From Alphaproteobacteria bacterium (GTDB taxonomy: Bacteria > Pseudomonadota > Alphaproteobacteria > Paracaedibacterales > CAIULA01): a DNA stretch of 64,000 nucleotides. The stretch spans positions 1-64,000 of the forward strand of contig JAPLOP010000037.1 of the NCBI GenBank assembly GCA_026400645.1, given 5' to 3'. Of this stretch, positions 1-64,000 are shown in pieces. A model generated the notes under the pieces. That model was given only the letters and a program-made list of their open reading frames with translations, had not been told where the DNA came from and made no database searches. Each line of letters starts with the position of its first letter. The stretch's first letter is position 1. Both the position numbers and the translations under genes were made by a program.

Positions 1-2
1 AG

Positions 3-131
3 GCTGAACTTCGTCAGGCCGTGATCAAATATAATACGTATCGTCCTCATCGGAACTTGAAGGGATTAACACCTATGGAGTATATTCGGGATATCTGTTC
101 CGAGGCTGCAGCGGAGTCTCATTTGATGTGA
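3..131 (+). CDS. Integrase-core transposase, C-terminal fragment (left edge of window)
   Basis: The frame is open from the first bases and ends at TGA 129-131. The readable peptide contains YNTYRPHRNLKGLTPMEYI, the usual C-terminal end of DDE integrase-core transposases of the IS3/IS481 type (a YNxxRPHxxLxGxTPxEY pattern). The N-terminal part and catalytic D,D,E residues lie outside the window, so whether the element is intact cannot be judged. It sits just before a tRNA gene, a common neighbourhood for insertions. The family assignment between IS3 and IS481 is uncertain. Confidence 0.75.
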   Translation, partial: AELRQAVIKYNTYRPHRNLKGLTPMEYIRDICSEAAAESHLM

Positions 132-197
132 ACCCGCACAACTGAAATGTTTCCCTTGCAAAGATACGGTCGCTAGTATTAAAGTTAACGGGTGATC

Positions 198-273
<76 letters not shown>

Positions 274-322
274 GATCTTTAGTCTTTATAACATATCCCC
301 AACCAAACAAAATGTTGATCCA

Positions 323-2093
323 ATGAGAGAAAAAAGTGATTACGATCAAGCTTTGGAGGCAGATCGTCCCGCAAAGAATGCAAGCCCCTACGATAGCTTA
401 AAGCATCTAAAGATTTTAAAGAGCTATATCGCCCCCTATAAATTGCAAGTATTCCTGGCGTCAGTTTCTCTTGTGCTGGCGGCTGCCATGATTTTGGGTA
501 TTGGTGTTGGCCTTAAACACTTGATTGATCAGGGATTTGTCACGCAAAACTCTGACCGGCTTTTGATGATCCTTTTGGGTCTTTTTGGGTGTGTTGTTCT
601 GCTGTCTTTGTCCAGTTTCGGGCGCACGTATTATGTATCATGGCTTGGTGAGCGAATCGTTGCTAATCTTCGGCTTGATGTGTTTCGTCATATGTTGCAG
701 CTGGAGGTCAGCTTTTTTGAGCAAGTTCGCGTTGGGGAATTGATTTCACGACTTACAACAGATACCAGCTTGATTCAGATCCTGATCGGAACATCGGCGG
801 CTGTGGCTGTCCGAAATATCCTGATTTTGGCAGGGGGGCTTTCGATGATGATTTTGATTTCACCGTTGTTAACGTTGTATTGTCTGGCAGTGATCCCCCT
901 TGTTTTGATTCCAATTAGCCTGTTGGGGCGGCGGGTTCGTGTGGGATCCAAAATTGCGCAAAGTTCTCTTGCGGGGATGAGCGGGTATATTGATGAATTC
1001 AGAGGATACATTTTCATCGGCAGTTCATCGAAATTTGACACGATCTTGGCTAACATGCATCGTTATGATTCTGGTATTTACGGCCATTGTCCTTGTCTTT
1101 TGGATTGGGGTGCATGGGGTGACACAAGGGGATATGACGGCCGGAAGCTTGTCCGCGTTTATATTTTATGCCACAGCTGCAGCCGGATCAGCCGGATCAT
1201 TCAGTGAGATTGTTGGCGATTTGCAGCGGGCAGCCGGGGCCGCAGATCGTTTGATTGAAATTCTGTCAATAGCGCCAACGCTGAACAGTGCCAACCCACG
1301 TTCGTTGCCAAAGCCCGCAAAGGGAATCTTGGCAGTTCATGGAATATCCTTTGCTTACCCTAACCATCCAGAACGTCCTATTTTAAAGAAATTAACCCTG
1401 TCCGTTTCCCCGGGTGAAAATGTGGCCATTGTTGGGCCATCAGGGGCCGGGAAAAGTACGCTTTTTGCCCTGTTGTTGCGGTTTTATGATCCGCAATCGG
1501 GTTCTATTTATGTTGATGGGATCGATATCAAGGATGTTCCGTTGCAGGAATTGCGCCAAAGAATTGGTGTCGTTAAACAGGAAACCGCTTTATTTTCCAC
1601 AACCATTTATCAAAATATCTTGTATGGTCGCCCTGATGCCAACGAGGAAGACGTTTGGGAGGCTGCTGAACGGGTAAGGTTGAATGATTTTTTGACAACA
1701 CTGCCCCACGGCATTCACACAGAAATTGGAACGCGGGGGGTTCGGTTGTCTGGTGGGCAAAAGCAGCGCATTGCCATAGCGCGGGCCATTTTACGGAATC
1801 CAAAGATTTTATTGCTGGACGAGGCAACAAGTGCCCTTGATGCTGAAAGCGAACAAGCGGTTCAAAGGGGGTTGAGTCATTTGATGGCATCAAGGACAAC
1901 CCTGGTGATTGCGCATCGATTGGCAACGGTCCTGAGGGCGGATCGAATTGTCGTGATGGATCAAGGGGCGATCAGGGCCATTGGGACGCATGCGGAGCTT
2001 ATTGACCAAGACAGTTTGTATCGCCAGCTTGCTTTGCTGCAATTTTCCGATGGGTTGATGCTGGGTGAACAAAATTCTCTTCGGAATTATTAA
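323..2093 (+). pseudogene. MsbA-like ABC exporter, disrupted by internal deletion and frameshift
   Basis: Two overlapping frames together make one ABC exporter of the MsbA/LptA-exporter type. The first (323 to about 997) carries the N-terminal membrane domain up to the ...MSGYIDE segment. The second (from about 1002 to 2093) resumes at FSSAVHRNLTRSWLT and contains the last membrane segments, Walker A GPSGAGKST, signature LSGGQKQR and Walker B ILLLDEATSALD. In intact homologues about 20 residues separate the E of YIDE from the F that follows, whereas here only 13 nt do. Roughly 50 nt are therefore missing and the frame changes. The second frame could start at TTG 990 or ATG 993 and make a half-size product, but the missing coupling-helix region argues against function. 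Frame, domain order and motifs are seen directly. The deletion is inferred from family structure, and a sequencing error alone would not explain the missing residues. Confidence 0.8.
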
Positions 2094-2111
2094 AGAACAG
2101 TTGGGATAGTC

Positions 2112-2348
2112 ATGGCGATTATTTCGGCGATTGTGACAGGGATTTTTCTTTATCTGATGATCTGGCTGGTCGTTTTCCTGACGGTGTTGCCGTTGTGGAT
2201 CAAGGTGGAGGATGAGCATCCCATTGGTTTTGCAACAAGCGCGCCATCGAATCCGCACATCAAAAGAAAGCTTGTTTTGGCAACGTATAGTTCATTTGTC
2301 ATTTGGTGTGTAGCTTTGGCTTTGATTACCATTTTAACCCCATCTTAA
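2112..2348 (+). CDS. DUF1467 family small membrane protein
   Basis: This 78-residue protein has two hydrophobic segments (about residues 4-28 and 56-75) around a polar loop with GFATSAPSNPHIKRK. That pattern, a first helix ending in VLPLW and then a small-residue/P-rich loop and a basic LxRK stretch, is the alphaproteobacterial DUF1467 family, whose function is unknown. It begins 18 nt after the ABC transporter pseudogene and was probably co-transcribed with it. Length fits the family. It looks intact. Confidence 0.8.
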   Translation: MAIISAIVTGIFLYLMIWLVVFLTVLPLWIKVEDEHPIGFATSAPSNPHIKRKLVLATYSSFVIWCVALALITILTPS

Positions 2349-2396
2349 CTATTTCAGTGTAGGCTCAGATTAATAAAGATTAATTGAGCACATGCA

Positions 2397-3140
2397 ATGA
2401 CTGTTAATCCTGACGAATTTATGGCCGATGAATTTAAAGCCAGGCACGGATATTTACCCCTGTCGATTCAGGAGGAAGGATATCTGGCATTCTGTCAAAA
2501 ACACCACATGAAAAATCCCTGGACCATTTGGGGAGAAATTCGATTTCGGGCGGATCCGGATCATGTTGTTTTGTTTGAGCAGGCGATCAATTTGGTTGTT
2601 CAGGCCCATGATATTTTGCGGACCAGTTTTCGGTATGATGGAGAACGGTGGGAGCGGGCTATTGCTGATAGCATGGTGTATTCATTGCCGTGTCATGATA
2701 TTAAAGATCTGGAGGATGCGGAGAAGGCAGAGATTTTGGAGAATTTTTCCAAACTCAATCGACTGGCGGCGTTTCCAGTTTATGTGGCACCATTGTTTAG
2801 GTTGAATTTGATTCGGGTTACGGGTGATGAGTTTGTTCTTTTCAGCACTATCGAGCATTTGATATCTGACGGACTGTCATCTGGATTTTTGCTGGACCAG
2901 ATATTTTTCATCTATCAATCGTTAATCGATGGGGAAACAAACAATGCCCCCGCTAAGCCCTATCTAACCTCAGTTCGACGTAAGAATCCCCAAAAACCTT
3001 GTCTTTTCCAGGAAAATCCTGGGTTGCTTTGTCGCTCCGCTCCTCGCAATGACGTCTTTGCGATGAGGGCGAAGCCCGAGGAAGCAATCCAGATAAGGGT
3101 TTTTTGGGGATTCTTACGTCGAACTCAGCTTAATGAATAG
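2397..3140 (+). pseudogene. NRPS condensation-domain protein, truncated by a palindromic element
   Basis: About 190 residues resemble the N-terminal half of a non-ribosomal peptide synthetase condensation domain (LSIQEEGYLAF, then AHDILRTSF, then EHLISDG). The EHLISDG motif corresponds to the family HHxxxDG motif, with the second, catalytic histidine kept and the first replaced by Glu. From about codon 191 the frame runs straight through the inverted-repeat element at 2968-3129 and stops just beyond it at 3138-3140. The C-terminal half of the domain (DFGWG region) is absent. No adenylation or carrier domain is present nearby. Likely a decayed gene. An expressed truncated product with a repeat-encoded tail cannot be excluded. 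Confidence 0.7.
2968..3129. repeat. Palindromic repeat element with long terminal inverted repeats
   Basis: The left end (GTTCGACGTAAGAATCCCC, from 2973) is an almost exact inverted copy of the right end at about 3104-3126, followed by an A/T tract. The core contains a second palindrome: the segment around 3030-3092 (TCCTCGCAATGACGTC ... GCGATGAGGGCGAAGCCC ... GAAGCAATCCAG) recurs at 46441 and, more divergently, at 3942 and 15312. The whole unit is about 160 bp and could fold into one hairpin. It encodes no transposase, so it is a MITE or REP-like element. It lies inside the condensation-domain gene. Confidence 0.85.
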
Positions 3141-3435
3141 GCTGTTGGTCTTGAACGGTTAAAGAAAAACCAGCAATAGCACAAAGCACTTTCAGTGTTC
3201 TGAATTCGGGCTCCACTTTTCCTGCTAGTATACGGTAAAGGTGTTCCCGATTAAGGTGTGCCTTTTCAGCGATGCGTGTCACTGTATGATTTCGGGCCCG
3301 CAAAACATGATCCAGGGCAATCGCAGCAACACGGGGGTCGTCATCCTCAAAAGCTGCCGATAAATAAAGAGAGGCCTCTGTTGGATCCTTAAGGCTATTA
3401 ATTAAGTACGAATCATAATCACGAAGTTTTGGCAT
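3130..3435 (-). CDS. HigA-like antitoxin (addiction module antidote, HTH)
   Basis: A DNA-binding antidote of a type II toxin-antitoxin pair. The protein has the family hallmark YLSAAFEDDDPRVAAIALDHV, followed by a helix-turn-helix with HTVTRIAEKAHLNREHLYRIL and the tail EFRTLKVLCAIAGFSL, typical of the HigB/HigA-like addiction modules paired with RelE-superfamily killers. ATG at 3435 is chosen over the ATG at 3444 because an AAAGG stretch lies about 9 nt before it. It overlaps the end of the toxin reading frame by 17 nt, the usual toxin-first order. Its 3' end abuts the palindromic element. It appears intact although its toxin is broken. Confidence 0.85.
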   Translation of the reverse strand: MPKLRDYDSYLINSLKDPTEASLYLSAAFEDDDPRVAAIALDHVLRARNHTVTRIAEKAHLNREHLYRILAGKVEPEFRTLKVLCAIAGFSLTVQDQQPIH

Positions 3436-3759
3436 CGTTTGCATCCTTTAATAATTTGCAATAGACTATCGATTTCTTGATATCTTTGTTTTGGCTGGAT
3501 TTATCTCCGCCACATAACAAAACAACCAAAGTGTCTTCCTGTTTTGTAAAATAGATTCGATAGCCAGGACCATAATGAACACGAAGCTCGTAAACATCGG
3601 AATCCAAATGCTTTGCATCGCCAAACAACCCAAAACGGAGCCTGTCGATGCGGGTTTTCATGATCGCGGCTGCCTTTCTGTCTTTGAGTGCTGACAACCA
3701 TGTAATGAGCGAGACTCACCGGAATCATCTTCAAAATAAGATATTTGATATGTCTTCAT
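3419..3759 (-). pseudogene. HigB-like (RelE/ParE superfamily) toxin, frameshifted
   Basis: The C-terminal 90 residues, in the frame from about 3709 to 3419, match the addiction-module killer family: ITWLSALKDRKAAA, RIDRLRFGLFGDAKHL, ELRVHYGPGYRIYF, LLCGGDKSSQ. That frame meets a TGA immediately upstream and has no ATG start. In another frame an ATG at 3759 begins MKTYQISYFEDDSGES, which is what the family N-terminus looks like. The two join near 3705 if one base is restored (the starts are 62 nt apart instead of a multiple of three). The toxin therefore seems inactivated by a 1-nt deletion, or there is a sequencing error. Confidence 0.75.
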
Positions 3760-3941
3760 GCTTTAATGTAGCTTACAAACAACAAAAAATCAATCCTATA
3801 AAAACTAAGTCTGACATTAACCTCAAATTAATCATTCTTCCCTATAATAAATTAAATTAGAGATAAATAAAATTTTTTAACAATCGAATTTGGGAACAGA
3901 AAGATATAGTGTTTTTCTACGTGATCAATAGAGAGATAGCT

Positions 3942-4055
3942 TTTTGGATGGCCACACCGCCTTCGTCTGCTCGCCATGACAACGTCATTGCGCGAAGGGC
4001 ACAGCCCGACAAAGCAATCCAGAAATCGCCCTGAACTCATGAAGATTTATTGAAA
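3942..4055. repeat. Copy of the GGATGGCCAC...GCAATCCAG palindromic repeat
   Basis: Starts TTTGGATGGCCACACCGCC and runs through TCGCCATGACAACGTCATTG to GACAAAGCAATCCAG at 4023. It continues into CTCATGAAGATTTATTGAAAA, which is shared with the copy at 15312-15412. The centre (ATGACAACGTCAT) is itself palindromic. Intergenic. Confidence 0.75.
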
Positions 4056-4250
4056 ATGATATAAAAGCGCCCATATTGATGTTTCGTGCCAGGATGAATT
4101 TTTGGCACCGGATCTTGTTGAGCGGTGTCATGCGGTGAATTGTGCGCCAGTTGGATTGTTGGGGCAGCTGCGGTGGTAGGTATCGGTAAATTCAGAAATC
4201 GCCTTGAACTCAGGCTCTGTCTCTAAACTCCACATCACACAAGACCATCC

Positions 4251-4353
4251 CCCGTCCTCCCGCGACCCTGGATCAAGTCCTAGGGCAGGCTTTGATCGCG
4301 GGATCCACAACGGAATACATGGTTCCCGTGGTCAAGCCACGGGATGACGTGGG
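4251..4353. repeat. Copy of the TCCCG..GGTCAAGCC..GGGATGACG palindromic repeat
   Basis: Contains GATCGCGGGATCCACAACGG, AATACATGG and CCGTGGTCAAGCCACGGGAT. It is the reverse complement of the copy at 55396-55470 and related to 46583-46673. GTGGTCAAGCCAC forms a local inverted repeat. Similar units are widespread between genes in alphaproteobacteria. Confidence 0.8.
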
Positions 4354-4542
4354 AAATTCTTATAAACCGACAAGAAAAAGACAGATATATCACCCTGATT
4401 TCTGCGGTATTTAGAGTTCAGGGGCAGAGTCTATGAATGCTTATTGAAAACGGCACTATGTTGACCAGTCCTCTAATTTATCAGGGCCATATCGGCGCAG
4501 GCCCACACAATCAACTACTAATCATGCTTTTTAACGGATACT

Positions 4543-4803
4543 CTATGCGATAATGTCGGGACAGAGCATAGTGTTGATTTTTATGATTTGTTCCTGGATG
4601 ATCTCTTTTTGTTTTCTCATATAATAAAATGCAAAATCTGCAATCCCTGCTGGCCCTTTTTCCAGACCAAGCATTTCCACATCAAGCTGTTGCTGTTTTT
4701 GTTGGAATTGTTGCAGCTGGGCTTGTAGATCGTATTGATTCATATAAACATCCATGACCGTGAATCCCTTGCGCGGGTAATCTCTGGTATTATAATGCTC
4801 CAT
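4543..4803 (-). CDS. Small glutamine-rich coiled-coil protein, possibly DUF465/YdcH-like
   Basis: An 86-residue protein with a heptad-like central region (QYDLQAQLQQFQQKQQQLDV) and a second amphipathic helix ending in EIIQEQIIKINTML. Two helices in this spacing, with a conserved-looking L..LD..M..L pattern, resemble the small DUF465/YdcH hairpin proteins, but the family histidine is not evident. An internal ATG at about 4755 is an alternative start. The gene is divergent from gyrA. Function unknown. The family assignment is tentative. Confidence 0.5.
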   Translation of the reverse strand: MEHYNTRDYPRKGFTVMDVYMNQYDLQAQLQQFQQKQQQLDVEMLGLEKGPAGIADFAFYYMRKQKEIIQEQIIKINTMLCPDIIA

Positions 4804-4934
4804 TCTACGAAAAAATCAAGATGAAAAGTAAAAAAAGCGTTAAGATAAGTATGAAAAAAGTGTCATTTATGCAAAAAAATGCTAAGGTTGGGTTGGTTTT
4901 AGAACTTATTACGTCTAGATAGTTAGGTAAAGTT

Positions 4935-7664
4935 ATGACATCGTCTTTGGTCCCAACACAAACCAGCGATATTAAGCCCATTGCCATTGAAGAGGAAATG
5001 AAGCGTTCCTACCTTGATTATGCGATGAGCGTTATTGTTTCGCGTGCGCTTCCTGATGTTCGGGATGGCTTGAAACCTGTGCACAGACGTATTTTGTATG
5101 CGATGAAGGAAGCTGGAAACGAATACAACCGGCCGTATCGAAAATCAGCCCGCGTAGTCGGAGACGTCATGGGTAAATATCACCCGCATGGGGATATGGC
5201 GATTTATGATGCAATGGTTCGTTTGACGCAAAATTTCAGCTTGCGCTTGCCCTTGATTGATGGCCAGGGAAACTTTGGGTCGATGGACGGGGATCCAGCG
5301 GCAGCATCACGGTATACCGAAGCTCGCCTAGGTCGTTCAGCACATGATTTGCTAGAGGATATCGACAAGGACACCGTCGACTTTCAACCAAACTATGACG
5401 ACACATTAACAGAACCAAAAGTCCTGCCGGCCCGTTTCCCCAACCTTTTAGTTAACGGCAGTAATGGCATTGCTGTTGGTATGGCAACAAACATCCCGAC
5501 CCATAATTTGGGAGAAGTGATCGATGCGTGCTGTGCGCTGATTGATAATCCCGACCTTGGGTTAGCGGAGTTGATCCAGTTCATTCAGGGGCCGGATTTT
5601 CCAACGGGTGGGACAATCATTGGGCGCCGTGGCATTTGGGAGGCTTTTCGAACAGGGCGTGGAACCATTACAGTCCGGGGTAAGACATTTTTTGAACGTG
5701 TCCGCAATGAACGTGAAGCGATCATCATTACGGAAATTCCTTTCCAGGTTAACAAAGCGCGAATGATCGAAAAATTTGCTGAGCTGGTCAAGGATAAGGT
5801 TATCGAGGGGATCAGTGACCTTCGCGATGAATCAGACAGAGATGGCGTTCGTGTTGTGGTCGAACTGAAACGGGATGCCGTTCCCGATGTTGTGCTGAAT
5901 CAGCTGTATCGGTATAGCCCCCTTCAGGGTGGGTTTAGCTTTAACATGCTGGCATTGGTTCATGGGCGCCCAGAACAACTTTCGCTTAAGCGTATTCTGG
6001 AGGCCTTTTTAGAATTCAGAGAAGATGTTATTCTGCGTCGCACGCGATATGAATTGGCACGTGCCCGGGAAAAGGCCCATGTGTTGATGGGTTTTGCGAT
6101 TGCTGTGGCCAATATTGACGAGGTTATTGCGCTGATTCGTGCTGCCACCGATCGCCACATCGCCAAGGCCCAATTGATGGAACGAACTTGGGATGCCCAG
6201 GTGGTCGAACCGCTGCTGGCGTTGGTTGAAACGACAGCGGCTTGCACGGATACCCAATATCGGTTGACGGACATTCAGGCGCAAGCGATTTTGGATTTGC
6301 GTTTACATCGGTTGACTGGTCTTGAACGTGACAAGATCATGGCTGACTTGCAGGAACTGGTTGAACAAATTCAGGAATTTCTGGACATCTTGGGATCACG
6401 TCAGCGGGTTCTGGATATCATGAAAGCGGAACTTGTTAAGATCAAGGAACAATTTCCAAGCCCACGTCGTACCGAAATTGAAGAAGGTGATTTCAGTGTC
6501 AACATGGAGGATCTGATCCAACGCGAAGACATGGTGATTACGGTCAGCTTGGGTGGATATATCAAGCGTGTTCCATTGTCAACGTATCGCGCGCAACGTC
6601 GCGGGGGCAAGGGGCGTTCGGGCATGACAACAAAAGACGAGGATGTCGTTAATGATGTCATTGTGGCCAACACGCACAGCCAGGTTCTGTTCTTTTCCAC
6701 GCTGGGCAAAGTATACCAGATGAAGGTTTATCAATTGCCTCTTGGGTCACCCCAGGCCAAAGGCCGGGCGATGGTTAACCTTTTGCCGCTTAGTGCCGGT
6801 GAAACGATTGCAACTGTTTTGATTAAGCCGGAGGGGACAGAGGTTGACAATGCATTCCTGATGTTTGTTACATCACACGGGAATGTCCGCCGGAATCGTT
6901 TGGAGGATTTTGCGAGTATTCAATCCAATGGAAAGCGCGCCATACGTTTGGATGATGGCGAGGAACTGGTTGCCGTTAAGCTGTGCTCTGAAACCGATGA
7001 TGTTCTGCTCTCAACGGCAAATGGAATTTCGAATCGATTCCATGTGACCAGTATTCGTATTTTTGCGGGGAGAGATTCCAATGGTGTTCGGGGTATTCGT
7101 CTGGGCGACAATGACACAGTTATTTCAATGGCCATTTTGGGGCAAAGTCGCTTGACGATCGAGGAACGTGATGCGTACCTGCGTCAGGCGAACAAGCTTC
7201 GTCAGCAGGCCAACCAGGCGACGGAGACCGAGTCAGGCGAGGAAGAAGCGACCGAAGGGGCGACTATTTTATTATCCCCAGAACGGTTTGCTGAATTGGC
7301 TGCGCAGGAACAATTTATTCTGACTATCACCGAAAACGGATTTGGAAAGCGAACATCGGCCCATGCTTATCGTACAACAAACCGTGGCAGCCTGGGCTTT
7401 ATTAATATTACCACCAACGAAAGAAATGGCGGCGTTGTCGCATCGTTCCCCGTTGGGGCTGATGATCATATTATGCTGGTGACGAATCAGGGGCAAATTA
7501 TTCGCTGCCCAGTTAGCGATATTCGGATCACAGGGCGTGCTGCATTGGGCGTTATTGTCTTTAGGATTGATGAGGGCGAAAAAGTTGTTGCTGTCAGCTT
7601 GGTTCCAGGAGAGGAAGCGGAGGATGAGCAATCTGACGCGGTTGTTGAAGGTACGGAAGCTTAA
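4935..7664 (+). CDS. gyrA: DNA gyrase subunit A
   Basis: Gyrase A (909 residues) makes the double-strand break and passes DNA for negative supercoiling, together with GyrB, which is not in this window. The breakage-reunion domain shows [19 protein letters not shown] near residues 37-55, the catalytic tyrosine in ASRYTEARL (Tyr127) and the [20 protein letters not shown]-terminal beta-pinwheel blades follow, with the GyrA-box region [10 protein letters not shown] at about residue 556. The position equivalent to E. coli Ser83 is Met88, while the acidic residue equivalent to Asp87 is kept (Asp92). An insertion rich in Gln/Glu (about 755-780) sits between C-terminal blades. Two nt separate its stop from trmB. 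Confidence 0.97.
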
Positions 7665-7666
7665 GA

Positions 7667-8362
7667 ATGACGGTGTTTGGGGGCGCTAACGAATTCAAGC
7701 AGCATTATGCCCACACGCGGACACGTGCCCTTAAATCTGCACAACAGCATTTATTTGATACAGTGTTGCCGACGGTTGATATTTCGGATCCAGGAACCAT
7801 CAAGGTGGATTTTTTTCAAAATCGGCTTTGGATTGAAATCGGCTTTGGGGGCGGTGAACATCTTTGTCAGCAGGCGCTGCAAAACCCGGACGTTATGTTT
7901 ATTGGGTGTGAACCATTTGTTAATGGGGTGGCCTCCCTTTTAAAGCTGATCCATCACCATACATTAAAGAACGTATTGATTTATCAGGATGATGCCCGGC
8001 TTTTGCTTAGGACGATCCCGAATCAGTCTTGTGAGCGTATTTTTCTGCTTTTCCCAGATCCCTGGCCAAAAAAACGCCACCATAAACGCCGCTTTATCCA
8101 GGACGACACCCTGGTCGAAATCCATCGCGTTTTGAAAAGAGGCGGGGAATGGCGCATCGCAACAGACCATGCAGATTATCGCCAATGGGTTATTGATATG
8201 TTTTCATCGCCCCTTGGTCGTACGCTTTTTCAGCCTATTCATGGGGATTTCATGGATCGTCCCGATATCGAATCATGGCCCCAAACACGCTATGAACAAA
8301 AAGCCGCAGAGGCGGGGAGAGCGTCCGCGTATTTTCGATATAGGTCTGTAAGTATTGATTAA
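7667..8362 (+). CDS. trmB: tRNA (guanine-N7-)-methyltransferase
   Basis: Methylates N7 of G46 in the variable loop of tRNAs using S-adenosylmethionine. The protein has the SAM-binding motif LWIEIGFGGGEHL near residues 49-61 and the family signature FPDPWPKKRHHKRRFIQ near residue 128. It ends with ATDHADYRQWVIDM and TRYEQKA, as expected for TrmB. Length (231) is normal. It starts 2 nt after gyrA, so the two are likely co-transcribed. Confidence 0.95.
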   Translation: MTVFGGANEFKQHYAHTRTRALKSAQQHLFDTVLPTVDISDPGTIKVDFFQNRLWIEIGFGGGEHLCQQALQNPDVMFIGCEPFVNGVASLLKLIHHHTLKNVLIYQDDARLLLRTIPNQSCERIFLLFPDPWPKKRHHKRRFIQDDTLVEIHRVLKRGGEWRIATDHADYRQWVIDMFSSPLGRTLFQPIHGDFMDRPDIESWPQTRYEQKAAEAGRASAYFRYRSVSID

Positions 8363-8409
8363 AAAATATGGACATGACCGAGTCGATTATGAATATGAAA
8401 AGAAGTCCG

Positions 8410-8439
8410 TTGTCTAGGCGGTTATTTTTATGTCATAAT
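8410..8439 (+). promoter_or_regulatory. Possible sigma70-type promoter for ruvAB
   Basis: TTGTCT (8410-8415) and CATAAT (8434-8439) are spaced by 18 bp in the 111-nt gap before ruvA. Both hexamers match the consensus at four or five of six positions. This is seen by eye only. Confidence 0.35.
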
Positions 8440-8473
8440 ACATTTTATTATTCTCTCGTGAGAAAATATATCC

Positions 8474-9079
8474 ATGATTCATAAATTGACGGGAATTGTC
8501 GACAGTATTGTTGATGATGGTTTAATTATAGATGTGCAGGGTGTTGGGTATTTTGCCCATGCATCGGCCAAAACAATTTCACGATTGCCGGCGGTTGGTG
8601 AAAAAACAGCCCTATTTATCGAACACATCATACGACAAGACAATCAGCAGTTGTGTGGGTTTTTGGATCCCGAAGAACGACGATGCTTTCGGTCGCTTTT
8701 GGGTGTTCAGGGGGTTGGTGTAAAAGTCGCCATTGCACTGTTGTCTGTATTATCGCCCGCTGAATTATTTTCAGCCATTATCAGCCAAGATAAAACCGCA
8801 CTGACCCGAGCCCCCGGTGTTGGCGCAAAAGTTGCCGGTCGCATCATTTCAGAGTTGAAAGATAAGAATTTAGACCTATCTTTAAGTATATTAACCTCTG
8901 CTGCGCACAACACACCACCGTCCACTGTGCAGGATGCTTTACTGGGGTTGATTGGTTTGGGATATTCTAGGGCGGAGGCCACCTTGACCCTGTCCCAAAT
9001 TGTTCAGGAAAAGGGAAATGCAGAATCGGCAGAGACGTTAATTCGGATGTCATTGCAAAAACTTTCTTTTGTGAAATAG
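8474..9079 (+). CDS. ruvA: Holliday junction DNA helicase subunit RuvA
   Basis: RuvA binds four-way junctions and loads the RuvB motor. The 201-residue protein starts MIHKLTGIVDSIVDDGLIID (OB-fold domain) and has the helix-hairpin-helix stretches LLGVQGVGVKVAIALLS and TRAPGVGAKVAGRIISEL. It ends with the RuvB-binding three-helix domain containing GLIGLGYSRAEA. It lies 6 nt upstream of ruvB. No ruvC is present nearby. Confidence 0.96.
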   Translation: MIHKLTGIVDSIVDDGLIIDVQGVGYFAHASAKTISRLPAVGEKTALFIEHIIRQDNQQLCGFLDPEERRCFRSLLGVQGVGVKVAIALLSVLSPAELFSAIISQDKTALTRAPGVGAKVAGRIISELKDKNLDLSLSILTSAAHNTPPSTVQDALLGLIGLGYSRAEATLTLSQIVQEKGNAESAETLIRMSLQKLSFVK

Positions 9080-9085
9080 GGCCCC

Positions 9086-10162
9086 ATGGATAAAATAATC
9101 GAGACATCCCCCGAAAGCAGACTGGTTGATCGACAAAAACAACCAGATGATTTTGTGACAGAGGATTCAAAAGAATTATCCCTGCGCCCGCTATCGTTGG
9201 ATGATTTCACAGGGCAAGCCACAATACGATCCAACCTGAAAGTTTTTATACAGGCAGCAAAGTCACGCCAAGAAGCACTGGATCATGTCTTGCTATTTGG
9301 CCCGCCTGGCTTGGGAAAAACGACTCTGGCGCAAATTATTGCCAAAGAAATGGGTGTGGGGTTTAGGGCAACATCCGGCCCTGTGATTGCAAAGGCGGGG
9401 GATTTGGCGGCCGTTCTCACAAATCTTCAGCCCCACGATGTGTTGTTTATTGATGAAATTCATCGCTTAAATGTGGCGGTAGAGGAAATTTTGTACCCCG
9501 CCATGGAAGATTGTAAATTAGATATCATGATTGGCGAGGGGCCAGCCGCCCGATCCATTCGCCTTGATCTGCCGCCATTTACGCTTGTTGGGGCAACGAC
9601 GCGGGCGGGTCTGTTGACGCAACCCCTTCGGGAACGATTCGGGATTCCTTTGCGGTTACAGTTTTACACGCTTGCTGAATTAACCCTGATCATCCAAAGG
9701 GCGGCCCGGATATTGACTGTATCCCTTTCAGAAGAAGGAAGCACAGAAATTGCCCGACGGTCCCGGGGAACCCCCAGAATTGCCGGGCGATTGTTGCGTC
9801 GTGTGCGGGATTTTGCCGCCGTTTCAAACGAACTAACAGTCACGGAATCAATCGCGATCAATGCTCTCAATCGATTAGACGTGGATCCATTGGGGCTTGA
9901 TGCCCAAGACATTCGATACCTGCGTATGATTGCCGAATTTTACAAGGGCGGACCAGCAGGTGTTGAAACACTTGCGGCTGCCCTTTCTGAAGAACGCGAT
10001 ACATTAGAAGATGTGATCGAGCCTTATTTAATGCAACAAGGTTTTATTCAACGAACACCCCGTGGCAGAGTCTTGACAGATCGTGCCTATACCCATATTG
10101 GGCTGCCCATTCTTGACAGCCAACCCACGAACCAACTTCTTTCCTTTAAAACAAAGAAATAA
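9086..10162 (+). CDS. ruvB: Holliday junction DNA helicase RuvB
   Basis: AAA+ motor that drives branch migration with RuvA. Walker A GPPGLGKT is at residues 72-79, Walker B FIDEIHR at 121-127, and the sensor segment GATTRAG follows. The C-terminal winged-helix domain includes [19 protein letters not shown] and [13 protein letters not shown]. Length 358 with a slightly longer N-terminus than usual. Start ATG at 9086, 6 nt after ruvA. Confidence 0.97.
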
Positions 10163-10164
10163 TC

Positions 10165-11373
10165 ATGCCGACATTATCTAGTGTTTCTATTTTGAACGAT
10201 TTACCGAACAACGAGACTGCCCCTGGGAGGGTCATTCATAATAACTACGCCCAAAAATTTTCATCCCCTGATTGCTATTCCTTGCTGACCGTTGATTTGA
10301 AAGCCATACAGCAAAATTATCTTTATTTATGTCATCGGGTAAAATCTTCGGAATGTGCGGCTGTGATTAAAGCTGATGCGTATGGCTTGGGGGCGGATAC
10401 GATTGCCCTGGCCCTTTATGAAGTAGGGTGTCGGTCTTTTTTTGTTGCCTATAGCGACGAGGCGCTCTCCCTCAGAAAAACATTAAGTCGTTGCCAACAA
10501 AAATCGACCATCTATGTCCTGAATGGACCCTATCTTCCCGGTTGGTCAGAATTTTACCATGAACACAATTTGACTCCTGTTCTGAACACAATTGACGATA
10601 TAGAGGAACGGCAACATCACGCAAAGCGTATTGGGGCAACCCTACCAACCGCATTGCATATCGATACAGGGATGAATCGTCTGGGTCTGCCTTGGTTGGA
10701 TTATCAACGCTTACTGACTATGAATACGGTTGGGATTGAGTGGTGTTTGATCATGAGCCATCTGTCTTGTGCGGACGATTCCACACATTCAACCAATTTT
10801 AATCAGCTTCGGTTGACGCGAACCATACGGCAAGATTTTCCATCGGTTCCATTCAGTCTGTGTAATTCGGGGGGTATTTTCCTGGGCAGCGCTTATCACT
10901 ATGATCTTGTGCGCCCGGGGATGGCCCTTTACGGGTTAAACCCGACGCCGGAAGCCCCGAACCCGATGATCCCATGTGTGGGCGCCTATACCAGGGTTTT
11001 GCAAGTGCAGGATGTTCGGGCTGGAAGTGCGATCGGATATGGCGAATCCGTTACAGCCACTGGGCCCATGCGTCTTGCAACCATTGCGGCTGGATATGCG
11101 GATGGCGTGCCGTGGCGTCTGAGTAATCAAAATGGTTACGTGATGGTTAACAATAAAAAAGCCCTAATTGTTGGGCGCGTTTCTATGGATTTGGTGTCCG
11201 TTGATGTGACAGAAATCCCCGAAGTCAGGCCCGGAGATTGGGTTGCTCTTATCAACAAAGACATCCCCATTGATGATTGGGCAGGTCGCAGTGGTATGAT
11301 TGGGTATGAGCTGCTGTTAAAGCTTGGGAAACGATTTCAGAAGGTTTATACCCAATCTAAACAGAAATGTTGA
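10165..11373 (+). CDS. alr: Alanine racemase
   Basis: PLP enzyme that makes D-alanine for peptidoglycan. It has the PLP-lysine motif VIKADAYGLGA (Lys69), HIDTGMNRLG, LCNSGG, DLVRPGMALYGLNP and the AIGYGESV segment. It ends with GRVSMDLVSVDVT and GYELLLKLGKR. The 40-residue N-terminal extension before SLLTVDLKAI is longer than in most family members, so an internal start is possible. It starts 2 nt after ruvB, so it probably belongs to the same transcript. Confidence 0.95.
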   Translation: MPTLSSVSILNDLPNNETAPGRVIHNNYAQKFSSPDCYSLLTVDLKAIQQNYLYLCHRVKSSECAAVIKADAYGLGADTIALALYEVGCRSFFVAYSDEALSLRKTLSRCQQKSTIYVLNGPYLPGWSEFYHEHNLTPVLNTIDDIEERQHHAKRIGATLPTALHIDTGMNRLGLPWLDYQRLLTMNTVGIEWCLIMSHLSCADDSTHSTNFNQLRLTRTIRQDFPSVPFSLCNSGGIFLGSAYHYDLVRPGMALYGLNPTPEAPNPMIPCVGAYTRVLQVQDVRAGSAIGYGESVTATGPMRLATIAAGYADGVPWRLSNQNGYVMVNNKKALIVGRVSMDLVSVDVTEIPEVRPGDWVALINKDIPIDDWAGRSGMIGYELLLKLGKRFQKVYTQSKQKC

Positions 11374-11419
11374 TTTTTATGTTGGCTATTTTTTCCATAA
11401 ACGGCGATTCAAAAGCCTT

Positions 11420-11443
11420 GCATAGAATAGCTATGCGCGTCTT
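11420..11443 (+). terminator. Weak hairpin followed by T-run after alr
   Basis: GCATAG (11420-11425) and CTATGC (11431-11436) form a 6-bp stem with a 5-nt loop, followed by GCGTCTTTTT. It may be a Rho-independent terminator between alr and mlaE, but the stem is short and A+T-rich. Confidence 0.3.
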
Positions 11444-11548
11444 TTTCACCTTGTTTCTGAAAAAACTATCTGTCATAAAATTTCAACATTTTCATTCATC
11501 TTGGGTATATACTGATAGCGTGAGTGGCAGTCAGATTGAGTTTTCGTC

Positions 11549-12325
11549 ATGTTGACATTATTGGCCCGCATTGGGCATATTTTCCTGGGTTTGTTGGGCA
11601 ATTGCGGTCGTGTTGCCCTTTTTTTATTAAGCAGCATCCGGCATGGATTTCAACCACCCTGGTATGGCCGACAAATCTTCAATCAGCTGATTCAGATCGG
11701 GTTTTATTCCTTGCCTGTTGTTGGGTTGACGGCCATTTTTACAGGGATGGTGTTAGCCCTCCAAAGCTATACAGGGTTTTCACGTTTTTCAGCGGAGGGG
11801 GCAACCGCAACGGTTGTTGTGTTGTCGATGACCCGCGAACTGGGGCCCGTTTTGGCTGGGCTTATGGTGGCCGGACGCGTTGGTGCCGCCATGGCAGCCG
11901 AAATTGGAACCATGCGTGTTACAGAACAAATTGATGCTTTGACTACGCTTGCAACCAATCCATTCAAATACCTTGTTTTCCCACGCTTGCTTGCTGGTGT
12001 CGTGATGCTGCCAATCTTGGTCCTTGTGGCCGATATCATTGGCGTGTTTGGGGGATATTTAATTTGCACCTATAAGCTAGGGTTTAATCCCGCCAATTAT
12101 CTTTATCAAACTCTTAAATACCTAGAATCTCAGGATGTTATTTCCGGTTTGATTAAAGCATCCGTCTTTGGATTAATTATAACGTTGATGGGGTGTTATC
12201 ATGGATATCAATCTGGACGAGGGGCAGCCGGAGTCGGACGAGCCACAACGAATGCTGTTGTTTCGGCATCGATCCTGATTTTGTTTATGAATTACGCCCT
12301 AACGTCTTTGTTGTTTGAGAAATAG
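11549..12325 (+). CDS. mlaE: Phospholipid ABC transporter permease MlaE
   Basis: Membrane subunit of the Mla system that keeps phospholipids asymmetric in the outer membrane. The 258-residue protein has the MlaE core FTGMVLALQSYTGFSRF, the segment LSMTRELGPVLAGLMVAGRV and the helix AEIGTMRVTEQIDALTTL, which is the coupling region of this family. It has about five membrane helices. It lies 2 nt upstream of mlaF. The substrate-binding MlaD is not adjacent. An internal ATG start is supported over the overlapping frame because this frame carries all family motifs. Confidence 0.93.
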   Translation: MLTLLARIGHIFLGLLGNCGRVALFLLSSIRHGFQPPWYGRQIFNQLIQIGFYSLPVVGLTAIFTGMVLALQSYTGFSRFSAEGATATVVVLSMTRELGPVLAGLMVAGRVGAAMAAEIGTMRVTEQIDALTTLATNPFKYLVFPRLLAGVVMLPILVLVADIIGVFGGYLICTYKLGFNPANYLYQTLKYLESQDVISGLIKASVFGLIITLMGCYHGYQSGRGAAGVGRATTNAVVSASILILFMNYALTSLLFEK

Positions 12326-12327
12326 TC

Positions 12328-13116
12328 ATGACAGAAAATAATACCGAAACTGCCGCAGGGCCAGAACCAAAAATCATCGTACGAAATTTATCCAAGGCTT
12401 TTGGTAGTAATGTCGTTCTTGATGGCATTCGGTTAACGTTAAAAGCCAACGAATCATTAGCCATCATCGGTGGATCTGGCAGTGGGAAATCCGTTTTAAT
12501 TAAATGCATGTTAGGATTAATTGCTCCCGACAAGGGAAACATATGGATTCAAAAGCAAGAAGTAACAAAACTATCATCATATGAACGTCAACAAGTCATG
12601 CATCGATTTGGAATGCTTTTTCAAGGTGGGGCACTATTTGACAGCATGACTGTGGCTGACAATATTGCCTTTGGTCTTATTCAGGGACGCGGAATGGATA
12701 GCAAATCCGCTCGAAAAATTGCCCTAGAAAAATTAGATGCCGTGGATTTATCGTCATCTGTTGCTGATGTTTATCCCGCAGAATTATCAGGTGGAATGCA
12801 AAAACGCGTCGCTTTAGCCCGGGCAATTGCCGCCAACCCAGAAATCATCTTTTTTGATGAACCCACAACAGGATTGGATCCCATCGTCAGCGGAACGATT
12901 AATCAACTCATTCGACGGTGCGTCAAGGACCTCGGGGCCTCCACCATCACAATCACCCATGACATCAAAAGTTTACGCAAAATTGCCGATCGTGTAGGAT
13001 TATTATTTAAGGGAAAATTAATTTGGACCGGAACCATTGCCGAAATGGATTCAACCGACAACCCTTATGTTTATCAATTTATTAATGGACTGCCAGAGGG
13101 TCCCTTTACGCAATAA
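12328..13116 (+). CDS. mlaF: Phospholipid ABC transporter ATP-binding protein MlaF
   Basis: ATPase partner of MlaE. Walker A GGSGSGKS lies at residues 48-55 and the Q-loop is MLFQGGALFDSMTVADN. The signature is ELSGGMQKRVALARAIA, and Walker B is IIFFDEPTTGLDP. The H-loop is TITHDIKS. The LSGGMQKR form of the signature and the short GGALFDS insertion are typical of Mla/Ttg2A ATPases. Length 262. It follows mlaE directly and precedes pgi by 21 nt. Confidence 0.95.
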   Translation: MTENNTETAAGPEPKIIVRNLSKAFGSNVVLDGIRLTLKANESLAIIGGSGSGKSVLIKCMLGLIAPDKGNIWIQKQEVTKLSSYERQQVMHRFGMLFQGGALFDSMTVADNIAFGLIQGRGMDSKSARKIALEKLDAVDLSSSVADVYPAELSGGMQKRVALARAIAANPEIIFFDEPTTGLDPIVSGTINQLIRRCVKDLGASTITITHDIKSLRKIADRVGLLFKGKLIWTGTIAEMDSTDNPYVYQFINGLPEGPFTQ

Positions 13117-13137
13117 GCAGAAAGAAAGTAACATCGT

Positions 13138-14391
13138 ATGACTTTATTCCAAATCATCGATCATTCAACCGCTGTATTTCTTAAGCCAGAAAATCGTGAG
13201 GCCATTCGGTCAAACACCGAAGACGCGCTGGATCATTTAAAAAATCTTGCTCAATCGCTGCCTCTGTTTCAAAATCTTGATGCCGATTTCACCGAAATTT
13301 ATCAAATGGCAGAAAAGTATCGCCACTTTGATGACGTCGTTTTTTTGGGCACTGGCGGGTCTAGTTTGGGTGGGCAAGCGATTGCCGCCCTTAGGGATAC
13401 CCAATCCCCACGCTTTCATTTTATGGATAACATCGATTCGCACACATTTAATAAACTGTTCGAGACTATAAATTTGGAAAAGACAGCGGTAATTGCCATT
13501 TCCAAATCAGGCAACACGATGGAAACATTGATGCAGTTACGTGTTTGTTTGGATATATGGAAAAAGGATTCGATTGCTGATCATTTCTTGATTGTGAGCG
13601 AGCCCTGTGACAATGCCATTCGTCAAATTGCCAAAAAATACGATATCAATTGCCTGGATCATCCGACTGACATTGGGGGGCGTTTTGCTGCGCTTACAGT
13701 TGTTGGTGCGATTCCGGCCGTGCTTTCGGGAATTGATTTCGAGGCCATGCGTCGTGGCGCAAAAACCATCGTTGACCAGATCAAAAACGCGTCCGCCGAC
13801 AATTGTGCGCCACTTTATCGGGCCGGAATTCATGTTGCCTATGCCAAGCAGGGGGTCAACCAGTCGGTTTTATTTCCGTACTGTGATCGCCTGAAATTGC
13901 TCGCCAATTGGTATTGCCAGTTGTGGGCCGAAAGTTTGGGCAAGAAAAATGCAGCTGGGGAATCTTGCGGAACAACACCGATTCAGGCCCTTGGTACCGT
14001 CGACCAACATTCCCAATTGCAGCTTTATCTTGATGGGCCACGGGACAAACTGTTTACCTTTATAACGCTCAATCACCAGGAATCAATCGCCTCCATTTCA
14101 GCCTGTTCGAAACTGACCCATCCGGCCCTTGTTGCCCTTCAGGGGAAAACAATGGGGGATCTGATGCTGGCGGAACAACGCGCCACAATCGATGTCATGC
14201 GCCACCAAAATTGCTCCGTTCGTGAGATAACAATTGATCGACTGGATGCAGAATGCCTTGGCGCGCTTATGATGAATTTTGTTTTTGAAACTTTGGCGGC
14301 GGCCTATTTGTTGCAGGTTAACCCCTTTGACCAGCCGGCCGTTGAAGCCGGAAAAATATTGGCAGTTGAGTATTTGCAAAAGATTTCTTGA
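13138..14391 (+). CDS. pgi: Glucose-6-phosphate isomerase
   Basis: Interconverts glucose 6-phosphate and fructose 6-phosphate. The two SIS-type sugar-binding motifs are present: FLGTGGSSLGGQAIAAL near residue 69 and AISKSGNTMETLMQL near residue 120. Further segments are DIGGRFAALTVVGAIPA, the active-site Gln/Glu region WYCQLWAESLGKK, and GTVDQHSQLQLYLDGP. At 417 residues it is the short form found in many alphaproteobacteria. Its TGA overlaps the ATG of fmt by one base, which suggests translational coupling. Confidence 0.94.
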   Translation: MTLFQIIDHSTAVFLKPENREAIRSNTEDALDHLKNLAQSLPLFQNLDADFTEIYQMAEKYRHFDDVVFLGTGGSSLGGQAIAALRDTQSPRFHFMDNIDSHTFNKLFETINLEKTAVIAISKSGNTMETLMQLRVCLDIWKKDSIADHFLIVSEPCDNAIRQIAKKYDINCLDHPTDIGGRFAALTVVGAIPAVLSGIDFEAMRRGAKTIVDQIKNASADNCAPLYRAGIHVAYAKQGVNQSVLFPYCDRLKLLANWYCQLWAESLGKKNAAGESCGTTPIQALGTVDQHSQLQLYLDGPRDKLFTFITLNHQESIASISACSKLTHPALVALQGKTMGDLMLAEQRATIDVMRHQNCSVREITIDRLDAECLGALMMNFVFETLAAAYLLQVNPFDQPAVEAGKILAVEYLQKIS

Positions 14392-15269
14392 TGCGCATTG
14401 TATTTATGGGAAGTCCGGCGTTTTCCGTTACAATTCTTGACAGCCTGGTGACGGCCGGACACGATGTTGTGGCGGTGTATTGTCAGCCGCCGCGGAAAAA
14501 GGGGCGTGGGCATACGGTCCAAAAGGGCCCCGTCCACGAACGTGCAGAGTTGCTTGGGATTCCGGTTTTAACACCAGCATCCCTTAGGACCGACGACGCG
14601 CAGCGTGAATTTCAATCGCATACTGCGGAGGTTGCCATCGTTGCGGCCTATGGGCTTATTCTGCCGACTGCGATTCTTTTGGCGCCAACACGGAGGTGTA
14701 TTAATGTTCATGCATCCTTGCTTCCAAGGTGGCGTGGGGCCGCCCCGATTCAACGGGCTATTTTGGCCGGGGATACTGAAACGGGCATTACGATTATGCA
14801 AATGGATGCGGGGTTGGATACGGGGGATATTTTGGCTATGGCGTCGATCCCCGTTACAACACAGACAACTACGCAAACCCTTCATGATGAATTGTCTGTG
14901 ATGGGGGCAGGTTTATTGATTCAAACGTTGCAAAATCTTGATGAAATCACACCCATTCCGCAACCCATTGAGGGCGTGACCTATGCCCATAAATTAAGCA
15001 AGGACGAGGGGCTCCTCGATTTTTCCTTGTCGGCAAATGAATTGGGCCAAAGGGTTCGGGCGCTAAATCCATGGCCCGGAACATGGTTTGATCATGACGG
15101 GATCATCGTCAAGGTTTTGGAGGCTGAGGTTTTGGATCAGCCTGCGCCCGACAATGCGGATCACCCATGGATTATCCCGTGTGGGTCGGGATTTTTGTCG
15201 TTAAAAACAGTTCAGCGCGCAGGATCGAAACCCCTGAATGCTGCCGATTTTTTGCGGGGAATCCATTAG
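14391..15269 (+). CDS. fmt: Methionyl-tRNA formyltransferase
   Basis: Formylates initiator Met-tRNA with 10-formyltetrahydrofolate. It begins MRIVFMGSPAFSVTILDSL and contains the catalytic Asn/His pair in INVHASLLPRWRGAAPIQRA and the aspartate in MDAGLDTGDIL. The C-terminal OB-fold contains RVRALNPWPGTWFDHDG. ATG 14391 is used; a TTG 3 nt upstream is unlikely. The usual partner def is not adjacent. The gene is followed by a palindromic repeat. Confidence 0.95.
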   Translation: MRIVFMGSPAFSVTILDSLVTAGHDVVAVYCQPPRKKGRGHTVQKGPVHERAELLGIPVLTPASLRTDDAQREFQSHTAEVAIVAAYGLILPTAILLAPTRRCINVHASLLPRWRGAAPIQRAILAGDTETGITIMQMDAGLDTGDILAMASIPVTTQTTTQTLHDELSVMGAGLLIQTLQNLDEITPIPQPIEGVTYAHKLSKDEGLLDFSLSANELGQRVRALNPWPGTWFDHDGIIVKVLEAEVLDQPAPDNADHPWIIPCGSGFLSLKTVQRAGSKPLNAADFLRGIH

Positions 15270-15275
15270 AAGGCC

Positions 15276-15415
15276 ACGTAAGGTTTATACCATTTTCACA
15301 AATTATTAGTGAGTTTCCTGGATGGCCACGCTCTCTTCGTTCGTTCGCCATGACGTCATGGCGAGAAGGGCGCAGCCCGACAAAGCAATCCAGAGCTCAT
15401 TAAGATTTATTGAAA
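15276..15415. repeat. Copy of the GGATGGCCAC...GCAATCCAG palindromic repeat
   Basis: Contains ACCATTTTCACAAATTATTA, then GTTTCCTGGATGGCCACGC, CGCCATGACGTCATGGCG (a perfect palindrome), GACAAAGCAATCCAG, and the same CTCATTAAGATTTATTGAAA tail as at 4035-4055. It fills most of the gap between fmt and the ATPase gene. Confidence 0.8.
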
Positions 15416-15468
15416 GGGGGATTAAGCAAATATCTTCTGACTTTTTTGAACTACATTTCGTAAAAGTC

Positions 15469-15496
15469 TTGACTTTTCGGCAATTTGAAATATATT
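15469..15496 (+). promoter_or_regulatory. Sigma70-type promoter, probably giving a leaderless mRNA
   Basis: TTGACT (15469-15474), a 16-bp spacer and TATATT (15491-15496) match the consensus well. Only six bases lie between the -10 box and the ATG at 15503, so transcription should start at or next to the start codon. No Shine-Dalgarno sequence is visible. Confidence 0.55.
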
Positions 15497-15502
15497 AGTC
15501 GC

Positions 15503-16624
15503 ATGATCAGAGTACAGAAAAACATCATTTTAAAAGATCTGGAAAAGAAGATCGTTCTTCTTGTTGGGCCAAGGCAATCTGGCAAAACATACCTTGCAAA
15601 GGACATTGCACACTCTTTTCCCAATAGTCTTTATTTGAATTATGATCAGATCAATGACCGCAAGATTATACGGGGTCAATCATGGCTTGACCAAACCGAT
15701 CTGCTTATTTTTGATGAGCTTCATAAAATGCCGGATTGGAAAAATTACATCAAGGGTGTGTTTGACACCAAATCAGACAAGATGCGCATTCTGGTCACGG
15801 GCAGTGCACGGTTGGATATCTATGATCAGTTGGGTGATTCCCTTGCTGGGCGATATTTTCGACATCGCTTGCTGCCAGTTTCGCTTTCTGAATTAAGACA
15901 AGCATCAGAAGCGGTAAATATCGACAGACTTCTGGAACGCGGTGGATTTCCGGAACCCTATTTCACGCCTGAGGTAATTGATGCCAATAGATGGCGACTT
16001 CAATATACAAACAGCCTTCTCAGTACCGATATTTTTGAAATAGACACTATCCATAATTTAAAAGGAATGCGTCTGGTTTTTGATCTTTTGCGCAACAGGG
16101 TTGGGTCGCCGATTTCCTACAAATCCTTGGCGGAGGATGTTGGTGTATCCCCGGCAACGATTAAAAAATATATCCAGATCCTAGAGGCAGTTTTCGTCGT
16201 GTTTGCCGTGACACCTTATTCGCGCAATATCGCCAGAAGCATTTTAAAAGAACCTAAGATCTATTTTTTTGATACAGCATTGGTCCAGGCTGATGCAGGG
16301 GCTAAATTTGAAAATCTTGTAGCCGTTAGTCTGCTAAAAAATGTATATGCAAGAATGGATAACAAAGCAGAAGACTGTTCATTACATTATTTACGCACAA
16401 AGGATGGACGGGAGGTTGATTTTGCCATCACAAATAATAACGAAATCGAAACGATGATAGAAGTCAAATTATCCGATCAAACCATCGGGAAGTCGCTTCG
16501 ACTATTCAAGACAAAATATCAGCATCCGGCCGTTCAGTTAGTAAAATCTATCAAAAAAGAATACCAAGATGATGAAATTCAGGTTTTAAATGCCGAGAAA
16601 TATCTTTCAAATTTATATTTGTGA
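15503..16624 (+). CDS. AAA_14/DUF4143 family ATPase
   Basis: A predicted P-loop ATPase with Walker A GPRQSGKT near residue 22, Walker B LLIFDELHKMPDW and sensor-like VTGSARLDIY. A winged-helix DUF4143 region includes SYKSLAEDVGVSPATIKKY. The C-terminus has a nuclease-like RTKDGREVDFAI and IEVKLSD. Such proteins are common in host-associated and genome-degraded bacteria, often as selfish or defence-related accessory genes; the substrate is not known. ATG 15503 is preferred over the TTG at 15485, which lies upstream of the likely -10 box. It is flanked by a repeat and looks like an accessory insertion into the housekeeping row. Confidence 0.85.
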   Translation: MIRVQKNIILKDLEKKIVLLVGPRQSGKTYLAKDIAHSFPNSLYLNYDQINDRKIIRGQSWLDQTDLLIFDELHKMPDWKNYIKGVFDTKSDKMRILVTGSARLDIYDQLGDSLAGRYFRHRLLPVSLSELRQASEAVNIDRLLERGGFPEPYFTPEVIDANRWRLQYTNSLLSTDIFEIDTIHNLKGMRLVFDLLRNRVGSPISYKSLAEDVGVSPATIKKYIQILEAVFVVFAVTPYSRNIARSILKEPKIYFFDTALVQADAGAKFENLVAVSLLKNVYARMDNKAEDCSLHYLRTKDGREVDFAITNNNEIETMIEVKLSDQTIGKSLRLFKTKYQHPAVQLVKSIKKEYQDDEIQVLNAEKYLSNLYL

Positions 16625-16648
16625 GCAAACCAAAGGATAAAGCATACT

Positions 16649-17596
16649 ATGAAAAATTGTTGGATCCTGTGTGACAAGGGGAAAATGGGAACGTACCGAC
16701 AATGTTTGGCTCTGGCGCAGGCATTAGAAGAATCCATTCCCCTGACTGTGGAGCATAAGCAAATTGATTTACGCTGGCCGTGGCGTTTTTTGCCCCCTCA
16801 TTTTGCTTTGGGAAAACGGACCGCGGGGGATATGCAACCCGATTTATCCCAACCTTACCCGGATTTGATTATTGCGGGCGGACGTCAGGCCGTTACAGCG
16901 GCGGTGGCCCTTCGGAAAAAATCATACACAATTGTGTTTCAAAACCCCCGGATTGAACCAGGTTATTTTGATCTTGTGATTGCACCGTATCATGACAATC
17001 TGCGGGGTGAAAATGTTATTCAAACCTTGGGGGCGATTCACCCCATCAAACAAGAAACCTTGGTTGCGCGACGTGCAGAATTAAAATTGGATCCCTCGAA
17101 AACGCACGTTGCTGTATTATTGGGCGGGGACAGCAAGCATTACACCTATACAAAAGAATGCGTCCTGCGGCTGGCAGAAAATTTGATGAAAATGGCGCAT
17201 GGGGGGGGAAGCCTGCTTATTACCCCATCGCGCCGGACACGTCCCGATATTCTGGATCTGTTGGCAGGGGCCATTCAATCAGTTCCCCATCAAATTTGGC
17301 ATGGGGATGGTGTTAATCCGTATATCGATTACTTATCCGCAGCAGACGCTGTTGTTGTGACGGGGGATTCCATTAGCATGATGTCAGAGGCGTGCATTAC
17401 CGGCAAGCCCGTTTATATTCATGAATTACCCATTAAAAACAAGCGGTTCTTGGATTTTATGGACATGCTGTATCGGCATAACCACGCAAAGCCACTGGCA
17501 GAATTTAATTCAAGGCTGGGTGATTTTCAACAGCTTGATGAGCTGGGTCGTATTATCCCCGACGTATTAAGTCGCTTGGACTTTTGTATAAAGTAA
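16649..17596 (+). CDS. ELM1-family (DUF1022) protein, predicted GT-B-like fold
   Basis: The 315-residue protein starts CWILCDKGKMGTYRQCLALA and has PDLIIAGGRQAVTAAVALRK, ETLVARRAELKLDP, VAVLLGGDSKHYTYT and VVVTGDSISMMSEACITGKP. These are hallmarks of the bacterial family annotated as mitochondrial fission ELM1 homologues. The last motif resembles the sugar-nucleotide end of GT-B glycosyltransferases, so a transferase role is plausible but unproven. The gene precedes the AsmA-family gene by 42 nt. Confidence 0.85.
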   Translation: MKNCWILCDKGKMGTYRQCLALAQALEESIPLTVEHKQIDLRWPWRFLPPHFALGKRTAGDMQPDLSQPYPDLIIAGGRQAVTAAVALRKKSYTIVFQNPRIEPGYFDLVIAPYHDNLRGENVIQTLGAIHPIKQETLVARRAELKLDPSKTHVAVLLGGDSKHYTYTKECVLRLAENLMKMAHGGGSLLITPSRRTRPDILDLLAGAIQSVPHQIWHGDGVNPYIDYLSAADAVVVTGDSISMMSEACITGKPVYIHELPIKNKRFLDFMDMLYRHNHAKPLAEFNSRLGDFQQLDELGRIIPDVLSRLDFCIK

Positions 17597-17638
17597 GTAT
17601 ATACTGCCATTAAGATTACCGTCAAAGAAAATAAGTTT

Positions 17639-19855
17639 ATGAAAAAAATTCTCTATATTGTAATTGGTTGTATCGGACTGGCATTGGTTGGGCCCAGTTT
17701 TGTTGACTGGGGCGCTTATAAAGAACCCATTTTGCAAAAAGCACAGGAAGCAACGGGATATACCCTGGATATCAGGGGGCCTGTGCGCATTAGCTTGCTT
17801 CCTATGCCGCACTTTGTGGTTAATGATTTATCAGTTAAGGCTAAATCGGGGGATAAAACGAAAAATCTTTTTGATGCAAAAAGCATTTCCCTGCGTTTGA
17901 ACGTTCTACCCCTTTTGCGGGGAAAGATAGAGATTGATCAGGTGGAGATAATCGAACCTATTGCCAATCTTGACATTGCAAAGGATGGGACCCCGAATTG
18001 GGATGTTCAGCCTGAAAAAACCCTAAAAGTAGAAGAAAAATCAAAGAAAACGACTCCGGTTACTGTAGATCGTGCCCCCTTGGAACCTTCTGTGGATTTA
18101 AAGGTCAAGCCCTCGGCATCGTCCGCGTTCGATCTGGGTTTGCAGCATGTCATCATAACAAGGGGTTCTGCGCACTATAAAGATCAGCAGAAAGAAATAG
18201 ACCAAAAACTGACGAACATTAATATAGGGGGTTCGATGAAATCACTATCGGGGCCGTATGATGTTACGGGAAGTTTGGAATCCAATGGGATCGCTTTCAA
18301 GGTGGATGCCAAAATTACTCACCTTTTTGTGGAACAATTCACGCTGGCTAAGATCCTTGTGTCTGCCACCAAAGACAAAGAAAATTACGGATCACTCAAG
18401 GCGGATTGGCATTTTAAGGGGAAAAATTTCAAGGGGACTGTCTCTGTTGATTCATTGAAAATCCCTTATACGGCGGACCTTCCCAATAAAAAAATAAACT
18501 TGCTTCAGGGTATTTCTGGCATAGCGCAGGCAGAGGGATCGAAAGATCTGGCCCGAATTCCAACACTGACACTGGCTGTTGGGGGGCTTAAGCTGGCAGG
18601 GTCGGGGACATATCAGGCGGGCCATGCGGTTGTAGACCTAGCCATGACAGAGGGGGATTCTGCCCTAGCCCTGAAAGCAGATGGAAAGACAACAGATAAA
18701 ATCCTTTGGGATGGGGCAATTCAGATTTCATCGCCAAAGCCACAGGGATTTTTAAAGTGGTTTGGGGTTGATGAAAAAACACCCTATTTACAGGGGGCAT
18801 TTAATTTATCCACTCAGCTTCAGGCAAAAAATGATACGTACACCTTGGCGGCCCTTAAGGCTAAGCTGGGCGATATAAATACGGATGGTGCGTTCGTTTT
18901 GAAATTTGTGGACCGAAACCCATCAATTCAAGGAACTGTTTGTGTTAATGTGCTTCGTTATGCGGATTATCAAGCGGCAAATGTTGGCGCGACTGTTTCG
19001 TTGCAAAATGGAAATCTGGCTCTGACATCACTATCGGCGCAGGCCTATGGTGGAACAGTTTCTGGTGCTGCCCAGATGAACAGGGGGAATGCTTACAAGG
19101 CGCAAATCGATATTCGAAACATTAATGTGGCAAGCCTTCCGGCAACCAAGGGGGGTCCCTTGAAAAAGGGAACATTAAGCGCGTCAGCAAATCTTAGTGC
19201 CACTGGGGAAACGGCTGATGTCCTGACCCGATCGTTGACCGGTGATATGAAATTTAATTTAAGCCAGGGGATTGTTGAAACTATTGATACCAAAAAATTT
19301 GTGGCCGACCTGAAGCAAGCCCGGAACCTTGATGGATTGAGTGTTCTTTTTGATGATTTGAAAACGCGCGCTGATGTCCCATTTTCATGGCTAAAGGGGG
19401 ATTTTGTTGTGCGGAATGGTCGGGTAGACAGTCAAACAATTGATTTTGTTTCTGATGATATAACGGCCCAGGGAAAGGGAACCATCGATATCCCCGCATG
19501 GCGGCTTGATTTGCAATTTGCTTTGCGTGCCAAGGAATTGCCGAAGCTTCCTCCCATTATTCTGCGCGTCAACGGTTCTTTGGATGCCCCCGGTTATGGT
19601 ATTGACAAGGACCAAATGGCCAAGCTTATTGTTCAAAGGGCAGCGACGCAGGCCGTTGATGACGTTGTTCATAAAACCGTAGACAAAGCGTTGGGCCAGG
19701 ATGTGGGGAATGCCGTTCGGGGACTGCTGGGTGTTGTGGTGCCCGCTAAAAAGGGCGATACGGCAGGGAAAAAATCGGAAGAACAAAAGGCTGATCAGCC
19801 AAAGCCGATTAATCCACAGGATCTGGTTAAGGGATTATTGAGCGGTAAATGGTAG
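17639..19855 (+). CDS. AsmA family envelope protein
   Basis: A 738-residue protein with one N-terminal membrane segment (about residues 4-22) followed by a large periplasmic part. The beginning FVDWGAYKEPILQKAQEATGYTLDI is the AsmA N-terminal signature, and the later segment AQGKGTIDIPAWRLDLQFAL is the AsmA C-terminal signature. Homologues form hydrophobic beta-grooves that help lipid or outer-membrane assembly. The tail after about residue 700 is Lys/Asp/Gly-rich and probably disordered. The gene converges with nrdJ. Confidence 0.88.
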   Translation: MKKILYIVIGCIGLALVGPSFVDWGAYKEPILQKAQEATGYTLDIRGPVRISLLPMPHFVVNDLSVKAKSGDKTKNLFDAKSISLRLNVLPLLRGKIEIDQVEIIEPIANLDIAKDGTPNWDVQPEKTLKVEEKSKKTTPVTVDRAPLEPSVDLKVKPSASSAFDLGLQHVIITRGSAHYKDQQKEIDQKLTNINIGGSMKSLSGPYDVTGSLESNGIAFKVDAKITHLFVEQFTLAKILVSATKDKENYGSLKADWHFKGKNFKGTVSVDSLKIPYTADLPNKKINLLQGISGIAQAEGSKDLARIPTLTLAVGGLKLAGSGTYQAGHAVVDLAMTEGDSALALKADGKTTDKILWDGAIQISSPKPQGFLKWFGVDEKTPYLQGAFNLSTQLQAKNDTYTLAALKAKLGDINTDGAFVLKFVDRNPSIQGTVCVNVLRYADYQAANVGATVSLQNGNLALTSLSAQAYGGTVSGAAQMNRGNAYKAQIDIRNINVASLPATKGGPLKKGTLSASANLSATGETADVLTRSLTGDMKFNLSQGIVETIDTKKFVADLKQARNLDGLSVLFDDLKTRADVPFSWLKGDFVVRNGRVDSQTIDFVSDDITAQGKGTIDIPAWRLDLQFALRAKELPKLPPIILRVNGSLDAPGYGIDKDQMAKLIVQRAATQAVDDVVHKTVDKALGQDVGNAVRGLLGVVVPAKKGDTAGKKSEEQKADQPKPINPQDLVKGLLSGKW

Positions 19856-19856
19856 A

Positions 19857-19877
19857 GAGGGGTCGCTTGACCCCCTC
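19857..19877. terminator. Hairpin between convergent asmA-family gene and nrdJ
   Basis: GAGGGGTC (19857-19864) pairs with GACCCCCTC (19869-19877) across a GCTT tetraloop, with one bulged C. It sits in the 46-nt gap between two convergent genes and could end transcription from both sides, although the following T-run is poor. Confidence 0.4.
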
Positions 19878-19901
19878 CATTATTTCGGTTCAGGCACCCC
19901 C

Positions 19902-22900
19902 TTACGAACACCCGCTTGTAGCGCCACAGGTATTGCATTTCAGGCAGGTTCCATTCCTGACCATGGTAAAGTTCCCACACTCTGCACAGGAATCCCCCTG
20001 GTATCCCTGAAGTTTCGCTTGCATTGATTTTTCGGCGGCGTCCTCTTGCTTTTTAGGGTGAGCAGCAGCAGTGGTGGTTGTTGCTGTATCTATCAATGTA
20101 GGGGATTTAGATGGCCCCCCAATCGTATCTGGTGATAAATCTGTGGGCTGGACATGGGCCAGATCGTGACGCCCCAAATAGGTGATCGCCAATTCCCGGA
20201 AAATATAATCCAGGATAGAGGTTGCCATTTTAATGGTGGCGTTCCCTTCGACCATGCCTGATGGTTCGAAACGGGTAAACGTAAATGCCTCCACATACTC
20301 CTCTAATGGGACACCATATTGCAGCCCGATCGAGATCGCCATGGCAAAGTTGTGCATCAGGGACCGAAAGGATGCCCCTTCTTTATGCATATCGATGAAA
20401 ATCTCACCAAGGGCGCCGTCTTGATAATCGCCGGTTCGAAGGTAAATTTTATGCCCCCCAACAACGGCTTTTTGTGTGTACCCCGTCCGACGATTGGGTA
20501 GTTTCTGGCGTTGCGATTGGAAAATGACCTTTTCGATGATCTTTTCAACAATGCGTTCTGACACGGCCTTGGCTGCGTTCGGCACGTCAATTTCCCCAGC
20601 ATCATCCCCCAAAACAATAGAACTAAGCGGTTGTGATAGTTTTGACCCATCACGATAAAGCGCATTGGCTTTAAGACCCAGCGTCCAAGACAGCAAATAG
20701 GCATCCTTGCAATCCTGTACGGTTGCTGAATTGGGCATATTGATTGTTTTTGAGATCGCCCCAGATACAAATGGCTGAACGGCCGCCATCATGTGGATGT
20801 GGCTGTTGATCGACAAAAGACGCTTTCCGATTCGACCACATGGGCTTGCGCAATCAAAAACGGGCAGATGCTCGTCCTTAAGGTGCGGGGCGCCTTCTAG
20901 TGTCATGGTTCCGCAACAATAATTGCTGGCGGCTTCGACGTCGGCCTTTGAAAATCCAAGGGCAACGATAATATCAAACATTGGATCATTCAGCTGTGCA
21001 TCTGTGAAACCAAGCGTTTTTTTACAGAAATCTTCGCCCAGGACCCATTTATTAAAGGCGAATTTGATGTCAAAGGCTGTGGCCAAAGATTGTTCCAGCT
21101 TTGCCAAAATATCATCAGTTAACCCTTTGGCTTTGAGGGAATCAAAACAAATCGTTGGCGATCCCTTCAACGTTCCATGCCCAACTGCATATAGAATAAT
21201 CTCGTCGATTTGTTGTTTGGTGTACCCCAGTATTTCCAGCGCATTGGGAACCATTTGATTAATGATCTTGAAATATCCACCACCCGCAAGTTTTTTGAAC
21301 TTAACAAGCGCAAAGTCAGGCTCCACCCCGGTTGTATCACAATCCATAACCAGCCCAATTGTACCAGTGGGGGCAATGACGGTCGTTTGGGCGTTGCGGT
21401 AACCGTACTTTTCACCCAATTTTAGAGCATAATCCCATGCCCTTTTTGAGGCTGTGATCAATTGGGGAAGGGGGCAGTCTTTTCCCTTTAAGGCTGTTGG
21501 GAAAATTGCCAAGCCTTCGTATCCTTTTGTTTCCCCGTGTGCCGCACGACGATGATTTCGAATCACCTGCAACATGGCGTCTTTGTTTTTGGAATATCCT
21601 GAGAATACCCCTAATTCCTTGGCCATTTTGGCTGATGTGGAATAAGAAACACCCGTTAAGATTGCTGCCAGTGATCCGGCAATGGATCGTCCGGCGTCGC
21701 TGTCATAGGGGATCCCAAGGGCCATAAGCAAACCACCCAGGTTGGCATATCCCAGGCCCAAGGTTCTGAATTCATAAGAAAGTTGAGCAATTGATTTGGA
21801 TGGGAATTGTGCCATTGTGACAGATATTTCCAACACAACGGTCCAAAGCGCTGTGGCGTGTTCGTACAGATCAACGTCGAATTGCCCGTTCTTGTAAAAG
21901 GTCGCCAGGTTTAAAGACGCTAGATTACACGCTGTATCATCCAAAAACATATATTCTGAACAGGGGTTGGATGCATTGATGCGGCCGCTGTTTGGGCAGG
22001 TGTGCCATTCATTGATCGTTGTGTCAAATTGCACGCCCGGATCAGCGCACGCCCATGCGGCATAGCTGACTTCCTCCCAAAGGTCGCGGGCCTTCATGGT
22101 TTTCATAACACGACCATCGGTTCTGGCCTTTAGGGTCCAGTCTTTATCATCAAGAACCGCTTTTAAAAAGTCGTTTGTGACCCTAACTGTATTATTGGAA
22201 TTTTGTCCGGATACGGTGGCGTACGCCTCTGAATTCCAATCGGTATCATAAACGGGGAAATTGATTTGTGTGTGTCCCAATTGTGCCAATTGGATGGTGC
22301 GTTGGATGTAATTCTCAGCAATAAACACAGCCCTGGCGTCCTTGATGGCCATTTTTAGGGGGAGGTTCTGCTTTGGATCATATTTTTTATCGGCTGGTAA
22401 ATCGGTGTTTTGGCAGGCGTCCATGATCCGTGACAAATGAAGCTTGTTCAGCTTTGACCCCGAAACCAATGCTGCAACTTTTTGTTCCTCGATTACCTTC
22501 CAGTTAATGAATTCCTCGATATCGGGGTGATCAATATCCAAAACGACCATTTTTGCGGCTCGACGCGTTGTGCCGCCAGATTTAATGGCCCCCGCAGACC
22601 GATCGCCGATCTTAAGGAAGCTCATCAATCCAGACGATTTTCCGCCCCCTGATAGGGATTCCCCAGACCCACGGATGGCGGAAAAATTACTGCCTGTACC
22701 AGATCCATATTTAAAAAGACGGGCTTCGCGAACCCAAACATCCATAATGCCGCCTTCGTTGACCAAATCATCTGTGACTTTTTGGATGAAACAGGCGTGC
22801 GGTTGCGGACGTTCATAGGACGAATCCGATGCCGTGAGCGTGCCCGTTTTGTCGTCAACGTAGAAATGCCCCTGTGAGGGGCCGTCAATTCCATAGGACC

Positions 22901-23363
22901 AGTAAAGCCCCGTATTAAACCATTGCGGTGAATTTGGCGCGGCCATTTGTTGGCACAGCATGTACCGAAGCTCATCATAAAACGCTTGGGCATCTGCCTC
23001 GCCATCAAAATAATTACCTTTCCACCCCCAATAGGTCCAGGCGCCAGCTAATCGGTCAAACACTTGCGTGGCAGAGGATTCGCCAATGAACGATGTCCCG
23101 GGTTTGGCTTGTTTCTTTGAAAGCCATTCGGGGACTCCGTCTTCGGCGACCAGGGTGACTTCCTGTGGGATTCCGGCTTTTCGAAAATATTTCTGCGCCA
23201 AAACATCACACGCAACCTGTGACCAGTGCGCTGGAACGTCGATGTCTTTTTGACAAAAAACGACCGACCCATCGGGGTTGCGGATCTCGCTAGTGGTTTT
23301 ACGGAAGTCAATCCCGGTATAAGGGGATTGACCAGCAACAGTACAGCGGCGATGTATTTTCAT
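19902..23363 (-). CDS. nrdJ: Vitamin B12-dependent (class II) ribonucleotide reductase
   Basis: Makes deoxynucleotides aerobically or anaerobically with adenosylcobalamin instead of an iron-radical partner. The 1153-residue protein has [20 protein letters not shown], the active-site pair [20 protein letters not shown] and the allosteric/GTIG segment [20 protein letters not shown]. It ends with a C-terminal zinc ribbon CAECG...[11 protein letters not shown] 23363 is chosen because GGAAAGG lies 5 nt upstream; the longer reading would need a TTG. No nrdAB, nrdR or cobalamin genes lie in the window, so cobalamin must be made elsewhere or imported. Confidence 0.96.
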
Positions 23364-23406
23364 TTTGGCCTTTCCATGAGCGAAAATATGGGACAATTTT
23401 TCACAA

Positions 23407-23425
23407 ATTATACTAAATGTAGTAT
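23407..23425 (-). promoter_or_regulatory. Palindrome overlapping a TATAAT box upstream of nrdJ
   Basis: ATACT-AAATGT-AGTAT (23410-23425) is an inverted repeat, and TATAAT on the minus strand (23412-23407) overlaps it. This is a plausible promoter/operator about 45 nt before the nrdJ start. No clear -35 box or NrdR-box pair could be recognised. Confidence 0.3.
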
Positions 23426-23570
23426 GTGTGATGGTTTTTCCATCGATATGTTGATGCTAATTGACCACGAACACACTAAAAAAGCAAGGCCTGAAATTTC
23501 AAAATACTATTTTTAACCCGAGGATGACAACTGCGGGGAATCCTTTGAAAGACGAAGGGTGTAAATAAAA

Positions 23571-25220
23571 CTAAATCACACCCGCCATGATATGAACATC
23601 GACCACGGGTTTTTTACCGAATCGCTTGTTTGTTATTTGACGAATGACTTGCTTGACAGCCTCCAGGCGCGCTTTCTCATTCTTATAATCCACCAAAAGG
23701 ATATCCCTTATCCCCTTGTAAAGGTCACGGGCCAGGCCATCTGTTTCCTCGCCAGGTTCTGTCACGCCCAAAATCGTAAATTGCGGGGATCGCAGCAATT
23801 GCCCGGTGTCATCAACCAGCAGACTGGTAACAATTGTTCCCTGAAGCGATAGTTTTAGGCGATCCCTTAATGGTTGACTGCCCGTCGATACCATCCGATT
23901 CCCATCTACCGCCCATCGCCCCGTTGGCAAAAGTTCAATGATTTTTGTTTGGCCCGCTTCCATTTGGATCAGGCTGCCGTTTTCCGGGATAACTGAATCG
24001 AACCCCTCGGCTTTGGCAAGCTTGGCATGTTCTTGTATATGACGTGCCTCTCCGTGAACGGGAATGGCCACCTTTGGACGAACCCAGCGATACATTTTCC
24101 GAAGCTCATCCCGCGCCGGGTGACCGGATACATGGATATCCTCGTCATTGGCGGTAACGATTTCAACGCCGGATTTCACAAGTCGATTTTGCAAAATGGC
24201 AATGCTTTTATCGTTGCCCGGAATAACGCGGGACGAGAAAAAGACGATATCATTTTTCCCAAATTTAACGACCGGATGCTGTAGGCTTGCTATGCGTGCC
24301 AGGGCAGCCCGTGGTTCGCCTTGTGAGCCTGTGCTGATGAACAAAACCTTTTCTGGGGGCATGCTCATCGCCTCTTCGTCGGTGATAAAGCTTCTAAGTT
24401 TTCCCAAATAACCGGCATATTTTGCAGCCTCAACCATTTTGAAAAGGGAGCGCCCTAGCAGTGCCACTTTTCTGCCGCATGCCTCTGCTGCCAATGCTGC
24501 CGTTTCAAGACGTGCCACATTGGATGCAAAGCACGCAACGGTAACCCGGTGGTTTGGATATTTTTCGATCTGCTTGATCATCTCATCCCGAACGTCTTGT
24601 TCTGACCCCGCCTCGCCATCGCTAAACACGTTGGTTGAATCGCAGACCATGGCCAAAATGCCCGCATCGCCCAGTTCTATCAGTCGTTGATGGTCTGTGA
24701 CTTCACCAACCAATGGTGCGGGATCGATTTTCCAATCCCCGGTATGCAGAACAGTCCCAAGGGGTGTTGTGATGGCCAATGCATTTGGCTCAGGAATCGA
24801 ATGCGTTAATGTAATGAATTCAATATCAAACGCGCCAATTTTGATGTTGCCACATAAAGGAACCTCGATAATTTGAACCTGGGACCCCCATGATTTTTCT
24901 TTAATCTTTCCCCGGACAATTTCCGCCGTAAATGGTGTTGCATAAATTGGACACCGCAAATAAGGCCATAAATAAGGGATTGCGCCTACGTGGTCTTCGT
25001 GTGCATGTGTTAAAACCAACCCAATCAAGTTTTTTTGAAAGGGCAAAATCGCTGTTGGATCGGGGGTCAGAACATCAATCCCCAGACGATCATAGAATGT
25101 AACACCCAAATCAACCATTAGCCACTGTTGATCATGCCCAAATAGATTGAGGTTCATTCCAATTTCGTTGGCGCCACCTAGGGGTAAAAACCAAAAATCC
25201 TTTTTGCCAGGCAGTTTCAT
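23571..25220 (-). CDS. rnj: Ribonuclease J
   Basis: A beta-CASP metallo-beta-lactamase ribonuclease (5'-exonuclease and endonuclease) for mRNA decay and rRNA maturation. It shows GGANEIGMNLN, the metal-binding motif LTHAHEDHVGAIPYLWP, HTGDWKIDPAP, CDSTNVF and the beta-CASP segments FISTGSQGEPRAALARIA and HVSGHPARDELRKMYRWV. It ends with PVHGEARHI. Length 549 is typical of alphaproteobacterial RNase J. AAGGAA about 9 nt before ATG 25220 supports the start. It is divergent from the GT-B gene. Confidence 0.95.
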   Translation of the reverse strand: MKLPGKKDFWFLPLGGANEIGMNLNLFGHDQQWLMVDLGVTFYDRLGIDVLTPDPTAILPFQKNLIGLVLTHAHEDHVGAIPYLWPYLRCPIYATPFTAEIVRGKIKEKSWGSQVQIIEVPLCGNIKIGAFDIEFITLTHSIPEPNALAITTPLGTVLHTGDWKIDPAPLVGEVTDHQRLIELGDAGILAMVCDSTNVFSDGEAGSEQDVRDEMIKQIEKYPNHRVTVACFASNVARLETAALAAEACGRKVALLGRSLFKMVEAAKYAGYLGKLRSFITDEEAMSMPPEKVLFISTGSQGEPRAALARIASLQHPVVKFGKNDIVFFSSRVIPGNDKSIAILQNRLVKSGVEIVTANDEDIHVSGHPARDELRKMYRWVRPKVAIPVHGEARHIQEHAKLAKAEGFDSVIPENGSLIQMEAGQTKIIELLPTGRWAVDGNRMVSTGSQPLRDRLKLSLQGTIVTSLLVDDTGQLLRSPQFTILGVTEPGEETDGLARDLYKGIRDILLVDYKNEKARLEAVKQVIRQITNKRFGKKPVVDVHIMAGVI

Positions 25221-25415
25221 CGTGTTTATTCCTTACCGTTTCCGCGTTGTTTTGTTGGGTTTTTATTGATTGTAGCTGAATTGATCCTAATGCCATTTTA
25301 GATGTAATAGAAGCTTTTTCTCGGTATCTGAAGATATCTAGAGGTCCATTTACAAAAAATTAAGGATGCTGTGATAGATTTAATATAATAACGTTCACTA
25401 AGCACAGGGTCTGTC

Positions 25416-27983
25416 ATGAGCAAGCAAAGAATTAGTCTAGAATCAATCGATTTCCCCAATGCAAATCTTGATAAAGTTTTTGATCAAAACACAGGCAGGG
25501 CAATCTATACCGACCGATGGCTGCGGGATCGTTTAATTTATGCGGCAATTCTTGGCAAATACACAGACGATGCTATTTCCCCTGAAAATTATGGGGCATT
25601 TTCTTTTTTGGGTGCGTCCATTTATGATTCTGTTGCACGGTGTTTCGATGACTATGGGCGCCTGCCAATCTCATCGGATGAATTGCGGCTTTCATTGGAT
25701 CGATTTGTTGTTGCCGGCACCTTAAAAGGGGAGGGGGATATTTTTTGCCTGGCGATTTCACCTCGACTGTTGGCTTCATTTTCTGACAATGTTGATTTTA
25801 TCGTGCGCGATCTTAAGGCGTCCATCGAGCAAGGGGATGATCCTGTTCAACAGTGTCTTGAGGACTATGGCCACCCGACCAACCTGACTGATTTGTATCC
25901 GATTGAATCACGATACGGATTGATTCGCGCGATTCATTTATTGGACTCCTCGGAACAAAATCGTGTGGCGCTTGTTGTGAAAAATCTAAGATCATCGCAC
26001 CTTTATAAAAATTCCTTGATCAATTCGATTGATTTACAACTCAACGAGGATAGTCACGCGTCGTGGGTTGCTGCCATCACGCCACACCTAAAGGATGCAA
26101 CCATTTATGACTTAAGTGCTGAATTTAGCGAAGCAGTTGGTGGCCTTGGGCGGGTTCAGCAATATCATATTGGGTGGATGCGTCGCCTTGGGGCAAATGT
26201 TATTGCCTGCGAACCACAATATAAATTCCTTAGAAATGTTAAGGTTGACCCGGATGATTCCGATGAAATCGCCTTTGATCCATCCCTGTTAAGTTACCCA
26301 ACAACCGTCATCAGTAAAGAAACATATCAATTTTCATTTGGTGGAAAAGAAATCCCCATGGAGGTTTCGCGTTGTCTCAATGAAAAGGGGATTTCGGTTC
26401 TGCAGTTTTCGGACGTTCCAGATCAAAATGGGGCCTACCCTTTTGGATATTCTTTCATGAGGAACGTTTATAAATACGCACAGGATCATACGCGGCACTC
26501 TCTCGAGGCGCCCGCCCATGATAACCTTCCAACGTGGATTCAGTTTGGGGCATTTTTTGCCAAGGCATTGTGGGTTTATATTCGCAACACAGAATATGCC
26601 CGTTATCAGGAATCCCAACAACAGGGAAACCCCTATCATCCCGCCATCATTAATGCAAACGAAGCCCAAACGTTACTGGTCCCCGTTTTTCGTTTGATTG
26701 ACTACCGTGATGCTGTAAAACGCGGCGACACAGATTATGCAACATTTTTGCGAAACTTTATGATTTGCGGAACGACCCATACCTATAAAAACCGGGGGAT
26801 TTTTGATGAAATAAAGTCCGGTGCTTACAATAAAGAAAAGCTTTATGTTTTGGGCATACCCGAAGAATTTCATTATTTATTTGCTAGCTATCCGTTAACC
26901 TCTGCAGAAACCGAGATCCCCTTTGTGACCGGAAATTCCTTTATGGATGTGACAAGTGCTGGTCTAAAAACGGCAGAGATTGCCAAGGGCGTTTCGGCAT
27001 TGCATGCGAAGGAGGTTCACGCCTGGGATCCAACCGTGAAAAAGATTTATGGCATTGCGAATGGTGATGCCATCGAAGATTCAGCGAAATATTTCGTTGC
27101 TTATCTTGGGGAATTGCAAAATCGGGGGGATGTTCCAAATGATGTAGTGTATCCCTATATTCCATCGGGGGTTGTAAGGGCCGTTAAACGTTTTGCCAAA
27201 GAAAATCTAACATTAAAGAATCGTTCGCTGAAATTGAATCCCGATCAATTGGTTGTTGCCTATAGTGGGCGCTGGGTCGAGGAAAAGCGCTGCGCCGTTG
27301 CATTCAATTTCCTAACCGAGGGTCGGGATCTTATTCTGGATGATTCCAACACCGTCATTCGCCTTGTAAAGGCAGGCATTCAGGTTGTCATTTATGGCAA
27401 TGTTCAGGATTACGAACCCTATATAGCGGAAAAAGCCCGGGAGCTTCAAGCCTACATAAAAAATAATTTAAAGGACTGGGCGATAAATTCCCTAAATCCA
27501 CTGGGACAATTTATTTTTGTTCCGAATTTTAGTTTGGATGATCAGCTTCGTCTTTTACCGGCTGTGGATATTCAAATACAATGTTCGCAGCGGGCGACGG
27601 GCGCGTCCGAATATACGGAATCCAATGTGACGGCAAATGGGGGGCTGTCTATGGGGTCATCCTATCACGAGGGAATCATTCAAAAGCACGGGATTCCCCT
27701 AAACTTTGGTGTGACAGGATGGGGAAATTCAGTGGTGCCCGTGCTTGAAACGCCATCAAGCTATTTTGATCAAATTCTGAAAATAGACCAGTTGCGCAAG
27801 CAGTCGCTGCTTTATGACTATCAATCAAGCAGCATTTTAACTAGCTTGGCTCTTAATGCCCAACAAACAGCCGCTGAATATTTGCGCCTTTGGGAAAAGC
27901 ATTATCACCCATCATCACCTTTTTATTACCAGAAGTTTGATTTGCCTTTGGTGGAGAGCCAAAATAAGCTTGCAAATGAGTAA
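25416..27983 (+). CDS. GT-B glucan phosphorylase/synthase-like protein lacking the PLP lysine
   Basis: An 855-residue protein. The first ~230 residues match nothing I recognise. Then come GT-B elements like those of glycogen synthase and alpha-glucan phosphorylase: EFSEAVGGLGRVQQYHIGWM (GGLG at 242-245), a THTYKNRGIFDE segment, a KGVSALHAKEV stretch followed by YGIANGDAI, VAYSGRWVEEKR, VQDYEPYI and FVPNFSLDDQLRLLPAVDIQI. Where phosphorylases have EASGTSGMKAAxNG, this protein has GASEYTESNVTANG, so the lysine that binds PLP is Asn737. A phosphorylase reaction is therefore unlikely, and a sugar-nucleotide or other glucan transferase is possible. It lies upstream of the dideoxysugar operon, in the same direction, after a 195-nt gap. 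The real substrate is unknown. Confidence 0.7.
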   Translation: MSKQRISLESIDFPNANLDKVFDQNTGRAIYTDRWLRDRLIYAAILGKYTDDAISPENYGAFSFLGASIYDSVARCFDDYGRLPISSDELRLSLDRFVVAGTLKGEGDIFCLAISPRLLASFSDNVDFIVRDLKASIEQGDDPVQQCLEDYGHPTNLTDLYPIESRYGLIRAIHLLDSSEQNRVALVVKNLRSSHLYKNSLINSIDLQLNEDSHASWVAAITPHLKDATIYDLSAEFSEAVGGLGRVQQYHIGWMRRLGANVIACEPQYKFLRNVKVDPDDSDEIAFDPSLLSYPTTVISKETYQFSFGGKEIPMEVSRCLNEKGISVLQFSDVPDQNGAYPFGYSFMRNVYKYAQDHTRHSLEAPAHDNLPTWIQFGAFFAKALWVYIRNTEYARYQESQQQGNPYHPAIINANEAQTLLVPVFRLIDYRDAVKRGDTDYATFLRNFMICGTTHTYKNRGIFDEIKSGAYNKEKLYVLGIPEEFHYLFASYPLTSAETEIPFVTGNSFMDVTSAGLKTAEIAKGVSALHAKEVHAWDPTVKKIYGIANGDAIEDSAKYFVAYLGELQNRGDVPNDVVYPYIPSGVVRAVKRFAKENLTLKNRSLKLNPDQLVVAYSGRWVEEKRCAVAFNFLTEGRDLILDDSNTVIRLVKAGIQVVIYGNVQDYEPYIAEKARELQAYIKNNLKDWAINSLNPLGQFIFVPNFSLDDQLRLLPAVDIQIQCSQRATGASEYTESNVTANGGLSMGSSYHEGIIQKHGIPLNFGVTGWGNSVVPVLETPSSYFDQILKIDQLRKQSLLYDYQSSSILTSLALNAQQTAAEYLRLWEKHYHPSSPFYYQKFDLPLVESQNKLANE

Positions 27984-28198
27984 GTTTTAGGCCAAATTTA
28001 CCCCAATAGGGTGGTCAGCCCTGGACGCTATTTTGCAGTCTTGACAAAAGGGATTTTGTGGGCCACATGAAAATGTGTCAATGCTGCTTATCGCCGGAAA
28101 GTGAAAGATGAAGGAATCATTCAAGCCAATACTGATATCGTCTTCTTTTGAACGTATCCATGGTTTTTTTATTTCAAATATAAAGCAAGATTTAATGT

Positions 28199-29293
28199 AT
28201 GCAAATAAATGATCTCTCATCAAAAATATCAAATAATCGCGCCTTTATAAGAGCGGCCATTGATAGAGTTATCGATAGAGGCTGGGTGATCCTTGGACCA
28301 GAGGTTAAACAATTTGAAACCAGTTTTGCGGCTTATCTGGGTGCACACCATTGTATCAGTGTTGCCAATGGAACGGATGCGATTGAGTTGGCTTTAAAAG
28401 CTCTTGAGGTCAACAAAGGGGACTGCGTAGCAACGGTTGCCAACGCAGGTATGTATACAACAACCGCCTTGTTGGCGATTGGTGCTTTGCCATTTTTTCT
28501 TGATGTAGACAAAATGACGCACAATACAACATTGGCCGAAGTTGAGCGCGCCATTAAAGAGGGAGCAAAGGCCGTCGTTGTTACACATCTTTATGGATTG
28601 GCCGTTCCAGAAATCGAAAATATTGCTTTGCTGTGTCGTCAAAACGGGGTTCCTCTTTTGGAGGATTGTGCACAGGCACATGGTGCAATGATGAATGGAA
28701 AGCGCGTTGGTACGTTTGGCGATGCCTCTAGTTTCAGCTTTTATCCAACAAAAAATCTTGGCGCACTTGGCGATGGCGGCGCTATCGTGACCAACAGTTC
28801 TGCTGTCGCTGAAAAAATTTCCCGTCTTCGTCAATATGGATGGACGGCAAAATATCGGGTCGAGATCCCTGGTGCACGTAATAGTCGGCTCGATGAAATG
28901 CAGGCTGCTATTCTTTTGGCTTTTCTTCCAAGTCTTGATTCCAGCAACGATCGGCGACGTGAAGTTGCAAAACAGTATAATGAAAAAATACATCATCCAA
29001 AAATCGATGTACCTGGACACCACGGAAACGGGTATGTTGCGCACTTGTACGTTGTGCGTAGTCAAGATCGGGACAGTCTGCGCGCCCATTTGCAAAGTTT
29101 AGATATTGCATCTGATGTGCATTATCCAATTCCTGATTACAGACAGCCGGTATTTGGGGGCCACTTTTCGGGGACACACCTAGAAAACACCGACTGCTTG
29201 GCTAGTGAAGTATTGACGTTGCCGTGCTATCCGGAAATGACCGACAGAGAGGTTGATCAGGTTATTTCGGCTGTCAATGCGTGGCAATCATGA
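28199..29293 (+). CDS. DegT/DnrJ/EryC1-family sugar aminotransferase (FdtB/QdtB type)
   Basis: PLP-dependent aminotransferase expected to put an amino group on C3 of a dTDP-3-keto-6-deoxyhexose. It has WVILGPEVKQFETSFAAYLG, ISVANGTDAIELAL, LYGLAVPEIE, LLEDCAQAHGA and the PLP-lysine motif SFSFYPTKNLGALGDGGAIV (Lys185). A C-terminal HLYVVR and VHYPIPDYRQP complete the fold. It is the first gene of an eight-gene plus-strand operon. Its stop overlaps the next start (ATGA). The role comes from the nearby ketoisomerase/acetyltransferase and RmlAB. Confidence 0.88.
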   Translation: MQINDLSSKISNNRAFIRAAIDRVIDRGWVILGPEVKQFETSFAAYLGAHHCISVANGTDAIELALKALEVNKGDCVATVANAGMYTTTALLAIGALPFFLDVDKMTHNTTLAEVERAIKEGAKAVVVTHLYGLAVPEIENIALLCRQNGVPLLEDCAQAHGAMMNGKRVGTFGDASSFSFYPTKNLGALGDGGAIVTNSSAVAEKISRLRQYGWTAKYRVEIPGARNSRLDEMQAAILLAFLPSLDSSNDRRREVAKQYNEKIHHPKIDVPGHHGNGYVAHLYVVRSQDRDSLRAHLQSLDIASDVHYPIPDYRQPVFGGHFSGTHLENTDCLASEVLTLPCYPEMTDREVDQVISAVNAWQS

Positions 29294-30222
29294 AATTCTC
29301 TGTCATTATTCCGGTTTATAAAAACCAAGGGTCGATCCCACGATTGCTTCAAACATTGACATCTATGAGCCATGAATTGAACGGCCCCATGGAAGTGGTG
29401 TTTGTGGTTGATGGTAGTCCTGATGATTCTTTTGTATTGCTTCGTGATGCACTTGATGGGCTGGATTTTTCGGCACAGCTGTTGGTTCACTCCAGAAATT
29501 TTGGGTCCTTCCCTGCTATACGTTCGGGATTGATAGCGGCTCGTGGTCAGTATTTTGGCGTAATGGCGGCCGATTTACAGGAACCCCCAGATCTGCTAAT
29601 TTCCTTCTTTAAGGCTCTTGATGCCGATGAATGTGATGTAACTATTGGAACGCGAATAAGTCGCAATGATCCATTTATGTCCCGACTGGCATCGGGTGTA
29701 TTCTGGAAATTATACCGACGCCTGGTTGTTCACGACATGCCAGAGGGGGGTGTTGATATTTTTGGATGCAATCAACTGTTTCGCGATCAACTGGTTCGGC
29801 TGGAAGAATCTCGGTCCTCTCTAATAGCTCTTATCTTTTGGTTGGGATTTCGACGCAAGCTTATTGGCTACGAACGCCTTGCCCGCCAAGAGGGTGTCTC
29901 AGCCTGGACACTCAAAAAGAAGATTGATTTCATGATGGATAGTGTCTTTGCTTTTACCGATTACCCCATTCGATTGTTAACCAAGATTGGAATAATTGGA
30001 TGTGCACTATCTGTTGTTTTTGCAGCGATTGTATTTTCTGGGCGTCTATTGGGGGCAATCACTGTTCCGGGTTATGCGGCGATCATGATTGCTGTGTTTT
30101 TTTTCGGAACGCTCAATTTGTTTGGGCTTGGTTTAATTGGAACCTATGCTTGGCGTGGCTATGAAAACAGCAAGCAACGACCGCTATCTGTTGTGTCAAT
30201 GAGATTTGAAAACCACAAATGA
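29290..30222 (+). CDS. GtrB/DPM1-like polyprenyl-phosphate glycosyltransferase (GT2)
   Basis: Likely transfers a sugar from a nucleotide to undecaprenyl phosphate on the inner face of the membrane. The GT2 fold is shown by FSVIIPVYKNQGSIPRLL, VVFVVDGSPDDSF, HSRNFGSFPAIRSGLIAARG and VMAADLQEPPDLL. Two membrane helices at about residues 230-290 match GtrB-type proteins. The start is ATG 29290, overlapping the previous stop by 4 nt. The longer reading from GTG 29281 would run inside the aminotransferase end. Its sugar is probably the amino-dideoxyhexose made by this operon. Confidence 0.85.
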   Translation: MKFSVIIPVYKNQGSIPRLLQTLTSMSHELNGPMEVVFVVDGSPDDSFVLLRDALDGLDFSAQLLVHSRNFGSFPAIRSGLIAARGQYFGVMAADLQEPPDLLISFFKALDADECDVTIGTRISRNDPFMSRLASGVFWKLYRRLVVHDMPEGGVDIFGCNQLFRDQLVRLEESRSSLIALIFWLGFRRKLIGYERLARQEGVSAWTLKKKIDFMMDSVFAFTDYPIRLLTKIGIIGCALSVVFAAIVFSGRLLGAITVPGYAAIMIAVFFFGTLNLFGLGLIGTYAWRGYENSKQRPLSVVSMRFENHK

Positions 30223-30239
30223 AGCGTACGAGATAAACG

Positions 30240-31550
30240 ATGATAGAATTAAAAAAAATTCACCCGACATTTATTGTTGGATTTTCGTTTTTATTAATTA
30301 TTGGGTTTTATTTTTTTATTGAGCAAATATTAAGGCCTGTTGGTGGTGATGCTCCCTCTTATATGGAGATAGCCAGGGCATACAACTCAAAAAGTATCGT
30401 TGCTGCGCAAACTGACTCACATAGGACATTCGCTTATCCATGGATATTGTCATTGCTCATAAAGCTGTCTGGTATTGCCAATTTTCCAGATATATTGCTC
30501 ATATTCGTGTTTCAAACGACGGCGTATTTGTTTGCAACGCTTCTGATAGTCTCCTCGGTTTCGAACCATTCATCCAAGTTGGCATCGATATTATTTGTGG
30601 CGCTTTGCTTTAATATTTATGTCATTCCGTATCACGGCATAACCCTTACAGACTCATTATATACGTCCATTTCCATAATGATCTTCGGTATTTTGATTCG
30701 TCTGGAATGCTTATCTGCCCCAGGAAATAACGATCTCGTTAAGTGGATTTTTTATTTAATATTTCTTTTAAGCTGGGGGATTGTCATTCGCCCGGCTGCA
30801 ATTTGGCTTTCTGTGCCAGTTTTTTACTGTATAGTTCGACTGTTTACGAAGGGTTATGTTAAAATAACTGATCTAATTTTGGTTTTAATTACAGGAGCAG
30901 TCCCATTATATATTCAAATATGCTTAAATGTTTTGAATTACAAGGTAATTAGCTTTCTTCCAGCTGCAAATTTAGGGGGAATGCAAATACAGTGGGGTAT
31001 TGAAAATGTTAAATACGGCACTTGGATGGGTAATGGCGGTATTGGTAATTACTACTCATCGAAGTCGATAATAGGAACTGTAACAGACCCAAGTATTAGG
31101 TGGTATTTTGGCAATCCATCCAAGGCCATAAGGTTGTTGAGTTTGAAAATGGTTGGGGCATTCGATTTTGATTACCTTATGCCCTATCCATATCGAAAAT
31201 TAGCCCTTGGATGGATCCCTTCATTTTTATCATTTTCAATACTTTGGTTTGGTTCCTTGGGTGTCGTTTTTCATCTTTTTACTGGAAAATTAAGGGCACT
31301 GGGATCTCGTTTTATGCCATTGATTATTTTTCTGAGCTGGTCATCTGTTGCATTGATATCAGCGTTGGAGCTAAGATTTACACTGCCTCTTCTTAGTTAT
31401 TTTATTGTTGTTGGGAGTGTTTTTATATTTTACCTGCTAAATGGTAGCAAAAAATGGATCTGTATTTCTTTTATGGGATGCATTATTTCTATGCCAATTT
31501 TTTATATTACGGCTAAATTTATCAGATCTCTTAGTAGTGTAATTTCTTAG
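30240..31550 (+). CDS. Polytopic GT-C-like membrane protein
   Basis: A 436-residue protein with about ten hydrophobic segments. After the first helix comes GGDAPSYMEIARAY, the acidic first periplasmic loop expected of GT-C glycosyltransferases (GT39/ArnT-like) that use polyprenyl-linked sugars. HRTFAYPWILSLL and GIVIRPAAIWLSV fit that superfamily. It starts 17 nt after the GT2 gene. The DNA is visibly more A+T-rich than the upstream housekeeping genes. Acceptor unknown. Confidence 0.65.
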   Translation: MIELKKIHPTFIVGFSFLLIIGFYFFIEQILRPVGGDAPSYMEIARAYNSKSIVAAQTDSHRTFAYPWILSLLIKLSGIANFPDILLIFVFQTTAYLFATLLIVSSVSNHSSKLASILFVALCFNIYVIPYHGITLTDSLYTSISIMIFGILIRLECLSAPGNNDLVKWIFYLIFLLSWGIVIRPAAIWLSVPVFYCIVRLFTKGYVKITDLILVLITGAVPLYIQICLNVLNYKVISFLPAANLGGMQIQWGIENVKYGTWMGNGGIGNYYSSKSIIGTVTDPSIRWYFGNPSKAIRLLSLKMVGAFDFDYLMPYPYRKLALGWIPSFLSFSILWFGSLGVVFHLFTGKLRALGSRFMPLIIFLSWSSVALISALELRFTLPLLSYFIVVGSVFIFYLLNGSKKWICISFMGCIISMPIFYITAKFIRSLSSVIS

Positions 31551-31613
31551 TAATAACAAAATCACTGCGATTCTGAATTCGATTCATTTTTTATGAAATG
31601 TCAAGGAATATAA

Positions 31614-32585
31614 ATGTTACCAACGATCAAAATTCACAATACTGCCGATGTCCAGACAACCAATATCGGATCCAGAACAACAATCTGGCAATTTGTATCC
31701 ATTCTTTCGGGGGCACAAATAGGTTCCGATGTTAATATTTGCGCCCATTGTTTTATTGAAAACGATGTGATCGTTGGAAACCGAACAACAATTAAGTGCG
31801 GTGTTTATCTGTGGGATGGCATTCGTTTGGGGGATGATGTTTTTGTGGGGCCAAACGTTACTTTTAGCAATGATAAATACCCACGTTCAAAAATTTATCC
31901 AGATTCCTTTCTTGAAACCATCGTCCAAGACGAAGCCTCTATCGGTGCTGGGGCTATATTATTGCCAGGAATTACCATAGGTCGCGGAGCAATGATTGGT
32001 GCTGGCGCGGTGGTTACCAAATCCGTACCGCCCTATGCCGTTGTGGTTGGCAATCCAGCAAAAATTGTTGATTATACTAAAAAAACAACATTGGCAGACG
32101 ACGTAGCCCCCTCAAAACGAATCGGCATAGGTGGTGTGACCCTGTGCCGCCTTAAACGCATCAATGACAAGCGCGGAGATCTTTCGGTTGGGGAATTTCC
32201 AACCGACATTCCATTCAACCCCAAGCGGTATTTTCTGGTTTTTAATGTTCCAGATAATGAAACCCGCGGTGAACACGCCCATCATGCGTGTCATCAATTT
32301 TTAATTTGCGTAAAGGGGAGCTGTGTGGTGACCGTTGATGACGGTGAATCCCGCCAGGAAATCTTGCTTGAATCACCCGACGTAGGTATTTATTTGCCCC
32401 CCCTAATATGGGGCGTCCAGAGAAAATACTCCAACGACGCTGTTTTGCTTGTATTTACATCAGACTATTATGATGTAGATGACTATATTCGAAATTATGC
32501 TGAATTCGTTGAGATTGCTCAGACGAAAAACCGGAAGTTAGATGTTGTGTTCATCCCCCAAGACGATCTAAGATCTAAAAATTAG
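31614..32585 (+). CDS. Bifunctional dTDP-sugar N-acetyltransferase/3,4-ketoisomerase (WxcM-like)
   Basis: Two catalytic domains in one chain of 323 residues. Residues 1-150 form a left-handed beta-helix acetyltransferase with hexapeptide repeats ([39 protein letters not shown]). Residues 165-310 form a cupin with [20 protein letters not shown] (His221, His223, His224), the motif of the FdtA/WxcM 3,4-ketoisomerases. The same fusion is known in WxcM and FdtD. It would convert dTDP-4-keto-6-deoxyglucose to a 3-keto sugar and later acetylate the 3-amino product. The stereochemistry, Fuc3NAc or Qui3NAc, cannot be told from sequence by eye. Confidence 0.88.
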
Positions 32586-32609
32586 TTTTCTGTCAAAGCG
32601 CGACAAATA

Positions 32610-34451
32610 GTGAATCTTACCCCAAACAAAAGTCATCAGGATTTTTCTGGTCCGTTAAATTTTTTCACCGTATTGCGCAGTGAATGGAGGTGGTGTCTTT
32701 TTGGGGCCATTGTTTCATTTGTGCTAGCCAGCGTTTTAGTGACTGGATTTCCCCGGGGTTTAGTGCCAAATCTTGCATATCCTTACATCTATGGTGGGGA
32801 TGGTCTAAGTCATCTGTGGATGATACGGTGCATTATGGAGGGGTGGATATTTGAAAATTCCCGAAACGGATTCCCTTTTGGATCTGGTTTTCTGGATTAT
32901 CCGGGATCGGACTTTGGCAATCTTCTTGTTTTAAAGTTGATTGGTTTTTTTTCCGGGGAAACCCAGTCGGTCTTTAACTTATTTTTCTTGTTGAGCTTTC
33001 CGGTGACGTTTATTACGTCCTTTTGTGTGCTGAAATCAATTGGTTTGATTCGTTGGTATGCTCTTGCCGCAGCCGCACTTTTCACATTTTTGCCGTTTCA
33101 TTTTCAAAGAATACCCCACCTTTTTTATACGTGGTATTTTGTTGTTCCGTTATTTTTTTATGCAGCCTTTTTTATTGCCTATAAAACGAATAACGAAACG
33201 GTTTATGGTGGAAATTGGAAAAAGAATCTTTTTAAATTCATTTTTTTCATTAGCCTTGCGTTGTTTGGAGTTTATTATGCATTTTTTGGAGCCATAGTCT
33301 TTGCTGTTGCGGGACTTGCTGGCTGGGGCAGAAGTGGCGATATTTCCTGCATAAAGCAGTCCGCGATCGCCGTTGCCATTGTATCTTTCGGTGTATTAAT
33401 AAATGTCGCCCCTAGTATTGTTTATAAGTGTATGAATGGATCGAATCCAGAAGTGGCAAGAAGGAGCTCTGCAGAGGCAGAAATTCATGGACTTAAATTG
33501 ATCCAGATGGTCATTCCGCGCGCCGACCATCGGATAAAGCTTTTTTCTAAAATAACGCAAAAATACCAAGTGGGTCGCCCGCTTGTCCATGAGAACGCAA
33601 CCGCTACCCTTGGAATCGTAGGGGCGTCTGGATTTTGTTTCCTTGGATTGGTTCTTTTGCTTAAACTATCGGGTCGATCAGTTGATTCACGTCTGGTGTT
33701 TTTGTCGATGATTGTTTATGTTCTTTTCTTGTTTGGTACAATTGGTGGCCTTGGGGCGATATTTTCTTTTTTCATTTCGCCCCTTATGCGCGGATGGAAC
33801 CGAATTAGCGTTTTTATCGGGTTTGGTTCAATTGCTGCATTTTTTTTCATACTTCAGGATAGGATTGAACGTTTCGGCTCTCGGTCAAAATCAACAGGAG
33901 CATTCCTGGTATCGGCCGGTATTGTGCTTTTGTTGGGATTATTCGATCAAACTGTTACCAATTCTATGCCTGGTGATTCGACCAAAAGCGCCTATAAATT
34001 GGATAAAGATTTTATTGAGCAGATTGAACGGTCTGTTCCGAAAGGAAGCGCCATCTACCAATTGCCGTACATACCATTTCCAGAGGCCCCGATACTTCAT
34101 CGATTGGATGAATATTGCCTAACGGCGGGTTTTATCCATTCAAAATCGCTGAATTGGAGTTACGGCGGAATAAGGGGTCGCAAGGGTGACCTTTTCTATA
34201 AAGCCCTTTCCCAAAAACCAACCGCAGAACAAATTAATACAATACGAAAAATGGGTTTTTCTGGGATTTATATTGATCGGCGCGGTTTTGCAGACAATGC
34301 GGATGCGCTCATTAATGAACTGACTGCGCTGCTTAAGGCTGAACCAACCCTAAAAAGGGCGGATGGCGAGGTTGCTTTCTTTCGATTGGAACCAATACTT
34401 TATGCCTCGGCTGAAAATACACCTTCTATGAGAAATGGATTCCATTCATGA
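32610..34451 (+). CDS. Large polytopic GT-C-like (YfhO-related) membrane protein
   Basis: A 613-residue protein with about twelve membrane segments. YPYIYGGDGLSHLWMIRCIM is an acidic first loop of GT-C type, and the following FQRIPHLFYTWYFVVPLFFY and the C-terminal soluble domain (about 465-600, with GFSGIYIDRRGFADNADAL) resemble YfhO and related periplasmic sugar transferases. Start GTG 32610 is the only plausible one close to the previous gene; no clear Shine-Dalgarno is seen. Its end overlaps the next gene by 4 nt. Confidence 0.65.
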   Translation: MNLTPNKSHQDFSGPLNFFTVLRSEWRWCLFGAIVSFVLASVLVTGFPRGLVPNLAYPYIYGGDGLSHLWMIRCIMEGWIFENSRNGFPFGSGFLDYPGSDFGNLLVLKLIGFFSGETQSVFNLFFLLSFPVTFITSFCVLKSIGLIRWYALAAAALFTFLPFHFQRIPHLFYTWYFVVPLFFYAAFFIAYKTNNETVYGGNWKKNLFKFIFFISLALFGVYYAFFGAIVFAVAGLAGWGRSGDISCIKQSAIAVAIVSFGVLINVAPSIVYKCMNGSNPEVARRSSAEAEIHGLKLIQMVIPRADHRIKLFSKITQKYQVGRPLVHENATATLGIVGASGFCFLGLVLLLKLSGRSVDSRLVFLSMIVYVLFLFGTIGGLGAIFSFFISPLMRGWNRISVFIGFGSIAAFFFILQDRIERFGSRSKSTGAFLVSAGIVLLLGLFDQTVTNSMPGDSTKSAYKLDKDFIEQIERSVPKGSAIYQLPYIPFPEAPILHRLDEYCLTAGFIHSKSLNWSYGGIRGRKGDLFYKALSQKPTAEQINTIRKMGFSGIYIDRRGFADNADALINELTALLKAEPTLKRADGEVAFFRLEPILYASAENTPSMRNGFHS

Positions 34452-36415
34452 TAAACAAATGCCTTACAATCTCCTTTCTTAAATCACTATCATTCTATGC
34501 ATTTCTTGTTGTATCCATTTTTCTGATTTCATTTTATATGATTCATTACGATGATTTTTACTTTGGTTCTGATGCCGCTTGTCAAGTTTTGTTCGCAAAT
34601 GAGGTGTTTGAAACGGGGCAGTTTTTTCCAAAAGATTTTTATTTTGGAAACGGCGATTTTCATATTTTTCAAAAATATCTTGCTATTTTTCCGTTTCTTT
34701 ATTTTTTTAAACCTGGGTATGTGCTGTATACGCTAGCGGAATTTGTGGCTACTTTCTTCTTTTTGCACAGTATTTGGCTTTTGACATCTCTTACAGAGGC
34801 CTCAGCACGAAAAAGATTGATCTTTATTGCTTTCATTTGTTCTTGTATTTCCGCACCCCTGAGGGATAGTTTGTTTGGTCTTGGAATTTATTCTGCCTAT
34901 GTATCAGTTATGTTTTACATGATGTATTACAATTATCTTTATATGGTCTGCGAACAAAGTTCAAAAACATTAATGAAATTATGTTTTTTATTCTTAATAT
35001 CATTTATTTCCAATCCAAAAAGGGCATTTTTTTATAATGTCATTCCTGTGACATGTGCCTCATTTTTTTATTGCTATGTCTTGCAAAATATTAAAAAAGA
35101 TATTGCGCTCAGATGTCTAAAAATTCTAACCATGGTAGCTGCTGTTGGATCCGGTCTGTACTTTTACTTCCTGCACAAAGTTTACATGGTGGGGACAGTA
35201 GAATTTTTTCCACTTAATTCATTAAGAGTTATATTGAACAATATCCTTGATTTGCGTTTTTACGGACAATACATATATGATGTTCCATGTTTCTTACTAT
35301 CAATAATAGGTATCATATCATTTTATATTGTTTGCATTAATAGTTTATTTCACAGAAAAGACAATGGTTTATTTTATATTTTATTATGCTCGGTAGTATC
35401 CTTTCTAAGCTCTCTGTCCTTTTTGGTTTTAAAACTGCCCGCGGATATTGCTCGAACTAGTTTTAGATACCTTGATATCTCCTTTGTGTTGTTATTGGTG
35501 ATATTTTTCTTCAGTCCTCGCAAAAAAGCCTTTCTGAAGTTAGCTTATTATATCGCTATGGCCTGTTTTATTCTTAATTTCTACATGTTTGCACAGATCA
35601 CAAAAAATTATGACGCTGTTATTGATCGATCAAAACAAAATGTATTATCCGATTTCTTAAGTAAAAATGATTTAAAATATGGATATGGAGCATACGAAAA
35701 TGCAAACGCTGTTACTGCTTTAAGTAATAATGATGTAAAATTAAGATCTATATTATTTTATTCAAATCGTATAATTCCGTTTCGCTGGCTTTCGTCTGAG
35801 CGATGGTATAGGCAGGATGCTTGGGTTGGAAAAACGTTTCTAGCGCTAACGGCGGAAAAAGCTCATGTCATTGATTGGAATATTTTGGAAAAATATATCG
35901 GAAAACCAGAAAAAGAATTAGAATGCGGACAATTTAAAATTTTCATTTTTCCCGAAAACATAGCAAAATATTTGCCAGGATGGGACATGACTTATTTGAA
36001 TAAAGCAAGTTTTCTTGCAAGCAAGGATAAAAATCATACTGCGGGGACTTATGTCGAAACATATCGCGATCTTGGCCCTGCGATAGTTGCCCAACCCAAG
36101 GAAATTGGTTATTTGCATTTTGGACCCTATGTGGACGTTGAACCCGGGGAATATGAGATTGAGTTTGATATACTGGCCGACAGTCACGACGCACAAGATG
36201 TTCTAAAGATAGACGTCGTAACCAATGCATCAACCCCACTGAAAGAAGAAAGCATGAAAGAATGCAATGGTATAAAACGCCTGCGAGTTAAGCTCGATCA
36301 GAGAATGACGCTTGAATTTCGTGTGTATTCATTGGGTTTGGTTCCTGTCGTTTTCAAAAGCGTTAGCATTCAAAATGTAAAAGGATTAAACAAAAAGGAG
36401 CAAACTTTACCATGA
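34448..36415 (+). CDS. Polytopic membrane protein with C-terminal soluble beta-domain
   Basis: The 655-residue protein is very rich in Phe, Ile and Lys and has about eleven hydrophobic segments up to residue 390. The first loop reads YDDFYFGSDAACQVLFANEV, again a GT-C-like acidic loop. The last 110 residues are soluble: GYLHFGPYVDVEPGEYEIEF and LRVKLDQRMTLEFRVYSLG look like a beta-sandwich of carbohydrate-binding type. The gene is markedly A+T-rich, which hints at recent transfer. It overlaps both neighbours by 4 nt (ATGA), so it is firmly in the operon. Function not recognised beyond a likely GT-C transferase. Confidence 0.6.
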   Translation: MINKCLTISFLKSLSFYAFLVVSIFLISFYMIHYDDFYFGSDAACQVLFANEVFETGQFFPKDFYFGNGDFHIFQKYLAIFPFLYFFKPGYVLYTLAEFVATFFFLHSIWLLTSLTEASARKRLIFIAFICSCISAPLRDSLFGLGIYSAYVSVMFYMMYYNYLYMVCEQSSKTLMKLCFLFLISFISNPKRAFFYNVIPVTCASFFYCYVLQNIKKDIALRCLKILTMVAAVGSGLYFYFLHKVYMVGTVEFFPLNSLRVILNNILDLRFYGQYIYDVPCFLLSIIGIISFYIVCINSLFHRKDNGLFYILLCSVVSFLSSLSFLVLKLPADIARTSFRYLDISFVLLLVIFFFSPRKKAFLKLAYYIAMACFILNFYMFAQITKNYDAVIDRSKQNVLSDFLSKNDLKYGYGAYENANAVTALSNNDVKLRSILFYSNRIIPFRWLSSERWYRQDAWVGKTFLALTAEKAHVIDWNILEKYIGKPEKELECGQFKIFIFPENIAKYLPGWDMTYLNKASFLASKDKNHTAGTYVETYRDLGPAIVAQPKEIGYLHFGPYVDVEPGEYEIEFDILADSHDAQDVLKIDVVTNASTPLKEESMKECNGIKRLRVKLDQRMTLEFRVYSLGLVPVVFKSVSIQNVKGLNKKEQTLP

Positions 36416-37473
36416 TTTTTGTAACTGGTGGCGCGGGGTTTATTGGTTCCAATTTTATTTTGGAATGGTTTTCAAAAACAACCGAAGCCCTTTTAAATTT
36501 AGATAACTTGACCTACGCAGGAAATCTTGCAAACCTGGAATCTGTAAACGATAAGGCACACTATCATTTTGTCAAGGGGGATATTAATGATCGCACTCTC
36601 TTGAATGCTCTTTTTGATGCTCATAAACCTCGTGCGCTTATTAATTTTGCTGCAGAAAGCCACGTAGACAGATCCATTCACGGGCCTGCTATATTTATCA
36701 AAACAAACATCGAGGGAACATTTGCATTACTAGAGACGGCCAAAGAGTATTGGAGTTCCTTGGCGGCGGATGATAGGGAAAAATTCCGTTTTTTACATGT
36801 TTCAACCGATGAAGTTTATGGATCCCTGGACGAAGATGCTCCGCCATTTTCTGAGACACATCCCTATCAACCAAACAGTCCCTATTCGGCCAGCAAGGCT
36901 GCTAGCGATCATTTAGTGCGTGCATGGCATCATACTTATGGATTTCCAGTTTTAACGACGAATTGTTCAAATAATTATGGGCCCTACCAATTTCCTGAAA
37001 AGTTAATTCCCTTGACCATTGCGCGTGCTTTGCAGAATAAAAATATTCCCATTTATGGTGATGGAAAAAATATTCGCGATTGGCTGTATGTTGGGGATCA
37101 CTGTAATGCCATTATGGTTGCATTGAACGAGGGAAAAGTTGGCGAGACATATAATATTGGCGGTTGGAATGAAATCAAAAACATTGATATCGTAACAACG
37201 ATTTGTGATCTGCTGGACGAACTAAGGCCAGACGCCCTTGGGCCCTATAAGCGGCTCATTACGTTCATACAGGATCGCCCTGGACATGATCGTCGATATG
37301 CAATTAACGCAACAAAAATCCACAAAGACCTTGGTTGGCATCCACAGGAAACGTTTTATACAGGCATCAGAAAAACCGTTGAATGGTACCTAAGCAACCA
37401 AGACTGGGTGAAAAATATTGAAAGCGGGAGCTATCAGAATTGGATCCAGAAAAACTATAGCAATTGTTTGTAG
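36412..37473 (+). CDS. rfbB: dTDP-glucose 4,6-dehydratase
   Basis: Makes dTDP-4-keto-6-deoxyglucose, the branch point for deoxysugars. The Rossmann motif [11 protein letters not shown] starts at residue 5. The active site is STDEVYG (Thr132, Asp133, Glu134) plus YSASK (Tyr158, Lys162). [15 protein letters not shown] and [13 protein letters not shown] are typical of RmlB. Length 353. It overlaps the preceding gene by 4 nt and precedes rfbA by 14 nt. rmlC and rmlD are not present, so the product is not routed to rhamnose here. Confidence 0.95.
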
Positions 37474-37487
37474 GGGAAATTTTTGAG

Positions 37488-38378
37488 ATGAAAAAACGTA
37501 AAGGCATTATATTGGCAGGCGGATCCGGTACCAGATTGCATCCCCTGACCACTGTTGTTTCAAAACAATTATTGCCAATTTATGATAAGCCTATGATTTA
37601 TTATCCGCTGTCAACCCTGATGCTGGCTGGAATTCGGGATATTCTTATCATTTCAACGCCCCATGATATGCCTCAGTTTAAAGAATTACTGGGAGACGGA
37701 TCCAAATGGGGGCTTAACTTTGAATATATCGTTCAACCTTCTCCGGATGGTTTGGCGCAAGCCTTTATTTTGGGCGAAGATTTCTTGGAAGGTGGTCCAT
37801 CGGCCCTCATTTTGGGTGACAACCTGTTTTATGGCAGCAGCATCCAAAGTATACTCCATCGTTCATCCGCAAAGGAAAGTGGTGCAACAATATTCGCTTA
37901 TGCTGTTCACGATCCGGAACGATACGGCGTTGTGCAATTTGATTCCCAAAACAAAGTTATTAATATCGAGGAAAAACCAAAAAAACCGCTATCGCGCTAT
38001 GCAGTAACGGGTCTTTATTTTTATGATGAACACGTCGTTGAAATAGCCAAGTCTGTTAGGCCCTCTGAACGGGGTGAATTGGAAATCACAGATATCAATA
38101 ATGAATATCTGCGACAATCTAATTTGTCAGTAGAGATCTTTGGGCGGGGATATACATGGCTTGATACGGGTACACACCAAGCCATGCTAGAGGCATCCCA
38201 ATTCATCGCAACAATACAAAATCGCCAAGGATTTCAAATTGCAAACCCAGAGGAAATTGCATGGCGTCAAGGGTGGATTTCTCTCGATCAGCTAAAAGAT
38301 CTTGGGGGGATTTTAATGAAGTCTTTATATGGAAAATACCTATTGGATTTGGAATCCTCACCAAAGGGCTCTAGCTGA
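37488..38378 (+). CDS. rfbA: Glucose-1-phosphate thymidylyltransferase
   Basis: First step of the dTDP-sugar pathway, giving dTDP-glucose. It has [75 protein letters not shown] and [18 protein letters not shown] 37488 is chosen because AGGGGAA lies about 9 nt upstream (37472-37478). A longer TTG/ATG reading would overlap the end of rfbB. Length 296 is normal. Last gene of the operon. Confidence 0.95.
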
Positions 38379-38488
38379 TAGAGGAGATTGCCTTGGACGA
38401 ATTATGCAGCAGCCTTTAAAAGGTGGCAAAATTGTGCTACGAAGGAAGATACACCAATTTAAAATATGCGTAGGCTGTGGAGGTTTTT

Positions 38489-39889
38489 TTGAGCCAGGTT
38501 ATTAAATTCCTTGTCCCTGTTGTTGTGGGATTGTGTTTGTTCTTTATGCCAATGCCGGTGGGCGTTGATCCAAAGGGCTGGCACTTGTTCGCCATTTTTG
38601 TCCCTACAATTCTGGGAATTATCTTGAAACCGCTTCCCATGGGACCTGTGGCGTTATTGGGTTTGGTGACAGCAATCCTGACGGGAACATTAGAACTAAA
38701 AGACGGATTATCAGGATTTTCTTCGCCCGAAATTTGGTTGATCGTTTTTGTATTTTTTATTGCCCGCGGAATTATTAAAACGCAACTGGGAACCCGGGTT
38801 GCCTATTTATTTGTCCGGATGCTTGGAAAACGAACACTGGGCCTTGGATACGGAATGATATTGACAGAATTATTCATAGCCCCCGGTATTCCTAGCAGTG
38901 CCGCCAGGGCGGGTGGCATCATGTATCCAATTTTGCGATCCATTTCCCAAGCCTTGGGCAGTGATCCAGAACACGGAACAGAAAGAAAACTGGGCAGCTA
39001 TTTGACCCAGGTCTGCTTTCATGGAAACCTAATAACAAGTGCTATGTTTTTAACCGCTATGGCCGCAAATCCAATTGTGGTGTCCATTGCTGCAAAAAAT
39101 GGGGTCACGATTACTTGGGCAAATTGGGCCTTGGCAGCCTCTGTCCCGGGGTTAACCAGCATTATTCTGATCCCGCTTATCCTGTACTTTGTTTATCCGC
39201 CAGAGGTTAAAATCCTGCCGGAGGCTGTCACCATTGCCAAACAAAAGTTGCATGAAATGGGCCCAATCAGCGGATCTGAATGGATCATGTTGGGCGTCTT
39301 TTCCATGATGTTGTTTTTGTGGATTTTTGGTAAGCAGTGGGGTATATCCACCTGCACAACGGCACTGTTGGGGTTGTGCTTATTGCTTGTCACAAAAGTC
39401 TTAACCTGGAAAGACATTCTAGAGGAACACGAAGCCTGGCATATCCTTGTGTGGGCATCCATTCTGGTCATGATGTCGGCTTATCTGGAAAAATTCGGAT
39501 TCATTGCATGGTTTAGTGGATCCATGGAATCAATGGTATTAGGGTGGTCGTGGATGGCTGCTTTCATGGTATTGGCGCTTGTTTATTTTTATAGCCATTA
39601 TTTCTTTGCCAGCAATACAGCCCACGTCAGCGCGATGTACGCCGCATTTTTGGCCGTATCCATTTCAGCGGGGGCACCACCCCTTTTGGCGGCGATGGTT
39701 TTAGGATTTTTAAGCAGTTTATTCTCAAGCACAACACATTATGGATCAACACCAGCTGTTATTTTGTTTGGAACGGGCTATGTGACAATGACAGCCTGGT
39801 GGAGCCTTGGGTTTTTAATCAGTATCGTCAATCTGTTGATATGGTTCGGTGTCGGCGGAATTTGGTGGAAAGCGTTGGGGATTTGGTAA
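38489..39889 (+). CDS. DASS-family anion/dicarboxylate transporter (SLC13, 2-oxoglutarate/malate type)
   Basis: A 466-residue protein with about twelve membrane helices. It shows VGVDPKGWHLFAIFVPTILG, FSSPEIWLIVFVFFIARGI, IAPGIPSSAARAGGIMYPI, LTQVCFHGNLITSAMFLTAM and YSHYFFASNTAHVSAMYAAF, a pattern of the divalent anion:sodium symporters closest to plastid 2-oxoglutarate/malate translocators. TTG 38489 is preferred over GTG 38477 because GGAGG (38479-38483) lies 5 nt before it. Transport of C4/C5 dicarboxylates is likely. Its TAA overlaps the ATG of the next gene. Confidence 0.85.
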   Translation: MSQVIKFLVPVVVGLCLFFMPMPVGVDPKGWHLFAIFVPTILGIILKPLPMGPVALLGLVTAILTGTLELKDGLSGFSSPEIWLIVFVFFIARGIIKTQLGTRVAYLFVRMLGKRTLGLGYGMILTELFIAPGIPSSAARAGGIMYPILRSISQALGSDPEHGTERKLGSYLTQVCFHGNLITSAMFLTAMAANPIVVSIAAKNGVTITWANWALAASVPGLTSIILIPLILYFVYPPEVKILPEAVTIAKQKLHEMGPISGSEWIMLGVFSMMLFLWIFGKQWGISTCTTALLGLCLLLVTKVLTWKDILEEHEAWHILVWASILVMMSAYLEKFGFIAWFSGSMESMVLGWSWMAAFMVLALVYFYSHYFFASNTAHVSAMYAAFLAVSISAGAPPLLAAMVLGFLSSLFSSTTHYGSTPAVILFGTGYVTMTAWWSLGFLISIVNLLIWFGVGGIWWKALGIW

Positions 39890-40644
39890 TGAACGCATCG
39901 CTTTCTGAAATAACGGCCGGTATTGTTGTTATCGGGAACGAGATTCTATCCGGTCGCACGCAAGATACAAACGTAGTCTATATTGCCCAGCACCTTACGG
40001 GGCTAGGAATAGATTTACAAGAGGTGCGCATCGTTCCTGACACAGAAAGCGCCATCATTAAGGCTGTCAATGAATTGCGCCCATTGTATACTTACATTTT
40101 TACAACTGGGGGTATTGGATCAACCCACGATGATATTACGGTCGTAAGCATCGCAAAAGCTTTTGAGTGTCCGTTAGTTGAAAATCCCGAAGCGATGAAA
40201 ATATTGCAGGATAATTATGGTGAAACACAGTACGATTCTGTGCGTCGCCGAATGGCATTGATGCCCGACGGGGTAAGGCTAATTAATAACCCTGTGTACA
40301 AATGCCCATCGTTCCAAATAGAAAATGTTTTCGTTTTGGCTGGGCTTCCTTTGATTATGCATGATATGTTCCAATCCATCTTGCCGCGCCTCAAAAGGGG
40401 GAGGCCTATTTTCAGCTGTTCTGTAACAAGTTCCCTGTTGGAACACGTTATAACCGACGCATTATCAGAAATTCAGGATGCTCACCCCCAACTATCCATT
40501 GGCAGCTATCCCTTTCATGAAGCCAATCGTCATGGAACAAGCTTTGTTGTGCGCGGAACAAACAGAGATGACCTGACAAAGGCAATAGACGATTTGGCTG
40601 CGATGGTTCGATCTTTTGGTGCGGAACCCATTGTGGACTGTTAA
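39889..40644 (+). CDS. CinA-like molybdopterin-binding domain protein
   Basis: A 251-residue protein of the MoaB/MogA-like domain found at the N-terminus of CinA. It has AGIVVIGNEILSGRTQDTN, YIFTTGGIGSTHDDITVVSI, VRRRMALMPDGVRLINNP and FVLAGLPLIMHDMF. The C-terminal amidohydrolase domain of full CinA is absent, as in many alphaproteobacterial homologues. TAATG overlap with the upstream transporter suggests coupling. The role is not settled. Confidence 0.85.
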   Translation: MNASLSEITAGIVVIGNEILSGRTQDTNVVYIAQHLTGLGIDLQEVRIVPDTESAIIKAVNELRPLYTYIFTTGGIGSTHDDITVVSIAKAFECPLVENPEAMKILQDNYGETQYDSVRRRMALMPDGVRLINNPVYKCPSFQIENVFVLAGLPLIMHDMFQSILPRLKRGRPIFSCSVTSSLLEHVITDALSEIQDAHPQLSIGSYPFHEANRHGTSFVVRGTNRDDLTKAIDDLAAMVRSFGAEPIVDC

Positions 40645-40691
40645 AAATTAAGGCACTATTATGATATGGGTTATTTTTTGAGTACTATGTC

Positions 40692-41318
40692 ATGCTGGTT
40701 CTTTTTGCAAAAGGGTTGATCGCGGGTTTTTCAATCGCGGCACCCGTTGGTCCAATCGGCATACTGTGTATTCAACGATCCCTTCAGGATGGATTTAAAA
40801 TTGGGCTGATGACGGGGTTGGGGGCAGCCTGCGCCGATGGTTTGTATGGATTGATTGCCGGTTTTGGTCTGACATCCGTATCATCATTGTTTATGACGCA
40901 TCAAAATTGGATACGGTTTATTGGTGGTACGCTTTTGCTCTATCTTGGTGTCCGATTATTCCGAACGATTCCGCCTGACCAATCGATGAAAAACCCCGAT
41001 GAATTGCCGGCTCGACGATCATCGTGGTATACGTTCTCAGCAACATTCTTATTGACATTAACAAACCCAATAACGATTTTATTGTTTATTGCTGTGTTTT
41101 CTGGGCTTGAACTCAACACAACAAGCGCAAATTATGCTGAAGCTACTGTTCTTTCTATGGGTATAGTATTGGGCGCAACAGCGTGGTGGTTGTTGCTTAG
41201 CAGCGGCGTTTCCTTTATTTTTCGTCGACGCCTGAGCGTAACTGCCATGCGCAGAATTAATCAATTCTCTGGGATTGTTCTTTTAGCTTTTGGTATTTTT
41301 GTCTTAGCGATAAGATAG
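40692..41318 (+). CDS. LysE/RhtB family amino-acid exporter
   Basis: A 208-residue protein with about six membrane segments. [41 protein letters not shown] is the LysE-family start (first 20 residues [15 protein letters not shown] are the hallmark). [19 protein letters not shown] is the mid-protein signature, and the C-terminus ends [12 protein letters not shown]. Substrate unknown. It is separated from its neighbours by 40-50 nt. Confidence 0.88.
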
Positions 41319-41355
41319 GGAATATTTTTATTCACCTCGGATAGTTAGGAAAATC

Positions 41356-42120
41356 ATGGCAGGACATTCACAATTTAAAAACATCATGCACAGAAAAGGG
41401 GCTCAGGATGCAAAAAGAGCCCGAATTTTTGCAAAAATAGCCCGCGAAATTATGGTCGCTGCACGATCTGGATTGCCGGATCCGCACTCAAACCCCAGGC
41501 TTCGGACCGCCCTGGCCTGTGCCCGTGCCGCCAATATGCCCCGTGATAATGTTGAACGGGCAATGAAACGCGCAATCGGTAACGAAGACAATACTGTTTA
41601 TGAAGAAGTCCGCTACGAAGGGTATGGCCCCGGTGGTGTGGCCGTTATCGTCGAAACCCTGACAGACAACCGCAACCGAACAGCATCGGAAATTCGGTCG
41701 GCATTTAACAAGCATGGCGGAAACCTGGGTGAAACCGGGGGCGTAAGCTTTATGTTTGAACGCATAGGGATGCTTAAATTTGATGCAGGCAAAGTATCTT
41801 TTGATTCCTTGTTTGAGGCAGCCGTTGAAGCCGGCGCCGACAATGTTGAGGCTCATCCTATAGAAGATTCCGATGGTTTCCTAGAAGTCACCTGTTCGAT
41901 GGATTTATTTGCAATCGTTCGGGATCAATTGGTTGATAAAATTGGTGACCCTGTGGAGGCTAAAATTATTTGGCGTCCCCTCAATGCCGTGCCCTGTGCC
42001 GAAGATACCGCCCGCACCCTGATCAAGTTGGTTGATGTTTTGGAAGACAATGACGACGTTCAAAACGTTTATGCAAATTTCGATATATCGGACGAAGTAT
42101 CGGCGAAATTGCTGAGTTAG
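41356..42120 (+). CDS. YebC/PmpR family regulatory protein
   Basis: A 254-residue protein. [20 protein letters not shown] is the family N-terminus with Trp replaced by Phe, followed by [20 protein letters not shown] and [20 protein letters not shown]. Further segments are [18 protein letters not shown] and SMDLFAIV. The family acts as transcription regulator or in translation of proline-rich stretches. It is ordinary in length and start. Confidence 0.93.
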
Positions 42121-42256
42121 GGGAGGCTTTCGAACAAAGCAAGTCGATCATATCTGTTGCATTTTATAATAAACTCCAGTACTGTTTCCTTTAATATTAA
42201 CATCTGACCCTTCTGGTGAATTGCATAATCTCGCCAGTGTTTACATAGGATTTATA

Positions 42257-43981
42257 ATGGAAAAAATATCGACCAACATCCCATCCGCAATCGAATCTCC
42301 TGAAAAGGAAAGCTTTGCAAGTCTTTTAGAAAGTTCACTGACCGAACAACGTTCCTTTGATGGTTCTGTTGTAAAGGGAATTATTATTGCCATTAAAAAT
42401 GATCAAGCAATTATTGATGTTGGCTTGAAAGCAGAAGGCCGTGTCCTTTTGAAAGATATAGCGGCTCGCGGACAAATCTCAGAGATTCGCGTTGGCGATA
42501 TGGTCGATGTTTATGTAGAACGCATCGAAGACAAAAATGGCGAAGCCGTCTTGAGTATTGAAAAAGCTCGACGTGAAGCCGCATGGAATGATCTCGAAAA
42601 AGCCAGCGAAACAGGCGAATTGATTGATGGTGTGATTTTCGGAAAAGTTAAGGGTGGTTTTGCCGTTGACCTGAGTGGCGCGATAGCCTTCTTGCCAGGC
42701 AGCCAAGTCGATATACGCCCCGTGCGCGATGTTGGGCCATTGATGAATATTACTCAGCCTTTCAAAATCCTGAAAATGGATAAGGCTAGAAGCAATATCG
42801 TCGTATCCAGAAGGGCCGTCCTAGAAGAATCACGCGCAGAAGCCAGAACCGAATTGGTTGCACAATTGGTCGAGGGACAAATCCTTGATGGTATTGTCAA
42901 GAATATCACTGACTATGGTGCCTTTATTGATTTGGGCGGAGTCGATGGGTTGCTTCACGTGACCGACATTTCATGGCGCCGCATTAACCACCCAAGCGAT
43001 GTTTTGAAACTGGGCGAATCTATTAAAGTTCAAGTCATTCGTTTCAACAAAGAAACACAACGAATCTCATTGGGCATGAAGCAGCTTGAAGCTGATCCAT
43101 GGAAGGGCGCAGAAGAACGGTTCACATCTGGTTCTCGTCACCAAGGTAAGGTTACTAATATCGCTGATTACGGTGCCTTTATCGAATTGGATAATGGAAT
43201 CGAAGGGTTGATTTACGTTACAGAAATGAGCTGGACCAAGAAAAACGTTCACCCAAGCAAAATCGTTGTCGTCGGACAGGATGTTGAGGTTGTCGTTTTG
43301 GATGTTGATCTGAACAAGCGTCGTATCAGTCTTGGGTTAAAGCAGTGCGCAGAAAACCCATGGCAGAAATTCGTTGAACAACACCCAACGGGAAGCATCA
43401 TCGAAGGTACAATCAAAAACATTACAGAATTTGGTTTGTTTGTTGGTGTAACAGCAGAACTTGATGGAATGATCCATCTGTCTGATCTTTCCTGGGAAAA
43501 AACGGGCGAAGAAGCGATTTCCGGATACACAAAGGGACAGTCCATCAGCGTTAAAGTTTTGGATGTTGATCCAGAGAAAGAAAGAATCAGCCTGGGTGTG
43601 AAACATCTTTCGTCTGATCCTTTTGAATCTGCTACAAATCAACTTAAAAAAGGTGACGTTGTAACAGGAACAGTTTGTCAGATCACCGACAAGGGTATCG
43701 AGGTTACGTTGGTTGATGGCTTAACCGGCTTTATTAAAAAACCAGATCTATCACGCGACAGAGAATATCAAAGATCTGAACGTTTTGCGATCGGTGAAAA
43801 AGTTGATGCAAAAATCATCACCCTTGATAAATCTGGCCGTAAAATCAATCTGTCCATCAAGGCCAGAGAGATCGACGAAGAAAAAGAAGCGCTGTCTGAA
43901 TACGGTTCCTCTGATAGCGGTGCAAGTTTGGGTGATATCCTTGGTGCAGCCATGAAGAAAAAGGCCAGCACAAAAGAATAA
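42257..43981 (+). CDS. rpsA: 30S ribosomal protein S1
   Basis: A 574-residue protein with six S1/OB repeats, starting near residues 37, 122, 207, 293, 380 and 466. The last four are canonical (IVKNITDYGAFIDLGGVDGL, KVTNIADYGAFIELDNGIEG, TIKNITEFGLFVGVTAELDG, TVCQITDKGIEVTLVDGLTG), and the first two form the ribosome-docking part. ATG 42257 is preferred over TTG 42221 because homologues start near this methionine. It is followed after 31 nt by ihfB, the classical order. Confidence 0.96.
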   Translation: MEKISTNIPSAIESPEKESFASLLESSLTEQRSFDGSVVKGIIIAIKNDQAIIDVGLKAEGRVLLKDIAARGQISEIRVGDMVDVYVERIEDKNGEAVLSIEKARREAAWNDLEKASETGELIDGVIFGKVKGGFAVDLSGAIAFLPGSQVDIRPVRDVGPLMNITQPFKILKMDKARSNIVVSRRAVLEESRAEARTELVAQLVEGQILDGIVKNITDYGAFIDLGGVDGLLHVTDISWRRINHPSDVLKLGESIKVQVIRFNKETQRISLGMKQLEADPWKGAEERFTSGSRHQGKVTNIADYGAFIELDNGIEGLIYVTEMSWTKKNVHPSKIVVVGQDVEVVVLDVDLNKRRISLGLKQCAENPWQKFVEQHPTGSIIEGTIKNITEFGLFVGVTAELDGMIHLSDLSWEKTGEEAISGYTKGQSISVKVLDVDPEKERISLGVKHLSSDPFESATNQLKKGDVVTGTVCQITDKGIEVTLVDGLTGFIKKPDLSRDREYQRSERFAIGEKVDAKIITLDKSGRKINLSIKAREIDEEKEALSEYGSSDSGASLGDILGAAMKKKASTKE

Positions 43982-44012
43982 GCACTCAGAAAAAATAAGA
44001 GACTGTTGACGA

Positions 44013-44327
44013 ATGACCCGTTTTGACCTTGTTAAAATGATCAACCTGCACCATAATAGGTTTAGCGTTGATTTAATTGACAAGGTTTTGGACGGGATTT
44101 TTATTTTTTTCCGGCAAGAATTAGCTGCTCGTAATCGAATTGAATTGCGTGGGTTTGGCGTTTTTTATCTTCGTACTTGCGGGGCTAAAAAGGCGCGCAA
44201 TCCAAAAACAGGACTGACTGTCCTTGTGCCTGCACGTCAATACGTTCATTTTAGAATGGGGAAGCAATTAAAAGACCGGATGAACCAAAATCCAAACGAA
44301 CCTTGCATTTCTGAAAGTTACATATGA
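44013..44327 (+). CDS. ihfB: Integration host factor subunit beta (HU/IHF family)
   Basis: A 104-residue DNA-bending protein. IELRGFGVFYLRTCGAKKAR and NPKTGLTVLVPARQYVHF match the IHF-beta beta-arm, with GKQLKDRMN at the end. Location just behind rpsA supports the beta subunit. The N-terminal half (LVKMINLHHNRFSVDLIDKV) is as expected. Its TGA overlaps the accD ATG (ATGA). Confidence 0.9.
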   Translation: MTRFDLVKMINLHHNRFSVDLIDKVLDGIFIFFRQELAARNRIELRGFGVFYLRTCGAKKARNPKTGLTVLVPARQYVHFRMGKQLKDRMNQNPNEPCISESYI

Positions 44328-45199
44328 ACTGGCTTACTAACTTTGTCCGCCCGCAGATTAAATCCCTTATTCAGCGGAATGAGCTTCCTGATAATCTGTG
44401 GACGAAATGTCCAAGTTGCGATCATATGCTCTTTCACAGGGATTTGTTGGAAAATTTAAGAGTATGCCATCACTGTAATCATCATTTACGGGTGGATGTT
44501 AAGCAGCGTTTCGAGATGCTTTTTGATGATAGTGCCTATACAGAAATGGAAACACCAAAGCCTGTAGCCGACCCACTCAAATTCAAAGATAGCAAGCGGT
44601 ATATTGATCGTTTAAAAGAGTACCGACAAAAGACGGGCCGAACAGATGCCATTATTGTGGCGCATGGGTATATCGGCGGCAATTCGTGTGTTATTGCGTC
44701 TCTAGATTTTTCCTTTATGGGGGGGTCGATGGGCCTGGCCGTTGGTAGCGCCCTTGTGACCGCAGCTGTACATGCCGTAAAGATTCAAGCACCCCTGATA
44801 GTTATTACAGCGTCCGGCGGAGCCCGCATGCAGGAAGGGATTTTATCCCTCATGCAAATGCCCCGGTCTATTATTGCTGTTGAAATGGTCAAAGAAGCCG
44901 GCCTTCCTTATATCACGTTACTGACGGATCCAACCACGGGGGGTGTCAGCGCATCGTTTGCCATGTTGGGGGATATTGCTATTGCTGAACCGGGTGCTGT
45001 TATTGGTTTTGCTGGCGCCCGCGTTATCGAGGAAACGATTCGTCAAAAACTACCTGCTGGATTTCAAAAGGCTGAATATCTGCTGGATCATGGAATGATT
45101 GATATGGTTGTTCCCCGTTCCGAGCAACGATCCACATTCATAAAATTGCTTAGCCTCCTGAACAAGGGGGACCGAAAGATGCAGCTACAAATTGAATAA
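44324..45199 (+). CDS. accD: Acetyl-CoA carboxylase carboxyltransferase subunit beta
   Basis: Moves the carboxyl group from biotin to acetyl-CoA, the first step of fatty acid synthesis. The N-terminal zinc ribbon has Cys29, Cys32, Cys48 and Cys51. The crotonase-like domain shows GGSMGLAVGSALVTA, VITASGGARMQEGILSLMQM, LLTDPTTGGVSASFAMLGDI and GFAGARVIEETI. Length 291 is normal. It is coupled to ihfB by a 4-nt overlap; folC, often downstream, is not present. Confidence 0.96.
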   Translation: MNWLTNFVRPQIKSLIQRNELPDNLWTKCPSCDHMLFHRDLLENLRVCHHCNHHLRVDVKQRFEMLFDDSAYTEMETPKPVADPLKFKDSKRYIDRLKEYRQKTGRTDAIIVAHGYIGGNSCVIASLDFSFMGGSMGLAVGSALVTAAVHAVKIQAPLIVITASGGARMQEGILSLMQMPRSIIAVEMVKEAGLPYITLLTDPTTGGVSASFAMLGDIAIAEPGAVIGFAGARVIEETIRQKLPAGFQKAEYLLDHGMIDMVVPRSEQRSTFIKLLSLLNKGDRKMQLQIE

Positions 45200-45214
45200 A
45201 GACAGTGATGCATC

Positions 45215-45598
45215 ATGATCATTGGCATTGGGACCGATCTGTTAGATTGTCGCCGTTTGGAAAAATCCATCAGTGCTTTTGGTCAGCGATTTCTTGACCG
45301 TTTGTTTACAAATGCGGAACAAAAAAAATGCCAAGGGCGAAAAGAAGTATTTCAAAGCTATGGCAAGATATTCGCTGCAAAGGAATCGGTCTTAAAAGCC
45401 ATTGGTGACACCGAGGGTGTGCGATGGCAGGACATAGAACTTAATCATTTACCGAATGGTAAGCCGACTGTTACACTGTCAGGCAGGGCCCTGGAAAACT
45501 TAAAAAAACAAATTCAAAGCGATCGTCCATTTAAATTTGATGTATCAATCAGTGATGATCCCCCCTATGCCATTGCATTCGTTGTGATATCTTGTTGA
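45215..45598 (+). CDS. acpS: Holo-[acyl-carrier-protein] synthase
   Basis: Adds the 4'-phosphopantetheine arm to ACP. The 127-residue protein begins MIIGIGTDLLDCRRLEKSI and has the catalytic Mg/Glu motif YGKIFAAKESVLKAIGDTEG. It ends in SISDDPPYAIAFVV, with the usual SISH motif changed to SISD. It is 15 nt after accD, consistent with a fatty-acid operon, and its stop overlaps a potential lepB start. Confidence 0.93.
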   Translation: MIIGIGTDLLDCRRLEKSISAFGQRFLDRLFTNAEQKKCQGRKEVFQSYGKIFAAKESVLKAIGDTEGVRWQDIELNHLPNGKPTVTLSGRALENLKKQIQSDRPFKFDVSISDDPPYAIAFVVISC

Positions 45599-45618
45599 TG
45601 AACCTAAAAGGAAAAAAC

Positions 45619-46401
45619 ATGCACTTCTATTCTGTTGAGGCTATCCTCTCGATTTTTAGTAAATCACCTGACAAACGCGAAACAATAAAAAATGAAGCAA
45701 AAGGTTTTTTCTTTGCCTTTGTTATTGCTATGATCATTCGAACGTTTTTGTATCAGCCATTCAGCATCCCCTCTAGTTCCATGGTTCCAACTCTGCTTGT
45801 GGGGGATTATTTATTCGTCAATAAATTTGCCTATGGATATTGCAATCACTCCTTTCCCTTTGGTCCCAACCTTTTTTCTGGGCGCATTCTGGCATCGGAA
45901 CCCAAAAGGGGGGATGTCGTTGTTTTCTTTAATCCAAAGCACGATAACCTGGATTACATTAAACGGTTGGTTGGGCTGCCCGGGGATCGCGTTCAGGTTA
46001 TCCAGGGAGTCCTTAATATCAACGGTCAGCCGGTAGCGCTGGAAAAAATCGAGGATTTTCATACCGTTGATGAGCAGGGTCGCTTGAGGGTTATTTCCCA
46101 ATATATCGAAACGCTTCCAGGCGGGATCAAGCATCCAATTCACAAGATTGTCCCTTTTGGAAAGGGTCGCCTCGACAATACAGAGGAATTCCATGTACCC
46201 CCAGGACATTATTTTATGATGGGCGATAATCGTGACAATTCCCAGGATAGCCGGGTTGAATCCCATGTTGGGTTTGTTCCTGCAGAAAATCTGATCGGCC
46301 GTGCGGATATCCTTTTCTTTTCTACGGAAGCAAAATGGTATAGGCCCTGGGAATGGTTACTTGACCTGCGTTACCAACGATTATTGCAATTGATTAAGTA
46401 G
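45619..46401 (+). CDS. lepB: Signal peptidase I
   Basis: Cleaves secretory signal peptides at the membrane. One N-terminal membrane segment (about 30-46) is followed by the catalytic serine motif SIPSSSMVPTL (Ser54) and the general-base lysine in YIKRLVGLPGDRV (Lys115). MGDNRDNSQDSR and FVPAENLIGRA complete box E and the following region. ATG 45619 is chosen because AAGGAA lies about 6 nt upstream; ATG 45598, overlapping the acpS stop, is an alternative. Length about 260. Confidence 0.95.
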   Translation: MHFYSVEAILSIFSKSPDKRETIKNEAKGFFFAFVIAMIIRTFLYQPFSIPSSSMVPTLLVGDYLFVNKFAYGYCNHSFPFGPNLFSGRILASEPKRGDVVVFFNPKHDNLDYIKRLVGLPGDRVQVIQGVLNINGQPVALEKIEDFHTVDEQGRLRVISQYIETLPGGIKHPIHKIVPFGKGRLDNTEEFHVPPGHYFMMGDNRDNSQDSRVESHVGFVPAENLIGRADILFFSTEAKWYRPWEWLLDLRYQRLLQLIK

Positions 46402-46914
46402 CTGAGTTCGACGTAAAACCATTTTCAAAAATGATTAGCGAGTTTCCTGGATGGCCACGCTCTCTGCGATCGCTCGCCATGACGACGTCATTGCGATGAG
46501 GGCGAAGCCCGAGGAAGCAATCCAGGAATCAATGGTATTCGGTTAAAGAAAAAAGCACGAACTTCCCCCTCCTCAAATAACGCCTCCTGTCATCACGCGG
46601 CTTGATCGCCGCGCGGGATCCGGAATACATGGGGGTCTCCCCCCGCGTGGTCAAGCCGCGTGATGACGGGAGGTGGTCTTGTGTGGTGTGTGGGGGTTAG
46701 GGACGGAGAAGCCCCCTAACGAGTTTCCTGGATGTGGATGGCCACGCTCTCTTCGTTCGTCAGCCATCACGACGTCATTGAAAATGGCATCCCTCGCATC
46801 TCTATCACCTTTTAGGTCGCGCTTTCTTTAAAGAAACAACGCCATTTGCAAGCGACCAATGAATATAAAAGTCAGCATGATCGTGGACCAATTCGAATTG
46901 AGTGCGTAGCTCGT
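46402..46914. repeat. Cluster of nested palindromic repeats, no gene
   Basis: A 513-nt gene-free stretch. From 46402, CTGAGTTCGACGTAA leads into ACCATTTTCAAAAATGATTA and the GGATGGCCAC...GCAATCCAG core (46441-46526). 46583-46673 is a copy of the TCACGCGGCTTGATCG...GGTCAAGCCGCGTGATGACG palindrome. 46721-46790 is a partial, inverted-or-broken copy starting GAGTTTCCTGGAT. Between the copies there is only AT-rich sequence. No promoter or coding signal stands out. Confidence 0.8.
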
Positions 46915-47484
46915 TCACGAGCGGCGTTCCCCTGTCGGGCGAACACTGAACACGCGCATTGTGGCTGGCAGGGTTAAAGAAAGCTGCCCACGTCCAGCTG
47001 AATAGTCAATCGTGATTGCTTTGTCTGGTATTTTGCTAAAGTTGACATTCACATCAGCGTGACCTGCATTGATATGAATATTCCTTGTGTCGGCAACAAG
47101 CGCATTCATTTGTCCGGCATCTATGGTGATGTCACCCATATCTTTTATTGTGAGCAGTTGTGTTTGACCCGTGTTTATGCCTATTTCCGTATGGTGTGGA
47201 ACCATTATTTCATAATTACAGGCGCCTCTGCTTTTGGTCTGAGCGTGTTCAATTTTAAGCGTCTCGCCGACAAGGTTCATTTCATTGATACAAGCTTGAC
47301 GCTCAGGGGATACGGTAACTGTAGCAGCACATTCGGGACCGGATGCAATGCAAATACGCCCATTATTATTATTGACTGTAAGATGTTTTATGGGTCCTGA
47401 AAAAACTCTGTGAAATGGGTCTGTGCGACCGTTCTCACCACAGGCAGAGGTACAACAAAACAACATTAAAAGTATTTTTTTCAT
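46915..47484 (-). CDS. Putative lipoprotein with DUF4097-like beta-repeat domain
   Basis: A 189-residue protein beginning MKKILLMLFCCTSACGENG, a lipoprotein-type signal with several cysteines as possible lipidation sites. The rest has the regular beta-strand pattern of DUF4097 adhesin-like proteins, with repeats such as TVNNNNGRICIASG, INTGQTQLLTIKDM, ITIDAGQMNALV and HINAGHADVNV. Function unknown. It is the last gene of the minus-strand row behind cckA, 51 nt after it. Confidence 0.6.
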   Translation of the reverse strand: MKKILLMLFCCTSACGENGRTDPFHRVFSGPIKHLTVNNNNGRICIASGPECAATVTVSPERQACINEMNLVGETLKIEHAQTKSRGACNYEIMVPHHTEIGINTGQTQLLTIKDMGDITIDAGQMNALVADTRNIHINAGHADVNVNFSKIPDKAITIDYSAGRGQLSLTLPATMRVFSVRPTGERRS

Positions 47485-47535
47485 TTTTTATTAAGACCCC
47501 CGATTTACGTATTTAAGTAGACCGCGGGATGATTT

Positions 47536-49974
47536 TTACTTCATCCCATTTGCATTTAGCACCTCTTTGACCTTTGTTGCAAGATCTTTAAGAGTAAACG
47601 GTTTTGGTAAGAAATGAATCTGGGCATCGTGGTCCAAATTCTTTCGGAACGTATCCTCGGTATATCCAGAAATGAATATCACTTTGGTCTCAGGAAGTAA
47701 ATCCCGTATTTTCTTGCTGAGGGTTGGACCATCCATCTTTGGCATAACCACATCCGTGATCAATAAATCAAATTTTTCGCCCTTTTGAACGATCTCTAGC
47801 GCGCTCTCGCCGCTGTTGGCCTCTAATACGCGGTATCCTTTTTCCCGTAATGCACGTGTGCTAAAAAGCCGGACGGCATCCTCATCCTCGACCAAAAGAA
47901 TCGTCTCGGCCCCGGTCAAATCACCCGACGGTTGTTCGGCATGTATTGTGTAGACTTGCTCTGGTCCCACGTAGCGTGGCAAAAAGATCTTGAATGTTGT
48001 GCCGCTGCCGACTTCGCTTTCAACGCTGACGAAACCGCCTGTTTGCTTAACGATTCCATAAACAGTCGACAGCCCAAGGCCCGTTCCGGATCCAACTTCC
48101 TTGGTGGAAAAGAAGGGTTCAAAAATGTGTTCTAAATGTTCTGATGCTATGCCACACCCTGTATCGATCGCCTCCACCAGCACATAATCACCGGCTGGGA
48201 CCAAATCATGACCAATTCGATGTTGACGATGACACTGATAATGCCCCGTTCTGATGACCAGCGTTCCCCCTTGGGGCATTGCATCGCGGGCATTGACTGC
48301 CAGGTTAATGATGACTTGTTCCAGCTGGCTGGCATCAACCTTGACGGGCCACAAATCCCGCCCATGGATCATCTGCAGGTCCGTCCCGGCACCAATCAAG
48401 CGGCGCAGCAATGCCGACAATTCCGCCAATGTGTCCGTCACATTAATGACTTTGGGTTGTAGGTTCTGTTGCCTTGAAAACGCCAATAATTGCCGAACCA
48501 AATTGGCCGCGCGATTTGCATTTTGTTTGATTTGAACGACATCGGTATAGGACGGATCATTTGGCATATACCGATGCAGCAACAAATCGCAAAACCCAAT
48601 CATGGCCGTCAAAAGATTGTTGAAATCGTGGGCGATACCACCGGCCAATTGACCAACAGCCTGCATCTTTTGCGATTGGATGAATTGTTGTTCCAATCGT
48701 TTTTGTTCAGAAATATCAATAAATTGGATCAGTAACGGAATTTCTTTGTTACCACGAAGGGGGTTTTCCAAAGAATCATCCAATCGGCTGATATAGGCCG
48801 TTGTAAAGGTTTTGCCCCCCTCAAAACGAACTTCGAATGGCGTGACGGGGCCCTGTTCCGTGCTTGCCAAATGCAGCTTGGTTGTCACCTCTGGTCGAAG
48901 GGACGTATGAATTAAATCATAAAGGTTATCACCAATTTTAAGAGTATCCTGATCCACAAGGACCAAGTCACTAATCATCGCGGCATAGGCGGGGTTAAAG
49001 GCAATAATCTTGCCAGTTTTTTCAGCGATAACAGCAGGGACGGGGGCTTGGGTAAAGATTGATTGGTTAAAATGAACTTCTTCTCGTGTTGACGATGATG
49101 GAAATACGCCAGGGTCAATCCGACACAGCAAGGATGCGTGAAATTTATTACTATTGGTATGTGACGGAAATAAAAATGCCTTGAATGGTTGGGATTTATA
49201 GGGCCGAATCGTGACAAGGACCACTTTATTTTCGGTGATTTTTTTCTCGTAGTCGTCGATAAAATCTTGCAAGGGGCGCCCAAGGGCCTGGTCCTTGCCA
49301 ACGCACAGCCATTGGCTTAGGGTGCTGTTGGCCCCAACCAAATGACCGGTCTGGCTTCTATAAAAAATCCCAAACGGCGCAAAATCAAGAAATTTTTCCA
49401 TCTGATGGTAATTTTGCTTGAGCTGACTGTATCCATCGAAATATTTGGTCATTTCTGTGAGGGACACCAAAACCAGATGCCTCCCCCCCACGGTCAAAGG
49501 ATCAATTGGCGAAACCTCGGCCCGCCACCAACGTTGTTGCTGCCCTAAACCGTTGCCACCACCAACCAGCAGTACTTCACCTGTGTGATGATCCTCCACC
49601 CACTGTTTAAAAGTCACCGATTCATTGGACGGCGTCACCTTCATTAATAATTTACGCAAGAATTCCTTTTGATGTTGATAAAGGTGGGGATGTGTTGTAA
49701 AAAGTGTTTTTCCTTTTTCGTCAAACACAGCGATTTCCTGGTTTTGGCTGAGCGTGGCTGAAATAGCCTGGATTAACCCCAATTGTTGAAGTGTTTCTTT
49801 ATGGTTATGTTGGGCGCCCAGAACAATAAATACACTGACTAACAAGAGGATCGTCACGATAAAAAAGCAGAGAAATACCAATGTTCCGGGGCGCGAAAGG
49901 GCTATGAATCCAAGAATCCCCTCTATTGCCGCATGGAGCATCAAGACTAAAACTGTTGTAAGGGGCATTTTCAT
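47536..49974 (-). CDS. cckA: CckA-like hybrid sensor histidine kinase
   Basis: Cell-cycle sensor kinase of alphaproteobacteria, which phosphorylates CtrA through ChpT. Two membrane segments (about 5-25 and 30-52) are followed by PAS-like regions (about 190-290 and 305-420). HisKA contains QAVGQLAGGIAHDFNN with His449. The HATPase has NLAVNARDAMPQGG, DTGCGI and GSGTGLGLSTVYGI. A C-terminal receiver has Asp741 in LLITDVVMPKMDG and Lys in HFLPKPFTLKD. Length 812. HDFNNLL is characteristic of CckA. Neither ctrA nor chpT lies in the window. Confidence 0.9.
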   Translation of the reverse strand: MKMPLTTVLVLMLHAAIEGILGFIALSRPGTLVFLCFFIVTILLLVSVFIVLGAQHNHKETLQQLGLIQAISATLSQNQEIAVFDEKGKTLFTTHPHLYQHQKEFLRKLLMKVTPSNESVTFKQWVEDHHTGEVLLVGGGNGLGQQQRWWRAEVSPIDPLTVGGRHLVLVSLTEMTKYFDGYSQLKQNYHQMEKFLDFAPFGIFYRSQTGHLVGANSTLSQWLCVGKDQALGRPLQDFIDDYEKKITENKVVLVTIRPYKSQPFKAFLFPSHTNSNKFHASLLCRIDPGVFPSSSTREEVHFNQSIFTQAPVPAVIAEKTGKIIAFNPAYAAMISDLVLVDQDTLKIGDNLYDLIHTSLRPEVTTKLHLASTEQGPVTPFEVRFEGGKTFTTAYISRLDDSLENPLRGNKEIPLLIQFIDISEQKRLEQQFIQSQKMQAVGQLAGGIAHDFNNLLTAMIGFCDLLLHRYMPNDPSYTDVVQIKQNANRAANLVRQLLAFSRQQNLQPKVINVTDTLAELSALLRRLIGAGTDLQMIHGRDLWPVKVDASQLEQVIINLAVNARDAMPQGGTLVIRTGHYQCHRQHRIGHDLVPAGDYVLVEAIDTGCGIASEHLEHIFEPFFSTKEVGSGTGLGLSTVYGIVKQTGGFVSVESEVGSGTTFKIFLPRYVGPEQVYTIHAEQPSGDLTGAETILLVEDEDAVRLFSTRALREKGYRVLEANSGESALEIVQKGEKFDLLITDVVMPKMDGPTLSKKIRDLLPETKVIFISGYTEDTFRKNLDHDAQIHFLPKPFTLKDLATKVKEVLNANGMK

Positions 49975-50051
49975 GGATGGTATTCCGCGTTGGGGATGAG
50001 GAGTATTTTGTTGAGGTTAGTGTAACAAATTTTCTTCATGGTTAGGAAAAA

Positions 50052-50504
50052 TTACGTACCTGCATCCCAGCCGCCTGTTGAGTTTTGCCGCCAATAGACA
50101 CACGGGATCCCGGCCGCTTTATAGTGGGACTGTCGCTGCTGGGCGCGTGTTTTGTTTTCATCCAAGGTCCCTTCGAACACATCGAGGCATTTTTTAAAGG
50201 CGTCTGGTTCCTCGATCAACCCGCCTGTCGTTACAACCAGGACGTCAGCCTGATTGGGATTTTCAAGGGTCGTTGTTAACCATATCGGTTGACGCGACCT
50301 GGTGGCGGCGTCCTCTTTTATGCTGCCGTGTGGCAGAAACGCCAGCGTAGAATATGTCCACAGGGCCGCATTAACGACCCCGAGGCGTTCCTCTGAATCC
50401 AACAAAACAACCGCCCGCTGCTGGGATGAATAGACTTTCTCCAGCAGCTTTGGCAGCATTTTCTCAACGGATGTTGTGGTTAGCTCATAAAACGAAACTT
50501 CCAT
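50052..50504 (-). CDS. holC: DNA polymerase III subunit chi
   Basis: A 150-residue protein with MEVSFYELTTTSVEKMLPKL, LLEKVYSSQQRAVVLLDSEE, LWTYSTLAFLPHG and QPIWLTTTLENPNQADVLVV, the order of elements in HolC, which links the clamp loader to SSB. The start is 9 nt after the BamE stop, suggesting an operon. Downstream cckA follows by 77 nt. Confidence 0.88.
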   Translation of the reverse strand: MEVSFYELTTTSVEKMLPKLLEKVYSSQQRAVVLLDSEERLGVVNAALWTYSTLAFLPHGSIKEDAATRSRQPIWLTTTLENPNQADVLVVTTGGLIEEPDAFKKCLDVFEGTLDENKTRAQQRQSHYKAAGIPCVYWRQNSTGGWDAGT

Positions 50505-50513
50505 AGCCTGTAC

Positions 50514-50975
50514 TTACTTTTTGGCGTTCGGATCGCGCGTGCTGTATTTTCCAAAATTGCCAAAAACGTCACGCAAAACATTGGATTCATACCCTGTCGT
50601 TTCTGTTTTCTTTTGATTTGGTTCTATGTTGGTGTTTTCGCCGTCGATTTTCTTGACTTCCCTTACGATATCCTTTGGATCAAACGCGATGACAATTGTT
50701 TGTTGTTCTAATGTTTGTGGCGTATGAAAAGACGTCGTGGATGTTTTTTTGGAAACATAGTACCAACTTTGTCTTTGGTTGGAATCTGGAAAAGTTGACG
50801 TTGTTGAGGGGCTGCCAAACTTTTCCTGGATTGTTTCCTTGGTGTCAACGCCCAGTTGGATTTTGTTCAGATCCAGTGTTTCCGGGTTATATCCGCGACT
50901 GTCTATGGTTGGCGTGCAACCAGAAAAACAAGCAATAATTAATGACAAGGGGATCAGGTGATATATTTTTTTCAT
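50514..50975 (-). CDS. bamE: BamE/SmpA/OmlA family outer-membrane lipoprotein
   Basis: A lipoprotein subunit of the outer-membrane beta-barrel assembly machine. The signal MKKIYHLIPLSLIIACFSGC ends in a lipobox FSGC (Cys20). The SmpA/OmlA fold is shown by LDLNKIQLGVDTKETIQEKF, GSPSTTSTF and RQSWYYVSKKT. Length 153 is usual for alphaproteobacterial OmlA. First gene of the minus-strand group bamE-holC-cckA. Confidence 0.88.
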   Translation of the reverse strand: MKKIYHLIPLSLIIACFSGCTPTIDSRGYNPETLDLNKIQLGVDTKETIQEKFGSPSTTSTFPDSNQRQSWYYVSKKTSTTSFHTPQTLEQQTIVIAFDPKDIVREVKKIDGENTNIEPNQKKTETTGYESNVLRDVFGNFGKYSTRDPNAKK

Positions 50976-51360
50976 GGATGAATTACACGCCTTCGTTTGA
51001 TAGTTTATAGTCTATGTTTCGCATTCCCCGTTCAATATGTCAATTCATTACCAATGGAATCACCCAAAATGGGCGTTTAGGTTCAAAGTAACCAGTATAA
51101 ACTCAGTTCGACATTAAGAGCCGTATTAAAACAAGACCCACCGTAGTTTTCCTTCGGCTTGACCGAGGAAACCTATAGGTTTCCCCAGTTGATAAAGATC
51201 ATTTTCATTCTCTGGACCCTATGGTCAAGCCATAGGGAAACTTGCTTTTGTCTGGGTTTTATTGACTTGTTACATCGAGCTTAGGTTAGTATAAACTTTT
51301 TGCGTGAAATTTATTAAACGGTAGTGTTTAATAATTGTTGGGGATTTTCCCCGATATTCA
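50976..51360. other. Intergenic region holding a composite palindromic element
   Basis: Divergent gap between bamE and a secreted-protein gene. 51101-51290 is a repeat unit; outside it I see only AT-rich sequence with no clear feature. Promoters for both neighbouring genes should lie here but could not be defined. Confidence 0.6.
51101..51290. repeat. Composite element: CTCAGTTCGAC ends around a GGCTTGACC palindrome
   Basis: The left end ACTCAGTTCGACATTAAG (51101-51118) and the right end TTACATCGAGCTTAGGTT (51270-51287) are imperfect inverted copies of the terminus seen at 2971-2990. The core carries TTCGGCTTGACCGAGGAAAC and CCCTATGGTCAAGCCATAGG, which belong to the second repeat family. A unit built from parts of both families. 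Confidence 0.7.
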
Positions 51361-51393
51361 ATGAAATCACAATTTAAAAGAGTTTTAGACGTA

Positions 51394-52284
51394 ATGAGTA
51401 TAAAGAAAATAATTTTGGGCACCTTGGTAGGGTTGTTTTTGAAGGGGGTAGAGGCAGCTTCAGTGGGAGATCCCGAGGAGTGTACGCGTTCAGCCTTGTT
51501 TGAAGACATAATAAGGGAGGTAGCCGAAGACAGCATGTGCAGTTTAGACGCAGATCTTCTTTATGAGGAAACATATGGACAGGGTAAGTTGCATGATTTT
51601 TTAAAGGGCGCAGTGGATTATGAACGGGAGTTGTTCGATAATATCGTGGATCCAATTAATGATGTTGTTCACCAATTATGGGGTCCTTCGGATGGGCTTC
51701 AGTCCCTCGGTCAGGTAAAAGACGTGATGGTATATATCGCAAACAAATTCAGGGAACAGGAAGGGAAGCTGGCATGTCTGCATATTGCTGCTCCGCCACA
51801 GAATAATAAAATAAAGACATCGGTGTCTATCTCGCCATTTGTGTGTCTTGGAAATCAGAGTAAACTTTCATTTTTTTGTTTTGCTCTTTATACTCTAAAT
51901 TCCCAAGGGATTTTTGGGGATCGAGTTTTTAATCAATTGGGTAAGCATGCATTTGGTGAGTCCGGTGCATGTTACATAAATATAGTTAAGCCCATAAATG
52001 ATGCATTAATAGCGGGAAAGTTTAATAAGGATCTGAGGGTTGGGGGTTGCTTTTCAGATGTCAAGATAGCCATATCTGCGATACAAGAAAAACTCACTCA
52101 AAACCAGGTCCTTATAGAGAGACATAGCCGGGTTGCCCAACAAAGACTGGGTCTTGCGCGCGTTACGAACAAAACCTTTGGTCATTTTGATACCTTGCAA
52201 GCATTGGATTCTGCCACGAAAGCTGGTGCTCTTGTCACACTTTGTAACATGGCGGTTCTTGTAAAGGATCTTGTTTCGTCGTAA
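51394..52284 (+). CDS. Secreted cysteine-containing protein of unknown function
   Basis: I do not recognise a family. From ATG 51394 the protein is 296 residues and starts with a clear Sec signal MSIKKIILGTLVGLFLKGVEA, probably cut after EA. ATG 51361 would add eleven residues before it. The mature part has about eight cysteines, no membrane helix and a mixed helical pattern (IVDPINDVVHQLWG, VAQQRLGLARVTNKTF). It could be a periplasmic or exported host-facing protein; disulfides are likely. It lies between a repeat and lpxC, 9 nt before the nearest possible lpxC start. Confidence 0.55.
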   Translation: MSIKKIILGTLVGLFLKGVEAASVGDPEECTRSALFEDIIREVAEDSMCSLDADLLYEETYGQGKLHDFLKGAVDYERELFDNIVDPINDVVHQLWGPSDGLQSLGQVKDVMVYIANKFREQEGKLACLHIAAPPQNNKIKTSVSISPFVCLGNQSKLSFFCFALYTLNSQGIFGDRVFNQLGKHAFGESGACYINIVKPINDALIAGKFNKDLRVGGCFSDVKIAISAIQEKLTQNQVLIERHSRVAQQRLGLARVTNKTFGHFDTLQALDSATKAGALVTLCNMAVLVKDLVSS

Positions 52285-52293
52285 AACTTATAG

Positions 52294-53292
52294 TTGAGAA
52301 AGACTAATTACGGTACAACAAACGTGCAAACAGTTTCAAATCAACATCAATTTCACCCAGCAGCCTTTCCGTGGCCTGCAAGGGATTATGAAAACGAGGC
52401 GATAGCCCCACTGCAAGCGACACTTAAAAAAAGTGTAAGCTGCATTGGTGTTGGTGTTCATTCTGGCAAATCGTCAACATTGACACTGCGTCCAGCCACT
52501 GTTGGAACAGGGTATGTGTTTTTGCGGGGCGACTTACCCCAGGGGCAAAACACAATTCCTGCCCGTTTTGATGCTGTGAGCGACACGCGGATGTGCACAA
52601 CGCTATCCAACAAGCAGGGTGCTTCCATTTCAACGGTTGAACATGTGGTTGCGGCGCTGGCGGGCGCGGGCATTACGAATGCCATCATCGAAGTCAACGG
52701 ACCAGAAGTTCCCATCATGGACGGCAGTTCTTTTGTTTTTTCACAAATGATTCGCTCGACAGGGACTTTTTCCCAGGGTGAATCTGCGCCCTCTATTAAG
52801 ATAGTAAAGCCTGTTCGCGTTGGTTCCGAAAATGCTTTTGCGGAATTTGTCCCATCCGAAAATCGTTCCATCACAATGACGTTTGATGCCGGTGGGCGCT
52901 TGCCTGCATCGATGAAGCAAGATGAATTTACATTCGATTATGATGCCGATGATTTTTCATCCTTGTTATGCGACGCGCGGACTTTTGGATTTTACGAGGA
53001 TGCTGCAAAACTATGGGCCGCCGGACTTGCCAAGGGCGCATCCCTTAATAATACCGTCGTGATTCAGGATGATGCTGTTATGAATGTGGATGGCCTTCGG
53101 TCTCATGATGAACTGATCCGCCACAAAGTCCTTGATGCTATCGGGGATTTAGCGTTGGCGGGCGTTGTGATTCATGGACATTTTAGGGGACATAATTCTG
53201 GGCATGCCCTTAATAATCAACTGCTGAGAGCGGTTTTTTCAACACAGGGTGCATGGACTGCGGATTCTTTACCACAACAAATGTTTCTTTGA
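52294..53292 (+). CDS. lpxC: UDP-3-O-acyl-N-acetylglucosamine deacetylase
   Basis: First committed step of lipid A synthesis, a zinc deacetylase. It contains SCIGVGVHSGKSSTLTLRPA, the zinc His117 in SISTVEHVVAALAG, IMDGSSFVF, a HKVLDAIGDLALAG motif with the second His and the Asp, and HGHFRGHNSGHALNN with the catalytic His. The 40 residues before QATLKKSV are unusual and make the start uncertain: TTG 52294 and GTG 52324 are options. Presence of LpxC indicates an LPS-bearing outer membrane. Confidence 0.93.
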   Translation: MRKTNYGTTNVQTVSNQHQFHPAAFPWPARDYENEAIAPLQATLKKSVSCIGVGVHSGKSSTLTLRPATVGTGYVFLRGDLPQGQNTIPARFDAVSDTRMCTTLSNKQGASISTVEHVVAALAGAGITNAIIEVNGPEVPIMDGSSFVFSQMIRSTGTFSQGESAPSIKIVKPVRVGSENAFAEFVPSENRSITMTFDAGGRLPASMKQDEFTFDYDADDFSSLLCDARTFGFYEDAAKLWAAGLAKGASLNNTVVIQDDAVMNVDGLRSHDELIRHKVLDAIGDLALAGVVIHGHFRGHNSGHALNNQLLRAVFSTQGAWTADSLPQQMFL

Positions 53293-53314
53293 TTTATCTG
53301 CTCTTTGGTATAAC

Positions 53315-53341
53315 CTGACGTTAAGAAATTCTTAAGGTCAG
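53315..53341 (+). promoter_or_regulatory. 27-nt near-perfect palindrome upstream of thrS
   Basis: CTGACGTTAAGAA (53315-53327) and TTCTTAAGGTCAG (53329-53341) match as an inverted repeat in 12 of 13 positions around one central base. It lies 14 nt before the thrS ATG. As DNA it could be an operator; as RNA it gives a hairpin with an 11-bp stem next to the ribosome binding region, followed by no T-run. Confidence 0.5.
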
Positions 53342-53355
53342 AAAGTATAAAGAGT

Positions 53356-55263
53356 ATGTTCAACATTTGTTTAAAAGATGGCAGTGAACGCCGATATGGC
53401 GCCCCCGTAACGGGCGATGAAATTGCCCACTCTATTTCCCCGCGATTGGCAAAAGAAGCCGTTGCAGTGCGTGTAAACAGTGAATTGTGGGATTTAACGC
53501 GTGTTGTTCCCAATGGCGCCACAATCGAAATCATTACCCGTAAGGATCCAGAAGCCCTGGATATTATCCGGCATGATACGGCCCACATCACCGCAGAGGC
53601 TGTCAAGGAACTTTATCCAGAAACACAGATTACCATTGGACCCTCGATTGAAAACGGGTTCTATTACGATTTTCACCGTGAAACACCCTTTACGCCAGAT
53701 GATCTTGTTAAGATCGAGGCGCGCATGCGGGAAATCATCAACCGTGACGAGAAATTTATTCGCAGCGTTTGGGAGCGTGCAGACGCGATCCAATTTTTCC
53801 GCGATCAGGGCGAATTTTTCAAGGCCGAGCTGATCGAAAGCATTCCTGGGAATGAACCCATTACGCTTTACAAGCAGGGGGACTTTGTTGATCTGTGTCG
53901 TGGGCCCCATATGCCATCGACCGGTCGTGTTGGAACCGCATTCAAATTGATGAAGCTGGCGGGCGCCTATTGGCGGGGCGACCATCGGAACCCCATGTTG
54001 CAACGAATTTACGGAACTGCCTGGGCCACCGAACAACAGTTGAAAGATCATCTTTTCCAACTAGAAGAAGCCGAAAAACGCGATCATCGTCGTTTGGGTA
54101 CCGAATTAAGTCTGTTTCATTTTCAGGAAGAAGCCCCCGGTAGCGTTTTCTGGCACCCAAAGGGGTGGAGCATTTATCGCACGCTCGAGGCATTTATGCG
54201 CAAACGGCTCGATAAGGTTGGATACGTAGAGGTTAAAACTCCACAAATGCTGGACCGCAGCCTGTGGGAGGCATCGGGTCACTGGGAAAAATTCCGCGAA
54301 CACATGTTTACGGTTGATTCAGAATCAAAAGTGTTGGCTGTAAAACCGATGAATTGCCCGTGCCATGTTCAGATTTTCAAACAGGGTCTGAAAAGCTATC
54401 GCGATCTACCGTTGCGAATGGCGGAATTTGGATCGTGCCATCGAAATGAACCATCGGGGTCGTTGCATGGATTGATGCGCGTTCGGGCGTTTACCCAGGA
54501 TGATGCCCATATTTTTTGCACACCTGAACAAATTGTTTCTGAAACGAAGATTTTTTGTGATCTGTTGATGGAGATCTACAAAGCCCTTGGGTTCACCGAT
54601 GTTCGGGTGAAATTTTCCGATCGCCCAGAAAAACGGGCAGGGGATGATTCTGTTTGGGATCTGGCTGAACAATCCCTGATAACGGCGGCAACGGCGGCGG
54701 GTCTTGATTATACCCTAAATCCGGGGGAGGGGGCTTTTTATGGCCCCAAACTTGAGTTTGTGCTCAAGGATGCGCTGGGGCGCGATTGGCAGTGCGGAAC
54801 GTTGCAGGTGGATTTTGTATTGCCGGAACGTTTGGATGCGTCATACATTGGCGAGGATGGCAAAAAGCACCGACCTGTCATGTTGCATCGGGCGATTTTG
54901 GGCACGTTCGAGCGGTTCATTGGGGTGTTGATCGAAAATTGCGCCGGGAAATTCCCTGTGTGGTTGGCACCGGTTCAGGCAGTCGTTGCGACGATCACCA
55001 GCGATGGAGAGGAGTATGCGACTGCTCTTTATCAGCATTTATTGGATCTTGGGATTCGAGTTACATTGGATACCCGTAACGAGAAAATCAATTACAAGGT
55101 GCGTGAACATTCCTTGCAAAAAGTACCATACTTATTGGTAGTAGGGAAAAGAGAAGCCGAGGAAAACACCGTCGCTGTGCGGCGTTTGGGCGGGGAGGCA
55201 CAGCAAGTTGTCAGTCGTCAGGAAATCATTGATACGTTGATCCTGGAGGCCTGCATTCCCTAG
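53356..55263 (+). CDS. thrS: Threonyl-tRNA synthetase
   Basis: Charges tRNA-Thr. The 635-residue protein has a TGS domain (about 1-60), the editing domain with [20 protein letters not shown] and [12 protein letters not shown], the class II core with [35 protein letters not shown] and [17 protein letters not shown], and an anticodon-binding domain (about 535-635). The start ATG 53356 follows a strong palindrome, so autoregulation by a leader structure is possible. Followed by repeats. Confidence 0.97.
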
Positions 55264-55472
55264 GGGCTTTGTTGGGGATTTTACGTCGAACTGGGGTTAA
55301 TACCATTTTCACTAAGAGGTAGTTCAACAAATTTGCACTTATACCGTAAATATTAATTCATGCTATTTACTATTTTAATTTAATCTCAACGAACACTCCC
55401 GTCATCCCGTGGCTTGACCACGGGAACCATGTATTCCATTGTGGATCCCGCGATCAAGTCGCGGGAGGAGTA
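55264..55472. repeat. Repeat-rich gap with partial element end and a GGCTTGACC palindrome
   Basis: GGGATTTTACGTCGAACTGG (55276-55295) is one end of the first repeat family in reverse orientation, then ACCATTTTCACTAAGAGG. 55396-55470 is the second family: CCCGTCATCCCGTGGCTTGA, CCACGGGAACCATGTATTCC, GATCCCGCGATCAAGTCGCG. It lies at the convergent boundary of thrS and rlmB. Confidence 0.8.
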
Positions 55473-56186
55473 TTACCTACCCTTGTTTTGATGGTTAAAT
55501 GTTTCATACAAAGCGATTGCCGCTGCATTGGATACATTTAATGTTGAAAAGTCGGGCACCGTGGCCAAGCGAACATGAAAATCGCATAAATCCTTGGTTA
55601 GGCGTCGCATTCCTTCGCCCTCGCCACCCATTAGTAAAGCGATCCTTCCATTCAGATCAATTTGATCCAACGTTTTTTCTCCGGCTTCGGAAAATCCTAC
55701 AAACCAAAATCCAAATGCCTTTAATTCCTTAATGGATTGGGCCAGGTTGTTGACCACGCACCGTGGTACAAGTTCCAGCGCGCCACAGGCTGATTTTGCC
55801 AATGCACCCGATTCTTTTGGGGCATGTCGATCCGTCATAACCAACGCGCGTGCCCCAAACACGGCGGACGTGCGTAAAATTGCCCCCACATTGTGCGGGT
55901 CATTCACCTGATCCAGGACAACGATCCGTTCGTTTGGGGACAGGGCATCCTCTAGAAATTCAATCGGATGGGGTTCCAGCGGGTGAACATCCAGGACGAT
56001 CCCCTGATGGACAGCTCCGGCTGGCAAAAGCCTTTCAAGATGATGACGGTCCATGATTTCCACCTTTGCTTGACCGACGGGTGGCAGCTTGTCCAGTGTG
56101 GCTTCCTGCGACAGCAATACACGCTGGATCTTTCTCATTGGGTTTGATAAAGCCATACGACAAGGGTGATAACCATATAAATACAT
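55473..56186 (-). CDS. rlmB: 23S rRNA (guanosine-2'-O-)-methyltransferase, RlmB type
   Basis: A SPOUT (TrmH) methyltransferase that modifies G2251 of 23S rRNA. Family motifs are VVLDQVNDPHNVGAILRTSA, LLMGGEGEGMRRL and TLNVSNAAAIALYET. The N-terminal L7Ae-like substrate-binding domain (residues 1-75) is short. It follows the GT4 gene at 56195 by 8 nt and is probably its downstream operon member. Length 237. Confidence 0.9.
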   Translation of the reverse strand: MYLYGYHPCRMALSNPMRKIQRVLLSQEATLDKLPPVGQAKVEIMDRHHLERLLPAGAVHQGIVLDVHPLEPHPIEFLEDALSPNERIVVLDQVNDPHNVGAILRTSAVFGARALVMTDRHAPKESGALAKSACGALELVPRCVVNNLAQSIKELKAFGFWFVGFSEAGEKTLDQIDLNGRIALLMGGEGEGMRRLTKDLCDFHVRLATVPDFSTLNVSNAAAIALYETFNHQNKGR

Positions 56187-56194
56187 TGAAACGT

Positions 56195-57307
56195 CTACTC
56201 CGATGGATGTTGTATGCGATGATATAATTTTTTATAAGCGCTTATCATCTTGTCGCTTGAAAACAGGTCAAGATATCTTGTGTGGGCATTTTCACCCATT
56301 TCTTTGGCCCTTTTTGGGTTTGCCAATAAGTCCATCAGGGCCTGTTTTAGTCCCTCTGGTTGATTGGGCTCTATTACAAAACCAGTTGTTTGATTGTGAT
56401 TAATATAGCTTGTTCCTGTTCCAATTTCACATGATATTAACGGCTTTTTGTACATCGCCGCCTCTAGCAGTGAAATGCCAAATGCCTCCGATCGCAAATG
56501 TGATGGAAATACGAATCCATAACAGGCTGTCAGCAGGTCAGCTTTTTGCTGATCTGATATCGCCCCAAGGAAGTGAACGTTGGTTAATCCTGCCGCCTGT
56601 TTTTTAAGATCATGCTCGATCGGCCCGGTCCCAGCAATAACGATTTGAATGGATGTATCGCGTACAGCCTCGATCAGGGTATGCAACCCCTTATAGTATC
56701 GAAGCACGCCAACGAAGGCAAAAAATCGATCCCCAAAACGCTTTTGAAGGGATGATATTCCATCCGGTGTGGCGGCTGGATAATCCTTTTTATCAATGCC
56801 AATGGGGATAATTGATGTTTTGTTTTTGAATTGTTTTAGGATGGGACTTGTTTCCATATAGGCGGGAGACGTCGCCACAATGCAATTAACGCTTTTCAAA
56901 AACCGATACATCAATGGCTTGTAAATCGGATAAAATAGTTTTTGTTTTACAATATCAGAATGATAGGTCACGACTGTTGGGGGATTGGTGCGCGCTGCAA
57001 AATGTAGCATATCGGCAAAGGGATAGGGGAAATGATAATGAATGATGTCAAACTGTTTTGAGAGGTCACGGAATTTTTTAAAGGCGGGCAGGGACAAGGG
57101 CGTCGATGCGATGGTACAATCGGATGGACAGCGGTGAACGCGTATCCCGTCAACAACGATTGTTTCTGTGTCTTTGTTGGGCGTTAGGCAAAAAACCTCG
57201 GATACTATTCCATCCTTCAACAATCCCTTTGACAGGGTCGATATGACCTGCTCAACGCCCCCCATTGTGTCCGGAAAATAGGTTTTATAAACATGTAAGA
57301 TTTTCAT
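56195..57307 (-). CDS. GT4-family glycosyltransferase
   Basis: A 370-residue GT-B retaining glycosyltransferase. It shows MKILHVYKTYFPDTMGGVEQ, DIIHYHFPYPFADMLHF, PTVVTYHSDIVKQK, FFAFVGVLRYYKGLHTLIEA and the acidic SEAFGISLLEAAMYKKPLIS (the EX7E region). Substrate unknown; mannosyl-, glucosyl- or galactosyltransferases all look alike. It overlaps the next gene upstream (57304) by 4 nt. Probably LPS or another envelope glycan. Confidence 0.88.
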   Translation of the reverse strand: MKILHVYKTYFPDTMGGVEQVISTLSKGLLKDGIVSEVFCLTPNKDTETIVVDGIRVHRCPSDCTIASTPLSLPAFKKFRDLSKQFDIIHYHFPYPFADMLHFAARTNPPTVVTYHSDIVKQKLFYPIYKPLMYRFLKSVNCIVATSPAYMETSPILKQFKNKTSIIPIGIDKKDYPAATPDGISSLQKRFGDRFFAFVGVLRYYKGLHTLIEAVRDTSIQIVIAGTGPIEHDLKKQAAGLTNVHFLGAISDQQKADLLTACYGFVFPSHLRSEAFGISLLEAAMYKKPLISCEIGTGTSYINHNQTTGFVIEPNQPEGLKQALMDLLANPKRAKEMGENAHTRYLDLFSSDKMISAYKKLYHRIQHPSE

Positions 57308-58422
57308 TGGTGTTGCCGATCCATGATGACTTTTTCAAAAATTGTCCGTAAACGATGTGCCGAATCTTCCCAAGAAAATCGATCAGCATTGGGCCTGGCT
57401 TTTTGTGACAAAGCTTGGTGTAACTTGATGTCTGTGATCAGGGTCAAAAGACCATTCTTGATCGATTCCACATTCAATGGATCGACCAAATATCCGGCAT
57501 CCCCGGCAACCTCTGGCATTGATGATGTGTTAGATGTTAAAATGGGAACGCCATAGGACATGGATTCAATCAGGGGGAGGCCAAATCCTTCGTACAAGGA
57601 TGGCATAGCAAGGAACAGGGCATTTGCGTAAAGCGATTGCAATATGGGGTCGTCCACATAACCCAAAAGATGCACAAAGGGTGACAGATTTAATTTATGA
57701 ATTAACCCCTCAAGATTAACATCGCCCCATCCTTTTCCCCCGGCAATCACAAGCGGCGTTGCCTGTTTTGCATCCTCATCAAGGGCGCTATAGGCCCATA
57801 AAAGCTTGACCAGGTTTTTACGAGGCTCCAGTGTTCCTACAAAAAGAATATATTTTTTTTCAAGGAATTTCAGGGGCCGTGGGATGGGTCCCATTTTTTT
57901 GGAAACGCCGTTGTAAACAATAGATACCTTTAATGGGGCGACTTTGAATTCGGTGTAAATGGATTCTTGTGTTGCGCCTGAATCAGCCAAAATATGATCG
58001 GCTTGTTTGATTGCCAGGGGCATCTGGATTGTATCCAATACACGCGTCCCCAAACGCATGGTTCGCGGATGATAGCGGTAAACCAAATCATGAATGGTAA
58101 CAACGGATGGGATTTTCCTTGGCAAGAAATAGGGGAGCCTGTGGGCCGGTCCCCAAAAAATATCGATTGCGTCCGCCGTTGCCCATTTTGGCAGGGTTGT
58201 TTCGGCCCAAAGTTGGCGACGCCACACCGATTGCAGGTCCGCACAGCGAACAGTGTGGGGTTCAAAAGCGGATAAATCGATGGAATCAATAATGGGCGCC
58301 GGGCTATAGAGGAACAGCTGCGTGTCGGGAATTTTGGCTAGCTGGAGGCACAGCTCGAGCGTATATCGCCCAATACCCGTTAATGGTTTTGATAAGTTCC
58401 GAACATCAATGCCAATTTTCAT
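57304..58422 (-). CDS. GT4-family glycosyltransferase
   Basis: A 372-residue enzyme with MKIGIDVRNLSKPLTGIGRY, FWGPAHRLPYFLPRKIPSVV, TIHDLVYRYHPRTMRLGTRV, ILFVGTLEPRKNLVKLLWAY and MPSLYEGFGLPLIESMSYGV, all typical of mannosyl-type GT4 proteins. Its stop overlaps the start of the next GT4 gene, and it starts 13 nt after the GT90 gene, so three glycosyltransferases and rlmB look like one transcript. Confidence 0.88.
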   Translation of the reverse strand: MKIGIDVRNLSKPLTGIGRYTLELCLQLAKIPDTQLFLYSPAPIIDSIDLSAFEPHTVRCADLQSVWRRQLWAETTLPKWATADAIDIFWGPAHRLPYFLPRKIPSVVTIHDLVYRYHPRTMRLGTRVLDTIQMPLAIKQADHILADSGATQESIYTEFKVAPLKVSIVYNGVSKKMGPIPRPLKFLEKKYILFVGTLEPRKNLVKLLWAYSALDEDAKQATPLVIAGGKGWGDVNLEGLIHKLNLSPFVHLLGYVDDPILQSLYANALFLAMPSLYEGFGLPLIESMSYGVPILTSNTSSMPEVAGDAGYLVDPLNVESIKNGLLTLITDIKLHQALSQKARPNADRFSWEDSAHRLRTIFEKVIMDRQHQ

Positions 58423-58435
58423 TTAGTTTCTATAT

Positions 58436-59611
58436 CTATTCAAAGGAATCGGAAATCGCTTTTAAGACGTTTGCATAATACACCACGAAAAATTCAGGCG
58501 TCAGAACATCTGATGCAAATTTTTGTGCATTTTGCATGACAGTTTTGCATTTTTCTGGGTCATTGCGCAATGAATCAATTTTTTGCCTTATGTCGGACAT
58601 GTCAGGATTAATGCCAATATAATGAACACCATCCTTTATGTAAGGTGTAAAAAACTGCACAAAGTTTGTCTGATACAACAGAATGGTTCCCATATGCATG
58701 CCGAAACAAACGCGTTCCCATGCCGATACATTCCCATCCAGGGAAACAATGTATTTATATGTTGCTTGATTTTCAAAACGAATAAAGTTTTTAGCCGGAT
58801 TTGTTCCAAACGTTTCCTCCATGAATTTTGTGTATGCTCGACCGCTGTCTGAATCCGGAACCTGGCAAGTGTGACTAACGAAACGTGCATCAACATAATC
58901 GGGATTTTTTAGGGAAAAATCAACCAATCGATAGCGGGGGATAGTATCTTTTTCCGTCATGTCATAAGATCCGCCCGTTTGGGACCCGCGCCATATAGCG
59001 ATATCTTTTCTGGAAGGAAAGGGGTTCTTCTTTGTCTCCTTTTTGATGCGATCGATCGACTTTGAGTATTTTGATCGAATGAGATAAAAATCAGGAACTA
59101 GAAAAATACTCTTGAGGTCTTTTTTATAATATTTCTTGTCAATGTCGATCATTAAAATAGGCACTGTCGCAATATCCATTTGTGCTAACAAATTCTTGGG
59201 CAGCGCACCACAATCCCCAAGCGCACTATAAAATGAAAATGATTTTTCTTTGTTGAGATGGGCCGAGACATTTGTGTTCAAAAAGTCTAGGAGAATATTT
59301 AGCCTGTCTTTGTAGGCATTGTTTAATGCAGGGGCTGAAAACGAACCGCTGGTGAAATCAATACGCGTAAAACAATCTGTAGGCACGCTATTTTTAGTCA
59401 CAAGATCATTGACAATAGCCTCGAACTTATCGAGGGTGCCCTTTGTATAGGAATGCTTCTGACTTTTTATTTGAGTGTATAAATCATCTAATATCTGCTG
59501 TGCTTGCTGAGAACGCGGCCCTTCAAAGGGGTTAATTTTGTTCTGGTGGGCCATCATGAAATACAGAAAAAAGAGAGGAAGGGCAAAAATCAGTTTCTTA
59601 AGATGACGCAC
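58436..59611 (-). CDS. GT90-family (CAP10/LPS-modifying) glycosyltransferase
   Basis: A 391-residue protein with an N-terminal hydrophobic anchor or signal (residues 4-22). The GT90 pattern is clear: DIAIWRGSQTGGSYDM, PRYRLVDFSLKNPDYVDARF, KNFIRFENQATYKYIVSLDG, VSAWERVCFGMHMGTILLYQ and FFTPYIKDGVHYIGI. Family members are O-glucosyl or O-xylosyl transferases of LPS, capsule or, in eukaryotes, Notch repeats. Hydrophobic N-terminus suggests export to the periplasm. It heads the GT90-GT4-GT4-rlmB row. Confidence 0.85.
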   Translation of the reverse strand: MRHLKKLIFALPLFFLYFMMAHQNKINPFEGPRSQQAQQILDDLYTQIKSQKHSYTKGTLDKFEAIVNDLVTKNSVPTDCFTRIDFTSGSFSAPALNNAYKDRLNILLDFLNTNVSAHLNKEKSFSFYSALGDCGALPKNLLAQMDIATVPILMIDIDKKYYKKDLKSIFLVPDFYLIRSKYSKSIDRIKKETKKNPFPSRKDIAIWRGSQTGGSYDMTEKDTIPRYRLVDFSLKNPDYVDARFVSHTCQVPDSDSGRAYTKFMEETFGTNPAKNFIRFENQATYKYIVSLDGNVSAWERVCFGMHMGTILLYQTNFVQFFTPYIKDGVHYIGINPDMSDIRQKIDSLRNDPEKCKTVMQNAQKFASDVLTPEFFVVYYANVLKAISDSFE

Positions 59612-59636
59612 AATAACCCCTTTTTAACGATATATA

Positions 59637-59749
59637 TCTGACTTTAGAAAAAGTTGATAGCTTGTTATTTATTTCAAGTCAGAATATACTCCCAAACAGA
59701 ATACAGGTATAGTTTTTTCTGTTTGGGCATAAATTTAAAAGTCTGACTT
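59637..59749 (-). promoter_or_regulatory. Alternative-pairing hairpins before the GT90 gene
   Basis: CCCAAACAGAA (59691-59701) and TTCTGTTTGGG (59717-59727) form a perfect 11-bp stem with a 15-nt loop. Around it, TCTGACTT occurs at 59637-59644 and 59742-59749 with its complement AAGTCAGA at 59676-59683, so the middle copy can pair with either neighbour. The layout suggests an attenuator or riboswitch-like leader on the minus strand. Confidence 0.4.
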
Positions 59750-59752
59750 ATA

Positions 59753-60343
59753 TTAACGAAGCCAGGTGGGATGATAATTAGTTATCATCAGATTTCCATA
59801 TTCGCATTCCGAGTGTGAGGTTGTGGAATCTGAATCGCTTCTGCGTAAGCGCGGCGGTTGAGAGGCGATTTTCTGAAATATTGGATCCGCCGGTGCGTGT
59901 TGTTGGGCGGGAATGTTTTGACTAATGTTGTTTTTTGAATCTGATATCAAAACCCGAGTAGGGGAGCTCTTGTGAAATGATTCTGGAAGTGTGGCCTTTT
60001 GTGAGGGAAGCTGGGCCGATAAATTAAGCGCGCCATGATAATCACTGGCCTTTATTGGGTTCGTTTGGGTTACCGGATATCTGACTTCATCCTTTGTTTT
60101 TTTCGCTAGTAAGTCTGATATTGAAGGAGAGATATAATGCAGAACGGTTACGGCGGGGGTCATCAAATCGAGTTTCGAGGGACTGCGGGGCAAGCCATGG
60201 GGAATGATTCTCGGGTGGCATTTACTGGCTGTGGGCGTTTTGTGGGGATTGGCGATAGCATCTCCATTAATTTCAAGGTCTGAAGCATATCCTGCTCCCG
60301 ATGCCATTAGAAGCAGACTCGTTACGCGTAGAAACAAATTCAT
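59753..60343 (-). CDS. Secreted low-complexity protein of unknown function
   Basis: I do not recognise this gene. The 196-residue product starts with a Sec signal MNLFLRVTSLLLMASGAGYA, probably cut after YA. The mature part is rich in Ser, Pro, Thr, His and Asn with no obvious domain (TPTASKCHPRIIPHGLPRS, PPRLRRSDSDSTTSHSECEY) and is probably disordered. It might be an exported, host-facing or surface protein. A start codon further in is possible. It lies upstream of the GT90 gene, in the same direction, separated by the hairpin region. Confidence 0.5.
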   Translation of the reverse strand: MNLFLRVTSLLLMASGAGYASDLEINGDAIANPHKTPTASKCHPRIIPHGLPRSPSKLDLMTPAVTVLHYISPSISDLLAKKTKDEVRYPVTQTNPIKASDYHGALNLSAQLPSQKATLPESFHKSSPTRVLISDSKNNISQNIPAQQHAPADPIFQKIASQPPRLRRSDSDSTTSHSECEYGNLMITNYHPTWLR

Positions 60344-60417
60344 TGTTCTTGATACTTTCTATTTTGATTAATTAGTCGATAATATTTACATAAATTTCCC
60401 CAATTTGGAATAATTAT

Positions 60418-61854
60418 TTATTCCTTTTGGAACAAAACCTGACGACTGCGCGTTGCCGAAAGTAATGCGGCATAAGTCCATAACAAATCTTTGGCGCCGA
60501 CTTGTTGGCCGGTTACGCGATCAAGCTGTTCAGAAAAATGGCAGGAGGTATCATCCTGATGGCTGGCCCCGTATCCCGTTATTGTTTTTAGAATTTGATC
60601 ACCTTCTTGGATTAGGCAATTTACCAGTCGATGAAATTTGTCGTTGTGTTCGGCGGCCGTTATCATTCCGATATTTACGGTATTTCCACCACCAATTTGT
60701 TGCCAAAATAATAAATTAATAGTGGTGATTTCGATGTGTCCTTGTTTTAACAAAATAGGAGCCAATCGGTAATAATATTCTGCCAATGCAGCCGTGATTA
60801 AAAACCATGGATTTCCATAACGGAACTGATCCCCATCGTAAATATCGTTCGGATAGCGACCCAGGAAAACGCAACCGTTTGCCTTTTGGGTTAAATTGAT
60901 TTTATACAAATTGGCGAATATGTGCCTTAGAAAGAAAATCGTGCTCATCACGCGATCATTGCCCAGGCTTAATGGATCGGACGCATCTCCCAAATCACCA
61001 TGCAATAATCCCAACAAGACAGAACTGTTAACCCCACCGCCCTTGTGATCTTGCTGAGTCATTGTTTCCGCAAAATATCCCAAGGATTCATCCCAGTGCC
61101 TTTCTAGCGATTCACCAAGCTTTTTGGCGGCTTCCTGATAGACAGCAAAAGGCGCATCAATTTTATGCGATTCCAGAAAGGCGACCCCCTTGATCAGGGC
61201 TTTTCGTTGAATCCCATTGGTAAAAAAAAGATGGGTATCGGCGACCTCCTCCCACACGCAATAGCTTTTTTGATCCCATTCTGACGCAACATAATCCAAA
61301 TCCGTTTTAATTATGTCGATCAGTGCGTCGCTGGACCCCAGTGCATCAACCACAGACATCATTGTTAGGGCACGAAAGGCTGGACCATCATTTTGGGGGC
61401 GGCGCCATGGTTTTTGCCAAATTGTTCCGTCAATGTTGTATTTTGGTTCCCCTAAGGCATCTTTCCTGGTGTCTTTTTTGTTTTGTTGGTGGGCTTGGTT
61501 TTGGGATTCTTGTTCAAAGTTTATGTACCGAATTAAATAGTCATGGAACTTTGTTTTTTCGTCCCCCTGGGCTTGTTTGTACAAAAAAACAACTTCTTGC
61601 ATGACGATTGCTGCATCACGAACCCAATGAAAGATATAATCTTGACTCATTCCATTCGTGTCTTGATTGGAAAGCGATGCAATCACAGCCCCCGGACGTG
61701 ATCGGATAATTACCCCCTCGTCATTCTTTGTAAACGTATTTTCGTCGGTTGCGATGTTTGCTAACAGGTGGCCCTGAATCGCCCGAAGGTCTTGCGGAGT
61801 AAATGGGTTGTTGTCGTTGACTGTGTTGCATGATTGGGCAGTTGGAAAGGTCAT
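60418..61854 (-). CDS. GH15 glucoamylase (glucan 1,4-alpha-glucosidase)
   Basis: Releases glucose from the ends of alpha-1,4-glucans. The GH15 (alpha/alpha)6 markers are DYIFHWVRDAAIVMQEVV, YNIDGTIWQKPWRRPQNDGP, FLGRYPNDIYDGDQFRYGNP with WFLITAALAEYYYRLA, and SEQLDRVTGQQVGAKDLLWT with the catalytic base Glu. ATG 61854 is chosen because AAGGA (61869-61865) lies 10 nt upstream; earlier ATGs at 61884 and 61932 have none. No signal peptide is seen, so it probably acts on an intracellular glucan, maybe with the GT-B protein at 25416. Confidence 0.88.
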   Translation of the reverse strand: MTFPTAQSCNTVNDNNPFTPQDLRAIQGHLLANIATDENTFTKNDEGVIIRSRPGAVIASLSNQDTNGMSQDYIFHWVRDAAIVMQEVVFLYKQAQGDEKTKFHDYLIRYINFEQESQNQAHQQNKKDTRKDALGEPKYNIDGTIWQKPWRRPQNDGPAFRALTMMSVVDALGSSDALIDIIKTDLDYVASEWDQKSYCVWEEVADTHLFFTNGIQRKALIKGVAFLESHKIDAPFAVYQEAAKKLGESLERHWDESLGYFAETMTQQDHKGGGVNSSVLLGLLHGDLGDASDPLSLGNDRVMSTIFFLRHIFANLYKINLTQKANGCVFLGRYPNDIYDGDQFRYGNPWFLITAALAEYYYRLAPILLKQGHIEITTINLLFWQQIGGGNTVNIGMITAAEHNDKFHRLVNCLIQEGDQILKTITGYGASHQDDTSCHFSEQLDRVTGQQVGAKDLLWTYAALLSATRSRQVLFQKE

Positions 61855-61938
61855 AGTTATTTTGTCCTTTTTAGGCGATATCATTTTTATGCTGATTCTG
61901 TTACGTGAAATGCATTCAATATAGTTTAGCAAGCAAAA

Positions 61939-61957
61939 ATACTACCCCTAATAGTAT
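61939..61957 (-). promoter_or_regulatory. ATACTA/TAGTAT inverted repeat upstream of GH15 gene
   Basis: ATACTA (61939-61944) and TAGTAT (61952-61957) face each other over 7 nt, about 85 nt before the chosen start. It resembles the ATACT/AGTAT palindrome upstream of nrdJ. Meaning unknown. Confidence 0.25.
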
Positions 61958-62154
61958 CATGCATGACTATTTCTGGGCCAGATTTTCTAATCGGTCCTGC
62001 AGTGTCTTGTTAAATTTATTTTTATCGAGAGTTCAGATTTTTTAATAAACGATTAACTATTTTTGTTTTATTATAAAAATATAAAAAACGTTAATTTATT
62101 ATTTTTTTTCAGCATGATTTTACTTAATAACAACAAAAAAACAAAGATTTTGCG

Positions 62155-63054
62155 ATGATATATAAATTTAAAAACAATGACACTCATCATGATATGGTAG
62201 AAACTATCCACAGTGTTTTTACTGATAAGATAAAAATTTTCGCAGATAGTGAATTCTTGAGAGATAACGCGCCCATTTTTGTTGCCAACCATCAGGTATT
62301 GATAGAATCTTTGATATTTCATGTGATTTTCAAAAACAAGATTTGGGGTAAGTTGTGTATCCTTGCAAAATCTGGACATCCTTTAGACAAATTTGTAGCC
62401 ATACTTGATGAGATAAATCCGGGATTGCGCACAACACCCAAAATGTTTTGCATAAAAAGAGAAGACCCCCTATCAGTGGTCAGAGAAATTCACGACCATC
62501 TTGATATAATTAAAGACAGCTCCTTGTTGGTTCATGTGGCGGGGACTCGGTCCTTCGTGTCGGATGATCCCGTCACAGCGATGTCATATCTTTTTATTGA
62601 GCTTGCCATTAGCCTTGATAAACCTATCGTTCCTGTTTATTTTTCCGGTGGATTGCCGGTTGTAAATGAGACGAAGGGCCGATTTGATCTTCCTTATCAA
62701 TGCACCAAACAAGACGTCACTATTGGCAATCCCATTTTGCCAAACGATTTTTTATCTTTGTCTCATTCGGAAAGAAAAAAGCTGGTTCTTGACTCTCTTA
62801 ATAATTTGGCGCCAAATGACCCCTCGCCCAATCAGCCAAACCCAGAATTGGTTTGTGCAATTCAGTCAATCAAGAGCGAATTTAAGGTGGATGAATTAAA
62901 GGCGGTGCTCATTTATTCAATATTGAACGCCAAAGATCCACATGAAGATACATTGCTTTTGTGTGAGATGCTTAAAAATCCAGATTGTTTCGATAGGCAA
63001 ACGTATGGGGATTTTTTTAAAATGGTGGATTATTTACGTCGATCGGCAGAATAA
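62155..63054 (+). CDS. PlsC/LPLAT-like acyltransferase
   Basis: A 299-residue protein with an acyltransferase core: APIFVANHQVLIESLIFHVI, KLCILAKSGHPLDKF, MFCIKREDPLSVVREI, LLVHVAGTRSF and KPIVPVYFSGGLP, the four motif blocks of the PlsC superfamily. The usual HX4D catalytic pair reads His46...Glu51, a conservative change. The C-terminal 80 residues look helical and are specific to this protein. It lies 1 nt before the DUF2608 gene. Substrate unknown. Confidence 0.65.
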   Translation: MIYKFKNNDTHHDMVETIHSVFTDKIKIFADSEFLRDNAPIFVANHQVLIESLIFHVIFKNKIWGKLCILAKSGHPLDKFVAILDEINPGLRTTPKMFCIKREDPLSVVREIHDHLDIIKDSSLLVHVAGTRSFVSDDPVTAMSYLFIELAISLDKPIVPVYFSGGLPVVNETKGRFDLPYQCTKQDVTIGNPILPNDFLSLSHSERKKLVLDSLNNLAPNDPSPNQPNPELVCAIQSIKSEFKVDELKAVLIYSILNAKDPHEDTLLLCEMLKNPDCFDRQTYGDFFKMVDYLRRSAE

Positions 63055-63055
63055 A

Positions 63056-63805
63056 ATGTTTGACATTGGGAAATTGATTAATTTTTGCGATATACATCAT
63101 AAGTGTTTTTTTATAATTAAAAATTATTTATTTTTATTATGGGCGAAATCGGAAAGATCTATTATCAAGGCTTTATCTTTCGATCAAATTGAAGAGATAA
63201 TTTCTCATGTCATTAAAGGCCGAGATCCGGCGGGAATTTTAGCCATATGGGACATCGATTTTGTTCTTTTGCAGCCGACGGAACCTGCGTTTGCGGCATC
63301 TGCTGTACAATCTTATATGATCTCCCTTGTTTGGCTTTTTGGTTCCTTGGCACCAGAGAAAATCGATTTTGTTGTTGCCAGGGCAATAACTTCGTCTGCC
63401 TCAGAATTGATGGAGAAAAAATCGTCATTGATTTTTAATAAGATAAAAGAAACAAGAATTAACATGATTGGCGCAACTGCTATTTTATTGGGTGCTAATC
63501 ATCCAGGTTCAATAAAAAAATGGAGACTGGAGGAGTTGAAAAAACATGGAATATGCTTCGAATCCAATCTGTTCTCATGCGATGAACAGCATCAAGGGGA
63601 ATTAAAACCTTTTTATAGCCATGCTCCTTGTTTTGAAGAAGGGATCCTGTTTTCTAACGGCGAGTATGGTCCTCATTTAAAGGGTGAGGTTTTAAGGCAT
63701 TTTTTTAAAAAAGCTACATCATTAAAAACAGTTATAGCTATTGATGATAATATTCTTATGTTGAAAAATATAAAAAAAATATCAGAAAACTGGACAAAAA
63801 TATAG
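63056..63805 (+). CDS. DUF2608 / HAD-like protein
   Basis: From ATG 63056 the product is 249 residues; earlier starts in the same frame would overlap the previous gene. ILAIWDIDFVLLQPTEPAF holds the HAD-type DxD pair (Asp66, Asp68) in the order seen in DUF2608 proteins, and the second acidic motif is LKTVIAIDDNILMLKNIKKI. A hydrophobic stretch at about residues 17-31 could be a membrane anchor. DUF2608 is common in intracellular bacteria such as Legionella and Chlamydia relatives. It may be a phosphatase acting with the acyltransferase, but this is inference. A+T-rich. Confidence 0.65.
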   Translation: MFDIGKLINFCDIHHKCFFIIKNYLFLLWAKSERSIIKALSFDQIEEIISHVIKGRDPAGILAIWDIDFVLLQPTEPAFAASAVQSYMISLVWLFGSLAPEKIDFVVARAITSSASELMEKKSSLIFNKIKETRINMIGATAILLGANHPGSIKKWRLEELKKHGICFESNLFSCDEQHQGELKPFYSHAPCFEEGILFSNGEYGPHLKGEVLRHFFKKATSLKTVIAIDDNILMLKNIKKISENWTKI

Positions 63806-63916
63806 ATTTTATCGGTATCTTACGCAGTGTGCAAGTTTTTCACGAATAAATTTGCATGAGCCATGATTGCTTGTTTAGATAAAGTTGATTAAAACATTAG
63901 CTATCTAAAGGCAACC

Positions 63917-64000
63917 ATGACCCTAGAAGATTTTATCACTCAAACTTACTGTTTTGTCGATGATTATTTGCAAAAAATGAATTTAGATCAAATCAGAAAA
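63917..64000 (+). mobile_element. IS982-like transposase, N-terminal fragment (right edge)
   Basis: ATG 63917 begins MTLEDFITQTYCFVDDYLQK, the usual start of IS982-family or related transposases. The frame runs open to the window edge. About 100 nt upstream (from 63810) may contain the left inverted repeat, but it was not resolved without the other end. Confidence 0.65.

Follow-up and report, generated by a model that had tools for sequence, protein, structure and literature searches.

The 855-residue protein P0001, encoded in the 64,000-nucleotide stretch of alphaproteobacterial DNA analysed here (the window), probably represents a new branch, free of the cofactor, within a known enzyme superfamily, as judged from its sequence. 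It is very likely homologous to the superfamily of GT35 phosphorylases and GT5 glycogen synthases. In alignments with GT35, an asparagine takes the place of the PLP-binding lysine and a glycine takes that of the glucose-binding glutamate.

25416-27983, + strand: orphan protein, putatively of GT-B type, P0001, 855 aa; ORF with start, stop and length confirmed
25416-26099, + strand: N-terminal region, ~228 residues, without recognisable family; nothing meaningful matched in Pfam, NCBIfam or PDB
26139-26153, + strand: GGLGR (residues 242-246), glycine-rich loop, compare GT35 GGLGRL and GT5 GGLGD; by alignment
26652-26672, + strand: NANEAQT (413-419), counterpart of GT5 HAxDWxT and GT35 LNDTHP; by tblastn match to a phage-record GlgA and pairwise alignment
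26772-26804, + strand: TTHTYKNRGIF (453-463), counterpart of GT35 TNHT and GT5 TIHN; by E-INS-i alignment with GT35 and by GlgA alignment
27054-27074, + strand: IANGDAI (547-553), counterpart of GT35 TNG and GT5 NGID; by MAFFT and profile alignments
27267-27287, + strand: GRWVEEK (618-624), predicted Arg-x4-Lys pair binding phosphate or diphosphate; by GT35 and GlgA alignments
27516-27644, + strand: FVPNF...TANGG (701-743), GT35-like block without gaps; by alignments and Pfam, NCBIfam and PDB matches
28199-38378, + strand: surface-polysaccharide neighbours (DegT, GT2, FdtA/hexapeptide, GDP_Man_Dehyd-type dehydratase, sugar nucleotidyltransferase and proteins of no family)

The reading frame is open throughout, and a homologue search of its own 1.32 Mb genome gives a single match. 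Codon usage is host-like, on par with the neighbouring housekeeping genes of the window. The ORF looks like a maintained gene rather than recent debris; an open frame with host-like codon usage in a genome of this size argues for a selected function. On the same two properties, a frameshifted pseudogene and recent foreign DNA were both rejected as its origin. AlphaFold2 models of the protein, alone or together with 18 GT35 sequences from viral contigs, have a pLDDT of 31-33.

Database searches with the whole protein find nothing relevant in Pfam, TIGR02094 in NCBIfam (E 0.16) and the glycogen phosphorylase 2c4m in the PDB (E 0.49). The family signal is sharper when the protein is cut into pieces for these searches. 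For the C-terminal piece, the sole Pfam match is PF00343 Phosphorylase (E 0.02-0.03), the sole NCBIfam matches are GT35 models (E 0.012-0.2), and 8 of the 11 PDB matches are glucan phosphorylases; these span residues 698-748, with 2c4m beginning slightly earlier. Tblastn against 7.3 Gb of plasmids yields two matches at E<=10, both annotated glgP and covering residues 690-798. Five matches come from phage records, of which two are GT35 and one is the GT5 glycogen synthase GlgA, over residues 407-548. No match in Pfam, NCBIfam, the PDB, plasmids or phages is significant by itself, and the GT35 matches are not independent of one another. All curated GT35 cut-offs are missed: PF00343 scores 13.6 bits (cut-off 27), TIGR02093 13.5 (552.9) and TIGR02094 10.7 (191.7). 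A strong similarity to a characterised family, sought as evidence against the preliminary description of this DNA, is not seen. Homology is nevertheless favoured, because chance matches would not cluster on two related families. The GT5 model TIGR02095 is absent from the NCBIfam matches at E<=10. No GT3 profile is among the Pfam matches, and the GT3 E-x7-E positions read Gly729 and Asn737. Weak matches to OST48, sulfakinin, G-alpha and thioredoxin (E 0.025 to 0.93) were taken as chance.

Shuffled sequences provide a control on the homology. By hhalign, the single sequence scores 36.8 against an alignment of TIGR02094-type GT35 (best of 100 shuffles 27.3), 39.4 against classical GT35 (36.8) and 38.0 against GT5 (27.1). 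Smith-Waterman scores against 14 classical GT35 proteins average 64.7; shuffles give 42.5 +/- 2.4, with a top of 50.1. Against GT5 and TIGR02094-type GT35 the Smith-Waterman score lies about three standard deviations above the shuffles, within the range of the best of them. Global alignment gives 84 identities to invariant GT35 columns, at the edge of the shuffled range (maximum 84), so the GT35/GT5 signal is regional and not full length; a 13-column identity count gives 5 of 13, a value that many shuffles reach. The C-terminal part is nearest to classical GT35 by alignment; the middle appears to resemble GT5 more than GT35, a point that had been overlooked.

The preliminary description located the ORF and its motifs correctly, and its grouping of the protein with GT-B phosphorylases and synthases, by the segment order of GT35 and GT5, is supported at the sequence level by these profile and Smith-Waterman scores. 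The profile comparison that it suggested holds up as far as hhalign against shuffles is concerned, and reaches no curated cut-off. It had also called the first 230 residues unfamiliar, and they indeed match no Pfam, NCBIfam or PDB family.

GT35 phosphorylases use the phosphate of PLP for acid/base catalysis, and the PLP-binding lysine is K646 in E. coli MalP (PMC11046441). In the protein described here, residues 698-750 form a 53-residue block that aligns with GT35 without a gap, with the spacing of PNY, D, EAS and NG kept; FVPNFSLDD occupies residues 701-709 and TESNVTANGG residues 734-743. Within this block, GT35 E-A-S-G-T-x-x-M-K reads G-A-S-E-Y-T-E-S-N. The lysine position is Asn737 (codon AAT, 27624-27626), as first proposed, and the phmmer, hhalign and MAFFT alignments all agree on it. 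The glucose-binding glutamate (Glu672 of rabbit GP), eight residues before the lysine, is Gly729; this second loss had not been recognised. Both residues are present in 84 of 84 GT35 blocks, a partly circular count as the blocks were chosen by that motif. Literature searches of open-licence papers found no GT35 protein lacking the PLP lysine. It is extremely improbable that the protein is an ordinary GT35 phosphorylase whose lysine has been misaligned. The GT35-like C-terminal block would fit such a protein; however, the alignment there is gapless, no lysine occurs anywhere in residues 698-756 of the translation, and 30 GT35 loci fetched by family profile and read with looser patterns retain the lysine of EASGT-x-x-x-K at the site.

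Other superfamily motifs are kept. GGLGR (GGLG being residues 242-245) matches GT35 column for column in MAFFT, in full-length E-INS-i and in most modes with trimmed sequences. THT lies at residues 454-456 and ANG at 548-550, within ANGDAI (548-553). In pairwise alignment with GlgA, the catalytic histidine of GT5 (HAxDW) is Asn413. R619 and K624 align with the arginine and second lysine of GT35 KRIHEYK and with the R-x4-K of GlgA; the first lysine of GT35 KR-x4-K is Gly618. Such an Arg/Lys pair is common to the GT-B superfamily, and it is present in both the GlgA and the GT35 sequences compared here.

The preliminary description suggested that the protein may represent a family; this is not supported by the genomes sampled, as no homologue is found in 42 genomes from the order, 385 from the class and 398 from the phylum (overlapping samples), or in 8 by locus. 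Nor is one found in 267 genomes from the phylum of a Spirosoma genome, 263 from that of a Gastranaerophilales genome and 250 from that of a Verrucomicrobia genome. The sampled genomes in which none was found are thus alphaproteobacterial or belong to Bacteroidota, Cyanobacteriota or Verrucomicrobiota. Tblastn finds no homologue in plasmids or phages, and peptide patterns find none in viral and genome contigs. Pattern scans covering about 85,000 species find none either. The sparse DNA pattern N-[FY]-x12-D-x16-E-x-N-x3-NG matches 42 loci in genomes and 3 in viral contigs, all of them unrelated; a THT-motif pattern gives no viral matches, and a GGLG-motif pattern gives 16 viral loci, none convincing as a relative by tblastn. 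One viral locus picked up by peptide pattern (L002) lies in a phage tape-measure-like gene but on its wrong strand, and matched by chance. Since the searches are samples and patterns without a positive control, a sparse family may exist.

The polysaccharide genes lie downstream on the same strand and start after a 215 bp gap. Their GC3 is 0.31-0.40, compared with 0.43 for the ORF. Given the gap and the different GC3, it is not clear that the ORF shares an operon with the sugar genes, and these are treated as context. The gene on the upstream side (549 aa) is transcribed divergently, and by eye we take it to encode an RNase J-type hydrolase. In the polysaccharide region, 31614-32585 encodes a hexapeptide acetyltransferase fused to an FdtA/WxcM-type sugar isomerase domain, which suggests that the surface glycan contains a 3-acetamido-3,6-dideoxyhexose. 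Three large proteins there (30240-31550, 32610-34451 and 34448-36415) have no Pfam family; the first looks membrane-embedded by eye. The genes at 30240 and 34448 have a GC of 0.36 and 0.34, far below that of the window.

Elsewhere in the genome there is a compact glgX-glgB-glgC-glgA cluster (L119:11147-18717, contig C27), also missed by the preliminary description. It directly adjoins the type VI secretion baseplate gene TssE. There is no glgP near it, and no GT35 is detected in the genome by TIGR02094 or PF00343; TIGR02094 is matched in none of the 42 genomes of the order. The cell thus has genes for glycogen synthesis, and the only GT35-like protein found in its genome is one without the PLP lysine. 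A functional tie between the ORF and the GlgXBCA pathway may exist.

GT35 genes of other kinds were seen in passing. At least 120 viral contigs (IMG/VR) have a KRIHEYKR-encoding stretch, and a long classical glycogen phosphorylase ORF is present in 61 of the 80 viral loci listed (L120-L199). These 61 ORFs, putatively viral, are each at least ~70% identical to one reference copy. Two genomes have GT35 matches of atypical extent, covering TIGR02094 positions 18-517 (G430:C32:64450-66024 and G515:C2:126931-128508, the latter within a 1263-residue open frame). Both genomes also carry ordinary GT35 matches; the atypical ones are possibly a separate GT35 subgroup.

With the PLP lysine lost, the classical phosphorylase mechanism should be unavailable. 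The Arg/Lys pair common to the superfamily is kept, which makes nucleotide-sugar-dependent retaining transfer the most economical reading. The protein is tentatively regarded, with a little under even confidence, as a PLP-independent retaining glycosyltransferase that branches deeply within GT-B. It would be a divergent member of the GT35/GT5 superfamily, in which a unique N-terminal region of ~228 residues precedes the two domains of a GT-B protein. The GGLGR loop and R619/K624 would hold the diphosphate of the nucleotide sugar where GT35 holds the substrate phosphate and the PLP phosphate; the acceptor of the sugar would be a glucan or a surface glycan. The adjoining sugar-nucleotide genes count towards a transferase. 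Beyond the PLP lysine, the loss of the glutamate common to GT35 and GT5 (Gly729) and of the GT5 histidine (Asn413) could mean a dead active site. Such a pseudoenzyme, kept for glucan binding, regulation or as a scaffold, for example on the GlgXBCA pathway, is an unlikely but serious alternative; several catalytic positions are altered together (Asn737 among them) and a glycogen operon is present, but the retention of R619/K624, GGLGR, THT and ANG is unexpected if the whole active site decays.

Phosphorylases of family GT4 are not known to use PLP. By analogy with the trehalose phosphorylase among them, a retaining GT-B phosphorylase (PMC8950772), the protein might be an alpha-glucan phosphorylase that needs no PLP and supplies the missing GlgP step in a genome encoding GlgX, GlgB, GlgC and GlgA and no recognisable GT35. 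This is improbable, given that the PLP lysine and the glucose-binding glutamate are both gone, that the ORF is distant from the glg operon and that amylases or MalQ could stand in for GlgP. Much the same low probability is given to the broader proposal of a founder of a PLP-free family between GT35 and GT5, which would carry out glucan phosphorolysis or some other new cofactor-free reaction and replace GlgP in a glycogen-making bacterium of reduced genome. The small genome, the TssE gene near the glg operon and the unfamiliar N-terminal region could also fit a glycosyltransferase effector sent into cells of a host or a competitor, the N-terminal region being its delivery part; this is a slim prospect, as no secretion signal or effector domain is matched in Pfam or NCBIfam and no T6SS gene was identified adjoining the ORF among the neighbours scanned. 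A natural GT35 relative without the lysine would reveal which role the scaffold plays once its cofactor is gone. It could bear on how PLP-dependent phosphorylases arose from, or reverted to, nucleotide-sugar transferases, and would hint at how a bacterium with GlgXBCA and no detectable GlgP uses its glycogen.

Among known systems, the GT4 trehalose phosphorylase is a precedent for a retaining phosphorylase outside GT35 (PMC8950772); no sequence match to it was found. The protein resembles GT5 glycogen synthase GlgA (TIGR02095) in its middle region, where NANEAQTLLVPVF is similar to GlgA HANDWHTALVPVF and THTYKNRGIF to GlgA TIHNxxxQGxx, and both have R-x4-K. It differs from GlgA by Asn413 in place of the catalytic histidine, by the absence of the K-x-GGL lysine and of an E377-type glutamate, by the lack of a TIGR02095 match, and by a C-terminal spacing that is of GT35 type. 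GT35 itself is described as PLP-dependent, and its characterised members as alpha-1,4-glucan phosphorylases only (PMC8950772, PMC11046441). With GT35 (PF00343, TIGR02093, TIGR02094) the protein shares the gapless C-terminal FVPNF...D...S...TxAS...NGxLxxG, the GGLGR loop, THT, NG and Arg-x4-Lys. It departs from GT35 in its scores, which are below every cut-off, in its unique N-terminal region, and in having Asn737 for the PLP lysine, Gly729 for the glutamate (rabbit GP 672) and Gly618 for the first lysine.
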